DNA of 64,000 nt from NCBI RefSeq assembly GCF_000003815.2, contig NC_049990.1:6882877-6946876 (forward strand), read 5' to 3'. The DNA comes from Branchiostoma floridae. Lineage: Eukaryota > Chordata > Leptocardii > Amphioxiformes > Branchiostomatidae. A model generated the notes under the pieces. It was given only the letters and a program-made list of their open reading frames with translations, was not told where the DNA came from and made no database searches. Positions 1 to 64,000 of the stretch are shown in pieces; positions within the stretch are counted from its first letter, which is position 1, and each line of letters opens with the position of its first letter. Both the position numbers and the translations under genes were made by a program.

Positions 1-1080
1 GCTAGACAGAAAGCATAAGTCTTAAATGTGTACATAATACTACATATACAGTATTGCACAGGCTTGTTCCTAGCTTACAGTGCTGGCCAGATTTGTTTGT
101 TTGAACCCTAATTTATTCATAGGAAGCTCAAAACCACCCTGAAGGTTGTGATTTCTGTTTTGAAATCCAGTTTACCATTTTAGCCATTTACCCCAAAGTG
201 GAGTGAGGAAAGTTTCCCAAGGACACAACGTATAGCCAAGAATACTGGGAATCAAACCTTCTACCTTCTGATCTTGTGTCCACCAACATATCCACTCACT
301 GGCTATTTGACCCCAATTGACTTATCAACATCTTGAATGAACACACTTAGGTGACAACTAACTTGAAGTCAATTGTTCACACACATCATCAATGGGTACA
401 TGTTGATCTAGTAAATGTAGATCTACTTACATTTTTTAATAATCATTTATACTTCATAACTGGGCATGTACACAGAGAAGTGGATTCAACACTAACATTT
501 ACAAAAAGTATCATCTATAAATACTATTGCCTTTTAAAAGAGATGCGTCACTAAAACTGACACCTTGCCTTAGAGGCTGTACAGTACATCTATTTCCAGT
601 GTGTGCATAGATTTGGGGCATGTAATCCATTTAAATCTCCTTCACCCATTGAGCAACATCTGAGTAGCCAGACATTTACCAGGTCGCTCAACAAAATTCA
701 TAGTTAAAGAACTTTTTATGTTTCATGCGGTTTGCTATATTTTGGATCATATCTTTATATTTTGCATCATATTTGTTGTCTAATGGAAAGTGGGCCTTAC
801 TCGAATAAGGCTCTGACATCTATCCCCTGAATAAGTGTTTGGAAAGAAAGTTTTCCACTGTACAGATTGCTACTGTATCAACTACTCATGTAGTATCATC
901 TGAAACTTTGCCATTGTGTTTGACGTCTGGAGTTTGGTTTGTTTGCAGAGTTTTTATAATGGAGTCGTGTGTCTGAAGACTATGAACTATCCCTACATGT
1001 TTGACAATGTATTGTGACCTTTTCCAGTAGACTAGCCCCCTACTACTGGGGGAGGGGTGTGTGGTCATAGTGCTTTCTGC
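1..1080. other. No gene seen; 3' flank of DIPK2A
   Basis: This is AT-rich sequence with only short chance open frames. I see no coding pattern, RNA gene or clear repeat structure. It lies downstream of the minus-strand DIPK2A gene and may include part of its 3' untranslated region. No convincing polyadenylation signal could be assigned. Confidence 0.5.
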
Positions 1081-1569
1081 ACCTTGGGTGTGGCCCGAGG
1101 GCTATACAAATGGAGATAGGCTTTCCCCTATACACAAAAATTGTGGGAAGCACTTAAACTAAATCACAGCCTTTCCTGATTCGAGAAGTCACCTCTCCTT
1201 CAAGAAGCTTCCCAACAACTCGATCAGTTCCTTGGCAGCGTCAAACCTCCCAAATAGATTTCTGCACTTTGGATATGGCCCAAGTGGCAAGGGCTCTACA
1301 ATGGAGATAGTCACTCCCCTATACACAAAACTTGTGGGAAGTACTTAAAGTTAGACTAAATCATGGTGTTCCTGATTCTAGCAGTCAGCTATCCTTCAAG
1401 AAGCTTCCCAACAACTCAGTCAGTTCCTTGGCAGCGTCGAACCTGCCATAAGGAGTTCGTGGTTTGGCTATACAAATGGAGATGGGCACTCCCCTATATC
1501 CAAAAATTGTGGGAAGCACTTAAAGTTAAACTATATTATGGTTTTTGATGGCCTTCCTGACTTGAGAAG
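1081..1569 (-). repeat. Two extra tandem copies of the DIPK2A terminal coding tail
   Basis: Two units, about 1081-1258 and 1259-1467, repeat the end of the last DIPK2A exon plus about 100 bp of 3' flank. The genuine copy follows at about 1468-1660. Read on the minus strand, each extra unit still encodes the C-terminal tail in frame: about 25 residues around GRFDAAKELIELLGSF, followed by TGA. One copy reads ELTELLGSF and ends in KDS instead of KER. Each unit is roughly 180-210 bp. They lack the rest of exon 3 and any obvious splice acceptor, so they are probably untranslated. The preserved frame suggests the duplication is recent or has been homogenised. Confidence 0.8.
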
Positions 1570-3639
1570 TCACCTCTCCTTCAAGAAGCTTCCCAACAAC
1601 TCAATCAGTTCCTTGGCAGCGTCAAACCTGCCGTATAGAGTTCGTGGTTTGGCGCACTCCCTCAGGAGGCGTTGTAACGTCCCGTCGTGCACCACGGTCT
1701 CTGGCGGATCGTGCAGGAGACCTCCCGGCTTCCCCATCTCCGAGGCGTACTCAGACAACATGTTCCTGCACACCGCGTAGTAGTTATGGTCGGTGTGGAG
1801 GTACCTGCACAACGCGGACACGTCAAATGACAGGCAGTTGGGCATGCCCGGACACTCGTCAAAGTGGGACTGGTACCTGGCCTCCCAGTTAGGCGGTTTA
1901 TCTGTAAGGAAACAAACAAATGTGGTAAACTGAACACCATCAAATACCTGACAAATGGTTCTGAAAATTGTGAGAAATATTGTTCTACCCGTTACATTTT
2001 TCAATTAAAAATTAAGGATAAAACCTTGAAAATAACAGTATTTTGTGTATAAATAAATAAAGCTGCAAGGCCTAGGCTATTGACAGGATGTTCCTGTCGA
2101 TAAGAAGTTATCTTGCACTATTGTTCCTGTCAATAACCATGGCAAAACAGCATTGAAGATGCTATTGTGACTACTTGGAACTTCTTTCTTGACTGGTACA
2201 CTACAACGAAGGAGTGCAATCACTTATGAATATCATAGCTACTAGCTTTGGTCTATTTGTGAAAATAAGGAGACAAGTCACAACATTTGGAAATATCAGT
2301 CCTTACCTGTTTTTATCTTTTGTTTGTCCACCACAATGACGTTCTCCACGTCTATAACGAACAGATTTCCATCACTCGTCACCCCAAAATTCTCGTACGA
2401 AATGTCGGTGAGGTAAAGGGCAAAGTCTGCCTCATTGTTTGTTAGATATTCTGCTATCTTCATCATCTGGAGGGATAGTTCCACTCTCTGCAGCCAGGGG
2501 GCACTGTAGTAACTCGCCAAAGTCTTGTCGCACTTCTGCACGACTGTCAGTCGACCGCAGGCACCAAAGTAGAACGGGAATGGCCAGCCCTCAGTGATGG
2601 GGAATGTCTGGGAGAAGTATAGGGAATTTCATTTCCATGTCATACCACATCACTTCACACCACATCAAGACCATGGCTTCAGTCATTGATTTTCTTGGAA
2701 AAATGCTACAGTCAAAGCAAACGTACACAGCAGTTACAACCTCTTTATAAGGACCGCCTGGCCATTTTAGCCACTTTTTTGGTCGTTCCTTAGACTATTT
2801 TCCAGACTTAAACTGATTGGTCCCTTCTGTCTGATCCCACTAACATAAGAACCTTAACTGCCGCCTGTCACAAAAAACTTAGTAACTGATTGCTGTATCT
2901 GAACGTGTACCTGTTGGAAATGAGTGCCCATTCCTTAATTTGCTCATTAACTGTATTACTTAGCGGGGGTTGACAGCATAGATAGCATAAGAATAAAATG
3001 AGTACACACACCGACCTGTAACATAAGTGGTTCTGGGTTAAACTTCAGAGTAGACAGGAAGTGGAGCTTCTCCTGATACGACAGTTCCTCTGTCTCCTTA
3101 CCGAGATGCTCCGCAAATTTCTCCAGTACCCTGTCAATCAGCCTTTGTGATGGACACCTCACCATATCTGACATGTCTGTCAGGCTCTTGGGGGATAACC
3201 CCTCGTAGATCACGCGAGAAAAGTTGGAATAGTACGTGACGGAAGGGATGTGGCATTGCGGGCCTTCCTTGCCAGTCTCGCAGATCCACCGGTCCAACTG
3301 ATCAAATTCAGAGTTGTGACCAAGACGTTTCAAGGCAACCTCCATCCCTTCATAGATTGCGAAGTACACATTCTTGATGTTGAAGATGTCCAGTATTCTC
3401 AGCCGTGAGGAATACTTGAATAAAATCTTGCCATTTTCAAACTCTTCGCAGAGGTCGGTCCCGAAGCAAGCGGGACATTTGTCCTCCCCGAGGAACGTTG
3501 TGTCGGTCAGCTGGTTGTAGGAGAACGGTTGGAAAACAAAGCAGTAAAAGACGACGACAAAGAAGAAGAAACCGCACATCCTCCGGACCCGCCATCCTGA
3601 GAAGAATCTGCGAAACTGCTTCAGTCTAACAAGCCTCAT
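1570..3639 (-). CDS. DIPK2A: DIPK2A-type secreted pseudokinase (FAM69/DIPK family), 3 exons
   Basis: Exons on the minus strand are 3639-3016, 2607-2307 and 1901-1570. All junctions are GT-AG (phase 0, then phase 1). Joined, they give 418 residues, against about 430 in vertebrate DIPK2A (C3orf58/HASF). A short basic N-terminus is followed by a hydrophobic signal anchor at residues 21-38. Then come the family CPACFG cysteine motif (about residue 53), an ALKRLG segment, EGWPFPFYFGACGR (about 212-225), a catalytic-loop-like LTDISYENFG and a DFG-equivalent VIDVENV. The C-terminal part has HNYYAVC, GGLLHDPP and YGRFDAAKEL. Family members act in the secretory pathway or extracellularly as divergent kinases with reported growth-factor-like activity. 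The activity of this copy is inferred only. The start is the first ATG before the hydrophobic segment. It is head-to-head with ferritin. Confidence 0.93.
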
Positions 3640-4960
3640 GTTACCTCTTTATACTCGAGCTTGGCACAGACTGTTGTACTGCATTATTGATGTCTCGTGC
3701 CTACCACAGATCTGTTGGAAACATGACGTTATGTCTGGGTGCACATTATATTTACAACACATTTCCTACATGCTGTCTTTTGTGTTTAGAACTACTTAGT
3801 ACCAACCCACTTAAGCTCTGTAGATAAGATCCCTGGATCCTACAGAGGCCAATATTTTGTTGCAGAATTGATTAAGCACACGTAATGGACATGGCATCAC
3901 TGTGCTTCAAGTCCCATTGGAACTGAAATCGGATTTCACTGTCAATAATTACCTTAATTCTTTCACATACATACAGAAGTCACATGTCGGGTGCTGTGCT
4001 ATCTGAGAATTTATAGCAAGCCGTCTGTCACATAATCCCAGTCAGTATAACTTCATGCCCACTTACATCATTGATCGGGGCCTGGGTCTTCTAGATGGTT
4101 TAAGAAGATCACTCGCACAAATCCCTGTCTCGTAGTATACTACAGTGCCAGGCATTCGTCAGTCGGGACATTCAATACCTACAAATTGTATGTAACAACT
4201 GCACCAGGTCATTGCTAATTCCACATCATAGATAAGAGCCGCGCTCCCTAACAGCAATGAATGGAATTCTACCCTTCAGGCGGCCTTAAACAGATCACGT
4301 CGACGCGATAACACCCAGACAGACGCCAACGTTCAGCGTCACTGATCCCTAATTGAATCACGGCGTTCCGTACTCCCGGACGAGCGCTCGGAGACTCCAA
4401 CTCCCTCCGCCGACCGTCCGATTTATGCCCGGGGAAGCCACCTTTCCAAAGGACTGTCGTTATTTCTGCGGGTATCCGGTACGACCAGCTGTTTTCTCTC
4501 CCTATATGTCATTCTCCTGCAGATATATGACAGTAAAAGCACGTAAACGTATCAATATCAGACGCTCTTCCGCACGTACATGGACCATGACCTCCATTTT
4601 GAATGAGGCATAGTGGGAAAGGAGCATACCATTCACTTCGGAGGTGACTTGCAGGTACTTTTTAGAAAACACCTGTTAACTTATAACTGACTTTTATGAT
4701 ACTTAATTCATAAACTACTACATAAAGTGATTCGTTATACAAATTACGCCACGTAAATTGGTTTAGATATCATATACACGAATATTTTTGGTTCCATATT
4801 CTATGGAAATCTAATATTTGAACACCCCTTGATATGAGTGGTTGAACCACGTCATCCAAATTGATTGTGTGGTAGAGCAGTGAGTGGTATCCAATCCAAT
4901 ACTCATCACAGTTTTCTCACGCACTTCTGGCCTCTAATTAAGACCCCAGATCTTTCCAGG
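3640..4960. promoter_or_regulatory. Shared head-to-head promoter region of DIPK2A and ferritin
   Basis: About 1.3 kb separates the DIPK2A start (minus) from the ferritin start (plus). The part from about 4230 to 4450 is clearly richer in CpG than its surroundings, with runs such as GTCGACGCGATAA. It is the best candidate for the bidirectional promoter or an upstream non-coding ferritin exon. I looked for an iron-responsive element (C bulge, 5-bp stem, CAGTGN loop) ahead of the ferritin ATG. The CAGTG sites near 4143 and 4878 lack flanking complementarity. No TATA box could be assigned. Confidence 0.4.
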
Positions 4961-7900
4961 ATGTCTCAGGAATCACAGATTCGTCAGAACTACCACCCAG
5001 AGACGGAAGCTGCTGTCAACAAACAGGTAAAACGTTTAGATGGTGACATTATTTGCAGCCTTTGTTATTCTGAAAATTATGATGCACACGAGATACCTGC
5101 CCAGCTGGTATGGTTCCCAAGGCTGGAGTCATCATGGTGGTATGTGGCCCAGTTTAAAAAGTCAATTTTCTGTAATGTTTGTATTTTTGTCCTGTATTAA
5201 ATGCTATGAACAAGGAGGTTAAAAAAAAAACTATGAAGTATTAAAAGTATGTAAATTGAGATGGAGATTGAGTAAAGCTATAAAACATGGTTGGATTTCT
5301 GCTGGAGGAAGAAAAAGTGTCATGAGTGATCTCAAGGACGTTATATAAGTCTTGTGACAGGAGGGTGACATCACACTCACAGGCAGCGACTGCGTGGCGT
5401 AATCTGCAGCAAGTTTGACTCACTCTAGTCAGGTCCAGAAGGTCCTGAGTTCGAACCCCGCCGTGTCACCGATCTTGTGCACTTGGGAAAGGCACTTTAC
5501 ACGACTTTCCTCACTTCACTCAAGTGAAAAATGAGTATACATGTAGACTACAAAGGTCTTCAGCAAGTTGAAGTTGGTAGCCGCAAAACGAAAGAAGAAG
5601 AAGAAGAAGCGAATCCTAATTCACTCATCAAAAGACTCATCTCGGGTATCGTCAGGTACTATAGATAGGGAGGAGTGGGCCACTGGTACAAAAACTGTTA
5701 GCGAAGGAAGGAGTTGTGTTTGCACAGCGAATGGGCTGTGCGCAGCAAAGGGAGGGGCTGTGTGTGCACCACAAAGGTTCGTGAGGAGCTGTGTGTGCGC
5801 AGCGAATGAGCCGTGTGTGTGCAGCGAAGGGAATGTTTTCTCGCAGTGATAGAGCTGTTTGTCCTTAGCATAAGAATTTAGATAGTGGAGATGGATCGGA
5901 CACACCTTTAGAAAACCACCATCTTTCATCACAAGGGCAGGGTAGAGTGGAACCCCCAAGCCAGAAGAAGACCAAGGCTGTCATGGAGGAGAGATACCAT
6001 ATTAAGAAGGACCTAGAGCACAGAAACACCTTATGGCACGAGGCAAAGAAGATTGCTGGAGACAGAAGGATGTGGAGGCTGTAACTGGCCCCTCCCCTCT
6101 AGGAGGCTTGCGGATGTTGGGTGGGCTGCTATAAGTGAGATTTAATCCCAAAGGAGCAAAGAAGATTAAGACATTCAGAGGAGCCCTTGAAAACACTATT
6201 TTTTACATGTAGTGGTCATAGGGAAGCCATGAAAATTGTGAGAGATGACAGTAACATGATACCCTTCTTTTCTTTATGTTTGCAGGCTAACAAGGAGCAT
6301 GCAGCATCCTACACCTACACCTCTCTGAACATCTACTTTGACAGGGACGACGTGGCCTTACCAGGCCTGCAGAAGTTCTTCAAAGGACTGTGTGATCAGA
6401 AGAGAGAATTTGCTAAGAAGGTAGGCTGGCAGAATGGCTATGTCTTATGTTACAATTATGCATATTAAACTTAAACACCATACACTCGCTCACTCACAAA
6501 CGCAGGATGTCATTAACTCATTCATTCATTCATTAACGTCTGATTGCTCAATAACAATGACACAAACCAAAATTAAAGTTTACAAATGACCCAAAGTACT
6601 AGTAGTGATATCACATCTGCTTTTTGCTTCAAATTCAATACACACCAAATCATTCTTGGGTGAAGGAGACTTTGAATGTGGCACTTTTGAGAGTGGCATA
6701 GGAGATTAGCATTATCATCATCATCATCATTTGTAGGACAGAAAGTATGAGAATAAGCTAGTTCATGGTTTGAAGTGCACATGTGCAGTGTGGTGCATGT
6801 CAAAGGTGAAGGTCCATGGCCATTCTTTATCAAAGTTTACGTCTTGTCAGGGGCCTTGAACTTCCGTGTCCACAATGCATCATATTACACATACACATTG
6901 CTCATTCTATGCTTGTTTGTGCATTATTATCTCCCCGAGTAAAGAGGCACAAAGGCTAAGTAAACAATGGTAGCAGAGGGTGCAGCTCTGGACCTCTAGT
7001 ATTGTATGTATGGACTTCTGGTATCATTGAGAAGGGATTTCCTCCAAGTTTTTTGCCGCTTTTCTGTTAGAGTAGATTTTGCACCATTGTCAGTAGACAT
7101 GCACAGCCAGAGGGACAGTGCACACTAATTATAAGAGTCTAGATGTAATACTATATGAGCCTCTACATGTAGAGATAATAAATACACACGCCTTTCTATG
7201 TGTGTGTCCGTGTGTTTACTTCCCTCGGTAAGGAGGTATAGAGGCCATATAACATTTGCTTCCCTGCAGTGGCACCTGCACCAGACAGAGCGGGGAGGGC
7301 GCGTGGTCCTGATGGATGTACCCAACCCTCGCAGGACTCGTGGGGCAGTTTATAACACAGTTTTTTATGTTAAAATACTTTGGTTTTCCCCCATGTGTTA
7401 TAGTGGCACCAGCACTAGACTGAGCAGGGAGGGCGCGTGGTCCTGATGGACGTACCCAACCCCCCGCAGGACTCGTGGGGAAGCTTCTGTTTCTTCTGTT
7501 CAAATACATTTTAACTTTTTACGGTTTCCCCCTGCTGTGTGTTTAAGTGGCACCAGCACCAGACTGAGCGGGGAGGGCGCGTGGTCCTGATGGACGTCCC
7601 GAAGCCCCCGCAGGACTCGTGGGGCAGTCCACAGGACGCGCTGGAGACGGCTCTGTCGCTGGAGAAGGAGCTGAACCAGAGCATGCTGGCCGTGTACGAG
7701 CTGGCACACAAACATGACGACGAACATACCTCAGACTTCATCGAGGGTAAGTTGGCCAGGGATGGACAAGTTTTCTAAAATTCACATAAAAAATGTACTT
7801 GCCCAAACCAACTTTTCATTTGCCCAAAATTCAAATGTCACTTTTTGACTTCCAGCAATGAAATTCTTATTATTGCCTCTATTTTTCTCTGTTGACCATC

Positions 7901-8416
7901 GCTTGATGTCATGAATGTGAAAAATAACAAGTATATCAAAATCTCATTCAATGGAAAAATTTCGTAACTCTTATTTAGGATTTTAGAAAATGATAATGCA
8001 ACATTGGGATATCAATATTAAAGTAAAGTATGAGATGTAAAGTCTGTATCTTAGTGTGCAGTTTCAGAGAATGAACAGTCAGATGTTTTCTTCTCAGTTT
8101 TCCTTCCTTCTCGCTGAGATGACTACCGGTTATCTTTTTTAACAATCTCTCTGTACCTAGACCGCAAGACTGGCGGTTTATATTTCAACTTATCCTGTTT
8201 TTTTCTGCAAAGCTTCCTTCTTAATGTTTTCTTCCTTTTAGATGTGATACTAGTATCTAATGAAAGTTATGACTTGTCCTTACCTTTTCTACAGATACTT
8301 TCCTCCATACCCAAGTTGACAACATCAAGACTATAGGTGATCACCTAACCAACCTTAAACGCTGTGGTTCGGGCTTGGGGGTGTACATGTTTGACCGTGG
8401 CCTCGGAAAGGAGTAG
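4961..8416 (+). CDS. Ferritin subunit, light-chain-like, 4 exons
   Basis: Exons are 4961-5026, 6286-6420, 7548-7746 and 8295-8416. Joined they encode 173 residues, the usual length for a cytosolic ferritin subunit. Recognisable family segments are [46 protein letters not shown] and GDHLTNLKR. Ferritins form 24-subunit iron-storage shells. Aligned without gaps to the human heavy chain, E27 and Y34 are kept, as are the residues matching E107 and Q141. Positions 61, 62 and 65 are Gln, Lys and Phe instead of Glu, Glu and His, so the ferroxidase centre is incomplete, as in light chains. The light-chain nucleation acidic positions 53, 56 and 57 are Lys, Lys and Gly. Exon 3 uses an unusual AAG acceptor. 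Confidence 0.95.
5427..5560 (+). mobile_element. tRNA-derived SINE-like fragment in ferritin intron 1
   Basis: A pol III B-box-like sequence (GAGTTCGAACCCC) is followed by a body containing GGAAAGGCACTTTACACGAC and CTTTCCTCACTTCACTCA. The same body type reappears at about 19030-19110. This order of tRNA-like head and shared body is typical of tRNA-derived SINEs. The left boundary is uncertain. An AAG microsatellite at about 5590-5612 lies just downstream and may be its tail. Confidence 0.55.
5690..5840 (+). repeat. Degenerate tandem repeat, GCTGTGTGTGCGCAGCGAA type
   Basis: Four or so imperfect units of about 30-40 bp, each with a core like GCTGTGTGTGCGCAGCGAA, lie in ferritin intron 1. They are GC- and CpG-rich compared with the surrounding intron. 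No coding role is visible. Confidence 0.6.
7270..7485 (+). pseudogene. Two tandem decoy copies of ferritin exon 3 (5' part)
   Basis: Copies start at 7270 and 7404, upstream of the genuine exon 3 at 7548. Each repeats about 80 bp of the exon start, beginning TGGCACC and covering the [12 protein letters not shown] codons. Each keeps an acceptor-like end: CTGCAG before copy 1 and TTATAG before copy 2. The genuine acceptor is TTTAAG, which is the weakest of the three. Copy 1 has lost one base after the GRVVLMDVP codons and is frameshifted. Copy 2 has an in-frame TAG at its fifth codon. Neither has a clear donor site. If used, they would add a premature stop to the ferritin mRNA. Confidence 0.8.
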
Positions 8417-9100
8417 AGAAACACTGAAAAGTAGGGGTGGGTACTGGTACAGAAAATTCAACTTATAAGTGGGCGTACTAAAAACAAGGGTCCATTTCAC
8501 TACAAAGGAATCTGTTTGGTGCAGTATCCGACTCCCACTGGCATTTTAAAATCTTATATTCATGTCAACAACACAATGTTTGACTGTAGAAACTTGGAAG
8601 AAATGACTATAAACTCTACTCTACTTCGCTCCTTATTTCCTTTGTAAGCTTCTCATGTAAGCCCCAAAACATGTGGATGCCTACCAGTATTACCTGTTCA
8701 TTGTCTAATCGGTCCAAGATCTGGGCCACTGATTTTCTTCAGGTCCGTTTTTTTAATCAGACCAACAAGAAAAATCGGTTTTGTACCAGTACAACCACCC
8801 CTACCTACCATACATTCAAAGCCAGGGACAGAATGCAGTACTTGTCATGTCTATTTTTGCTGGGATGTATTTATTCTTGTTACCACAGAGTTAAGTATTT
8901 TGTGATAAAACTCATTAAGAGTAGAGAAACACTCAAGAGACATTCAAAACCAAGGAAGCCAAATGTCTGGGATAGAATGCAGTACTTGTCTATTTTTGCT
9001 GGGATGTATTTATTCTTAGACTAGTTATGTATTTTCTTATTAGTATTACCACATAGACTAGTTATGTATTTTGTAATAGAAAATCCATCAGTGCCAAGGG
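8417..9100 (+). repeat. Tandemly duplicated ferritin 3' UTR
   Basis: The sequence beginning at the ferritin stop (GAGTAGAGAAACACT at about 8411) occurs again at about 8920. The downstream pieces AGAATGCAGTACTTGTC and TTTTTGCTGGGATGTATTTA also occur twice (about 8829-8878 and 8974-9016). The first copy is interrupted by a MITE at 8432-8803. The order implies duplication of the terminal exon tail, followed by MITE insertion into the first copy. A possible polyadenylation signal (AATAAA) is at about 9539. Confidence 0.7.
8432..8803. mobile_element. MITE, AGGGGTGGGTAC family (copy 1)
   Basis: The termini are inverted: TAGGGGTGGGTACTGGTAC on the left, and GTACCAG with CACCCCTA on the right. Two relatives lie at 11949-12399 and 58754-59191. 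It sits about 16 bp after the ferritin stop codon, hence in the 3' UTR. There is no coding capacity. Confidence 0.75.
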
Positions 9101-9936
9101 ACCAAAACCTTGATACATTCCTATTGATGATTATCGTACATGGTGCTGGCTAGAGTGTGTGCCTAAATGTACATGTAGTAACAGGTACAGGATGATACCA
9201 GTTTGGACCAGGTTACCCATACCTAAACAGTTTGACAAAGAAACACAACAAAAACAACAAAAACACAAACAGTTAAGAATAAGAATATTTAGACTTCAGG
9301 TACATGTGTCATCTTTTTCCAGTGCTCAATTGTGTAGTGCTGAGTGTTTGTAACATTCTCATGATGTTTCACACACACTTCTAGTAATGTTGTTGAGTAC
9401 AACAGGAAGTTGGGTTACATTACGATGATCTATTAACATTTTTCTTCACCTACATGTACATTGTACATTAACCTGTAGTAAAGGGTTTGAGGTCCAATTG
9501 GTTGTAACATGGTGCTGAGCAAAATACTACCAGATGGGAATAAAAGATGGTATTTCACATACATTCTGTCCATTGTTGTGACTGACTTCTTTACTTTGAA
9601 TTGTTCCTAGCCACATTTAAGAATTCCTAGCCACATTTAAGACATTAAATGGAATGTTAGACGATTTTTACAATACATATAATTTCTAAAGGTATTTTAC
9701 CTATTATAATAGTATGGTATTTAGACAAAGTTGTTTGACAAGTGAACAGCTTTACAAGCACTACAGCAAGGGGCTAGTATTAAAGTGCCATACCCTTTCT
9801 GATATGATATTCAAGATATTTGGTGCATCATGTATAAAATTGATCCTCCCACAAAGTATGTACAAATCTACAATTCAAATATCAAACACAATGATATGTG
9901 ACTCTTAACTTGAAAGTTCATCTGTGTTGGTACAAG
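8804..9936. other. Ferritin 3' flank; no gene seen
   Basis: This AT-rich non-coding sequence includes the second half of the ferritin 3' UTR duplication and a 22-bp direct repeat around TTCCTAGCCACATTTAAG (about 9606-9643). No further gene is visible before the Penelope fragment. Confidence 0.5.
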
Positions 9937-10049
9937 TCATTCTTGAAATAGTTGAACTGTAATTTCCAACACCAAAATTGGACTCACCCAAATTTTCGAC
10001 TGTACAGCATCAGTCTTTGTCAAGGAATGAACAATCCACTGCTGTTGTG

Positions 10050-10390
10050 ACGTCACGTTATGTAGATAGAACACGTGACTCAGTAAGCAGTGGATTATAG
10101 GTTGCAGGAAGTCTATGGCGCCCACCGTCTCTGTTCAGGGATGGTTGTAGAGCCCGGATGTAGATTGCTTCTTTAATCCCTCTGGCGAAAAAGTCTGGTT
10201 CTGTGTCCAAAATTTCAACTCTGTCTAGTGACACTGAATGACCCGGCGATTCTATGTGTATATGTTGGGAAACTTCTGAGGTTTTTGAACTCGGGCGTTT
10301 GTGCTCAAGGAACCTGGTCTTAAGTGATCTCTCAGTCTCCCCAATATAGGATTCTGTATATGTGACTCTGTTCCACATATTGATATACTT
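10050..10390 (-). mobile_element. Penelope-like element fragment (GIY-YIG endonuclease)
   Basis: On the minus strand a frame of about 100 residues contains SYIGETERSLKTRFLEHK, then HIESPGHS, then KEAIYIRALQPSLNRDGG. This matches the GIY-YIG endonuclease tail of Penelope-like retroelements (YIGET, then a Glu-Ala-Ile-Tyr-Ile helix and a PxLNRDGG end). No reverse transcriptase part is adjacent, so this is a truncated 3' copy. It lies between the convergent ferritin and 25-exon genes. Confidence 0.8.
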
Positions 10391-10639
10391 CATATTTACA
10401 TGCACAAAGTAACTCTTGGGCTGCTAACTCAATATGTACTCAATATGAAACATACACTAGAAAATACACTATAAGTCACTGCAACATTTAGTAGACCGAC
10501 TCCACAATTTACATGCACAGTAAAATATATACAGACTGAGTCATTTGGATACCCTGTAATTTTCTTGATATGTTCTTTAGAACATGGAAGAGATAAGAGA
10601 AGACCATGACAAATCAGAATGTTGAAAGCCCATAGGAGG

Positions 10640-10875
10640 AATCTGTCAACCAGGGCTGTCTCCGGGACCCGTCCCTCTGTTCTGGGATGGAAATTTGCTT
10701 GTTGGGACAGAAAATAATTTTACCTTATCTGTCCCAAAAATAACATTAGAATTAAAACCGTTGAAAATGTACTTCCATAAGCTTGGAATGACATATTCAA
10801 CCAGGAAAATCAACATGGGCTCCCAAACAAAGCGTGGGACGGAAAAAAAATTTAAGCTGGAAACAGCCCTAAGTC
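10640..10875. mobile_element. MITE-like repeat, CAGGGCTGTCTCC family
   Basis: The left end is CAGGGCTGTCTCCGGGACC and the right end is AAACAGCCCT. Internal blocks such as TTTGCTTGTTGGGACAG recur, in the opposite orientation, at about 23480-23670 and 24020-24230, and in degraded form at 24260-24357. Together these indicate a dispersed, non-coding inverted-repeat family. Confidence 0.6.
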
Positions 10876-10920
10876 TTAAAACTTTTCCTTGAGGATGCTA
10901 TTTACAAGATGTACACACTA

Positions 10921-13900
10921 CTATCTCTGCGATGTCCTTCTTGAATTCCCTGTGTTTCCTCCAGACTGGGATTGCCCTCCGCTTGTAGCTTGCCTGGAGT
11001 TTCCACCAGTTCCGCTGGGTTGTTTTGACCCCCCAGACTTGGACTGGGTGGGCTGTCGAGAAGGGGCCTTGCTGATTGGCTGCGTGCTGACCTTTGACCC
11101 CGCCGTGGGAAGACGGGATGTTTGTCTGGTGGGGGCAGGGGAGACGGATGCTGACCTTGGGAACTGGAACAAAGATTGAGAAAAAATTAGGAGAATCTAA
11201 AAAAATCTGCTGGAGGATAAAAAATTGAGATACATGTCCCTTCAATGATTGCCTTTGAGCTGTCACCAATAGGTAAATGATTTACTTGGCAACTCTGAAC
11301 TTCACTTTCTGTCACACTGCAGTGAATGCAACTAGTATATGGAACATACATAATGCCAAAACACTAACCAACAGACACCGAAAACAATACCTTCATCTCC
11401 GCAACAAAATCAACAGTGCAAAGATATTGTTTCCATTTTATCCCTACTGTACAACAGAATTGTTTCAACAGTGAACTTAAAACACTGCACAAAGTCTCCA
11501 AGAAGGTGAACGAATTTAGAGTAGAAAAAACAGTACCTGCACTCCAAGGATCATCTCCTGGAGGGTTCTCTTGTCTTCCTTCTTGTACGCGGTGACCTCG
11601 TCAGGGTGGTACTTTCCGTCCTGCTGCTGAATGGCGCGGTCCATCATCTCGTACAGAAGATGTCTCACGTACAGTTCTGCATCGACGTACGTGCGCCCCG
11701 ACAGTGCCCAGCGCTGGTGCCGCATGGTCTGCTCCTGGCGCCACCGCTGGGGCTGGTACACATCGGACCTGGAGAGGCATTGTGACAACTTGAAGGGTTG
11801 TAGACTTTAAACTTTAAAAAATAAAACATCAGACCTGGAGTGGCATTCAAACAAAATAATATTGTTACAATCTATCCCAGACAGAATCTCTCAAGAGGGT
11901 CTGCATGCCTTTTTCAGTGAGGTGTAGCAACCATTAAGCATTGCTGGTAGGGGTGGGTACCAGCACAGAAAATTCAGGCACAGGTACGGTCCAGGTTCAG
12001 AGGATCAGGTCCAGGTCCGCACCTGAGTCTGGACCTGATCGTCTGTGAAAACTTGAATGAGTGATACTGAAAACAATGGTCCATTTTGCTACAGAGGATT
12101 CTGTTTGATGGAGTATCCAACTTCCATGGCATTGGCGTTTTAAAATCCTATCTTTATATGACAACAGTAACTACTTCTGTTTTAGACCAAGTTTGACTGT
12201 ACAACCTTGCAAGTAAAAATGACTATCAACTCTCCTCTAGTCTTCGGTCTTGTTCTTTTCTTGGACCGGTAAACCTATTCATTTTCGATTCGGTCCAACA
12301 TCCAGTCCACTGTATTTTTTTCAGGTCCATTTTTTCTGGACTGGTCCAACAAGAAAAAACTGTTTTGTACCAGTACACCATACCGGTAACCTTCCCTAGT
12401 TGCTGGTCCTTCTAGATTTACTGTTATGCATTGCAAGGATCTCCCCCTTGTAGGCCCTTCTTTCAAGAGAACAACAGCCCATGGCTAAAACAAATGAGCA
12501 GGGTACTGACCAGAGCTTGTAGGCCTCCCACATCTCCTGTCTGGCGCTGCCTGAGTTTTTGTCCTGCAGCTTCAGGACAGACACAAAGTGCTGTTTCTTC
12601 ATGTAGGACAGGATCATGAACCTGCCGTGGACATCTGCAACCTGTGAACACAAAAACATGGACATGGTGGAAAACTAGCATACGTGCATGGACTGTATAA
12701 GGAGTGAGATACCATTGTGAATATCAGATTTAGGTACCGTTTAGCTAAATAGATTCAGATACCATTAGGTTTAAGAGACCTAGATACCATTTAGTTCAAT
12801 ACCATCTAGATACCATTTACATTTAATAGATCTAGCTAATTTCTAGATTTAATAGATCTAGATACCATTTTGCTTATAGAACTAAATACATGTATCATTT
12901 AGCTTAATAGATCTAGATACCATTTACAGGTAGTTTAAAGACCTAAAAACATGTACCACTAAGCTAGCTATCTTGATAAATCTAGGTACCACTTAGCATA
13001 AAGCATCAAGATACCATTTAGATTGATAGATTTAGCCTAACAGATCTAATTAGATTCCATTAAGTTAATAAATGTAGCCTCTACCCTGATGTTTGTCCCA
13101 GAAGGCCAGTTGATTTCCTTTGGGTTGAGCCTGCAGCCAGTGGAGTCCTGGCTTGTACCCAGGATGTAGCTGCCAGTGTTCACAGAGTACCCTACCACAG
13201 TGCCACAAATCACTGCAATGATGTACTCTGAGCCTGTCACGTCGTGGGGACGCGTCACCTAGAAAAGGAAAACAAAACTGTGTGAGGTCAATGAAGGTCA
13301 GACATCCAGCTAATAAGATATGCCAAAAAGCAGTTACTGAAGCGACTGGATATGATTTTGGAATTAAGGTTTGCTTTTTGGCAAAACTGTGTGAGGCATA
13401 TTGAAACATTATAAAACAACAATCAAAGAAAATTTGTTTGAGAGGTTTTGCCATGATTTAAACATATGTATACTAACGAAACTGTAGTAGTAAGTTTTAA
13501 CTTTAAGTCCACACATGATCGATCATGGCATGTTGCTGGTTGGTTGGCAAGGTAGGGTTAAATTTAGAGTCGTCTGCACCAGCTGACTATGAATTTTGAC
13601 AAATCAAACAAGGAATAATCATGTTTTTCTTAGATACAATGAGAGGAGAGAACTTGAACTTGATAGATTCCAGGCTACTCCTACCCAATACCCTTGGTTT
13701 GAAAGTTGTCAGGAGCAAAGTCATGGGAAGGTCCTAAATGTGTAACAAAGGTGTTACACACAAAGCAGACAAGTCTTCACAAACAAAGTCTCACATCAAA
13801 GTATGCTGCATTCCCTTCAACACAGCGTTCGAACTCCGTGTCCGTGAGGTTGTGATCGATCCTGAGTCTCGTCATCTCCATGGTAACCACATCAACACTG

Positions 13901-16900
13901 ACAAAGGTCACGTGGGGAGGCTTGGGAGGGTGCTCCGGGTACAAGAGCATGAAGAAGATCTCTGTCCCGGTGGTGTTGAACCTGCAGCTGAGAATGCGGC
14001 TTGCAGGGAGCTTAAAAAGAAAAGTGACATAGTTTGAAAGGAAACCACTTGCTGATACAGTAGACATATGGCAATATTCATGGACAAACAAGTTAGCATA
14101 AGAGTTTTTTTAAGACACAATGTACACAGAAACATTGAACATAGTTTATCTCCTGTAAATCTTTTTAAATAATTGCATGGGTTTTATTTTCTCAGTTTTC
14201 ATGGCAGCTTCTAGATCTACACAACAAAATTATGACATCTGTGTTTCCAACATATTACTACTGTAATGTTACCACTGGATTGTTGCAACTGAAAATGTAC
14301 ATGTACAACACTGAAAAAACCTACTTTTACAGAAATTCAGTCCCACAAAAACAAATTTATAGCATATGAGATATTTCTCACAAGCATAGTAGTGATTCAA
14401 TTGAATACGAAGTTGTATAGAATTAAATCATCAGCAATCTTAACAGCAACTTTTTGATACATTATCAGAAGAATTTGATAAAAATTGCTGATCTTTTGAA
14501 GAGGTTCTGCATGGGGGGGTCCCGACAACGATTTACACTGAATTCAGAAGAACCCCCTACGTATTACGCTAAATCAAGGAAGGCCATTACGCTAAATTTG
14601 GTCGCCTTGCTATGAATTACATAGATAAGATGGTTTTCCCTACGAATTACGGGAAATAAAAATAGGCTGCCTACGCCTTACGTAAAAAAGCATGCAGACC
14701 CTCTTTGAAGAGCTCATGTCAAGGAAATAAAGTTGGCCTCACCTTTTTCGGCTTGTATATCCTGGTCATGTATGTGGACAGCTGTCCGGTGGACTTGTGC
14801 CTGGACACAATGTGGAACAGCGCTCCCGCCTGGGTCACATCGGTGGGCTTGTAGATGGTCGTCTGGTAGGGGACAAAAACTATTGTTACAACATCGAGGT
14901 CAAATTTGTGTATGCTTAACAAGAGCTTTGTGGACTTGTAGATGGTTGTCTAGTATGAGACAAAAACTCTTAATGTTCATAGTTTTCAGTGGCCACTTCA
15001 ACGCGAACTAAAAACCACCGCGAACATTTTTTCATGGCAGTAAGAGACTACAATGCATGGTGCTAGACCACGGACTTAAGTTAAAACCTCCGCAAAAAGT
15101 CCTTTTTCCCACTACCGCGAAATTAAATCCCCGCAAACTTAAATGCATTTACAGTATTTCTTACAACATCAACATCAAATTTTTGTATACTTAACAAGAG
15201 CCATAGGATGTGGGCTTGTAGATGGTTGTCTGGTAGGGGACAAAAACTTTTGGTTACAACATCAACGTCAAATTTTTGTACTTGTCCAGAACATGACATC
15301 TTTTAGCGGGACATTTTGCTAGGGTACCATAGAAGGCTGCTAGGAGGCTCATAATTGAACTTGTCCTTCATTTTGCCAACACCTATCCACATACCGAATG
15401 CCACACATACATGTATCAAAGATCCATCTATAGCTTCTATGGATAAGCTGTCCACACACATAAAAAACTAGACCCAAAACATGACCTTCTTGGGAAAACA
15501 ATGAATGTTAGCAAATCATAGTTAAACAGCAGAATCAAAATATCTATGCTGTAGTATAGTGTTTTGTGCAATGGTTATTCAATTAAAGAAGAAAAAAGAA
15601 AAGAAAAACAAAACTAACAACAAGGTCTTTCCCTGGAAAGTAGTCTCGATGCCAAGGGTCCTCCAATCCCAGTAAAGCGATGTCATCTTCTGCTTTGTCT
15701 CTCTCCTTTGCGAGATCCTGGCGACTCTTTTCCTGCTTCTGTTTGTTCTGAACGTCGGTGTAGATGATTTTGGGCTGGATGTTGGAGGTTGGGGTGAACG
15801 TCCTCTCAGCGGTTTCCAAACGGTACTTCTTGAAGGGTACGAACCAGTCATAGCTGCTGATATGTCTCCTGTAGAGAGCACATTACATAAAGAGAAATAT
15901 ATGTTATGCTTACTCAATTATGTAGATGAGACACTATCTAAAATCAAGCCTATTCTATTCCTATCAACTCTAAGGTACAATGTATTGTTAACCGAGGTAT
16001 ATTTGTATTCCGCAGTTATTCCCCAATGCTATATACTGTACATGCAGGTCACCAGAATAACAGGAGATGAAAATCATGTCATGATTTGGGGTGGATAGGT
16101 CACAACAAAACAAAACCAGTGCCAAGGTTTAGAGACTTGCAGTACTATTTTCTACCAGTGGACTAGCTTGATCTTCAGATCAAGGAGGTTGACCCACTTG
16201 TTCTGATGTGCGGGCAACTTTAGCTTAGCTTTTATCAAAGTCACAGCCATACCTCTTGTACTTCCAGTGGAAGATGTAGCCCTTGGTATCCACGGTGACC
16301 AGGTCTCCGTTGTTGTGTATGTTCCCCATCAGCATGACCGGGGACTGGTGAGCGCGCAGGAGTTCCGCCTCCATCCCGTTAGCTAAACTGTTCCACTCAC
16401 CCGTCTGGATCTGGGGACAATAAGTGAGTTCATGGTTCCGATTGCACATGCACGAGGTCAAAGGGGAAGACCCTTAAAAATGCTTATGTCACCAAAATTT
16501 GACATTTCTGCCACCAGGTAATCAAGCTAATTTCTGCCTGTAAACATGGCAGCCAATTTGGAAACTGTCACCACAACTTAAGATTCTGGCATCGTAATTA
16601 GCCTTTTGACAAATGAGAGAGTAGTTATATCTTTATTTTGCTTTCCTACATTTTGACAGAGGTGGGCCGGACTTTAGGATTGCTCCTTTTTAGTGACTTT
16701 TATGTCAAAATTCTTCCTGGAGTCAGGGTGAATGATGTATATCATCACCATAAGGCTGATACCATGTGTACGAGCTGGGTAATTTGAAATGAATCACCAA
16801 CTACAGACAGAAGGATCTGCACCATCGCACACCGGGGCATGCCCCTACTCTTTACTGTGGAGGGTTCTTAACGTTTCTGGGGTGTGGTTCTCCCCAGACA

Positions 16901-19900
16901 CTGGACCTCCATGTTGGATCCATCCATACTACAATACCGACCTCAGTTTATTGAGCAGTTACTCAAGCAACTGGATATTATTTTGGAAATAGTCAGACGT
17001 TTCAGACAGGCGTCCGGTGTCTTTCATCAGTGACACTGGAGAAATCTTGTTGGAGATATCCTAGCTGTAAATGGATATGCAAAAAAGAACTAGATGGAGA
17101 ACAATTGTATCTTGTGAACTATGAATCAATATGCAAAAGGAGAGGGAGACAAGTTTTTAGTAGTCCAAAGGAAACAATGGTTAGACAAGTTAAGACTGTG
17201 TTGATGCACTGGATGATTGTCTGAAACGTCTGACCATTTCCAAAATCATATCCAGTTGCTTGGGTAACTGCTTTTTAGCATACAATGCCTACCTTCTCAT
17301 TAACCACCCTCGGTGTTGTCAGCTTGTTGATCTTGGTGTCTCCCAGCATCAGTTTTTCTGCATCACACTTCAGGAGATCTCCGTTCTCCAGACAAATAAC
17401 CAGGTCACTCTGTAGAAATGGGACAATGTTTCATCACATTTTTCTTGCTCACACAAGCCCAAACAATCTGTAAAATGTATTCATGTGTGAGTCACAAAAC
17501 CAGCCTACCACTGCCTGTGATGCTAATAAATGAAATAAAATATTTTTAGATTTGTGAATCTCTTGCTACTTCTGTCTAATGCAAAGAATCTGACATTGTC
17601 TACAATGTTTTGTTCACTCATCAGTTGCAGCTTCTACTAGAAAAGGGGTATTACCTGCATCTGTATCCATATAGCCAGTATAACAGCTCTTTAGCGTAAC
17701 ACATCTGTGCATCTATTATTGTTTAAAGCTTTCTATCTAGGGAGAATTCCCCAACTGTACCTGTGATCCAAAAAGAGTTGTAGACGGATGAAAGGCCGCC
17801 GCCGTGGGAGCAAACCTTCCTGTCTGGACCTGGTTCTCGAAGAACGGCCCCTCCGTGAAGTTGAAGTCATCTTCATCCACGTCCATGACCAGCAGCTGGG
17901 TCAGCTCCGCCGGGAACACTCCATCGCTGTCCTTCTCAAGGCCGAGAGCTGTGCAACAAAGGTCAAATTTAGCAGCAATCTATAATATACGTAATACTAA
18001 TAAGAGATGTAATAAATCATAAAATTGGATTAAACATAAATGTGGTCCGATCATAAAAGGTTGATGATATTTGTTGTATGATTTGCTGGGAGCACTCTCG
18101 CTGTCCTTCTCAAGGCCAAGTGCTGTGCAACAAAGGTCAAATTTGGCAGCAAAGAATGCTCTGCAGAAATCAAAGATAAAATACATGTACTGTGAATAAG
18201 GAGTTGCTGGTGTGTTATGCTGAAGGGCGGTTATAATGGCTAATAGTATATAAATACAGATACAGAATGTATTATAGAATTGCATTAAAAGGAAATTTGC
18301 GATGATTTCCATGTGATCCTATGAAAGTTGAAGATGTTTGTTTTACCTTTAATGTCTTCTTTGTGCACCCCTCCGGACTGAATGGACCAGACCAGTAAGA
18401 CACCCTGTAATGAAGAAAGGAAGATTTTTTTGTGCTTTCAAAAAACCTTTTAGTCCAAAACAAAAGATTATCCTTACAAAACAAACAGATGAAGGTGTAC
18501 TGCAAGACACAGACAAGATAATCAATAAGAAAAAAAACTTAGTCCCATCGATTGTGACTTGTTAATTAAGCCAATATTGTTAACTTACTGTCTCGTTGAT
18601 TGTAATTTGTTTGGCCAATATCGTTAACTTACTGTCTCGTTAATTGTGATGATCCTGGTCCCATCCAGACTCCAGCAGATGTACAACACCTCATCGTCTG
18701 ACGTTCCCTCGTTCCTGATTTCCCTGACAGGCCGGGGTGCAGGCTCCATCCACACATCATACACCATGATGTCACCTGGGAGGGGACATCAACACTTTGT
18801 TTTACTCATTCTTCTTTGCAAAGCATCACCTCTAGCCTATATAATATACGGCTAAACGCTTTCTTTAGATAAAAATGTTTCTCTGACTGGCTGACAGCTA
18901 GTTTGAGGCCAAGCACACAAAAGTGGAAACCTCATCAGGCTGCAGGCTAGGATCTGTGTAGGAGAATGGCTTTACTGTGAGTTTAGAGGATACATGTGCT
19001 ATTGATGGTCCAGTGGTTAGGGGCAGTGGTTAGTGTCCTTGGTCAAGACACCTCACAAGACTTTCCTCACTCTACCCAGGTGTGAATGAGTACCTGACTT
19101 TGGATGGAGAGGTATTAAAATGGGAAGGATAGGCTCTGCCTTTCAATACTGTGCCCAAAACACTGTGGGTTAAAAACACAAAGCCCCTACAAGACTATGG
19201 GACCTTAACCCTAAGCTTTTAAGTTACAAAATTGGTTCAAGCCTACTTGCACATTCATGGGCCAATCTTCTATATTATCAAACTGTAGAAACTGTCCCCT
19301 CGTCATAATGTGCGCAGGATAATAGTAATCACTTACATATAGTTACATATAGGTCTATCCTTACCATGTACACTTCCCAAGGCTAGAAGTCTCTGGTCTG
19401 GGGACAGGGCAGCACTGGAGATACCCTGCATCCTTTTACTGTATAGATAAAAATTTAAAAACAAGAAATGTCACATCTTCATCAGAAATTACATAACCTA
19501 TAAACAGACACATGGTTTAAATTTCAAAAAAATACACACAGTCTCCTGAAGAACTAGTAGACTGTTCCATTGACCCCATGACTTCGCTTCCTGTCATTCC
19601 GAGTGATTTTGCAGTGACACCACGTCTTGTATGTATGAAATACATAACACAGACAGACAAACAAACACACCCAAAACAGTGTAACAGTGAGGTTCAAGGA
19701 CTGCTAAACAGGCTGCGCAAAATGGCTTTAAGCCTTTTGACCAAACAGTTTAGTGTCTGGATTTGTGAGCTAGTGGCCCAGGATCAGCAAGGGTTCGAAT
19801 CCCAGAAGTCAGGATATTTGTATATATTGTTTCTGTCTGTTTCTACTCCTTTCTTACAACAGCACCTCCCATTTCATTGAGGTAATTCTGTATATCAACT

Positions 19901-22900
19901 ATATGATCCTCTTGCCATACATGTCAAAGACACCAGACCTGATTTTGAAGGTGACCAGAACGTCTGGCACCATCTTCCTGAAGTGCTGTGCCTCCTGTTG
20001 GCTGTAGTTCTGGAAGACGTCTTGTAACTGATCCGACTCTCTCAGGTCCATGGGGAGCAGGTGAAGGTAGTTCAGGGTCGTGATGTCTCCCTCCTCTGGG
20101 CTATAGTACAGGGAAGAAGATTGAGCAAAATCGTCTTTTGCCTTACTCAATAGTCACCATACATGTACATTTGTATAACAGGACCCAAAGTTCACTTCAA
20201 GGTTACAGGATAGGTGAGAACTGGAATGGCATCTTTTCTTCCTAAAGCCTAGGTCACAACCCATTGTATGTGCAACTGCGTGCTGTTTACATGCAAAAAT
20301 GTGGGCAAGTTTGGGGATCTGTAGTGGTAAGTACCACCCAGGGCTCTAGCCAGCTCGAAATTTTTTTCCATCAGCCAATTCTAATCGTCGTGAAAACCGC
20401 GAAAATTCATTTTCCCTATGACACTACAAAGTAGTAAATTGACGGGAAAACGGATGCTGGCTAGAGCCCTGGTACCACCACCATAAGATATCCTATGGAT
20501 TTGGGTGCACGCAGACATGCCGTAACACTTTAAGTGCATGCAGAAGTTTCTCTGCATTCGAATTGCAAAATTCACCCCATTGAAAATGGTTGAAATAGAC
20601 TGTACCCAGGTTACCTTGGAAGACCATCCTTGAGAATGCAGCGAAAGACACAAGGAAGACATGATATAAGATAACATCATTCACAGCAATTGCACAGTCA
20701 AGTCTATAAAAAAATATAAGAGAGAACCTGACAAAGATGCTATATAATACCTTTTTATTTATTCCATCCTGCAGTTCGTTTTCTAAGTTTTCAGGTGCAG
20801 TGTATTTTGTTGACTACTCCTGGTCCATACAACGTACATGCCCAATAATGAGTTGTTCAACATTCAACCTTCTCTATGTCCTCCAAAAGCAGTTACTCCA
20901 TCAACTGGATATGATTTTGGAAATGGTCAGACATTTCAGATAATACCATCTTTTGTCAGTGACACTGAGCAGATACGTCTGACCATTTCCAAAATTATAA
21001 CCAGTTGCTTGTATGAGTGACTACATTTTGGTGTATCTGATTACCTTCATCAATGTTCTCTATGTCCTCTATTCTCTTACCTTTCATCATCCTCTGCCAC
21101 AGTCTCTCCCAGCATGTGGAGATGCTGGGTGTGATTCCACTGTTCCTTCCTGGAGACGGGCATAAAGAAAAGTTAGAGAAATTATATCATATATGTATAC
21201 AAAATCAGGAAGATGGCATTTAAATGCTATACAAGACATGGCAAAGCAATAGCACGAACAGTTTATCAAACAGCAGCAAAATCTTTATTTCAACCCCATT
21301 CAGGCACGATTGTGAGCAGCCTAGTTTCAGACTGCATCCTACCTGAGTCTCTTTCTTTCGCTAGTCATGTGAGTGACTCCCCGGGTCACGAGGTCATAGG
21401 CCGGGTCTTCAGGGTCACGACCTTCAGTGATACCAGTTGTGACATTCTCTGTTGAGTTTATGACAAGATCCTGGCCCATCGCGCGTGACATCTCGTGGAT
21501 GTGCCGAAGCTCCTCTGCTGTATCTCTTGTCATCTCCCGTGTAACCTGGCGATGAATGATGGAACATTGTCACAACAAAAACCTAGAGAGTAGAGAATTT
21601 ACCTTCAACTCATCAAAGACCTAATCTTCCACTGGTCTTGAAAGAGAAGACAAACGTATTTACATGTTCATTATACTGGAGAAATTCTCCTAGCTCTTTT
21701 CGACAAGTCAAATGATCAGTGGAACTTCGTGAACAGTTTCACTGAATAATGGCACAACCACTGTTTTATTTTCACAGGCATTCTGGTGACTGTCTGATCA
21801 CAAACAATCACTGTATATATGTAAATACTTTGCATTTGTGAATGCATCTGTAAGCAGCAACACATATTGTCATAATTGCTCTGAGGAAGGTGCACCGAAA
21901 CATTGGTGGAAATAAAGCAGTGGTTACGTAAAACAGTCTCATTATTCAGTTTTCGATGAGTGGGCCATGGGTTAATGCTCTGTCTTCAGAACTGTGATTC
22001 TTTCCATGACATAAAACATTGTTGTCTGATATTACCTCTATGATGAACTCCTCTGCGATGAGTATAGCTGCCCTCCTGCGGGATACTGCCATGACTGAGT
22101 TCTCTAAATCCTTCTTGTCCAGTTCATACAGTTGTCTGTTAGGGCAAGTTAAGGTTACTAGTACTAGCAAAAAATAAAGCAGACAAAGTGATGATTTAGA
22201 AACCAACTGTTAAACAAAGGAAGGTGGTCAATGGTCCCATCACTAAAAAAGGTTGATTAGTTAACCCACAAAGAATGACCTGGGGACTAGCAATATTGTG
22301 CAGTCATTTTAATTGCTTTATACTATTAAGAGGGTGAACAAAAATTTGCAACTTTGTTTATATCATACTTAGGCTTATATTCACTATGTCCTAATGATGA
22401 AAAGGATACTCGTAAGTGTCCAACAGGACATCAGGGTCCTTTCTTCTAAAGAACTGGTCCAGAGCAACATCTACAAGTTCCTCAACAATGTCCCGCACCT
22501 GTAAAGAATTTTAGAAATCTGACTGTAAGTCTACTTCTTATGGATTTTCTAAAATTCATTATACAATTTGAGTTGAGACCTTCCTCTAAGATTTTAATGG
22601 GGAAATGTAATGTCTCACACAAAAAGGACCTTTGGGACACATACTGTAAACCTTGAAACTTTTGCTGCTGTTTTCTGTGTTTCCAACATATTAAAACTAC
22701 TGTACTAAAGAATTGTTGCTGCAAATACTAAGTATACCTCAGAAACAAATGTTCTCAATATTGCAATGGAATGTTCACCGCAAAAATAAAACCACCGCAA
22801 CCATTTTAAGATTTACAGTATCCAATACAGTCTAATGAAATCCCCATCATTTTGGGGACTTTGCTAGAGTGACTGAGTCAAGAAAAACTTTGGGTAAAAC

Positions 22901-25900
22901 TCAAAACAAAAAGTCTCACCATGAAGAAGTCCTTCATCTGCCATGGTTCATACGACGCTGATCCCAACTCTCCGTTGTAAGGACGGCTCTTCCTGAGGTA
23001 TTTGTTCTCCATGTAGTCTCTGTGGAGTCAAAAAAAATTGCTGAACATGTCTGGTTCCCTCTCTGTCGTAAGGAGATTTCTGGTAGAAATACACGGTCAG
23101 GCAACAAACTTCAGATTCCCAGAGCCAACACCTCTCGTTTAAGGAAAAGCCCGATATACTACATATGGTCTCACTACTCAATGATGACATCGTATAAACG
23201 ATTTGCCTCTACCTTCTCAGTATTGTGCAATTACCTGAACATCTTTGGGACATTACGCATAGATCTAACTGCATATCCCTAGCTACTTAACATAACCATG
23301 TGGGTGTAGAAATAAGTCGTCCTGACTCTCAACTATAACACAATTGGACATAAGCCAAATAATACATAGCGGAAGACAGTAGACACTTGCCCTCCCGTCA
23401 CAGCACCCAGAGTGCACAGAGCATTGGGTCCCTCGTCAGGCACACCAGAGACAACCTACCAAAATTGTTTTGTCCCATTCATTGTTTGGGAGCCCATATT
23501 ATTGATTTTCTTGGTTAAATACATGTACATGTATGTCAATTCAAGCTTATAAAAGTACTTTTTCAAGAGTATCATGTGATTTTGGGGATGGATGGGGTAA
23601 AACTATAATTTTCTGTCCCAACAAGCAAATTTTCGTCCTTAGACGGAAAGTAGGTCCCGGAGACAGCCCTTATATGCTGCCACTTTGGCATATTTTCACC
23701 ACACCAAGACAAGTAACACAAACTGATTACAACACTTCTGTTTCACATTTCCATATAAAATCTCTTACCTGAGAGCTCTGACATCAGCAGACATGGCTGG
23801 CAGGTTGTCCCTGGTGTGCCTGACGAGGGACCCGATGCTCTGTGCACTCTGGGTACTGTGACGGGAGGGGAAGCGTCTGCTGTCTTCACCTGTGCACCAA
23901 AACATGGACATATGGGACTGGTTAAAATGGTGAGAGGAAAATGAGCTTTCTCTCTCTCTTTTCTATATCAGAAAAAAATTGAGAATTGAGAATTTGAGAA
24001 CACTGGTACAAGAACTAAGAGACTGTCCATCCCGAAAAAAGTATGTGTATGGTCAGGGCATCTTGTTGATTTTCTTTGTAAAATCTGTCATTTTAAGCAT
24101 ATGAAACACATTTCATTGATGTAACGTACTGAAGTTAAGATTTTTGAGAAGGATGGGGCGAAATTTTTTCCGTCCCAACAAGCAAATTTTCGTCCCAGGA
24201 CAGAGGGACGGGTTCTGGAGACAGCCCTGTGTAGGGTCTAAAACCAAGACTGACCAGTAATGCTCATAGAGGACGGATTGGGCAAATTTTTTCTCCGTCC
24301 CCAGCTGCAAAATTCCATCAAAGGACGGAAGAATGGTTGCTGGCTACAACCCTGGCAGGGTCTAAAACCAAGACCTACCAGTAGTGTCCCACTCGTCTCC
24401 TGGCCTCCTCTTCTGCTGCTCCAGCCGGTCCAGAATGCTCTGCTTCTCATCAATCAGCCTCTGCAACTCCACCTCCTGTTCCGTCTGTTTGTTTCTGTGT
24501 TGCTATGGTAACAAATAAATTATAAAGGAATCATCACACGGTTGAATTCAGATGGGCTTTTATTGACAGTAGTATATAGTGTCCATTATTTGATTATACT
24601 GCTGCTGCCAGCTGGGATCTCTAACACAGGGGTAGGTAGTATTGCATTGTACAATACATGTACATGTACATCTGGATTTGTTATAATATTCTAAAAATAG
24701 ATATAACGTTCCCTCTTATAAGGAAATATACATTAAAAAATCAAGCCACAATCCATTGAAATGTAACAAGGGACAACAACATGGCATTTGTTGATATCTA
24801 AAGTGAGTGATAAAGTTCTATTGGTACATACCTGTCTTCTTCTGCTCAAGATATCATCCAGGAGTGGTGTTGGTTCTCTACCTGTGTCTGAGTGGGCAGT
24901 GCTGGGTGCTAGGGTTAAAACAACTGTTGTTCAGTTTCGAGTCTGCAGTTTGTACATGTACTGTTCAAGTCACTACTACATATTTGAGAGGGTCCATACC
25001 ACAATGTATAATGCTAAGCTTGACTGTAAATCTTGGAAGGAATGCAGTTGTTTTACTTTCACAGTAAACCATATGTTGTGTCTTGAAAGTATTGGAGTTC
25101 CATACCATACTGCCTGACAGCTCTGGGTGCAGCCTCTGGTCCATACAGGTTGTTTAGCTCTCCTTGTAAGGCCCTTCCATTCAATCTATCCTGTATAACA
25201 TTAACAATATATCTTTTCAAGCTTGTACATAAATACTGTAGCAACCTATAAATTTGCAAATAAGAATACTTTCAAAGAATAGACACACCATCGATCATAT
25301 TTCTCTCCATCAAGTTGTTTTCTCCAGACACCAGACTTCATGTAAATCACAACCATCAACCTTGCTGTAAATCTAGTGAAGGGTCATATCATCTTCTAGC
25401 CAATTACATTTTTCTTTTCCCAGTCGATTTACAAATGATGAAACTATTTACTGTATTGAGTTGGTTTTCCAATCTCAAATGTAACCCTCCTCTACTAGTA
25501 TCTATGTAGAAGGGTCTTGCTGTGAAATCAATTTGGGTTTGTTTCTTAGATTTTAATTACCTACCATAACCAGATCCTCTCTGGCCCTCCTGTCCTGCCG
25601 CAGGACTTTCCTCACATCAGTCAGTTCATCTTGCCTACGATACACAATAAAAACAACACGAGTTACAACATGTTTCCTGTGCAACCAGAATTGAAATGCT
25701 TGGCTTGCTAATTTGTTACGGTATATAAATGAACCAGTTGACCAATTTAGAACTAGATTCAGTGGCTCATCCTGTCAAGCTCCTGAGGCATAAGTACAAC
25801 TGTTTATCACTAACTCATTACCCAGGGTCTACATGAAGGTAGATTTCGGGGCACCAGCAAATTCGCAGCATTATGCTTAACAGTAAACCAAGTAAAGGCG

Positions 25901-26489
25901 TTCTTATGAAAGGTTTTAGAATTAGATATAACGCTAGTTCACCTTAATCCGTGGAATAACCTCAATTCGTTGTTGCAAAAACCTGACTATTCAGAGATTT
26001 CAGGTCAGTGACCGGTTTCAAATGTCAACATTTTCAAAATATTGCAATGTGAAACTACCTTCTATCGACTTAACGATCCCCTAAATACTCTATTTTTGTA
26101 TACACCAGATATAGGTTACCCTACGGATAAAGGTGAACTAACGTTATGTTCTTTGCATTGTTTTTTGTATTTATCAGTAACTCCTGACGATCAATATTCG
26201 ATGAAAAATAATTTGTAACATAAAATAACAGCCACCAATACACTTCATGACAAATTCACAGACAGCGCTTAACGTTTTGAAAAGCAGGCCGAGTAGGACA
26301 AATGATTAGCTTGCTACGCTTGAAGAAAAGGGTATGTGGACCCTTATTTTTATTAGTTATTACATATCACGACTATACTACTCACTTGTCCTGTACAGCA
26401 TACAGCAGGGCCTCTCTCTCCCTCTGTATGGACTGGAGCTTCAACTTCTGCAGGGCCAAGATGTCTTCTGCTCGCTTCTTCTTAGACAT
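10921..26489 (-). CDS. Large coiled-coil plus WD40-like protein, 25 exons, unidentified
   Basis: Exons: 26489-26386, 25634-25565, 25190-25106, 24908-24832, 24502-24379, 23889-23769, 23019-22920, 22498-22410, 22135-22036, 21545-21343, 21149-21081, 20100-19900, 19438-19365, 18775-18633, 18404-18347, 17948-17761, 17409-17293, 16410-16253, 15868-15619, 14862-14743, 14010-13795, 13258-13085, 12641-12511, 11768-11537, 11163-10921. They sum to 3447 bp (1148 residues) with every junction in phase. Residues 1-380 are charged and helix-rich. Residues about 448-700 show WD40-like blades (AALSPDQRLLALG, ICWSLDGTRIITI, LLVWSIQ). A basic helical insert follows (about 717-760), then more beta-rich blades, and a Ser/Gly/Gln-rich tail from residue 1069. 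The exon 12 donor (TAGTTGAT) is weak. The architecture recalls axonemal WD proteins, but I cannot name the family. Confidence 0.88.
11813..11838 (-). repeat. Duplicated acceptor edge of exon 24 (25-exon gene)
   Basis: On the minus strand TGCCACTCCAG, then GTCTGATGT, repeats the genuine exon 24 acceptor TGCCTCTCCAG, then GTCCGATGT, which lies about 66 bp further into the gene. The copy covers only about 22 bp, but it spans the splice junction exactly. This makes it one of several exon-edge copies in this gene. Confidence 0.55.
11949..12399. mobile_element. hAT-like MITE, AGGGGTGGGTAC family (copy 2)
   Basis: The element is bounded by a perfect 8-bp target duplication TTGCTGGT (11941-11948 and 12400-12407), which fits a hAT superfamily origin. 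The left end is AGGGGTGGGTACC and the right end CTTCCCTAG. The interior has runs of GGTCCAGGTCC and GGACCTGA palindromic sequence. It lies in the intron between exons 23 and 24 of the 25-exon gene. Confidence 0.85.
12730..13080. repeat. Degenerate minisatellite, TAGATCTAGATACCATTTAG type
   Basis: About 350 bp are built from imperfect units of roughly 30-40 bp with the core TAGATCTAGATACCATTTAG. Units are separated by variable AT-rich spacers. The array fills almost the whole intron between exons 22 and 23. Confidence 0.8.
13320..13385. repeat. Fragment of the AGCAGTTACTCAAGCAACTGG foldback family
   Basis: The fragment contains AAAGCAGTTACTGAAGCGAC and GGATATGATTTTGG, flanked by short inverted ends (GCCAAAAAGCA and TGCTTTTTGGC). 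Fuller copies are at 16955-17275 and 20880-21040. Confidence 0.6.
14502..14702. mobile_element. MITE, AGGGTCTGCATG family (copy 1)
   Basis: Inverted ends AGGTTCTGCATG and CATGCAGACCCT are flanked by a near-perfect 8-bp duplication (TTTTGAAG and CTTTGAAG). The interior contains ACGCTAAAT and TACGAATTACGG motifs. A reverse-orientation relative is at 45386-45587, and an end fragment lies near 11889. It is in the intron between exons 20 and 21. Confidence 0.75.
14863..15260 (-). repeat. Tandem copies of the exon 20 acceptor edge, split by a MITE
   Basis: Two copies of the exon 20 start and its upstream intron (CTACCAG, then ACAACCATCTACAAG on the minus strand) begin at 14949 and 15229. The genuine exon starts at 14862. 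The 14949 copy is open for 29 codons straight into the genuine exon in the correct phase. Splicing there would therefore add 29 residues. The 15229 copy meets a stop after 12 codons. A MITE of the TACTGTAAATGCA family at about 14968-15157 separates the two extra copies. Confidence 0.75.
14968..15157. mobile_element. MITE, TACTGTAAATGCA family (partial copy)
   Basis: The right end TGCATTTACAGTA is intact, with the internal sequence CCGCGAACATTTTTTCATGG and TTAAATCCCCGC. The left end is degraded. A complete copy with both 13-bp ends, itself interrupted by another element, is at 40141-41061. Confidence 0.65.
16955..17275. mobile_element. Foldback MITE, AGCAGTTACTCAAGCAACTGG family (full copy)
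   Basis: Inverted arms of about 50 bp begin GCAGTTACTCAAGCAACTGG on the left and end CCAGTTGCTTGGGTAACTGC on the right. They include TCAGACGTTTC and GAAACGTCTGA. The centre has CATCAGTGACACTGG. Other copies or pieces are at 13320, 20880, 31815, 58360 and 60860. Confidence 0.75.
18087..18150 (-). repeat. Duplicated acceptor edge of exon 16 (25-exon gene)
   Basis: On the minus strand TTTGTTGCACAG, then CACTTGGCCTTGAGAAGG, repeats the genuine exon 16 start at 17948 (TTTGTTGCACAG, then CTCTCGGCCTTGAGAAGG). The exon-like start is 18122. It keeps the acceptor, about 30 bp of upstream intron and about 30 bp of exon. Spliced from exon 15, it would stay open until a stop at about 17980. Confidence 0.75.
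18540..18632 (-). repeat. Tandem copies of the exon 14 donor edge
   Basis: The genuine exon 14 end on the minus strand is CAATTAACGAGACA, then GTAAGTTAACGATATTGG. About 43 bp downstream CAATCAACGAGACA, then GTAAGTTAACAATATTGG, is repeated, followed by a more degraded third copy. The second donor site is intact. Using it would retain about 43 bp and shift the frame. Confidence 0.7.
19000..19215 (+). mobile_element. SINE-like body
   Basis: GGTTAGTGTCCTTGGTCAAG is followed by ACTTTCCTCACTCTACCCAG and GTGTGAATGAGTACCTG. This is the same body seen after the tRNA-like head at 5427-5560. The head is degraded here. It is intronic in the 25-exon gene. Confidence 0.5.
19715..19825 (+). mobile_element. 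tRNA-like SINE head
   Basis: A B-box-like GGGTTCGAATCCC follows a stretch resembling a tRNA 5' half (TGTGAGCTAGTGGCCCAGG). A closely related order of elements occurs at about 61010-61100. No tRNA cloverleaf closes, so this is a tRNA-derived repeat rather than a gene. Confidence 0.45.
20339..20471. mobile_element. hAT-like MITE with perfect 8-bp target duplication
   Basis: A 133-bp element has 16-bp perfect inverted ends CAGGGCTCTAGCCAGC and GCTGGCTAGAGCCCTG. It is flanked by the direct repeat GTACCACC (20331-20338 and 20472-20479). CAGGG ends with an 8-bp duplication are diagnostic of hAT elements. It is intronic in the 25-exon gene. Confidence 0.9.
20880..21040. mobile_element. Foldback MITE, AGCAGTTACTCAAGCAACTGG family
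   Basis: The left arm AAGCAGTTACTCCATCAACT and the right arm ACCAGTTGCTTGTATGAGTG flank GTCAGACATTTC, GTCAGTGACACTGAG and GTCTGACCATTTCC. It is shorter than the copy at 16955-17275. It is intronic. Confidence 0.7.
23372..23460 (+). repeat. Inverted in-frame copy of exon 6 inside the next intron
   Basis: About 89 bp on the plus strand match the coding sense of exon 6, whose genuine copy is on the minus strand at 23889-23769. There are only about eight differences. The copied frame remains open and encodes the core QSAQSIGSLVRHTRDNLP. Its orientation is opposite to the gene, so the pre-mRNA can pair exon 6 with this copy, with a loop of about 340 nt. The acceptor just upstream of the copy is not preserved. 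Confidence 0.85.
23480..23670. mobile_element. MITE-like repeat, CAGGGCTGTCTCC family
   Basis: Contains TTTTGTCCCATTCATTGTTT, CAACAAGCAAATTTTCGTCC and GGAGACAGCCCT, matching blocks of the copy at 10640-10875 in reverse orientation. It adjoins the inverted exon 6 copy. Confidence 0.55.
24020..24357. mobile_element. Two adjacent MITE-like repeats, CAGGGCTGTCTCC family
   Basis: One unit ends near 24230 with GGAGACAGCCCTG. A second, more diverged unit at about 24260-24357 has GGACGGATTGGGCAAATTTT and ends CTGGCTACAACCCTG. Both lie just downstream of exon 5 of the 25-exon gene in the gene direction. Confidence 0.5.
25937..26152. mobile_element. MITE, GTTCACCTTAATCCG family
   Basis: The ends GCTAGTTCACCTTAATCCG and ACGGATAAAGGTGAACTAAC are inverted. 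The interior includes GGTCAGTGACCGGTTTC and ATATTGCAATGTGAAAC. A relative in the other orientation is at 42630-42892. It is in intron 1 of the 25-exon gene. Confidence 0.65.
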
Positions 26490-26870
26490 GCTGTCGGCTA
26501 TCTTTTCTTAAAACAATTTGATAATAAATCATAATAGTCTAACATTACATCTTTACTATAGTACAGAATTGCTTCAACTGCAAACTTAAAACACTCTGAA
26601 AGTGAAACCAATCACGTGGCTGTAGCCAGTCTTTGTAAATGATTTAAAAAAAAAAAAAACAGCCACAGCAAATGCAAAACAGTGTTAATCAAGAAGGCAG
26701 AGCTCAGAAAAAAAAGGTGTGTGAAAAATTAAGTGTAAACTTCAAATCTTTAAGTTCTTGGACGACATATTTGAGATAAAAGAGAATATACCTGCAAAAA
26801 AATGGATCCGTTCCTAAAATGTTTGGAAGTTTAACAAAAGACGAACACATGGATTCTGTGCTGTGTGACT
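26490..26870. promoter_or_regulatory. Probable promoter region of the 25-exon gene
   Basis: This is the non-coding stretch just upstream of the minus-strand start codon at 26489. No TATA box or clear motif was identified. The role is inferred from position only. An A-run is present at about 26645-26659. Confidence 0.35.
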
Positions 26871-27128
26871 ATGAAAACTTGTACTTCTGTACCTCTGAGA
26901 TGCACCCCTCCCCCTTTTGATCGGACCTCGCCTCCTATGCAAACACTTGGGCCTTCGCCTAACCGCTATATCTGTTACATGGCTGAGAAAGGATCCTCAA
27001 AATTAGACCCGTTCCTTGAGAAAGCCGACCTAGCAACGATTACAAACTCGGCGGTAAAGTTTCCTTTCGTGACACTTGAACAAACCTCCAAAACACCTGT
27101 GGGGCCTCGCGTGAACCACAAGTTTTAG
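26871..27128 (+). CDS. Possible small protein or terminal exon, 85 residues
   Basis: An open frame from ATG at 26871 to TAG uses the third codon position in a coding-like way. It encodes a Pro/Thr-rich start and then SKLDPFLEKADLATITNSA, ending PVGPRVNHKF. I do not recognise the family. It is divergent to the 25-exon gene and could be a short gene, a last exon of an unseen gene, or chance. ATTAAA about 20 bp past the stop could serve as a polyadenylation signal. Confidence 0.35.
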   Translation: MKTCTSVPLRCTPPPFDRTSPPMQTLGPSPNRYICYMAEKGSSKLDPFLEKADLATITNSAVKFPFVTLEQTSKTPVGPRVNHKF

Positions 27129-27526
27129 CTGTCTTTGAATACAATTAAATAGTGCATATCATATAGTTCGCATTTTATGAACAAACTTTGTAAAATTTCC
27201 ATGTTATATTAATAATGAATAACAAAGCGCTAAAGATTATTTTGTAATTACTCTATTCTTGATATATTTATATCTACGAGGTATCACATAACAGCAATAA
27301 TACAGGCACAAATAAAGTCATAACTAGACAGCCACCAGAAATCCTGTCTGGGTGGCACGCATAAACGCAGTTCATGAGCTTGGCCGGTTTTTAAAACAGG
27401 TTTATGATTTTAGTCAATAATATTCTTCCAACAAGATGAATATTTCCTACAATTCTTTCATGTCCAAGATTGTATAATACTGTTACCAATCAATAAATAC
27501 GGTAAAATTTCCTCATGCTTTCAACT

Positions 27527-27635
27527 GCCTCGATAGCTCAGTTGGGAGAGCGTTAGACTGAAGTCCCGGAGGCCGACACACTGGCCTGTCTAACTGGTGA
27601 TCTAAAGGTCCCCGGTTCAATCCCGGGTCGGGGCA
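27527..27635 (+). tRNA. tRNA-Phe (GAA) with a 36-nt intron
   Basis: The exon halves 27527-27563 and 27600-27635 join to a normal tRNA-Phe. The 7-bp acceptor stem GCCTCGA pairs with TCGGGGC (one U-G pair). The D arm is AGCTCAGTTGGGAGAGC, the anticodon arm is TTAGA-CTGAAGA-TCTAA with GAA at 27560-27562, and the T arm is CCCGG-TTCAATC-CCGGG. The discriminator is A73. The intron at 27564-27599 sits between positions 37 and 38, the canonical site for nuclear tRNA introns. It contains a small AGGCC/GGCCT hairpin. Confidence 0.93.
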
Positions 27636-27638
27636 AAT

Positions 27639-27656
27639 TTTTTCCTCTTTTTTTTT
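27639..27656 (+). terminator. Pol III T-run terminator of tRNA-Phe
   Basis: Two thymine runs (T6 and T9) start three bases after the discriminator base of the tRNA. This is the expected RNA polymerase III stop. Confidence 0.85.
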
Positions 27657-28523
27657 CTACTAGCAACGTCCTTTATCATAGGATTTTTATAAGACATAGT
27701 AAATCTATGTTCGTGTTTATGTTTATGTTTTGGATAATTTTTGTTTTTTTGATAATTCTAATCATGACTTGAAATTTTTGTTGCACAAAACAGGTGCACC
27801 TACGACGTATACATTTGTACCTGTTTGGAAAACGACGTACCATCATCGATGAGGAAAGTACCAAGGCCATGATCCCTTTGTAATAGCCTCGGCTAGTTGG
27901 GCGACCTTGGCTGCTTGTATTGTCAGCCAAACGAATAAATGAATAAATAAATGATTAAGTATCAAAGCGTGAAGTAAATTCATTTCATTGCATGCCAAAC
28001 AGTATCTTCATATGGGAAAGGTTTGTTTTATCTTTAAAACAAGACCTACCCACCCACCAAATATCAATACAAGTCCTTTCAGAATTCAGGCGTTCTTGAG
28101 TTATGCTGTTTTTCTACACACAAGCACACCCACAAACGCTACCGACAATAGAACCCTCTTGGCGAAGCAAATTCACTCTGAAATTGTTAATGTTTTAGTT
28201 TGTTCTATCATCAGTTTGCTCTAAATAAAATAAAATAAAAAGCCTTCTTGGTGAAGGTAAAAATGACAGCGTTACGTGCTAGCCTGACAATATTTGCTTC
28301 AAGTCTCAGGTTTGCTTGAAGATAACAGGTACAGGGCAGGTTGTTCTTTGTCTATCGGTGTTGTCATGGTGTCACCAATTGTCTTTCACTCAAAAAAGTC
28401 ACGAGCGTAGGCGTGACTGGTGACACTGCCACTATAGAAAGGTACAATCAACGTTCGCATGTGCCGTGCAAATACCTGGATTTAAGAAGCCTAAGGCCAG
28501 AGAAAAATAATAACAATTACCAC

Positions 28524-28790
28524 AAACCTGTAAATATTGCCATCAATAGCCACATATACATAATTTCAGACTAAAAACAATGGCTTTTAGTCAGAACATT
28601 AGTAACAAATAAATGAAGGGGTTCATTGCATAAAACGTACCATTCAAAGCATTGTTATTCAAGCCGTATATCTTCACCCCAGAACTTTTGTAAAATTCTA
28701 TTTCTCTTTTTCAGACCTGTTGGTCCAATTTTGTTCTGAAAAAATCCGAGAAGCAACTAATAAATTTGGTGTGGCCTATCTACATCACAA
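28524..28790 (+). repeat. 270-bp direct repeat flanking the receptor gene (left copy)
   Basis: Blocks such as AAACCTGTAAATATT, CAGAACATT, CCTGTTGGTCCAATTTT and ATAAATTTGGTGTGG appear in the same order and orientation at 39165-39430. The left copy ends about 200 bp before the receptor start codon. The right copy is about 0.9 kb after the last receptor exon. It could be a dispersed element or the mark of a segmental duplication. Confidence 0.75.
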
Positions 28791-28989
28791 AGTACCCTCA
28801 CCCTTGGTGAGTCATCCGATATCATTAGTTGCAAGACACAAAAGGCTATTTTTGAGCAGGTGACGTCTTGGTTTTTGAATGCTACCTGCTGAGTCTGACG
28901 TCAACCGGTAGTTTTCTGACTATCCCGAAAGACAAGTTGTGTAACCCTCATTCGGTAGAAGACTCGACAAGGTTTGGTGCCAGTGTGTG

Positions 28990-31900
28990 ATGCCGGACTT
29001 GTTGTGCACATGGACAGTACTTGTCGTCGTTTTATTCTTTTGTGAACAGTTGTCAGGTGAGTATCCGCCATCTTTACAAGCGCTTACCGGGTCACTGAAC
29101 ACATGTCGACTAGTGCTGTGTACCTGCGACTGTGTACGTTACCTGTACCTAGCTAGAGATGTCAGACTGTCTAGTTACACTTACAGGTCCGGACCTTAAC
29201 GTATCTTGTACCAGTACATAAATGAGTATAAACTAGTATCGTGCACCTGTACGTGAACAAACATAGTCACTAGTGTCGTGTCACACAGTACCTGTACATA
29301 AACAAACTGGAAACTACAGTATCATGTACCTGTACATGTACAAACTAGAAGCTAGTATCGTGTATCTGTATCAACACTATGATATAATATAACAACACTA
29401 GTGGATACTATTTTCTAGACTAAAAATATAGGTGATCCCCGGCTAATCTCAAAGATTACAATGCAGCACCGAGGATTAGAACAACACCTACTCCTGTGTT
29501 GAGATCGAAATATGTTATGTCTAAGACAAATTAAGACCACAATTTACTACTAAAAAGACACTTTTTACCTACATATGTAATCTACAGATAATTGGCTGGA
29601 ACTAAATCCAAACCGGACCTGTGCCTAATTTTTTGCCTTGCCGCCAGGCAAGGCTTTACGCCAGCTTTTTTCCATGGATCAATGGACGGACCTGTTAACC
29701 TTGCTCTTCCAAAGACCCTTTCAAAGGCCCTTCCAAATCGCCTTTCTCATGGACAAGTTTGACGGCTCAGGCAGACAATGGTACAGCCCTGTTGAATTTT
29801 AAACCGTCCATTTTACGTATTTGTTTCTGTTTGCGGTCGGTTCTAAAAGCATTTAATATTTGGTTACATTGAATAAATGAAGCGTTTGTATGGTAAAATT
29901 CCAAATTCATTTGGAGTGACATAAAATCAAGTGCATTATCTCGCAACAAGAATTGCATTAGCTATTCATAAAGATGAAACAATTTCCAAATCAGGCTAAT
30001 AAATTGTATGTGAATATATAAGTAGCCATGACGTCATCAAAACGTTGGAGAGGCCGTCCGAGACCGCAGCAAAACGCTAACGTGAGTTTAGGAGAGCGCC
30101 AGCTCAAAACGTCACACGAGAAGTCGCAATAGATAATATTTAGGATCATTTTGTTATATCGCTGTGGCTATTGACACACTGAGTGTGCCTATAGCCTAAA
30201 CAGGCTATTGACACACCGAGATTCCAGCCAGCCAATCAGAGCTTGTAACATGCCTTTCCCGACATTATTTTGCCAGGCTCTCGTCTCATTACAAACTTTT
30301 CACATAAGTAACAGTTGTTTAGACATTTTTCGGAGGATTAGACATTAGAATCTTTCAATCTTGGAATGAACGGACGTATTCAAGTTATGCCTTAGATTTG
30401 GATACCTGTTAATACAAGTTGGTAATGTGAATGTTAGCATGGCGTAATGGTTAGCGTGATTAGTCGCCACACTGCCGACCCCGGTTCGAACCCGCCCAGT
30501 GAAAGTTTTTTTTTTTTCAATTGTCCTTTTACCTTTTTATAACATCCATTTGATATAAGAATATTTTCGTCATGCGACCAGAACCATGAAAACCCACCTT
30601 TGGGACTTTTTGGTCTGCATTTTCAAGAGTGCATGTTTAGGTAACAGTTACGTTTATTTTTCTCAGCCGCAGAATCCACCCGCTACGTTCTTATTTTGGA
30701 CGGTACACTTATTATTTCTTTTAAATTGTTACTGTATATCCTTGAAAGAATGTCTAATTATTTCATATTTATTAGTTGTCGAGGGTCAGAAAATGCAAGG
30801 TCATATTTTAAGACACCTACATATACTTGCAACAAAATTAACAGATCAATACAAGGCTTTGGCTACCATAATACGTATTTAGCAGACAAGCAAATTATCC
30901 TTACTGCACGCCAAGGCACAGCATTTTGCCTTGCCGGGCTTGAAGTGCCGACCTACCTTTTCCTGACGATATTCCTACCACGCGGCAAGGCACAGCTTTT
31001 TTAAAAAGATTTCTTGTTTAGGTACATGTACATAAGGTACTAATGTCGACAGGTATAGGTGGGCGTTGTCACCGTTTAATCAAGGAGGTTTCATCTCCTT
31101 GGTTTAACTTAAGAATTTCTTTATGTTTGCGTGAATGAAATCCACGACATCGACACTCCCAATGAAGTTTTAACTGACGCTTGATACTCTCAAAGCTTGG
31201 TCATGGATCATGGGGTATACGTAGTCAAGGTTCCCTGATCTGAAGCGAAATAACGTCCAAACATGATCGAACAACATATTCTATTTGTTATGTGTTTTGC
31301 CTCAAAACAAAACACCATTTGTTGGCTGAGGAGGGGAGGGTGGGGCAAACTAGACACACCGAACATACAGACTCTCACTTTGTAGGCTTTGACTTCTTGA
31401 TTTCTATTGATATAATGAGTAAATACCATTCCATGTATTCCTCACACAGCAATTGAAAGTCGAGGGTACGTGAGCCTGGGCTGTTGGAAGGACAACAGTG
31501 ACCGCGCCATTCCCATACTCGAGGGCACCGACCCGCGACTGGACGGCTATTACCGTGAACGCAACAATGCCACTGAGAAGTGTTTCCAGGTAGCACTCTC
31601 CCGCAATTTCCCCGTGTTTTCTGTTCAACATGGCGGGCAGTGTTTCGGGTCTGCCGATGGGCTGAACACTTACAACAAGTATGGACCATCCTCGGATTGC
31701 GGGGGAGACGGCGAAGGTGGGGTTTGGGCAAACGAAGTCTACCAGATTATAGGTATGGCGTTTCTTTTTTTAAAGATTTTATCAAATCTTTATTTCAATA
31801 AACAATACATCAATGCACCAAAAAGCAGTTACTCAAGCACTGTGTCACTGACGAAAGGATAATATCTGAAAAGTCAGACCGTTTCCAAAATCTTTTTGGC

Positions 31901-34900
31901 GTACATGTATCTTATTACCTGGATGTCTAACCTTCATCGAAATGCATCAATACATACAACAAACAAGTGGTATATAAAAAAGATACTTAGTAGTAGCACA
32001 ATGGGTAGATGAGCTAAGAAGAAGTTTGCGTAAAATTTAACTTCCCTCGCGAAGCTTCTGAATAGTGTGTCCTTACTGCTGCCTAACCACGTAGTAAAGA
32101 TTACATGTTTAGCTATGGAGACCAATAGATTGATTACCATGTAAATGTGTGGCATATGTTATGATGAAGATGTCAATTTCAATTTCTACCAAACAAGCAA
32201 ACTGGCAGGAAAATGCAAGACGACGTAAAAAAATGATCACGAATTGCGTTGACTTTACAAGCAGAGATCAACTGTAAATAATTCTATCAATTCTAAAATC
32301 CAATGTTCAGACAACACATGTACAAAAAGTTGGTACATCGACATCCTCCTACGCACGGTCCCCAATAGGCGGTTAGCTAGCGCCATTTGGGACCGTGCGT
32401 AGGAGGATGGTACATCGATCACATCTCTTTATCAATTACATTGCTTTGCATACAATGTACTTTGGAAAGCTTTATGTTTTGGACTAAACGCCGTCATGAT
32501 TTGTTTTAAAGTATGCGACAATGATAACATATTTTTAAGCATGTTTAGATATGGTTTAAACAACACTTTTTTCCTCCAACAATTTTTTTTCAGGAGGATA
32601 TAGAAGCCTGGGTTGCTGGGAGGACAATGCTGACCGGGCCATCGCGACACTAGAGGGGACAGATCCACGTCTTGATGGCGACTATGAGGAACGAAGCGAC
32701 GCTATTGAGAAGTGTTACCAGGTAGCACTTTCTCGTGGCTTCACACTGTTTGCTGTGCAGAATGGCGGCTGGTGTGCCGGATCGGAGAGTGGACGTCAAA
32801 GTTATAATAAGTACGGATATTCCACGGCCTGTGGAGGAGATGGCGAAGGCGGGCCTTGGGCAAATGATGTCTACGAGATACTGGGAGGTAAGTGATATAG
32901 CATTCTACTCAAACCTCGCCTGTGGCTCAAATAATGGGTTCATACAATGTACAAGACACTTTTATTTCGGGAAGCTCTGCTAAACGGGGCTGAGGTTTCC
33001 GCCGCGTTGTGCAAAGGCATATATAGCTGTCAGTCAATCAAAAGCATTCCTATAGGAGTTATTTTGGTGACAACAGATCAGTCTAGTTTCCATTATATTA
33101 TTTTGACCACAGTGGCGGCTGCGTGGGCATCAAAGACCATGATGGTAACCTCGACAAACTCTCGTGTTGCAAATGTATTGAACTCCTTGGCCGGCTAACA
33201 CCTCTAGAAAATCCAACCTATTTAATTGGTCAATTGAATCTTGTATGATTCCACCAGCCGATTGAGAGACTAGACCAGTACGTTCTGGTGCACACGTGTG
33301 ATTATGGGCTATCATTTCATCGGAACGTTACTCATGATAACTATAAAAGAGTCGGTTGTGATTCAACTTGGCGACTAATATTTGCCTATAACTTGACAGC
33401 GTGCCTGAACAGAAGCACAGACGACCAGTACGGGTACAGATGGAACCTGACTGCCATCAGAGACTCGTCGCTATTTACTTTTGAAGTCCGAGCGAACAAC
33501 GACGTACACGTGGCTCTGTCGTCACAGAATTACGACCTCGATGACATGTACGAAATCGTCATTGGTGGATGGAACAACACAAGCTCTGTCATCCGCCGCA
33601 GCAAAGGTGGAACCGACCAGACTGGAAGTCCAACGCCAGGTAGGACTTTTTATGAACATGTGTGGTAGTTGCTAGTTAGCCAGCGAAAGGATATGTCACC
33701 CCGTAAGGGGCGCTATAACCCCGTCGTGTGTTAGCACGTCAACCGATGATGAGCTGCTAAGCCAACTATGGAAGTAGATCAGAGTATATATGCCAACTTC
33801 TGATAAATTACAGTGTACATTGTGTAACAAAGAATGCCATTCTGTGTTAATGTGATGACATTATTAGGATGCAATCTTTTTGATTCAACACCGGAAAACG
33901 ACCAACCTACCTACTTTATGCCGGGGGTAGTTACCAACTTCGTCGTACCTAGTCACGAAGGTCGTAACGTTAACCGAATAAATCTTCTGACAAATGACTC
34001 AAAATAACTTCTGATCAGAACGAAGTCCGTCCTGTGTATGCTTTGACACGACTAGGATTCAAATTGAACAACGGAAAATGATAGTCTCCTTCACTGGCGT
34101 CTCTAGGGCCTTGGCGAGAGTTTTTTTGGGGGGGGGGGGTGGACGATGATTCGCGATTTTTATCCGACAGGAAAGAAAAATATGCCGGGAAAGGAAAAAT
34201 GCCGGGAGAGGAATATATACCGGGGGCTTGTACCGGCCTTAGCAAAAATCGCCAATCGACAAAAAAGATCGTCAAGGCCCTAGAGATCCCTAGAGACGCC
34301 GGGAAGGAGGCTAGGAAAATGACCAAACCTGCCCGAAGTCGGGTTCGGTACCATGTAGCCTCTATCAGGCTTCGTGGATCGGTGGTCTAATTGTAGAAAA
34401 TGGACAAATAGAGTCAATAGTATGCTAGGGGAGTCAGCCGGCCAGAAAAAAAAAAACTTGGCCGGCCGACTCCCCTAGCGTACTATAGACTCTATTTGTC
34501 CAATTTCTACCGATCCACGTAGCCTGGTAGAGGCTAACTCACATGCGCTAGAGACACGAGGTCGTAAGGTCACGTGACCGACGGGAGGGGCTATTCATTC
34601 TGAAGAAGGCTAGTTGCTCGGCCGAAAGCAGAGTCCTGAAAGACGATACAACGCTTTTTTGTGTGTGTGTTAAAGAAAAGTTTCGATCATATCTTTTAAA
34701 GATTGGTACCATGCAAAAAAGTGCTCCTTCATAATTCGAAACGTTTGATACCTGTGCAACTATTACTAGCAGAATACAATGACAAGTCTCATGTTGTTTA
34801 ATACCTTCAGGCATTCTATCGTCAGCGGAGTCTAGAGGTTTTTGGATATCCTGGACCATGGACGGCACCATTAGTGTTGGAAAGCAAGGGGAGTCGCAAC

Positions 34901-36442
34901 ATTTCATGCAGTGGACGGACCCTGAGCCGCTCCAAGTGGTCTACGCAGGGTACACTACCGGGTGGGGAAGCACTGGGGAGTGGAGGTTCTGTCCGGTGCT
35001 TATAGGTAAGATTACAACCAGTTGAAAAGTTAGCCTCCAAAGAAGGCTCTCTGGGCCCCTTTTCCGTATTTGTTTGGCTCATGATATTACACTTTTGTTG
35101 CTGGCCCTTTCTTTTTGCACTGGGTCACTTCTACTGCCGGCCCGACACTGTGTGCCGGCCCATAGAAGCGACCCAGCTGAAAGTACAAGCAAACCAGTAC
35201 AAAAAGAAAATGCCATCAAAAGTGTATTATGAGCCAAAAGACGGAAAAGAGCCATCTATGGAGGCTATTGAAAAGTTAAAGGCCTTTCTCTTGGTGTGTA
35301 GGGCGAGGCCCATCTCCCTCTCTGTTGCCCCTGGGCCACACATTTTGCGAGTAATCTCACAGATCTATTGTTGCCTGTTGGCAAGGCAGTATGCATGTAT
35401 CCAAAGGGCCAACCAGTATCCATCAGGCCACCAGAGCCGGTAGAATACTGGTTGGCCCTTTGGATACTGTCTGTCTGTCCCCTTCCTATGGGTTCATTTC
35501 TTCATTAGTTGCTTTTGCATGTTGGAAGCTTGGAGTTAAAAACATTGGCCATTTACTGTAATGTAAGCAATATGTAAGAACACAGTGGACTACTACTAAG
35601 CAAGATGTGCTGGTTTATATAAGCCGGATCACAGTTACTAGTACACTGCACATGGACATTAAGTTGCATTGTGGGTAATATGCGACAGTTGAAGGTCCAT
35701 GAGGTTTGAGCATACATGTACATGTATACCAAACCAAGGAGCTTGATCAAACATGAGCTAGACAAAGTCTCTGTGGCCGAATGGTAATGCAACCCAGCTG
35801 CTTGGCCTCATTTCTCAGATTGGGTACCTTGACTGCCTGCAATGATACACCAAGGTGAAAAATAGCTGTTAACAAGAGCCTTTGACATATTACTGGCAAT
35901 GCATCTTGCTGTGCATGCGCAGTCTAAACCATGTACAAGCCTATAGCTAAGCTCTGCAGAGCTCTGAAGGGCATGCGGATGTGACATAGAATATCATTGT
36001 TATTTCAGATGGAAGAACAGAGCCCCAGCCATCATCCTCTGGAGGATTTAATGGTTTTCATGTATTCACCATATTTGTTGGAATCATTGCGGCTTTTGTT
36101 CTATTTCAACATGGAAAACATTGGCTGCAAAACAATAATTGCAATTGCCCAATGGCCCGGGCTCTACGCTGCAGACGGCGTCCTGAACAGAACCAACAGA
36201 ACACAAACGTCCACTCTATCTCTGTCAGTCTACCAGACTCACGTGCAGAGATGGATAGCCATATATCCATTGGTGTAGACAATGCAAGCGCAGAGTACGA
36301 TGACCCACCGTCTTACCCGGAAGTTGCAACGTCAGTGGTCCAAGTAGAGCCTGCCTCCTCAGAGGACCCTCCTTCTTATGCACATGTTTCTTCAGAGGAC
36401 CCACCCCCTCCTTCATATGATGATGCCTTGAACATGACTTAA
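28990..36442 (+). CDS. Type I receptor: two GCWxD domains, FAMeT domain, TM, PPxY tail (last exon 6a)
   Basis: Exons: 28990-29056, 31450-31752, 32594-32887, 33400-33639, 34811-35005 and last exon 36009-36442, all phase 1, giving 510 residues. Exon 1 is a signal peptide (CTWTVLVVVLFFCEQLS). Exons 2 and 3 each encode a WSC-like cysteine-rich unit with four cysteines: GCWKD/GCWED, EKCxQVALSR, GGxC, and DCGGDGEGG/ACGGDGEGG. Exons 4 and 5 encode a farnesoic acid O-methyltransferase-like domain (VRANNDVHVALSSQN, MYEIVIGGWNNTSSVIRRSK, GFWISW, GYTTGWGSTGEW). This domain type is common as an extracellular, probably ligand-binding module. The last exon supplies one membrane helix and a cytoplasmic tail with three PPSY motifs. 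The family name of the whole protein is not known to me. Ligand binding and signalling are inferred. Confidence 0.88.
29057..31449. other. Intron 1 of the receptor gene
   Basis: The intron is about 2.4 kb. It contains TACATGTA-type repeats near 29180-29390, a short direct duplication of GGCTATTGACACAC (about 30166 and 30203), a tRNA-like sequence at 30432-30515 and CCTTGCCGC/GCGGCAAGG motifs around 29638 and 30982. No coding exon is evident. Confidence 0.5.
30432..30515 (+). pseudogene. tRNA-like sequence (pseudo-tRNA or SINE head)
   Basis: An A-box-like TGGCGTAATGGTTAGCG and a strong B box GGTTCGAACCC have near-normal spacing. A run of more than ten thymines follows. The T stem is only partly paired and no acceptor stem closes, so it is not a functional tRNA as read. 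Confidence 0.45.
31815..31925. mobile_element. Foldback MITE fragment, AGCAGTTACTCAAGC family
   Basis: Contains AAAAAGCAGTTACTCAAGCA, TGTGTCACTGACGAAAG, GTCAGACCGTTTCCAAAAT and TTATTACCTGGATGTCTAAC, in the order seen in the full copy at 16955-17275. It is in intron 2 of the receptor gene. Confidence 0.6.
32342..32409. mobile_element. Tiny foldback element with 9-bp target duplication
   Basis: A 68-bp element is made of 21-bp perfect inverted arms, CATCCTCCTACGCACGGTCCC and its complement, around a 26-bp centre. It is flanked by the direct repeat GTACATCGA (32333-32341 and 32410-32418). Nine-base duplications are typical of Mutator-like transposition. Confidence 0.85.
34096..34300. mobile_element. 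Inverted-repeat MITE, GGCGTCTCTAGGGCCTTG ends
   Basis: The left end GGCGTCTCTAGGGCCTTG is matched by the complement CAAGGCCCTAGAG and CCTAGAGACGCC at the right. The interior has repeated GCCGGGA motifs. The poly-G run lies inside it. Confidence 0.7.
34355..34536. mobile_element. Large foldback (arms about 85 bp)
   Basis: The left arm contains GACAAATAGAGTC and CTAGGGGAGTC. The right arm contains their complements GACTCCCCTAG and GACTCTATTTGTC. The outer ends are TAGCCTCTATCAGGC and GCCTGGTAGAGGCTA. A short A-rich centre separates the arms. It is palindromic and non-coding. Confidence 0.85.
35006..36008. other. Intron 5 of the receptor gene
   Basis: About 1 kb with no supported exon. An ORF-like stretch at 35081-35443 shows no recognisable protein feature. 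A perfect 23-bp hairpin (ATACTGGTTGGCCCTTTGGA and its complement) lies at 35396-35466. Confidence 0.5.
36009..36442 (+). CDS. Alternative last exon 6a: TM plus PPxY tail
   Basis: The acceptor TTATTTCAG joins in phase 1 to exon 5. The exon encodes a short linker (DGRTEPQPSSSGG), a hydrophobic helix (FHVFTIFVGIIAAFVLF), a basic and Cys-rich juxtamembrane stretch (CNCP, then LRCRRR) and a tail with PPSYPEV, PPSYAHV and PPPPSYDDA. The tail ends LNMT. PPxY motifs bind WW domains such as those of NEDD4-type ubiquitin ligases. YPEV and YAHV also fit YxxPhi endocytic signals. Compared with 6b and 6c it lacks the GDLF segment. An AATAAA signal lies about 150 bp after the stop. Confidence 0.88.
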
Positions 36443-36820
36443 AAAACGGAGTTTGAAGATGTCATAGTTAATTTATCGTACGTGTTATCTGATTATAGTA
36501 CATGAATTATGCAAATAAGGTTTTGACTAACATGACAGTACGTGGCCATTGATCATGTCATTCAAAGCTAAATGTGACTAAGATATGAAACAATAAAGAC
36601 TTGTATCTCTGAAAACACAACAACCAAGAGCAATTCTCACCCTTGAATTAGTGGCCTCTTCCTTTGACCCCATGACCTGGAGTGTCTGTCAGCTGTCTGC
36701 CAACAGGTTGATTAATGACAGTCTTGAACTTTACTTCCTGAAATTTGGCCCTTTACTCTGTTTCACTCAGTTTTTCCATGTGCAATGCGGATGTGACAGA
36801 GAATGTCATTGTTATTTCAG

Positions 36821-37293
36821 ATCGAAGAACAGAGCCCCAGCCATCATCCTCTGGAGGACTAAACGGTTTTCATGTAGCCGGCATATTCATTGGACTCTTT
36901 ATGGCTTTGGTTCTATTGCAACATGGAAGACATAGGTTGCAAAACAATAATTGCAATTGCCCGATCGCCAGGGCCCTACCCTGCAGACAGCATCGCGAAC
37001 AGAACCAACAAGACACAGACGTTCACTCTACCACTTTGTCTTTGAGTCTACAAGACATTGACACTGACAATGTACGTGCAGACGGTGACACGGAAAGCCA
37101 AATATCCATTGGTGACTTATTTGATGTAGACAATGCAAGCGCAGAGTACGATGACCCACCGTCTTACCCGGAAGTCGCAACGTCAGTGGTCCAAATAGAG
37201 CCTGCCTCCTCAGAGGACCCTCCTTCTTATGCACACGTTTCTTCAGTGGACCCACCTCCACCTTCATATGATGATGCCTTGAACATGACTTAA
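36821..37293 (+). CDS. Alternative last exon 6b: TM plus PPxY tail
   Basis: This is a tandem duplicate of 6a with the same TTATTTCAG acceptor and phase. Joined to exons 1-5 it gives 523 residues. The helix differs (FHVAGIFIGLFMALVLL). The CNCP juxtamembrane cysteines are kept, and the tail is longer, with DTESQISIGDLFDV before the three PPSY motifs. At the position of the 6a AATAAA the sequence reads GAAATATAC, so its own polyadenylation signal appears lost. The duplication unit includes about 50 bp of upstream intron and several hundred bp of 3' flank. Confidence 0.85.
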
Positions 37294-37802
37294 AAAACGG
37301 AGTTTGAAGATGTCATATTTAATTTATTGTACGTGTTATCTGATTATAGTTCATGAATTATGCAAATTCCAACATTACAGTACATGGCCATTGATCCCTT
37401 TTTTGTCATTCCAAGCTAAATGTAACTAACACATGAAATATACATGTATTATAGTGTATAACAGACTATCAAGAGCAGTACCCACCCATGAACTAGTAGG
37501 CTCTTCCTTTGACCCCATGACCTGGAGTGTCTGTCAGCTGTCATCCAAGGTTGATGTATTAGGTCTAACAACTCTTGAACTTTACTTCTGTTTTGAGATG
37601 TGCCTATACATAGCATCTAAAAAAGGGAAATAGGAAACACAAACAGACAAATGATCACACTGAAAACAAAATCTCTACCTGTACAGGTGATGGTGATGGT
37701 TTCTTCTATGATGTGCTGATGATCTTCCACTGGCTTGTTAGGATACAGCTTGGATGTGAGTGATCTAGATGATGTGACCAAGAGTGTTGTTGTTCTTTTC
37801 AG

Positions 37803-38239
37803 AAGAAAGAAGAGAAACCAATCAACCATCGTCAGAAGGACTGGCTTGGTACCATATAGTAGGCATTGTCTTTGGGTGCTTTGTGTTTCTGACCATAGTT
37901 GGAAATCGGAACAGAAACGCTGGGAGGCCCCCATCTGCCAGAGCGCCTCCCGCCCCAGCGACCCCACAGAACCAACGGAACACAAACGTTCCCTCTACCT
38001 CAGTCAGTCTACCAGACTTACGCTCAGTCAGTGACACGGATAGCCAAATATCCATTGGTGATTTATTTGGGGTAGACAATGCAGGCGCAGAGTACGATGA
38101 CCCACCGTCTTACCCGGAAGTTGCAACGTCAGTGGTCCAAGTAGAGCCTGCCTCCTCAGAGGACCCTCCTTCTTATGCACATGTTTCTTCGGACGACCCA
38201 CCTCCACCTTCATATGAAGATGCCTTGAACATGACATAA
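37803..38239 (+). CDS. Alternative last exon 6c: TM plus PPxY tail, no juxtamembrane cysteines
   Basis: This third copy has acceptor CTTTTCAG in phase 1. Joined to exons 1-5 it gives 511 residues. The N-terminal half is diverged: the linker is EERRETNQPSSEG and the helix WYHIVGIVFGCFVFLTIVG. A Pro/Ala-rich segment (RPPSARAPPAPATPQ) replaces the CNCP region. The tail is almost identical to 6b (ISIGDLFGVDN, three PPSY motifs, ALNMT). Conserved tails with diverged membrane parts suggest selection on the tail or local gene conversion. Confidence 0.85.
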
Positions 38240-39164
38240 GGGTTAAACTATATTCTGTCGCTATCACTGTTGCCAAAACTCACTGGTCCATCTCACGCAA
38301 TCTAACGTATCATCAGGAAAAGACACTTTGATCCAATTCAGTGGTTTGCTGCTAAAAATCTTCTACTGGTTGTTGAGAAATTAAGATGAATGATGAGGGC
38401 AAGAATCAAAGGACTTCTTTTTCGAATCATGCTGCCACAAAATTAGCTAGCTCATGGTTTGAACTTCACATTCGCAGTATTGTAACTGTTAATGATACAT
38501 TTTTGTATTAAGCATCTTAATGTATATTTCTATGCATGCATTTGACCATGCATATATATGTTCTGAATTTTCTTCACTAACGAGTACATTGTATTAAATG
38601 TGACACGTGTATTAAATGTGACACGTGTATTAATTGTGACAAATGGGCAACTACTGTATCTAGTTGTCACTTCGTAATCTATTTTCAATTGGGTAAAACA
38701 TTCTGGTCCTGTTAAAGGAAGTTTACACCTAATCTTCGAAGAGCTGGGAAGTGTATATACATGTACTAACTGTAGTTTTCATTGCTCTAGAGGTCAATTT
38801 ATAAAAACTAACAGATTTAACAAAAATGACACTTTGTTGTGAATTTGATAAAAACTTAGTTTATTCAAGAACACATTAGTTTATTAAGTAACACATTAAT
38901 CTGAAAAAAAAAAAACAATAAGAGAAAACTTGAATGTTGCTGTAATGTACTATCTTTTGTTGGGATACCAATAATTCAAGACTGATTAAAAAACTTTTAT
39001 ATCAAAATTTCAGTTGAATAGATCTGTTTGTATGATACTGTTGAAATGCTATCTTTTGATCTTCTATATTATCAAGTACATCTTTAGGCCACACCAATTT
39101 TATTTGTAGCATCTCCGAAAAAAAATTAAGTCCCCAGAAAAAAATCATACAGTTTTGCTATCGA
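38240..39164. other. 3' flank of the receptor gene
   Basis: No gene is seen. It includes a short tandem repeat with a TATTAAATGTGACACGTG unit (two and a half copies at about 38591-38642) and ATTAAA motifs that could act as polyadenylation signals for exon 6c. Confidence 0.45.
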
Positions 39165-39430
39165 AAACCTGTAAATATTACCATTTAGAACAAAAAAAAA
39201 TAAAATTTCAGCCAAAAAACAATGCCTTTGTTCAGAACATTTGTTACAAATCAAACTGAAGGAATTCATTATATAATACATGCCATTAGACTCCTCAGGC
39301 TATTTGTGTGTTGTTATTTAAGCCAAATATCCTCACCCAAGACCTTTTGAAAGAAAAAAAGAAAAAAAAAATTTAAACCTGTTGGTCCAATTTTTTCTGA
39401 AAAGCAACAAATAAATTTGGTGTGGTCTTT
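39165..39430 (+). repeat. 270-bp direct repeat flanking the receptor gene (right copy)
   Basis: Same-orientation partner of 28524-28790, with AAACCTGTAAATATTACCAT, TTTGTTCAGAACATTTGTT, CCTGTTGGTCCAATTTT and ATAAATTTGGTGTGG in order. A purine insert (GAAAGAAAAAAAG type) is specific to this copy. Confidence 0.75.
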
Positions 39431-40140
39431 GCAACATATAACAATGAGACTTTTCCAGTATCAAAACCTCATGTCTTTCCTTCTACTTTGTAAGACGTTG
39501 ATGTCCTCTATGGCTTGTGAGGTCATCTTTAGAATAGCTGCTACATCCATTGGCATTGTGGGGTTGCTGTCACAAGGAATCCTGGAAATACTTGAAGTTG
39601 AGAGGTGAGAGGGTTGTGTGGTGGCATGCCCTGCTTCCAAGCTCCCCCTAACATATTTAGGTGGTACTGCAGTCCAGGGAAATGCTGCATTCTCCAGAAT
39701 GTCTGATTAAAAGTGTCAAGGAAAGAACCATGGAATGATTGGACAGAAATGTTTCTGTTTCAAAATGCAATGAAACACAACAAGTACATGTATGACACGA
39801 AGAAAAGATCATCATATATGTAATGTACTACAGTAGAAGCCACATACTTGCATAATTGTTCAAGGTTCAAGGTGCATAATGGATTACCGCACACTTCTGT
39901 TAATTGCGCGGAATCCCCAAATCCCAAACTGTTGCGGTATAGCAGGATAATTTCGCATTATTGCACCACCCGGATAATTGCACGAAATACACTGGCAAAT
40001 GGTGTGTGCAAGCTGCAAGTAAATGACTTCTACTGTGAAATCGATGTGTATGTACAGGTAGTAACTGACAGGATTTGTTTGGCACTCAGCTGTGCCCCCT
40101 GTCATCTTAGGGAAAAAGTGCAGATTCTGCATGTACAATG

Positions 40141-41061
40141 TACTGTAAATGCAGAAACTTTTGCGGTGGTTTAATGTTCGCAGTTTTCATGGTGGCCGCT
40201 TCACCGCAAACTTAGGCCCCCTTTAGACAGACAACAATTATATAGTCGTGCGACTGTTATTGACTATTCGTTGTGGGCAACGGTTGTCTTTAGACATGCG
40301 TTCAGAGTATTGCGGGACACCCGCGGCGCAGGATTCCACTGCGGTGCGTGCGTGCGTGACCCACAGTGACCTCTTGCTTGCAAATTAAAAATGGCGGGAG
40401 AATTCTTAATTTTCGTCATGCAGCAGATTACTATTCTTTTGCTTGCAAACAAATATTGTCCCCAACAAAGAATGACACAGAGACGGTAAAATCTGGAATT
40501 AAACCCGGCGTTCGTGGCCGCCGGTGGTATTACAGATTACTACTAGTATCATGAAGGATGTAGCCACTGGTGGCGGTGCATTGCGCTGGAACAGGCAGTT
40601 TCTGATGACAAAAATACGTTTCCATTACTGACTGCATGTACATCTACGGAAAAAAATGCCCTTTCAAAAAGAAAAAAACATGCTGCAGGCTTATTAGCAT
40701 ATGATCCAGTCCCGTCGCCGGCGACGAATTTTCTTTAGACATGTGAGGAATAGTCGCGGACCCCCCGCTGAAGGGTCGCGCGACTGGGTCCGAGGTGGTC
40801 GCACGATGATTCCATAAAAACCCTTGCACGACTATTTTGATCCTCTTTAGACAGCCTTAAAATACCGTCGCCGGCAACGTTGTCGACAACAACAGTCGCA
40901 CGACTATGAAAGTGTTGTCTGTATAAAGTCGGCCTTAAAACGACCACAAACATTTTGTGCCACAGTGCATGGTGCTATCGTGAACTTAAAAGCACCGCGA
41001 AAAGTCCCTTTTCCCGCTACCGCAAAATTAAATCCCCACGAACTTAAATGCATTTACAGTA
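40141..41061. mobile_element. MITE, TACTGTAAATGCA family, interrupted by a Harbinger-like element
   Basis: Inverted 13-bp ends TACTGTAAATGCA and TGCATTTACAGTA bound the copy. The two halves (CGCAGTTTTCATGGTGGC, and CACCGCGAAAAGTCCC with TTAAATCCCC) are contiguous in the relative at 14968-15157. Here they are split by 40215-40934. Confidence 0.8.
40215..40934. mobile_element. PIF/Harbinger-like element with TTA duplication, nested
   Basis: Ends of about 50 bp are imperfectly inverted: GGCCCCCTTTAGACAGACAA on the left, and TTGTCTGTATAAAGTCGGCC on the right, with an internal TAGTCGTGCGACTGTT and its complement. It is flanked by TTA on both sides (40212-40214 and 40935-40937), as in PIF/Harbinger insertions. 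It is 720 bp with no transposase frame. Removing it plus one TTA restores the host MITE. Confidence 0.85.
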
Positions 41062-42629
41062 CTACGGTAGGTTAAATGCAAATGTAGGTTAAATCTTGCA
41101 AGACCCAACATATAGACCTGATACATTGCAGCTTTGTCTGAATGTTTGGGTCTGAAGTTACTTTCACAGTTTTTAAAAAGACTTAGTAAACTCCATTCTC
41201 ATGATTTTAAACTGTATTGATGAAGGTAACTGACATTACAAGATGCATGTATACTGACAAAAGTAAACTAACTCAACATGTTCACTTTACATCTGCAACT
41301 CACTCCCACACACTCACACCCATTTAACTTTTTAAGTAACACTACGCCTTCAATAATATTTTGATTACAGCAAGACTAATGCTTGTAATCTCTGTCAAAT
41401 CAAAACTGTGTTACCCAATAATCTAATAATCCAACACCTGGGTATTACCCTACATTCCGAATCAAAGTTAATCCAAAATGTCACATTATACAACCCACTT
41501 ACAATCTTTCTAAAATTTAATTTCCTGTAAGAAAAATTTGGATAATCCACCACCTGTTCAAGCGGTAACATACTGTAAAATGTTTGGCCTTACAAAACTT
41601 TATGTAGCTCCCTGGTTCATAGAATGTTCACAATCAATTTGGGAAATTCAAAACAACATAATTAAAATAAATTATCTTTGCCACCAAAGTTAGTGTTCAG
41701 TGCCATATGTATGTCTGTCTGTTTGTTGCCAGCATAACTAAAGAAGATGTGGACAGATCCTTATGATACTAGTAAACTGGTATTGGGTCGGAGTCGAGGA
41801 ATCAGAGGTGAAATTTGATAATGGGCCTCTTGGCGGCTCTCTACAGTACTGCAACAGAACTTCCATTTTTTATATCTTGTGTTCTGGACATGCTATGGTT
41901 ATGATTTCGAGCGCTTGATAGCTTTCGTTGTTTTACTCTACTAACCCCATATAGCACCAGTACATGTAAGAGAAAATTGTAGAAATTTAAAACTTTGACT
42001 CAGCCATTGAGTCATTTTCTAATATTGATAGACAGCTGGGATCAGTCTATTCACTCACACTCACAAGCTGCTTGCTCCAGGGAGCATGGCACTACGACAT
42101 ATTTTCCTTGAAGGATCAGTCTATTGAATTTTGAAATTCTTTAACAAACCACAAACACAAGAGAAAGATGTTAAAGATTGACAGCAGCAGGTGCTACATG
42201 TTTGCCCCACAACATGCTGTGTTGTCACAACAAAACATCCACCAAAATGGCAATCTGCCAGAACACAGTTAAATAAACCTCAGAATTCAGAACAAAGGGG
42301 TGCAAGTCAGGAAATTTAGTCATTTAGCCATCTTCTCAACAAATACCATGCTACACAAGATTTAGGGACAATGGCCAAGACAATACTTGCACTGACTAAG
42401 AAGATAAACACCTGCTGCAAATGTCCCTTTAATATTTGGTTATATTCATGGGGACCTGCATGCCCTTTTACATAGAGCGTAAACAGCTATTTTGATACCA
42501 CGTAATTCATACCTAAACCTCTCAAATCCAATGCAGACCATAATCGGTGCTTTTGACGTAAAGCATAATTGGAGCTGGAATTTTGTGTTGAGTAGAGCCA
42601 GCCTGCTGAAAATAAAGGAATATGTACAT
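41062..42629. other. No gene seen
   Basis: AT-rich non-coding sequence. I find no coding frame, RNA gene or strong repeat in it. Confidence 0.4.
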
Positions 42630-42892
42630 GTAACGTTAGTTCAACTTAATCCGTATGGTAACCTATATCCGTTGTATATAAAAATAGGGTATTTGGGGAT
42701 CATTAAGTCGGTGGAAGGTAGTTTCACATTGCAATATTTTTGAATAAAATGTTGATGTTTGAAACCCACGTTTTGAATAAAATGTTGATGTTTGAAACCC
42801 ACGTCGTTGACCTGAAATCTCTATTATACCCAGCTTTTTTTTAAAACAACGAATCTAGGTTACCCCCGGATTAAGGTGAACCAGCGTTAGAG
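42630..42892. mobile_element. MITE, GTTCACCTTAATCCG family (second copy, with internal duplication)
   Basis: Ends ACGTTAGTTCAACTTAATCC and CGGATTAAGGTGAACCAGCG are inverted. A 33-bp internal segment (TTTTGAATAAAATGTTGATG, then TTTGAAACCCACG) is repeated twice in tandem. Related to 25937-26152. Confidence 0.7.
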
Positions 42893-43799
42893 GTAGGCAG
42901 TGCTTTTCTGAATTTAGCGTGACTACTATAGTACAGTATTACCATTAACGCTAAGCCCCACCACCCATTGCAGGCCCCCCGTTACCTATCTGAGCTGTCA
43001 AAACCTGGCACCCCAAATTACCTCTGACACTACCCTGAGTTCCTGGTGTAGTAGCCTTTGTGCTGGATTCCAAAGCAAATACAGTACATGGATCCCAGTG
43101 GACAAAATACCTCGTAAAATCCTCCTTCCCTCTGGGCTATAGCTCACTACCCTTATCTTAAAAAGGAAAGACATCTATACCCTGCCTGGTGTGTAATTCC
43201 TTGCGCAAGAGTGGCAGGTTTCCAACCAAGAACCATTAATCATGAATCGGTGGCGGACACTGAAATTTCTAGCTTGCACAACTGTAAAATAGTTCTGCTC
43301 GATACTTAAATTGCAACTGAAATCTTCTATTCTCTATGGGAGAGTTATCTATCAAAAGGAAATCCTGTCTTCAACAAGGATGAAGGCAGGGATGAGATAC
43401 CTTCATACCCTCTGTCATCACAGTTAAATACTGATGAGTTGAAAAAGTTCTACAACATATTAAGGAAGTCATGATGATGGTCTCTTAAATGGCAAATTAC
43501 TCATCCATGTGACTTCAACCGACACAGATGAACTTTCAAGTTAAGATATAAAGGTTAATGTTGAATTATAGTGGGCCAGCTACGATTAGCGGTGAATTAA
43601 GAAGACCCTCCTTTATGCATGTCTTGGCTAGAGAGTCTTTTGTATAATGTTAGGCTCCTTAAAAGTTCCCACTGTGTTGTCACAATAGCTACATGTGGAG
43701 CTTTTAACAGAACAGCTTTCAGAGACAGAGCACTGTTTCCAGTTCACTTCCAATGGCAAAGAAGATCTAAACAAGAAAATTCTGTGTTACCTGTCTTAA

Positions 43800-44010
43800 C
43801 CCTTAAACTGCCAGAGTTTCAGTCTATGAAATGCTATCAGTGCCAGGGTTGGCTGCTGACCTCCAAAAAGAAATCCCGAACAAGGCCGAAGTTCCTAACT
43901 TCCGGGGTTCGTGCGGTTGCTACTTCGGGGGAATACGCTATCCCGGATATATCCGGGTGCGGCACACAGTATATGTGTTCCGGATATATCCGGGTTTGGC
44001 AGTTTAAAGG
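43800..44010. mobile_element. piggyBac-like MITE flanked by TTAA
   Basis: TTAA at 43796-43799 and 44011-44014 flanks inverted ends CCCTTAAACTGCCAGAG and TTTGGCAGTTTAAAGG. TTAA targets with CC(C)-type ends are characteristic of piggyBac transposition. The interior contains two GGATATATCCGGG palindromes. Confidence 0.85.
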
Positions 44011-44189
44011 TTAAAGGGTGCAGATGAACAGCAACTCTGGTCCCTACTTCATGGAACAGTCCAGAACTGTTGATTGATTGACAGCTAGGGTGGGGAGACT
44101 GTTGACATTGATGGATTATTCCGTCCTCACTAGTAAAACCCCTGGACCAGTCCATTCTTTCCAGTTTACAGGTAGGGACTAATTCTTAA

Positions 44190-44278
44190 CCTGGTAGCCA
44201 GCCGTATTATAGTTCTCGAGTCTCTTCTTGAGAGGACAGAACAGAGTCTTGAGAGCTATAATACGGCTGGATACCAGG
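44190..44278. mobile_element. MITE, CCTGGTATCCAGCCGTATTATAG family (copy 1)
   Basis: Inverted ends are CCTGGTAGCCAGCCGTATTA and TAATACGGCTGGATACCAGG, with CTCGAGTCTCTTCTTGAGAG inside. Relatives are at about 48545-48658 and 49347-49446. Confidence 0.8.
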
Positions 44279-45385
44279 CTACTAACTACTTATAACTTTT
44301 TGTAAGAAAATGCAACATCTGACACCTGAGTTGTAAGTTATTGTACAGCTTCAATTAGTTGTGATTTCATTCAAAAGGCTGTATGAGGTAGAGCTATATG
44401 TAAATCTGTATTTGAAAATGTATTTACATGTACATGTATTATGGTTGTAAATTTCTACTAAGTAGTATAGGTTTAAAGGGAGACTAGTAACTACATGTCT
44501 AATGTATGATTACTAGCGGATATTCTAAATGAATAAACAAACAAGTTCATGGCCTTTTTTTTTCAGAAGAGCAAACAAGAGAAAAAGAGTAATTAAAGTT
44601 TTGTGCTCATCAAACTAATAATGTCAACGGGATATCCTCCAGGCTTTAGATAGATAGGATATGTCCTGTTACTGATATGATAACAATTTTTAATACCAGC
44701 TTTGATCCCCAAGTATGTCCTAATTAGTAGACACTGGTTGGCAGCAATCCTCACATGATCCTGTACAGGAAATTTGCTGTATTATATTTGGGAACTAATC
44801 TTGTAGGATTTAGATATTTCAGTACTAGTATGCAAATACAGGCAATAAGATCAATAAGATAATGATATATGGGAATGGGAAGTCTGTACTAAACATGAAA
44901 TTGTGTCAATGTAAATTTAACAATTAACATCAAAGCATTAAACACTGAATAAATTGCTAGAAGTATTGTACATGGATGTACAATGTGTATCCTAATGTTG
45001 AAATGAACTTTTCCAAGTATTGTGAAGATATAATATTACAGTTTATTGAGGAGCTAAAGCAGGATACAAGGTCTTTCCTCAACCCTTAAGACATGCAAGA
45101 ATTGCTAAGGGAGTTAGGCACCACTCTATTAAGTGTGCATCCACATTTTAGTCCAATTACCCACAGGAAAAAAGCAACAGAAGTACAACACCCTGAAAAT
45201 GATCTCTTTCCAAAAGACTTGCTGCACTGAATGTAAGATTTATGATGGAGGCTAATCATTTGGGATTTAATTAGAACCCACAAAATGATTTGGTCCTGCC
45301 CCCCTGGGTATGGGGTCCTGGAAGAGATCACAAGCCCCACCCACACCCATCCACTAATCAGCACTGTGGCACTGCTGCTGAAAGG
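44279..45385. other. No gene seen
   Basis: AT-rich non-coding sequence with one ACATGTACATGTA run near 44427. No supported feature. Confidence 0.4.
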
Positions 45386-45587
45386 AGGGTCTGCATGCTC
45401 TTTTACCTAAGGTGTAGGCAGCCTATTTTTATTTCCCGTAATTCGTAGTGAAAACCATCTTATCTGCATAATTCGTAGCGAGGCTACCAAATTTAGCGCA
45501 ATTGCCATCCTTGATTTAGCGTTATACGTAGGGGGTTCTTTTTAAATTCAGCGTAAATCATTGTCAGGACCTCCCCATGCAGACCCT
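45386..45587. mobile_element. MITE, AGGGTCTGCATG family (copy 2)
   Basis: Ends AGGGTCTGCATG and CATGCAGACCCT are perfectly inverted. The interior has TTATTTCCCGTAATTCGTAG and GATTTAGCG, the reverse complement of motifs in 14502-14702. Confidence 0.8.
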
Positions 45588-46284
45588 CTCTAATCAGTAC
45601 TGCTGGTGAAAGGAGCCCTTTCATCATCAGAGGATGTTGTGAAGTCCTCCCACTTTTACTGGAACTTTATCAAAGACAACTTCTGAGAATCTGAAAGAAC
45701 CTCCACCAACCAGTCTTGAACTTTCTTAGAGTGTGACCTGCTGAGGGATCGAGATCTGCAACCTTTTCTTAAGAGGCTGAAAGTGAAAGTTTGTTGGGAA
45801 ACTTCTTGGAAAAGGGAAAGTAAAGAGGTAAGTGAAACCTGATGTTTGGTAGAAAACACTGTGTGAGTTTGATAAATGGTTGATTTGAGGGGAACAACAC
45901 ACACGCACAGGACATTGTTACTTTTTGTTGTGCCTTGTTAAACTTTAGTGGATACTTGCCAAAACCAGAGAGCTTGTTATGTAGGAGTTTATAGTTGAAA
46001 CGACAACATACACGTAAAAGTGATGACAAATACTCCCCTGAAGTGGAGGTTTTGAAGAATTCAATAGAGACCCTCAATGGCCATTTCTACAACTAGTATA
46101 AGTTGCTGTTAAGACCTTCTACTATAGAGACAAGGGCTGCAGAGTTTGCATGCTAGCTGGGTTGTATTTGTACATTGTTGTACTCAATCGATCATCCATG
46201 GTCAGCAGTTCACGGTCAGCTATTAATTCTCTCTAATCTGAAGTGCTGATTTAACCTGTAGGTGGCATCATGCATAGTTTCTTA
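45588..46284. other. No gene seen
   Basis: Several overlapping open frames of 60-100 codons on the minus strand look random. They share no family signature and no splice-consistent structure. Confidence 0.4.
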
Positions 46285-46387
46285 GGGCCGGTTTACATGA
46301 GGCAAAAAAATGGCTTGTCCTAAAAATGTCCGTGATGCACGGCGTGTGTCCTGGGACGCTTTTTTTTTGCCTCGTGTAAATTGGCCC
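46285..46387. mobile_element. PIF/Harbinger-like MITE with TTA duplication
   Basis: A 103-bp element has ends GGGCCGGTTTACATGAGGCA and TGCCTCGTGTAAATTGGCCC, flanked by TTA (46282-46284 and 46388-46390). Confidence 0.85.
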
Positions 46388-48289
46388 TTATTGTTTAGGC
46401 TTGACAGGCCCTTCCCCAAGTCCTAATTAACTTATTTCAGGGTTTTCTTGCATTGAAGATCACAATCCTGTGAATTACATTTGTATTACTGATTGTCTGC
46501 CTTGCAAACTTTCCTATGGTCATCATTACAGTTAGCGGTCCATCAGCCACAGCCGCATCCTTATCATGTGCTTTAACAAGCCCCAAGCTAAAAGTTGAAC
46601 CAAATTGAGGTCGTTGACCATGCTGGGAGAACAGTTGTCTATGAACTATACCATACTACTTGGTGTTGACTTATATGCTGCAGTACCTAAAACACTGCTA
46701 GGGGGCCAAAAATCATTATGTTTCTTCAGGACTTGAAGAACCATATCAAAACCCATACAAATTCATGAAAATGATCTTGAGTTATAGCAAGAAGCTTCCC
46801 TATAACCTTGTTGATTATAGGTACTGATACACATGCATTGTACTGTTTCAACTGGAAACTAAAACATCACCAATTAGCTGCCTTCCCCTTAACAGCAAAA
46901 GAAAGCTCCTGGAATTCAAAACGATTTACAAAACTTTCCAGATGAAGGGGCCTTCACATTACTTTGTCATCCAAACCACTGGGTGAGATTGACCTGTTTT
47001 CATCTCCATGCCCCTGTAGCAAATCGATCCTCTGTAACCAATCAGCAGGATGGAAGCGTGAGGCAGACGTGTCAGCTGTCAATCATCCAGGCAGGCACCC
47101 TTTGATCAGTCTCAAGATGAGACAGAAGCCGGTCCCTTGAGGATTCTGAGTGATACCTGTCAGTTTGCTTCTAAATCAAACAGATACTGTACATTCCACA
47201 GTCCACTATAAAGTGTAGATACATACCACACACTTCCCTTTTGTTGTTTATTCACGTAAGTGGTTAATACTACGTAACAGTTTCTGTACCTTTTAAAGAA
47301 CTATGATTTGTAAGTTGTCTGAGAAGTCAACAGCTTCTTTCAAGTATTATCTGTTAAAAGTACCAGTATGCAATTCAGCCTGTTGCTATGATTTACTTAT
47401 CGTAGCCGATCAAAATGATTATAGTAATCTCTCCATCAGTCCATCTCTCCATGCATCCCTCTTTGATTCCCTGTTCCCTCCATCCACCCGAATGGGCCAC
47501 ACTATACTATAGCTACACTTAGCAGCTTGGGTCCAGTGAAACATCCCCTACCTAGCCCACACATGGGAGATGGTGACCAGGCTATAAGAGTAAAGTTGAA
47601 AGTGATGGCAAAATTTGTATCCTGGCCAACATGTCTAACCTCACCCTTGGACACCAGGAACCAACCTATTACTACATATAGGAACTGGAGGTCTGCACTT
47701 TGTAATGGCCAACATTTGGTCATCAAGTAGGAAGCTTGACCTTGCTCTCAGGCCTGCCCATTTCAAGATCTAAGTCGATTAGACTTTGCGTGACTGGTGT
47801 GTGCTTGTAGCATTTCCTGTAGAACTCTTAATGGCCTGATCCCCAATTAGTGTTAAGCTAATTATAAGGATTTTGTGTGACAAACATCCCTTGAAGTTGA
47901 AATTCAGAGGAATACATAACAATGCCCCTGAGCATATTTTGCTTCTAAGACTTCTCAAGTCAAGGTTAAGACACTCCATTTGAAAGGAAACTTTGGAACA
48001 GAGTGCCATCATACACATCACTTACTTTTGATGGAGAAGTAAAAACAAAGCTTAAATCATAGCGGGATGAAATTAGTGAATATTTGTAAACCCATGGGGG
48101 TCTGTGGTGTGGGTAGGTGGGGGTTTGACCTTGGGTAGGTGGGGGGTTGACCTTGATGGCCCCACATCCTGCTTGCCCTCCAGGTGTCTTAAGATCTTTG
48201 GTGTCAAGTTTTAGATCTTATCTTTCCTGAATGTTTGTTAGTCGCAGCCTTGGAACTGACCACTTGTCTCTGACTGCTCTGACATGTGT
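46388..48289. other. No gene seen
   Basis: Non-coding. It includes a G-rich stretch at about 48096-48152 (GGGTAGGTGGGGG twice) next to two TTGACCTTG sites. Confidence 0.4.
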
Positions 48290-48436
48290 TAGCCTGAGTA
48301 CCATCCTCCGTAGTGACCGCTGGCTCAATACTTTCGCTTGCTAACCACGGTTATGCCTACAGAGGATGTTAGTGACCGCTGGCTCAATACTTTCGCTTGT
48401 TAACCACGGTTATGCCTACAGAGGACGGTACTTAGA
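48290..48436. repeat. 59-bp tandem duplication inside an inverted-end element
   Basis: A 59-bp unit starting TAGTGACCGCTGGCTCAATA occurs twice (48311-48369 and 48370-48428) with about two mismatches. Outer sequences GAGTACCATCCTCCGTA and AGAGGACGGTACTTA are inverted. This suggests a MITE with a duplicated core. Confidence 0.8.
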
Positions 48437-48544
48437 CTAGACATGTGTACCACTTAGTAATATACTACTTTACTTTTACTCGAACAAAGGACATAACAGA
48501 AATTGGAATTTGGATCCGAGGCAGGTGCCAAATAAAAGTTAAAA

Positions 48545-48658
48545 AGTACCTGGCCATGCTTATAGCTCCCAAGTCTCTTCTGTCCTCTCCGCAAATACGT
48601 CTGGCCCGGTTGATAGACGTTAAGAGACTCGGGATCTATAATAGGGCTGGATACCAGG
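48545..48658. mobile_element. MITE, CCTGGTATCCAGCCGTATTATAG family (copy 2)
   Basis: Diverged left end TATAGCTCCCAAGTCTCTTC and right end GGGCTGGATACCAGGC. An internal inverted pair (AAGTCTCTT and TTAAGAGACTCGGG) matches the family layout. Confidence 0.6.
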
Positions 48659-49346
48659 CAAGGAGAGACCCCTGCCCTGCAACCAAAGTTGTGAGTTCAG
48701 GTTTCCAAAGAAGATGCTAGAACAGGATGGATACACCAGGCTAGCAGTGTGGCATGTACCTCATCACCTTCTCTACAGGTGGTATGGAAACTGTAATGAC
48801 CTCCTGACCTACTCTGTGACCTTCATAAGGTTAGCATTACATGACACAGTGCCCTTGTAACACACTGAACAAATCCCTGAAATAATCACATGCCATGGAA
48901 CATGTACAGTGATGGCTGTATAATGGGTGATGAATGAATATCCAAGACACTAGAATACCACTAGAATAATGTTTTCTCAATGTTAAGAGCATTACCTTCT
49001 GCTAAGTTGCAGACTCTTGACATTTTAGATGGATTATATTCAGGTCACTGATCACAGAGTAACAGGAGAAAAGGCATGAGCCTCAAGCAGATCTTCAAGA
49101 GCAAAATTGTGATAGTTTCCAGACTCTGACTGCTAGGATGGACAGTACCATCAGAAAACAATGCATTTATCAAGTCATAATCTTCCCATCCAACCTCTGC
49201 TTGGAGAGTATTAAATGTCCCCAATCACCTTGGCCAAGGTTACCCCTACTCTTCTGTGTGTTGGAAACTACCTGTGGGGCTTTGATGCCTGAGGGTCAGG
49301 GGACCAAAGACATAGCTCAGATTATGCAGTACCTGATGCAGTTGTA

Positions 49347-49446
49347 GCCTGTTATCCTGTCCTACGTATTATAGCCGTATTTACGGAGAGGACAGAGGAG
49401 ACACGGGAGCTATAATACGGCTGGATTATATTAGTGGATACCAGGC
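49347..49446. mobile_element. MITE, CCTGGTATCCAGCCGTATTATAG family (copy 3)
   Basis: Contains AGCCTGTTATCCTG, TACGTATTATAGCCGTATT, GAGAGGACAGAGGAGAC and GGAGCTATAATACGGCTGGA. The right end GGATACCAGGCT is separated by a short insertion. Confidence 0.65.
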
Positions 49447-49939
49447 TAAGCCAGTTGAACTCCTTCAGCCTCCTTGACCATTACCGGTATATTAAGAACA
49501 TTTCTCTTCCATTGATTTAGGGATCTGGTGCCAGTTCATTTAGGAGATAGTGGAAGCACATGGAAGGGAGAGGAAGATTGTGGGACATTCAGATGATATC
49601 AGCCTGGTATCAGGCCAGATGTCAGAACCTACATTCTCCAGACTTCAAAGTGGTTACCAGTCATTAACTTTAATCTATGGGTTGACCTCATAAGGCCTTG
49701 GAAAATAATGCTGTGTTTTATGGCTACCTGACCAACCCCAGCAAAACTTGTTTTGTTGGGGCGGATGTTGGTAAGGAAAACAAAATTTTCAATCTGACAT
49801 CTGAGTCATGAAATTCATGTCAGAATTTGCTGACCCTGAATGGAAGTAATTTGGCTTACACAGGAAATTAAAAAGATAACATAATTTGCTACTCTCTCAC
49901 CTGGTTAACAAATACATGCACTAACTTCTATATCAATTC

Positions 49940-50230
49940 ATCTTCCAGCACTGAACTAAGCTTTCAACTTGGCCAACAGCTGTTCCCTGTTCTAAGAGTC
50001 TTTGCTCGTTAGATTTAGATTTCTCTATCTCACCATTATCTTCAAGCATTGAACTAAACTTTCAACAGGCAGCACCTGTTCATTGTCAGTTAATTATAGA
50101 CTAATTTGATTTACATGATCTGTAACACTTTTACCGCCAGTAAAGCATTGAACTAAACTTTCATCTTGACTTTGAACTTTGCCTGCACCTGTCCCTAGTT
50201 TGTTGCTGATAGAGCTGTTAGATTTACGTG
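49940..50230 (+). repeat. About 100-bp degenerate tandem array (three units)
   Basis: GCATTGAACTAAACTTTCA or a close variant occurs at about 49950, 50047 and 50145, a spacing near 100 bp. CACCTGTTC/CACCTGTCC/AGCTGTTCC and TTAGATTTA blocks follow each. Non-coding. Confidence 0.65.
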
Positions 50231-52239
50231 TAGATTTAGGTTACAACAAAGATTGGAATGTCCGCTTTTCCTCCCCATCTTTCCAAAGTAACACCTCAGG
50301 TTTCCTCCCCCACTACACCTCCCGCTCCTAAACTTGAACCATTTGTGCGTAATCTGGCAAAGGGACGTGACCTTCGGGGACCTGAAGCCTCAAGGTCAAC
50401 TGGTCAAGTACAACTGACACCATAGGAGGGATGTTTTCTGTTATGACCAGAAAAAACAAAGATAATATTGACCTGCAGGGTTGGCTGGGGGTTAATGGTT
50501 TCTTAATAGGTTATTACAACATGGTGTGATGTTCATTATCAGGTGTTAATAGCTCCACAGTCAGTTGATATCAGTTATTGTTAGCAGGTTGTTAAACTTA
50601 TAGATACCATATGGATGTTTATGTCATAGCACTGATCATGGCACTGTATGCACTGTTGACATAAGTACTTTATACCAAACCTACACCACATCAAAAGCCA
50701 TTCAGAGGTTCTCTTAAAGTTGTACTGACCATAAATATCTGGAAACATGCACAAACAAACAAACAAACAAACAGATTGACAGATACATCATAAACAATAC
50801 CTCTTTTTCAAGCTCTTCAGCTCTTAAGTACAAATGACAATTGACAACACTCCATCCAGAAAGATCTGAAAGAACAAAAAAACGACTCAAAACCCAATAC
50901 CACCTCTGGGAGAAAATACTACAAAGGGTTCTTTCTAGTCTAGGTATATTGTACATGTATATTAGACATCTAATACTTGGCTAGATGGTTTAACTAATTT
51001 ACCAAATTGGCGATTCGTTATTCTTAGTTTAACCTACAAAGTATTGAAGCTTTTTCTATGCAACATAAGAATTGAGACCTACCATATGTCTTACTGTCAG
51101 ATTAGATGCGATTACACAGTGGGGCAATGGAGTAATGCCAAAAGAACATGGATTCGCAGGATTTGTGTTCCATTTGCTGGGCTTAAACATGTACGTCTCA
51201 GTGACAGAAACTTAATCATTACAAATGGAGTGTCTTAACCCATATCAACATAACAGTTATGGTTGGAGCTTTTCCAACTCTCAAAGTAGACTTCTCTTAC
51301 AGTATCGAAATGGCAGATACAAAATAGTTCCCAAAGTCAGACTTAATATGTGGTTGGTGGGGGTACAGAACAGGAAGATAAACCACATGACTGTCTAAAA
51401 CCTGGCTTTGTTTTATATCCCAGTGGTTTTCTCTACCAGTAGGTGGACTTAACTATGGAGGTGTTTCTCATAGCGAAGTGTTACACCATAATTATCTGTA
51501 AGCAGATGTTAGGGTCTACGATTGTAAAGTTTGCTGAGCTGCAAACATAACATTTCATAAGTGTGGAAGAAAAATTCATTGCATTTGTTACATAATTTTG
51601 GTGATAATGACTACTTCAAGACTAAAAAGGCTGAATCCAAGTCTAACGAGATAAGTAAGACCTCAAGGAAGACCTAAAAAAGGGATAAGGCCTTAAGCTG
51701 TTAAGGTCTCATCCCACCTAACCACAGAACCAACCCCTTAACCAGGCACCTAACCACAAAACCACAACATCAAAGGATAACAAGGCTGGACATCTGGGTT
51801 CACTTTCCTGAAGGAAACTCCATGGAGTTATCAGGGACAGGGGCACTGAAGCAGCCTTGGAGTCGTCCCAAAGTCTGCTGAACTTCCTCAACTCCTCTTT
51901 TCTTTGGAAAGTTGCAATTGTTTACTTAGGAAAGAAGTGATGAAGATGCCATATTTGAGAGTTATTTTAAAAGATGGAAGAGACCCAAGAGTGAGGATAT
52001 TAGCATATCATTTGACAGTAAGTTTGTAATTGCAGGATAAGCTCACACAAGAGGACTGTCTGAAAACTTCCTATTGAAGCAAGGATATAAAAGCTCCTTG
52101 ATTGAAGGTATGTAATGTATGGTATGTGAGGTGAGGTGAATGGACAGGAAGGCTGAAAGAGGGTTTCAAAGAAACTTATCAGCTTAGTCAGCTGCCAACC
52201 AGAAGGTGTGGCCTTCAAGATGATACCAAATCAAGGATT
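50231..52239. other. No gene seen
   Basis: Non-coding, with short chance frames only. At about 50364-50400 a TGACCTT and an AAGGTCA half-site face away from each other. Confidence 0.4.
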
Positions 52240-52960
52240 GCAGTTTCAGAAGGATTCTTATAAATTTTATGATGAGTCCTTAGTTCTGAACTGGATTTTA
52301 AAGAAAATTTCTGCTCTCAAAATATGCTAAAACCATAAAATAAATTCAATTCAAGACTCAAGGTGATTTGGCAGTTTGACAGACTGTTTCTTTCATTTCT
52401 ATGATGAGTCTTCAACTCTGATCAACTTGATGCTCTAAAATAGTGAAATCAAGATTGTAAAGACAATTTCTGAGGTCTGCTGTTGAAGCAGAAATTCAGT
52501 TAGGCTCAAAGTGTGGCCTTGGTGACCTACTGGTCTAACCTTGCAAAGAAGAGGATTTGGCAATTTGACAGACTGATTTCTATGATGAGCTTGCACATTT
52601 AGTTTTGCACTTGATACTCTACAAGATCAAGATCAATACCTTTGGGCATTGTTTAAGTCATGTTCCATTTCTTTGGGCAAGGCACACCAGCTTTTTTTGA
52701 TCATCTCATTTTCTTGAGTGCACACCTTTTGTACTTGATGCACTGTTAGTCATAAATTAAGATGCTCAATGCCTGGAGCAGAATTCCAGTCATGCTTCTT
52801 TCCGAGGATAAGGAACCAGATATCTTATGGTCTGACCTTCCAGAATTTGACTCCTTTTTGGCGATTTGACAGACTGATTTTTAGATGAGCCCTCACCTTT
52901 CGATCTTGAACTTGATGCTCTTTGAGATATTCAGACTGTCGTGTGGTAAAACGATCGTCT
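52240..52960 (+). repeat. Long-period degenerate repeat, GATTTGGCAATTTGACAGACTG type
   Basis: The block GATTTGGCARTTTGACAGAC, followed by TTCTATGATGAG and CTTGATGCTCT, appears at about 52366, 52554 and 52861. A partial unit lies near 52268 (TTTTATGATGAGTCCTTAG). Spacing is irregular (about 190 and 307 bp). No reading frame is shared between the units. Confidence 0.65.
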
Positions 52961-55900
52961 TGCTCAATCTCTAAGGAGTAGAAAGGAACCAAAGCTTTTC
53001 TTGATCACCTAGTAATTTTCTGGAGAGCATGAAGAGCTGTAAGAATCACCTTGATACTTGATATTACTCTGCACAATTCAATCAAACTTGTAGAGAGACG
53101 AAGGGCAAAACAATGCATGTGAATCCATTTACAAATGTATAAGAAACCACCTGTCCATCTTTAGGCAAATACTACATCAGGGCTGTCTACAGCATACTTT
53201 AATTATTTCTTTTCTACCCCTCATGCATGAGTCATTGTCTACAATTTTTACTGTAAATCTGTTATTGTAAGCAAACAAAAATGCATTTTTATCAATTTCG
53301 TGTGATAAATTTATTTTAGATGCATGGGGTGCCAACACGTACGTTATTTTCATGGGATGGAAAGTCAGTCCTGAAGACTGTGAGTCCTGCACCAGTCTGT
53401 ATATTGAGTTCATGCATCTTTATTGGATTGGGAATTTTGGGATTCTTTAAGTCGCTTATTTGGCAAAGACCAGCACATTCCGGAAACTTACAAGCCAAAA
53501 GATCTACATGTCCATGTACAAAATGTATTCACAGGCACGTTTGTGTCAGCTATCTGCCATCCACGCGAGCTTAAAGGTTGCATGTACATGCCACAACACC
53601 CTGACATTGAAACAGAGCTACAAGCATGTAAGTCCTAACCCCCATCTTCATCACCTGGAAAGGATTCACCATAGCTATCTATGTCCTGATGGGTCAGCTT
53701 GAAGTAAGTGTCAGTTTCTGAGCTGGTATAGAAAAACATACAGTCTAGAGGCCTTGACACAGATACTTACAGTCTCTACAAAACATCTTGGTCAAGTGGA
53801 AAATTGAAGATGTCCTTCATGATAGGGCAATGTAGAAGATCCTATTTTAGATGATTGACAAGAGATGTTGCTCAGGAGCTCAAATACAACTCTGGTATAT
53901 CTATTAGGTCTTTGCACTCAGTCTCAGGCAAGCTCAGTCTCCCAGCTAATATCATCTACCCAATTTTGCTCAATTCCTTGCAACACCTAATGCATGAACC
54001 AGCCATTCCTCCAAAATACTTTTTTTAAAACCAGACTTCTCTGTATTTCACAACCATTTAGACGTACATTGCATAACATAACATGTATTTGTTCTTGAAA
54101 ATTGAAATTTGAGAAGAACTCACATGATGCAAGTGCATCGGTATTTCATATAAGCTTCACGGAGACTTTACTTCAGAATCTTCATTTACAAACTGTAAGT
54201 GTCAGATGACCAAGTATATTCATTTTGGCACTTATATCAATTTCAAGAGTTTGTGGTATCTTTGAGTTGTCAGAGCAATAGTTCAAACAATGCAAGACAG
54301 AAGAAATGGTTGCAGGTGCGATGAATTTACCGTGTGAGGTCACAGCAAAAAAAACAGTGGCTTAAACACAGAAAATTCAAGTCAAGACCTACAGTGTCAG
54401 GAGAACATGCCTTTGATTGATATATCATCAAAGCAGCTTTCACAATATGTGTCTTTGATAGACCTAAAGCGATACAGACCAGACAACAATGTACACAGAA
54501 TGTATCACTCAGTGTTGGCCCAGTCTACCCAACCGCACCTGAGCAAACAGCAACTGTCCCAGTTTCATACAATCAGGTAAACTACGGTAAATGGGAATGT
54601 CTCAGAGATGCTGGCTGGTATGGATTCTGGAACTTTTGAAGTCCCTTTTGATCTAGAAGACACAAGGAAAGACTTTACCGAAGGAAAGCAGTACTGAAAC
54701 TAAAATCTATACCAAGGCAGCTCAAATCAAAGCAGTCATTTTTTACGTCATAGACAAATTGATAAGAAGACTGAGAAAATGGAACAAAATATATAACAAG
54801 TACATTAATATGTACTACATAAAACAGTTATAATTGTCTTTCAGAACCTTGCAAGGAAAAGAGATTATAGCAAGATGTCAATTTGTTCCAGAAGTTATTA
54901 TCAAGTCCTTTTTGACAGACTTATGAAAAGCAAACAGTATGATTCTACAACTTTCGTGGTCTTAAAAAAATCAATTCCCTGACATTTGAAAAAGCCTGTC
55001 ACACTGTGAACTACTGTGAACAGCACATGAAATTCACCTCCGGGCACTTCAAAGCCACAGGAATATGGCAAAGGGAAGTCCAAGTAGACACAGGGGAGCA
55101 AACTGGCCACAATGTTGTCTTTGTAATTTCCTGGATCATTTCCTACAGAGTAGTTATTTACACAACAGCTGTTTTTACTGATATCTCCCCATGCTAGGGC
55201 CAAAGGGGTTCTCTATGGAGATCAAAGAAACATGGCCAACAGCTTTATCTATAAAAGCTTGGAGAGGTAGTTTCAAATATCATTAAGATATCATCATCAT
55301 CACTAAGATATCATGAACTTATGCCTGTAGTATGAAATGGCATCATTATAGTCATACTCTACTCTACACTTAATTTCTTTGTCATTGGTCAAACCAAGGA
55401 GTTCAAGAAGCTTAGTGCTTGAGACAGTGTCACACTTTTCCAATAGCTGACACTCTGTGTAATGACCTAGGTTTGCAACAGTCTGCTTAATTTCTATATG
55501 AATGAAGTGCACCATGTAATATTCACCATTGTACATTGGCTTCTTTTTACAGTGTACTTGTACTTATAAAATTTGTGAAAGGTCACTACAGATTAATAAG
55601 ATACCACAAATATTCATTTCGTACAACAACTATACACACTACAGATTTAATTGCCAAGTTAAAAAACAGTAAAAACCTCTTTTTCCATCCTTAGAAACTG
55701 CAACTGATACCACCAAGAAAGTGAAATGTTGACTGACAAAGGTGCAGGCTGAGTGATTATCGTACAAATTGTAGTCCTCTGTGGTGCCTCATTAACACAA
55801 ACTTCTTACCCCTTGATCCACCTCATCCCGAACATCCTGTCAGTGAGCGGAACGGCCCACCCAGCACTGATGTTGGCTGACATGTCCAACACTTCCCCCC

Positions 55901-57737
55901 TCAGGGGTGGTGCTGTTTGATCTTTTATGAGCCTGAGAAGAGCATGATAAAAGCTACAGGGAATTTTCACACATCTGCTCCCTGCTTCAGAATGCAGAGG
56001 AACACAACTGTCTTCCAACAGCTTGCAAAGGAAGCAAGACATTTCGGCATGTCATTCGGACTGTCCTCCTCTAACCACAAAATTTATTGTTTCCTTGTCT
56101 CAGTGAAGGATGTATTTTTCTTCACACTTTGCTGACATCAGCATTAATCTTGTTCCAAGAAATGTTGTACATCTTGCTCCTAGCACTTGAATAATGAGAT
56201 GTTAGGCCGTACCACTGCTATGCTTTAAAAGGGGGACATACAACTTCAGGTAACATTTGTCTCTATTTCAGTAATTTACAATGTATCTATAAAAAAAATC
56301 TTTAAATCAGTACTAGTGTACCCGATATGTTTTGCTTTAGGAGTACAATACATAATTGTATGACTATAAGGAAATAAGAGCTCCTTTAGCTTCCCCATAT
56401 CTGGGTTGGTATCTCCCGTGACACACATTTTTACCTGACAGTTCCCCCAAAGTTGTAAGGAGCAGACAGGCGCTCTGTGTGAACAGGGTAAAGTAGTGTC
56501 AGATTCTTTAGCTTCTGACAGACAAGAAATACAGGTATGTACATATATGTTTTCTTTACTCATTTAGAAAAAAATAATACTAGACCGTTCTAGAAATTAT
56601 GTATTTGTAGACAAAAAACCTTACAACTTTGGTGACTTTCTAAATGTTTTGTTTGGAAGGTAAATTGTAAGGATGTCCAAAAACTGGTGCTAACTTACAT
56701 TGTAGCTGACAATATATATGGTTGCACCTGTCTTGTCCTACAGCTACTAATTTGGTGCACGTATATTGATGATGCAGTACACATATAGCAATTTTCATCC
56801 CTTCCAGCTATCAACCATTATTCTTTCCCAAGGTGACATTGGCATTCAGTGAAATGAAGTAAAGAAGAACACAACTTAAAAGCCACTTTCACTATGATCC
56901 AGTAAACACCTTGGCAAACCAATTGGGGATTATATTACCCAATCCAGAGTTAGTAGACCATGCCTAATCAAATCTAGATAGAAATCAGATATCAGCAGTT
57001 CCTTCTGATTTTAATCAGGGGTGATAATTGGGATACTTAATTGTCTTTCAACTGATTATAGCTTTTTCTTCTACGTACAATATTCCGTTATGCACTGGCA
57101 AGCGTAATTGAGGCATATGTACCAATGTACAAGACAAAGTTTTAAAAATTGACAATAATTAACAAATTCTTCCAGTAATTCAACTGTGTGACTTCTATTG
57201 TGTAAACAAACCCTTTCACAGTTAGGAGCAGATGAACATGGAAAAACAACATATGATTTTGATTAAGACCTTGTTAGCTCATCCTCCCTGGATGGAAGGA
57301 ATGGTTTGAAAACAAACAGCTAGAATATACAAATATGTAGTTGTTGCATTTAGCAGCATTTACATGTATCTCTATATAATTTTTTTTACAATCACCGATC
57401 TTTGTTTCAACTTGTAACTGGCATTGTAGAAAGTTTCTGCGTTTTCTAATCTCCAAGCAGATGTAGGTCATGATCACTCATGTTTTGAGGCATTTTATTT
57501 TCTGTTTTTTCTGTCGGCAGTTTGCATTTTTTGTACGTACATTATTTTGAAGAAAGCCTCAAAATGTTTGTAAAACATCTTTTTGGAGGTAAGACTTTTT
57601 AGGTAAATGTTGTAGAGAAACTTGTCGTACAACTGACCATGCCAGGGCAAAACTTCACTTCCTGAGCATTACATCTCGCAAGAAGCTTTGCTCAGATGAC
57701 CAAAGAAGTAGAAACCATGGAAACTGTAGGAAAATAC
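52961..57737. other. No gene seen
   Basis: AT-rich non-coding sequence. Overlapping chance frames at 53320-53702 occur in all three plus frames and show no family signature. No RNA gene or strong repeat was recognised. A short TCTCCAAGCAGATG end fragment near 57450 relates to the foldback at 57738. Confidence 0.4.
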
Positions 57738-57870
57738 TACTCTCCAAGCAGAGGTTGAATCACGCAGATATAGTAGTAGTCGGAAAAATTACAATGGCGC
57801 CCGTGTAATTTTTCTGACTACTACTAATTTTTTACTATATCTGCGTGATTCAACCTCTGCTTGGAGAGTA
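57738..57870. mobile_element. Near-perfect foldback, ACTCTCCAAGCAGAGGTTGA family
   Basis: The left arm TACTCTCCAAGCAGAGGTTG, then AATCACGCAGATATAGTAG, is repeated in inverse in the right arm, which ends CAACCTCTGCTTGGAGAGTA. The arms are about 58-65 bp with a short ATGGCGCCCGT centre. End fragments with TCTCCAAGCAGATG occur near 57450 and 58067. Confidence 0.9.
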
Positions 57871-58753
57871 GAAAAATACCAATGACATTAATAAGCTAAA
57901 GGTGTTGCCCTAGATAGTCAAGTAAGCAGCTCAGGAGGTAATAACGACGCCCTGTTCCACTCTGTTTACCACCATCATGACGTCAACAACTTTCACTTGG
58001 TCAACAACTTTCACTTCCTATTACTGTCAGGGGCAGCTGTGCACCACCTTGCTCACATTAGTGATCTCCAAGCAGATGTGTGAGGGCAACATTGTGACGT
58101 TTTCTAGCTAAGCTGTGTTTTCGTTACAAACAGCCGTCCCATATGGACCCTTTACACACCTGAATAGAAAATGTTGCGATTTTGTCTTCTAATATATGCT
58201 TTAAGATTTTGTAAGGTTAGGAGCTCATTGACTCATTGGATTCAATCTTTTCTTACTTTTCTTTTGTATCCCACTGGACTACCTAAAATTTGTCTTTACC
58301 TTCTTTATAATATAAATTCCTAGTTGGGATATACAAACTCCACTCCAACAAAATATGCAGTGTCACTGGTGAAAGGTAGTGGATGCTACATGTATGTAGA
58401 ACATCTGACCCTTTCCAAAATCATGTCCAGTTGCTTGAGTAATTGTTAATTATCTGGCTAACCTTCGTCGATGCATTTAGTAAGATTGTTTCGGATGTAA
58501 CAAAAATGGGAAACCAGAAAAATTTACAATTTTTCAATCCATCATCTGTTCGGAGACAGAAACATTATCTTTAGCTCAGCGGAAGCGGATATCAAGAATG
58601 TCCCAGTCCTGCTATTCTAGGCTGATTGCCATTGGCTGACGGAAAAGCCGCCGCCAATTTAGGACAAAAAAAAACAAGATAAGGTAGTGGGTCTTCTGCC
58701 AAAAGGTACACTTGCCTGACAAGGTGTAAGGAGAACTGTTCACACTAGCTGAC
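57871..58753. other. No gene seen; partial MITE pieces
   Basis: A fragment of the AGCAGTTACTCAAGC family lies at about 58360-58480 (GTGTCACTGGTGAAAG, TCCAGTTGCTTGAGTAATTG). Otherwise non-coding. Confidence 0.45.
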
Positions 58754-59191
58754 TAGGGGTGGGTACTGGTACAAAAGATTCAGGTCCAGGTCCGGTTCAG
58801 GTCCAGAGGATTAGGTCCAGGTCCGGACCTGAACCTGGACCTAATTCAGTATGTGAAAATAGGTGAATGGACGATAATCAAACCAATGGTACATTTGGCT
58901 ACAAAGAAATCTGTTTTGTGGTGTTTTAAAACCCTACAAGGCTAACCGCCTCTGTACGATTGCCTGTAAAAATTGGTAGAAATGAATATAGACTCTACAC
59001 TCTACTTTGCTCTTGTTATTTTCCTTGACCGGTAAGACCCCAAACGTGTGAATGCCTGATCATATAAGCTGTTCATTTTTCAATAGGTCCAACATCCGGT
59101 CCACCGAATTTTTTCAGGTCCGTTTTTTCTGGACCGGTCCCATAAGAAAAAACAGTTTTGTACCTGTACACTGTACAGGTACCCACCCCTA
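58754..59191. mobile_element. MITE, AGGGGTGGGTAC family (copy 3)
   Basis: Ends TAGGGGTGGGTACTGGTAC and GTACAGGTACCCACCCCTA are inverted. The interior holds the GGTCCAGGTCCGGACCTGAA palindromic stretch found in copy 2. No clear target duplication is seen. Confidence 0.85.
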
Positions 59192-60950
59192 GTTCACACC
59201 CTTTGTATCAACCTCTTGTCTTTAAACCTTAAACCTGGAGATGATAAAATAGGACTTTTATGGAATCCTAGCCTGAAGGATAATGTCAAGGTTGACTCTT
59301 GCTGCTCTCATGTTCAAGGACAATCCTTCTATGTAGTCCATAAGGCCTATTAAAAAAATGTTGTGTTTCCTGTTTCAGTGCAGAAAAAATTAGGGTCGGT
59401 AGATAGAGATTTATCTTTTTTTCTTGTAATTTTTTCTAGGCTGGCCAATACTCTAGTGTGACATAATACAATACAGTTGAACGTAGTAAACTGACACTAA
59501 GTGTCTTTCAATGTCAAACTAAATGTTGTGCATAATAGATACATTTATCCTTCATTTCGTGTTTTTTCTTCAATAGGATTTCCTAAGCAGGCTGAATGAA
59601 AATTTTAACACGTGACTGGAAGCTATGCTATTCCACCCAAAAAGTCTAGGGTCGGCAGGTTTTTCTACAGTAGGTAGGGAAACAGGAAACACAACTTTCC
59701 TTCGCCAAACCTGTCTCTATCAAGACTACAAGAGCTCACTTGATTGTGTGTTTGCATGTTGTAGTCTTTTGTTGGCTGATTGCTTAGTCTTCAGGGTGTA
59801 GGTTGGCTAACAGAAAACAACTATTACAACAACTTAATTTTTGTTATGTACATGGCAGTAGGCCATGGCCAGCTGACCTACAAAAAGAAGGGATTGAATT
59901 TTGGTCCCCGAGGCACTTCCTGTTTGCTTTCATCTGTAGAACTTGATCATAGAAAACCTGTTGAGGAAATTCTGCTGTGTCTGGAGAGGTCTACCCTTTT
60001 TCAGAGGTGACAGCTTGCAGCTGGTTGTACCAGGTGACATTGCAAAAGGAGAAATGCTTGCAAGATTCAAGGGGGAAAATGGAGTATTTGCAGTGGTTTT
60101 AAGTTCACGGTGGAAAGAAGGGGGTAGGCAGGCAATAGACTTTCGTGATGCTCATTGATGCGTTATAAGTTTGATATATGTATGGTGTATTCAGCTTTGC
60201 AATGGCTCACAATTATAGCCAAGCACACAGGGTCAAGATCAGTCCTATCCAACATGTTTGTTTGTTCTGCATAACCAGTAAACTTGAGGCATAACACACC
60301 GACAGTACATGTACGTGCTGTACAAGTCAAGTGTCCAGACTGCTAGGTTTGATCTAACCACACTAACTTAAAGATGGACCTCTTTGTGATAAGTGTGGTG
60401 GGCTCTTTAACATGCTTGAGGAGTGGACCTCTGTCTTTATGTAACATCCGAGTGGATGTCCTGTACCAAAGCTATAGCTTATAATGTACTAATTATCACC
60501 TGCGTAGGGTAAGGAAATACAGTGTAAACTTATACCACCACATCAGTTCCTGCTAGGGATCTGAAGCCAGAATCCTTAAATCCTCAGTCAACAACATTAC
60601 CTGCAAGACCACCTTGCAACAAAACCACAAGACGTTTATATAATGCCACCAAAAGGGGCAGAACTGTTGAAACAGGTCAATAGGAGGCCTACAGGAAACA
60701 TATTTATGCAGTTATTTCACCTCATCAGTTCAGGGCAGGTGGAGCCCATCAGCAGACAGCCCAGCTTTGATCACGGAGCCTCCCACCTAGCCCTTCCCCA
60801 CCCCACAGTGTACCTCCAACTGGTAACTGCCCTGGCCAGGCTAAACATTTTAACCCCAAAACTCAAGCAACTGGATATGATTTTGGAAGAATGATATCTA
60901 GTTGATTGATTAACTGCCACTTTGGCATATCTTATTACCTGGATGTCTGG
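59192..60950. other. No gene seen
   Basis: Non-coding, with chance frames near 59780-60160. A fragment of the AGCAGTTACTCAAGC family (ACTCAAGCAACTGGATATGA) is at about 60861-60893. Confidence 0.4.
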
Positions 60951-61205
60951 TACAAAGGTTACGGTACAGGTACAGAGGTTAAGCTACAGTGTAACATTGG
61001 GGCTCAAGCACCTTTTGGCCTTGCGGTTAGTGCGTTGGGTTTTTGAGCTGGCGGTCTGGGTTCGGTGCTGGTTCGAATCCAAAGAACCAGGAGACTGTAC
61101 TACTTGTCTCTTGTATTTCAACAGGAATAGATTTTAAGGTACAGGAACAAGGTTAGGTACAGGAATAGGAAAATAGGTACAGGAACAGGGTTTAGGTACA
61201 GTTTT
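60951..61205 (+). mobile_element. tRNA-like SINE inside an AGGTACAGGAACAGG minisatellite
   Basis: A tRNA-like head (GGCCTTGCGGTTAGTGCG, then B box GGTTCGAATCC) at about 61015-61080 is flanked on both sides by short repeats of the AGGTACAGGAA type (60960-60985 and 61136-61200). The head resembles the one at 19715-19825. Confidence 0.5.
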
Positions 61206-62870
61206 TGACCATTAATAAATTTGTTATCATTACTGTCAGCCAACCACCCAGATACATATAACTCTTTGTGACTAGATGACTCATTGTGAACATTCATTGT
61301 CAAAAACAGTGTCTAAAATGTAATCAAAATGGTTACTTTTGGCAATCTTTTCAGTACTGATGTTCGGAAACACTTATTTTAACTTTCAGAGCAATATTTT
61401 CCATGTTGACCTTTTTCTATAGACATTAAATGGTGGGACAGTTATTAACTACAGATGGTTGCAGGAGAAACTGGCATATACCAGCAGCCAATGGCATTTA
61501 CAAAGTGCTGAGCTGCGACAGAACTGGCGACAATCTTTAAAATTTGCGCCAATTGAACCCGCTTTTCAGACTGTGTGTCTAGCTATATTTTGTATGCCTG
61601 CAAACTTGCCAAAGCCCACATTGCTCAGACTTTTTGTGGGATGCTATTTCCTTCATTTAATGCAACCAGAATGTTTTTTATAAGTTTACGGAGGTTAGAC
61701 ATCCAGTTAAACAATATTCAAATACAATTCAATCTCTACAACTCGATAAAAATTGAGATTTACTTCCGGGCATTTTGAGTGACATTCATCACTCTTCTTC
61801 AGCATCACTAAAATGAACTGGCAGAAACAGTTCAATAATACAAGTACTATCTAACTAGAAAAAAAATGGGCAAATGTCACTCAAATGTACATGTTTTAAT
61901 AGTTTCCTATGGTATGAAAATACTGTTACCATAGGGAAAGTTACAGTCCCCTGTAAAGATAAGGTTGCATCCCATGTACTGGAGAGTTCTATGAGAAGTC
62001 CTCCTTTCCAGAGGACTTACGTTTTTAGGCAATATGTGTTCCAAAGGTATAATGGCACACTTGAAGGCTTACACTGCGAAAAAAATGTTCAAAGATGCCA
62101 AAACATCCATGTGGCAGGAACATTTAAAAGTCTGCCAGTCTGCCAAAGTCCACATTTCTCAGACAGTAGCTCAGACCTGGAGTTAACCTCTACCTGAATG
62201 CTATTTTCTTTTATTTTGACATATACAAGAATCACATTTTATTAAGACAAAAGCTCCTATTCAGCTATTTTTGACATGTTGTCCTTGAACTGCTTGAATG
62301 CCACGGCGGCTTTGTCTGAAGGTGTTTTGCGATAGCATTTTGCCTTGAGGAAATAGAAACACCTTGAACGAAAGCCAAACTTTAATGGAAAAGGCATGAT
62401 TCTCTCCTACTAAAGACGCAGATAAACCTTGGCATGTAGAACATAACAGGTGTGGCTTCGTCTTCGTATAACAGACTTTGTGCAGTAGCCAAGTCCCTTC
62501 CTCCTCTTCGTTTCCTCGAAAATTGTCACGACATCCAAAACCTGCACGGTAGCACGAAGCTATCAAAATAGTTGCAGGTGCTGTACATTTTTGGCTAAGC
62601 TGACATAGAGCAATATTGGACTGAGATTACAGCACAAAGGTGAAGGCATTTAGGCTTCTGTCCTGCTGTTTTGTTGGCAACTGAAAGATGCTGATAATCA
62701 TGACAAATGAAGCTATGTATGTGCCAGCCAGTCTCACCATATAGATACTAGTATAATATAAGGAAAGAGAGAGAGAGAGACAGACAGAGAGGGGGAGAGC
62801 TGCAAATTCTGCATGTTGGCAGCAATAGCTATATATAGAAGCAATGCCAAGAAGAACATGGGGATGTCTT
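61206..62870. other. No gene seen; region upstream of the coiled-coil gene
   Basis: Non-coding, apart from a GA microsatellite at about 62763-62797. It may contain upstream non-coding exons or regulatory sites of the gene starting at 63068, but none can be shown. Confidence 0.4.
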
Positions 62871-62875
62871 GGCTT

Positions 62876-63060
62876 TTTTGCCAAAAATTTGCACATCTTT
62901 GCCAGCTATAGTCACAAGTATTTCTGGTCTAAATTACAGCTAATTTTGTTCTTATCTATTTTTGGGCAGCGATTCTATCGCAATCTCACCTACTTGCCTG
63001 CTACAGTCACCAGTATCTCGAGTCTCGCAACTGATTTTGTTCTTATTTTACCAGGCAGTG
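62876..63060 (+). repeat. Tandem duplication of about 75-80 bp just upstream of the coiled-coil gene start
   Basis: Two diverged units share TTGCCWGCTAYAGTCAC, AGTAT, and TGATTTTGTTCTTAT/TAATTTTGTTCTTAT. Each ends in an acceptor-like sequence: TTTTTGGGCAG, and TTTTACCAG just before the start-codon leader. The second likely is the real 3' splice site for an upstream untranslated exon. Confidence 0.6.
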
Positions 63061-63067
63061 ACTGAAG

Positions 63068-63809
63068 ATGGCAGGACAGCTTGTATTCCTGGTGATGTGT
63101 TTGTCTCTGGAGACGACGGCATGGGCCCATCGCTTCACCACCCCATCGGACCCCAGCACCCTGCACAACAAAGTCGCCATGTTGGAAAACCACTACGAAG
63201 AGCTGCAGAAGAAATTCCGCATCCAGACCAACGTTTTCGAGGCCCAGAACCACAAACTGAAGAGCCAGCTGCGAAGCCAGGCCGGCAAGATCCGTGACCT
63301 CCAAGACCGGAACGACCGCCTCGAAAAGGAGCAGCAGCAGATGCTCAAGACGTTCTCGGATCTTAGCGCCACGCTCTTCAAGAGCAAGTGGTCGGGGCAG
63401 TCCGCCGTCCAGGAGATCCTGACCACGACCCCTCTGATTCCGAGAGCAAGCGCTAATGGGTGGAGCCTGGACCACATCATCCAGAACCAGACCAGGAAGA
63501 TCGACCAGCTGGAGACAGAGAACAAGATGCTGAGAGACGTGGTGAACAGGTTGCAGGAGAAAGGCAGCAGCATGGAGGCCATGCTCATCGAAAACAGCGC
63601 CCTCATCGCGCAGCTCCACGTTAACGATCGCCCGGGAGTTCAGAAGGACCCGTCCAGGAGAGATGTTTCTATTGGCAGCTTGGGCAAGCTGGTCGCCTCG
63701 CAGAGCGATGAGATCAGGACATTGAGGAGAAGCTTCCACGACGTCAACGAGACGTTGTCGCTGCAAAGACGCCGCCTTACCAGCCTGGGGGACCTCTTCC
63801 AGGGGCAAG
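63068..63809 (+). CDS. Secreted coiled-coil protein, first coding exon (partial gene)
   Basis: The ATG at 63068 has a strong context (A at -3, G at +4). It starts a 247-residue exon ending at the donor CAAG, then GTGAAT, at 63809 (phase 1); the rest lies beyond the window. Residues 1-20 form a signal peptide (QLVFLVMCLSLETTAWA). Heptad-rich segments follow at about residues 25-110 (VAMLENHYEELQKKFRIQ, KIRDLQDRNDRLEKEQQQM) and 140-175 (KIDQLETENKMLRDVVNRL), with more near the end. Likely N-glycosylation sites are NQT and NET. GC content is clearly above that of the flanks. A secreted signal plus a long coiled coil is common at the N-terminus of angiopoietin-like or other fibrinogen-related proteins, but no C-terminal domain is visible to decide this. 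Confidence 0.85.
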
Positions 63810-64000
63810 GTGAATGCTGTTGGTTGATTTTAGATAATGTTATTGATTGATGTTAATTGTCATTTACCATCTGAAACCCAACAAATGATATTCAGGTTCA
63901 CATTTTACGAAGTAATATTGTTAAATGATGTTATTGATTGATGTTAAATGTGTAATTTATTGTATTGTGGTTGTAACTTAGTAGATTATGATTTATTGTA
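63810..64000. other. Start of the next intron
   Basis: AT-rich intron sequence. The phrase ATGTTATTGATTGATGTTAA, or a one-base variant, occurs twice about 90 bp apart. No further exon before the window end. Confidence 0.5.

Follow-up and report, generated by a model that had tools for sequence, protein, structure and literature searches.

Three tandem candidate last exons, which follow a single ectodomain and encode divergent membrane helices continued by a common tail with PPxY motifs, form the 3' end of a gene in this stretch of amphioxus DNA. The window, i.e. the whole analyzed stretch of 64,000 nucleotides, was placed at C12:6882877-6946876 in the genome that was searched, which comprises 431 contigs with 513,431,437 bases in total. 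The anatomy described below is real; neither chance nor an artefact is likely to have produced it, and the copies bear signs of constraint. What they present is a last exon whose two halves evolve in opposite ways: the tails are alike, while the membrane parts diverge. An earlier sequence-only reading had described this arrangement, which stands, and had proposed that it couples one ectodomain to different membrane cassettes; that interpretation is, overall, partly supported. The gene consists of the following exons (coordinates are those of the window):

Exon 1, 28990..29056, + strand: 67 nt; start codon and a signal-peptide-like hydrophobic stretch; ends in phase 1
Exon 2, 31450..31752, + strand: first WSC-like domain (PF01822, E 9.5e-4, 19.8 bits, under the cut-off)
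Exon 3, 32594..32887, + strand: second WSC-like domain (PF01822, E 2.5e-4, 21.7 bits, under the cut-off)
Exon 4, 33400..33639, + strand: first half of a Methyltransf_FA domain (PF12248, profile positions 4-77, 65 bits)
Exon 5, 34811..35005, + strand: second half of the Methyltransf_FA domain (profile positions 78-136, 69.8 bits); its donor is common to the three last exons
Last exon 6a, 36009..36442, + strand: helix, CNC cysteines, three PPSY motifs and stop; lacks GDLF
Last exon 6b, 36821..37293, + strand: helix, CNC cysteines, LFDVD clathrin-box-like motif, three PPSY motifs and stop
Last exon 6c, 37803..38239, + strand: helix with an internal cysteine, no CNC, LFGVD motif, three PPSY motifs and stop

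Exons 1 to 5 each have a GT donor and finish in phase 1, the splice sites being of the GT/AG type, and the signal-like stretch of exon 1 reaches a hydropathy of 1.91 over 19 residues. Exon 5 joins each of 6a, 6b and 6c in phase 1 and in frame, yielding exactly the 510, 523 and 511 amino acids that had been given for the three products. The array, taken from the start of exon 5 (34811) to the stop of 6c (38239), is compact: 378 nt separate 6a from 6b and 509 nt separate 6b from 6c.

The ectodomain had been called lectin-like, and this description is partly right. Its best-defined component is one Methyltransf_FA domain spread over exons 4 and 5, both of which score well above the Pfam cut-off of 24.2 bits; the name of the family, farnesoic acid methyltransferase, in our view tells little about function in this protein. 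The WSC matches of exons 2 and 3, on the other hand, do not reach the Pfam cut-off of 27.8 bits, and they are not independent of each other because the two exons are 69% identical. A search of PDB sequences returned two chance-level matches for exon 3 (E 0.22 and 0.28) and none for exon 4. The LRR receptor described for amphioxus in PMC8211107, which carries a WSC domain, is a different protein.

Each last exon encodes one helix, GFHVFTIFVGIIAAFVLFQ in 6a, GFHVAGIFIGLFMALVLLQ in 6b and AWYHIVGIVFGCFVFLTIV in 6c, with hydropathies of 2.07, 2.03 and 2.10, respectively, as against a maximum of 0.81 elsewhere once helix and signal are set aside. The three PPSY motifs previously read from each copy are all present, namely PPSYPEV, PPSYAHV and PPPPSYDDA (PPPPSYEDA in 6c), and shuffling each tail 20,000 times never produced three PPxY motifs. 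A scan of both strands of the 64 kb for open reading frames of at least 40 residues that combine a helix (hydropathy of at least 1.8) with a PY motif returned three, all of which are 6a, 6b and 6c. No Pfam family matches the tails at its cut-off; WBP-1 appears at E 0.18, with 6a only.

Between these common elements the cassettes differ, and alignment bears out the differences noted earlier: CNCP is present in 6a and 6b and absent in 6c, and GDLF is present in 6b and 6c and absent in 6a. To this can be added a third cysteine in 6a and 6b, such that 6a, 6b and 6c have three, three and zero cytoplasmic cysteines, respectively, the sole cysteine of 6c lying inside its helix. The cysteines of 6a and 6b are situated at least 11 residues beyond the helix, which is rather far for palmitoylation. 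The segments GDLFDVD of 6b and GDLFGVD of 6c fit the clathrin-box pattern, which we take to be L[IVLMF].[IVLMF][DE], and 6a has no match; the pattern arises in 1.3-4.1% of shuffled tails. The tails are also poor in lysine, with one in 109 residues of 6a, none in 122 of 6b and none in 110 of 6c, compared to 5.8% lysine in the frame-1 translation of the window. Drift simulated from these tails leaves no lysine in 9-38% of runs; drift alone could therefore explain the scarcity and we make no claim of selection for lysine-poor tails.

The acceptors of the three copies had been described as good, which holds in relative terms. On a simple 3' site score those of 6a and 6b reach 11 and that of 6c reaches 13, with 12-14 for exons 2-5; the fraction of AGs in the window scoring as well is 15%, 15% and 5.6%, respectively (2.6-10% for exons 2-5). 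Thus, 6a and 6b have middling acceptors and 6c a better one. The best donors within the copies match 6 of the 9 consensus positions and the exon 5 donor matches 7; because the donor of exon 2 also matches 6, the donor score alone cannot exclude internal donors. The phases are more informative: in each copy, the top three donors would end the exon in phase 2 or 0, whereas the next copy requires phase 1. Given these out-of-phase donors and the stop in each copy, 6a, 6b and 6c are best read as terminal exons, and we reject a reading as internal cassette exons. Together, the copies constitute tandem duplicated last exons, i.e. homologous units each with an acceptor, the same phase, a stop and no in-phase donor among its three best. 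Hexamers of the polyadenylation type are found past their stops:

AATAAA hexamer, 36592..36597, + strand: 149 nt past the 6a stop
AATATA hexamer, a weak variant, 37437..37442, + strand: 143 nt past the 6b stop; the DNA alignment places it close to where 6a has its hexamer
ATTAAA hexamer, 38593..38598, + strand: 353 nt past the 6c stop, with another at 38611 (+371); both lie within an 18-nt tandem repeat

With 13 kinds of hexamer sought, the AATAAA and AATATA are the only matches before the next copy, and seven are present in the 1 kb downstream of 6c, the first two being the ATTAAA hexamers. Since the density in the window predicts 0.29 AATAAA, 0.14 AATATA and 0.20 ATTAAA per 400 nt, these hexamers are suggestive only.

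The two halves of the last exons contrast sharply in silent divergence. In the membrane half dS amounts to 0.32 (6a-6b), 0.65 (6a-6c) and 0.83 (6b-6c), and in the tail to 0.108, 0.107 and 0.121 for the same pairs; the membrane-versus-tail contrast has Fisher p values of 0.07, 3e-4 and 1.7e-5, respectively. Across the 79 degenerate codons at which the three copies agree in amino acid, 6a and 6c share a run of 42 silent-identical codons, a length reached in none of 10,000 permutations; the run-length test is not significant for 6a-6b (p 0.36) and 6b-6c (p 0.06). The identity of 6a and 6c is 96% in the tail up to the stop and then falls to 49% over the next 70 nt, while that of 6a and 6b is 96% in the tail and likewise 96% in the first 70 nt of the 3' UTR. 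The 3' region of 6c cannot be aligned with those of 6a and 6b (44-49% identity), and its flanks are distinct. The simplest reading of this pattern is that the likeness of the tails came about via gene conversion; the alternative is constraint on the tail at the nucleotide level.

Constraint on the copies is indicated by gaps and by simulations. In pairwise DNA alignments, which were not codon-guided, all 11 coding gaps are multiples of three, as against 8 of the 23 gaps within 350 nt downstream; the gaps recur between pairs and by our count represent about 5-6 separate coding events. When the first 40-45 codons were allowed to drift neutrally, an open frame with a hydropathy of at least 2.0 was kept in 0.5-1.0% of 3000 runs at distances of 0.65-0.83, which correspond to the full path from 6c to the other copies, and in 3.5-4.8% at 0.32, which is about half of it. 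The open frame of a whole exon survives in 2-20% of the runs (4000 for each copy), depending on branch length (4-20% at 0.16-0.35); an open frame alone in a copy could be luck. Comparison of dN with dS gives p values of 0.031 (6a-6b), 0.060 (6a-6c) and 0.10 (6b-6c) for the tail. For the membrane half, where dN/dS is 0.56-0.73, the pairs 6a-6b and 6a-6c show no significant difference (p 0.20 and 0.28, respectively), and p is 0.025 for 6b-6c. Because dN is not clearly below dS in the first two of these pairs, the case for constraint on the membrane half rests on the frame and the hydrophobicity.

These figures bear directly on the possibility that only one copy is used, probably 6a, and that 6b and 6c are untranslated duplicates kept open by recent conversion or by chance. 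In such a scenario, 6a would be singled out by its first place in the order and by the canonical hexamer (AATAAA) that it alone has nearby; the apparent homogenization of the tails would keep unused copies open too, and both the membrane-half dN/dS and the survival of an open frame alone in up to a fifth of the drift runs would be in keeping with it. However, the membrane halves, which are not homogenized, retain frame and helix, which drift seldom preserves even at the shorter distance, and the coding gaps are without exception multiples of three. Elsewhere in the window a ferritin-like gene has, at 7268-7628, a decayed duplication of an exon fragment, which illustrates how unused copies may look and which we count against single-copy use. 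We consider the use of a single copy to be unlikely.

It is also conceivable that all three exons are used but the difference between their cassettes is functionless, with the array serving expression control through a choice of 3' UTRs and poly(A) sites. The near identity of the tails, the unalignable 3' region of 6c and the nearly neutral evolution of the membrane halves would all be compatible with this. Yet the maintained hydrophobicity and the frame-preserving gaps point to a role for the helix, and the cysteine and GDLF differences between the copies do exist, though they may be drift; on balance, we regard this explanation as rather improbable. A further option, that the copies are unmerged haplotypes in the assembly, could appeal to the close match of 6a and 6b through their tails into the 3' UTR, but we reject it as highly improbable because the silent divergence of the membrane halves is too high, lying far over the allelic variation of about 4% in lancelets, and the distinct flanks of 6c also tell against it. 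Finally, 6b and 6c could be parts of further genes downstream, each bringing an ectodomain of its own, which is one of the two outcomes that the sequence-only reading had named as its refutation; trans-splicing, or a short first exon unrelated to this gene, would be conceivable here. This explanation can practically be dismissed: no support for it was found, the few hundred nucleotides between the copies make it unlikely by space, and it is also unlikely by content, as tblastn with the ectodomain as query detects no additional WSC or Methyltransf_FA exon anywhere in the window.

The model that we favor, with confidence slightly better than even, is that of three alternative last exons supplying three membrane cassettes, with sorting mediated by the PPSY tail and tails kept alike by conversion. 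Tandem duplication would have given the gene its three alternative last exons, and splicing of exon 5 to 6a, 6b or 6c, together with polyadenylation at the corresponding site, would make the choice of cassette. One ectodomain, with two WSC-like domains and one Methyltransf_FA domain, would thereby be coupled to three membrane cassettes. The three-fold PPSY tail, common to all isoforms, is predicted to recruit NEDD4-family WW-domain ligases, upon which the protein or its bound cargo would be sorted into endosomes, as with the tails of Commissureless, PRRG and ENTREP. The site of sorting may be set by the helix and the membrane-near part: here 6a and 6b would supply cytoplasmic cysteines, and 6b and 6c, as opposed to 6a, a clathrin-box-like motif. 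Gene conversion would hold the tails alike even as the membrane halves diverge. By analogy with the above proteins, ligase recruitment might thus be a constant of every isoform, with the cassette determining place and route.

A more specific and decidedly tentative version of this model envisages a three-way splice switch, in which 6a would direct the protein to membrane domains via its cysteines, 6c to clathrin-coated pits and 6b to both; the tail would be maintained by conversion, and the almost lysine-free protein would act as an adaptor, with the cargo, rather than the adaptor itself, being ubiquitinated. The few tail lysines would favor an adaptor over a substrate, though, as stated above, drift alone could account for them. 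The ubiquitination of ENTREP itself, as reported in the relevant part of its description (PMC8811627), speaks against this expectation. Likewise, the binding of Nedd4 by Comm is, in the pertinent portion of PMC5578492, reported as needed at the neuromuscular junction and as unneeded for Robo control at the midline, which we count against the sorting model.

The statement that no receptor with this layout has been described needs to be softened: every principle involved has precedent (Dscam, pip/PGRP-LC, Comm/PRRG/ENTREP), and it is the combination that appears new. A small search of open-licence literature gave no description of the combined layout, and existing genome annotation may already include the isoforms. 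The comparisons below draw on those parts of the cited papers that deal with the exons or motifs concerned. In Drosophila Dscam1 the choice of membrane exon at exon 17 (TM1/TM2) directs the protein to dendrites or axons, and the axonal signal of TM2 is placed in the membrane-near part, on results which the paper itself calls unpublished (PMC2566808). The present gene, as read from DNA, is comparable to Dscam1 exon 17 in that alternative exons encode the transmembrane part attached to one ectodomain (PMC2566808; PMC3364881). Unlike exon 17, which is internal, two-fold and followed by endodomain exons, the exons reported here are terminal, three-fold and equipped with their own tail and stop. 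The domains are also unrelated: Ig and FN in Dscam, WSC-like and Methyltransf_FA in this protein. If our model is true, the Dscam-type principle, whereby the choice of membrane exon decides location, would hold for the terminal exons of a chordate gene as well.

In Drosophila, pip is known for tandem alternative terminal exons and PGRP-LC for mutually exclusive 3' variable regions, with one alternative per transcript (PMC9013439), and the tandem terminal exons found here would be used likewise. Competing RNA structures are reported for pip and PGRP-LC in the same source (PMC9013439); none were found here. Specifically, RNAduplex comparisons of five elements with intron 5, against 100 single-base shuffles, detected no competing docking-selector pairing: z is -0.9 to 0.5 for four of the elements, and -4.4 for the stretch upstream of 6a, which is itself intron 5. 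A spacer element shared by 36620-36703 and 37465-37548 was considered as a splicing selector and rejected, since it is a dispersed repeat with at least 42 matches in the genome (40 of 143 candidates having been scored) and a further occurrence at 19551 in the window. The variable 3' parts of PGRP-LC are ectodomains, unlike those of the present gene, which are membrane anchors with tails. GNAO and preGNAS encode G protein alpha subunits, and differ from the present gene in having exon pairs and no membrane helix. They resemble it in their alternative final exons, with vertebrate GNAO exons 7-8 and the final exon pair of preGNAS, the latter in cephalochordates, giving rise to alternative C termini (PMC5896119).

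The membrane-to-tail layout, with a single helix followed by cytoplasmic L/PPxY motifs, is like that of Commissureless, PRRG, Shisa and CYYR1, of which Comm and PRRG4 bind Nedd4 (PMC5578492). The third PY motif here, PPPPSYDDAL, resembles the extended motif GLPSYDEAL, on which Commissureless depends, as well as the PRRG4 motif GLPSYEQAV (PMC5578492); the resemblance is one of motif only, with no family homology at the Pfam cut-off. ENTREP (FAM189A2) is a membrane protein of type I that carries PPxY motifs; it recruits ITCH to CXCR4, activates ITCH and drives the uptake of CXCR4 (PMC8811627). For Comm, PRRG, Shisa, CYYR1 and ENTREP the pertinent parts of these two papers describe no alternative membrane exon array (PMC5578492; PMC8811627), in which respect the present gene differs. 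If its three exons are used, they would offer a natural three-way comparison of membrane anchors combined with the same ectodomain and nearly the same predicted ligase-recruiting tail, and the effects of the helix, the cysteines and the clathrin-type motif on ligase-dependent sorting would become separable and directly testable. We know of no WSC or Methyltransf_FA ectodomain in the Comm, PRRG, Shisa, CYYR1 or ENTREP families.

The tail and the ectodomain have different distributions in the genome. Queried with the 6a tail at an E threshold of 0.001 and with the 6c tail at one of 1, the genome shows three matches, all at this locus. The ectodomain module is common, since exon 5 has 81 genome matches including itself and PF12248 has 123. 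Among the best 20 of the 80 other exon-5-like places, no helix-plus-PY open reading frame and no tblastn tail match at E 0.5 was found within about 9.6 kb downstream, in a scan that would miss longer introns, tails split over exons and tails without PPxY; as a positive control, the open reading frame scan recovers all three copies at this locus. Two of these 20 places (C4 and C297) have equal score, identity and matched protein, and are perhaps one gene represented twice.

The Methyltransf_FA domain (PF12248), which in the gene under study is split over exons 4 (33400-33639) and 5 (34811-35005) at profile position 78, defines a large family in this genome, with 123 exon-level matches across many contigs. 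Many of these matches start or stop close to the same profile position, and several contain internal stops. The same profile search recovered no PF12248 matches in 14 control genomes.

The non-coding DNA in and around the gene, including the two spacers that separate its three tandem candidate last exons (6a, 6b and 6c), contains the following features:
35397-35467: hairpin-like palindrome in intron 5
36620-36703, 37465-37548 and 19551-19582: dispersed repeat, the first two copies lying one in each spacer and the third elsewhere in the window
28524-28778 and 39085-39430: similar non-coding DNA, one block on each side of the gene

The palindrome spans 71 nt and matches its own reverse complement at 79%. 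The dispersed repeat has at least 42 matches genome-wide. The flanking blocks share two direct matches (124 nt, 76%; 33 nt, 88%) and an inverted one (34 nt, 85%); these blocks are perhaps copies of a mobile element.

A further tandem duplication, here of an exon fragment, is observed elsewhere in the window:
6139-7778, plus strand: ferritin-like gene (PF00210), with Pfam matches in two segments

The first segment (6139-6465) scores 23.9 bits, slightly under the cut-off of 24.5, and the second (7515-7775) scores 45.8 bits against the same cut-off. The beginning of exon 2 is present as three tandem copies (7268-7628, period 144). As copy 1 strays from the frame and copy 2 has an in-frame stop, these copies, unlike 6a-6c, look like decayed exon fragments.

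Among the other open frames, one on the minus strand (1573-2004) scores 27.1 bits against PF12260, the profile of the FAM69/PIP49 kinase domain, for which the cut-off is 25.2. The profile matches of another, on the plus strand (63062-63850, 262 aa), all stay under the cut-off: they are of coiled-coil type, apart from a weak one that is angiopoietin-like.
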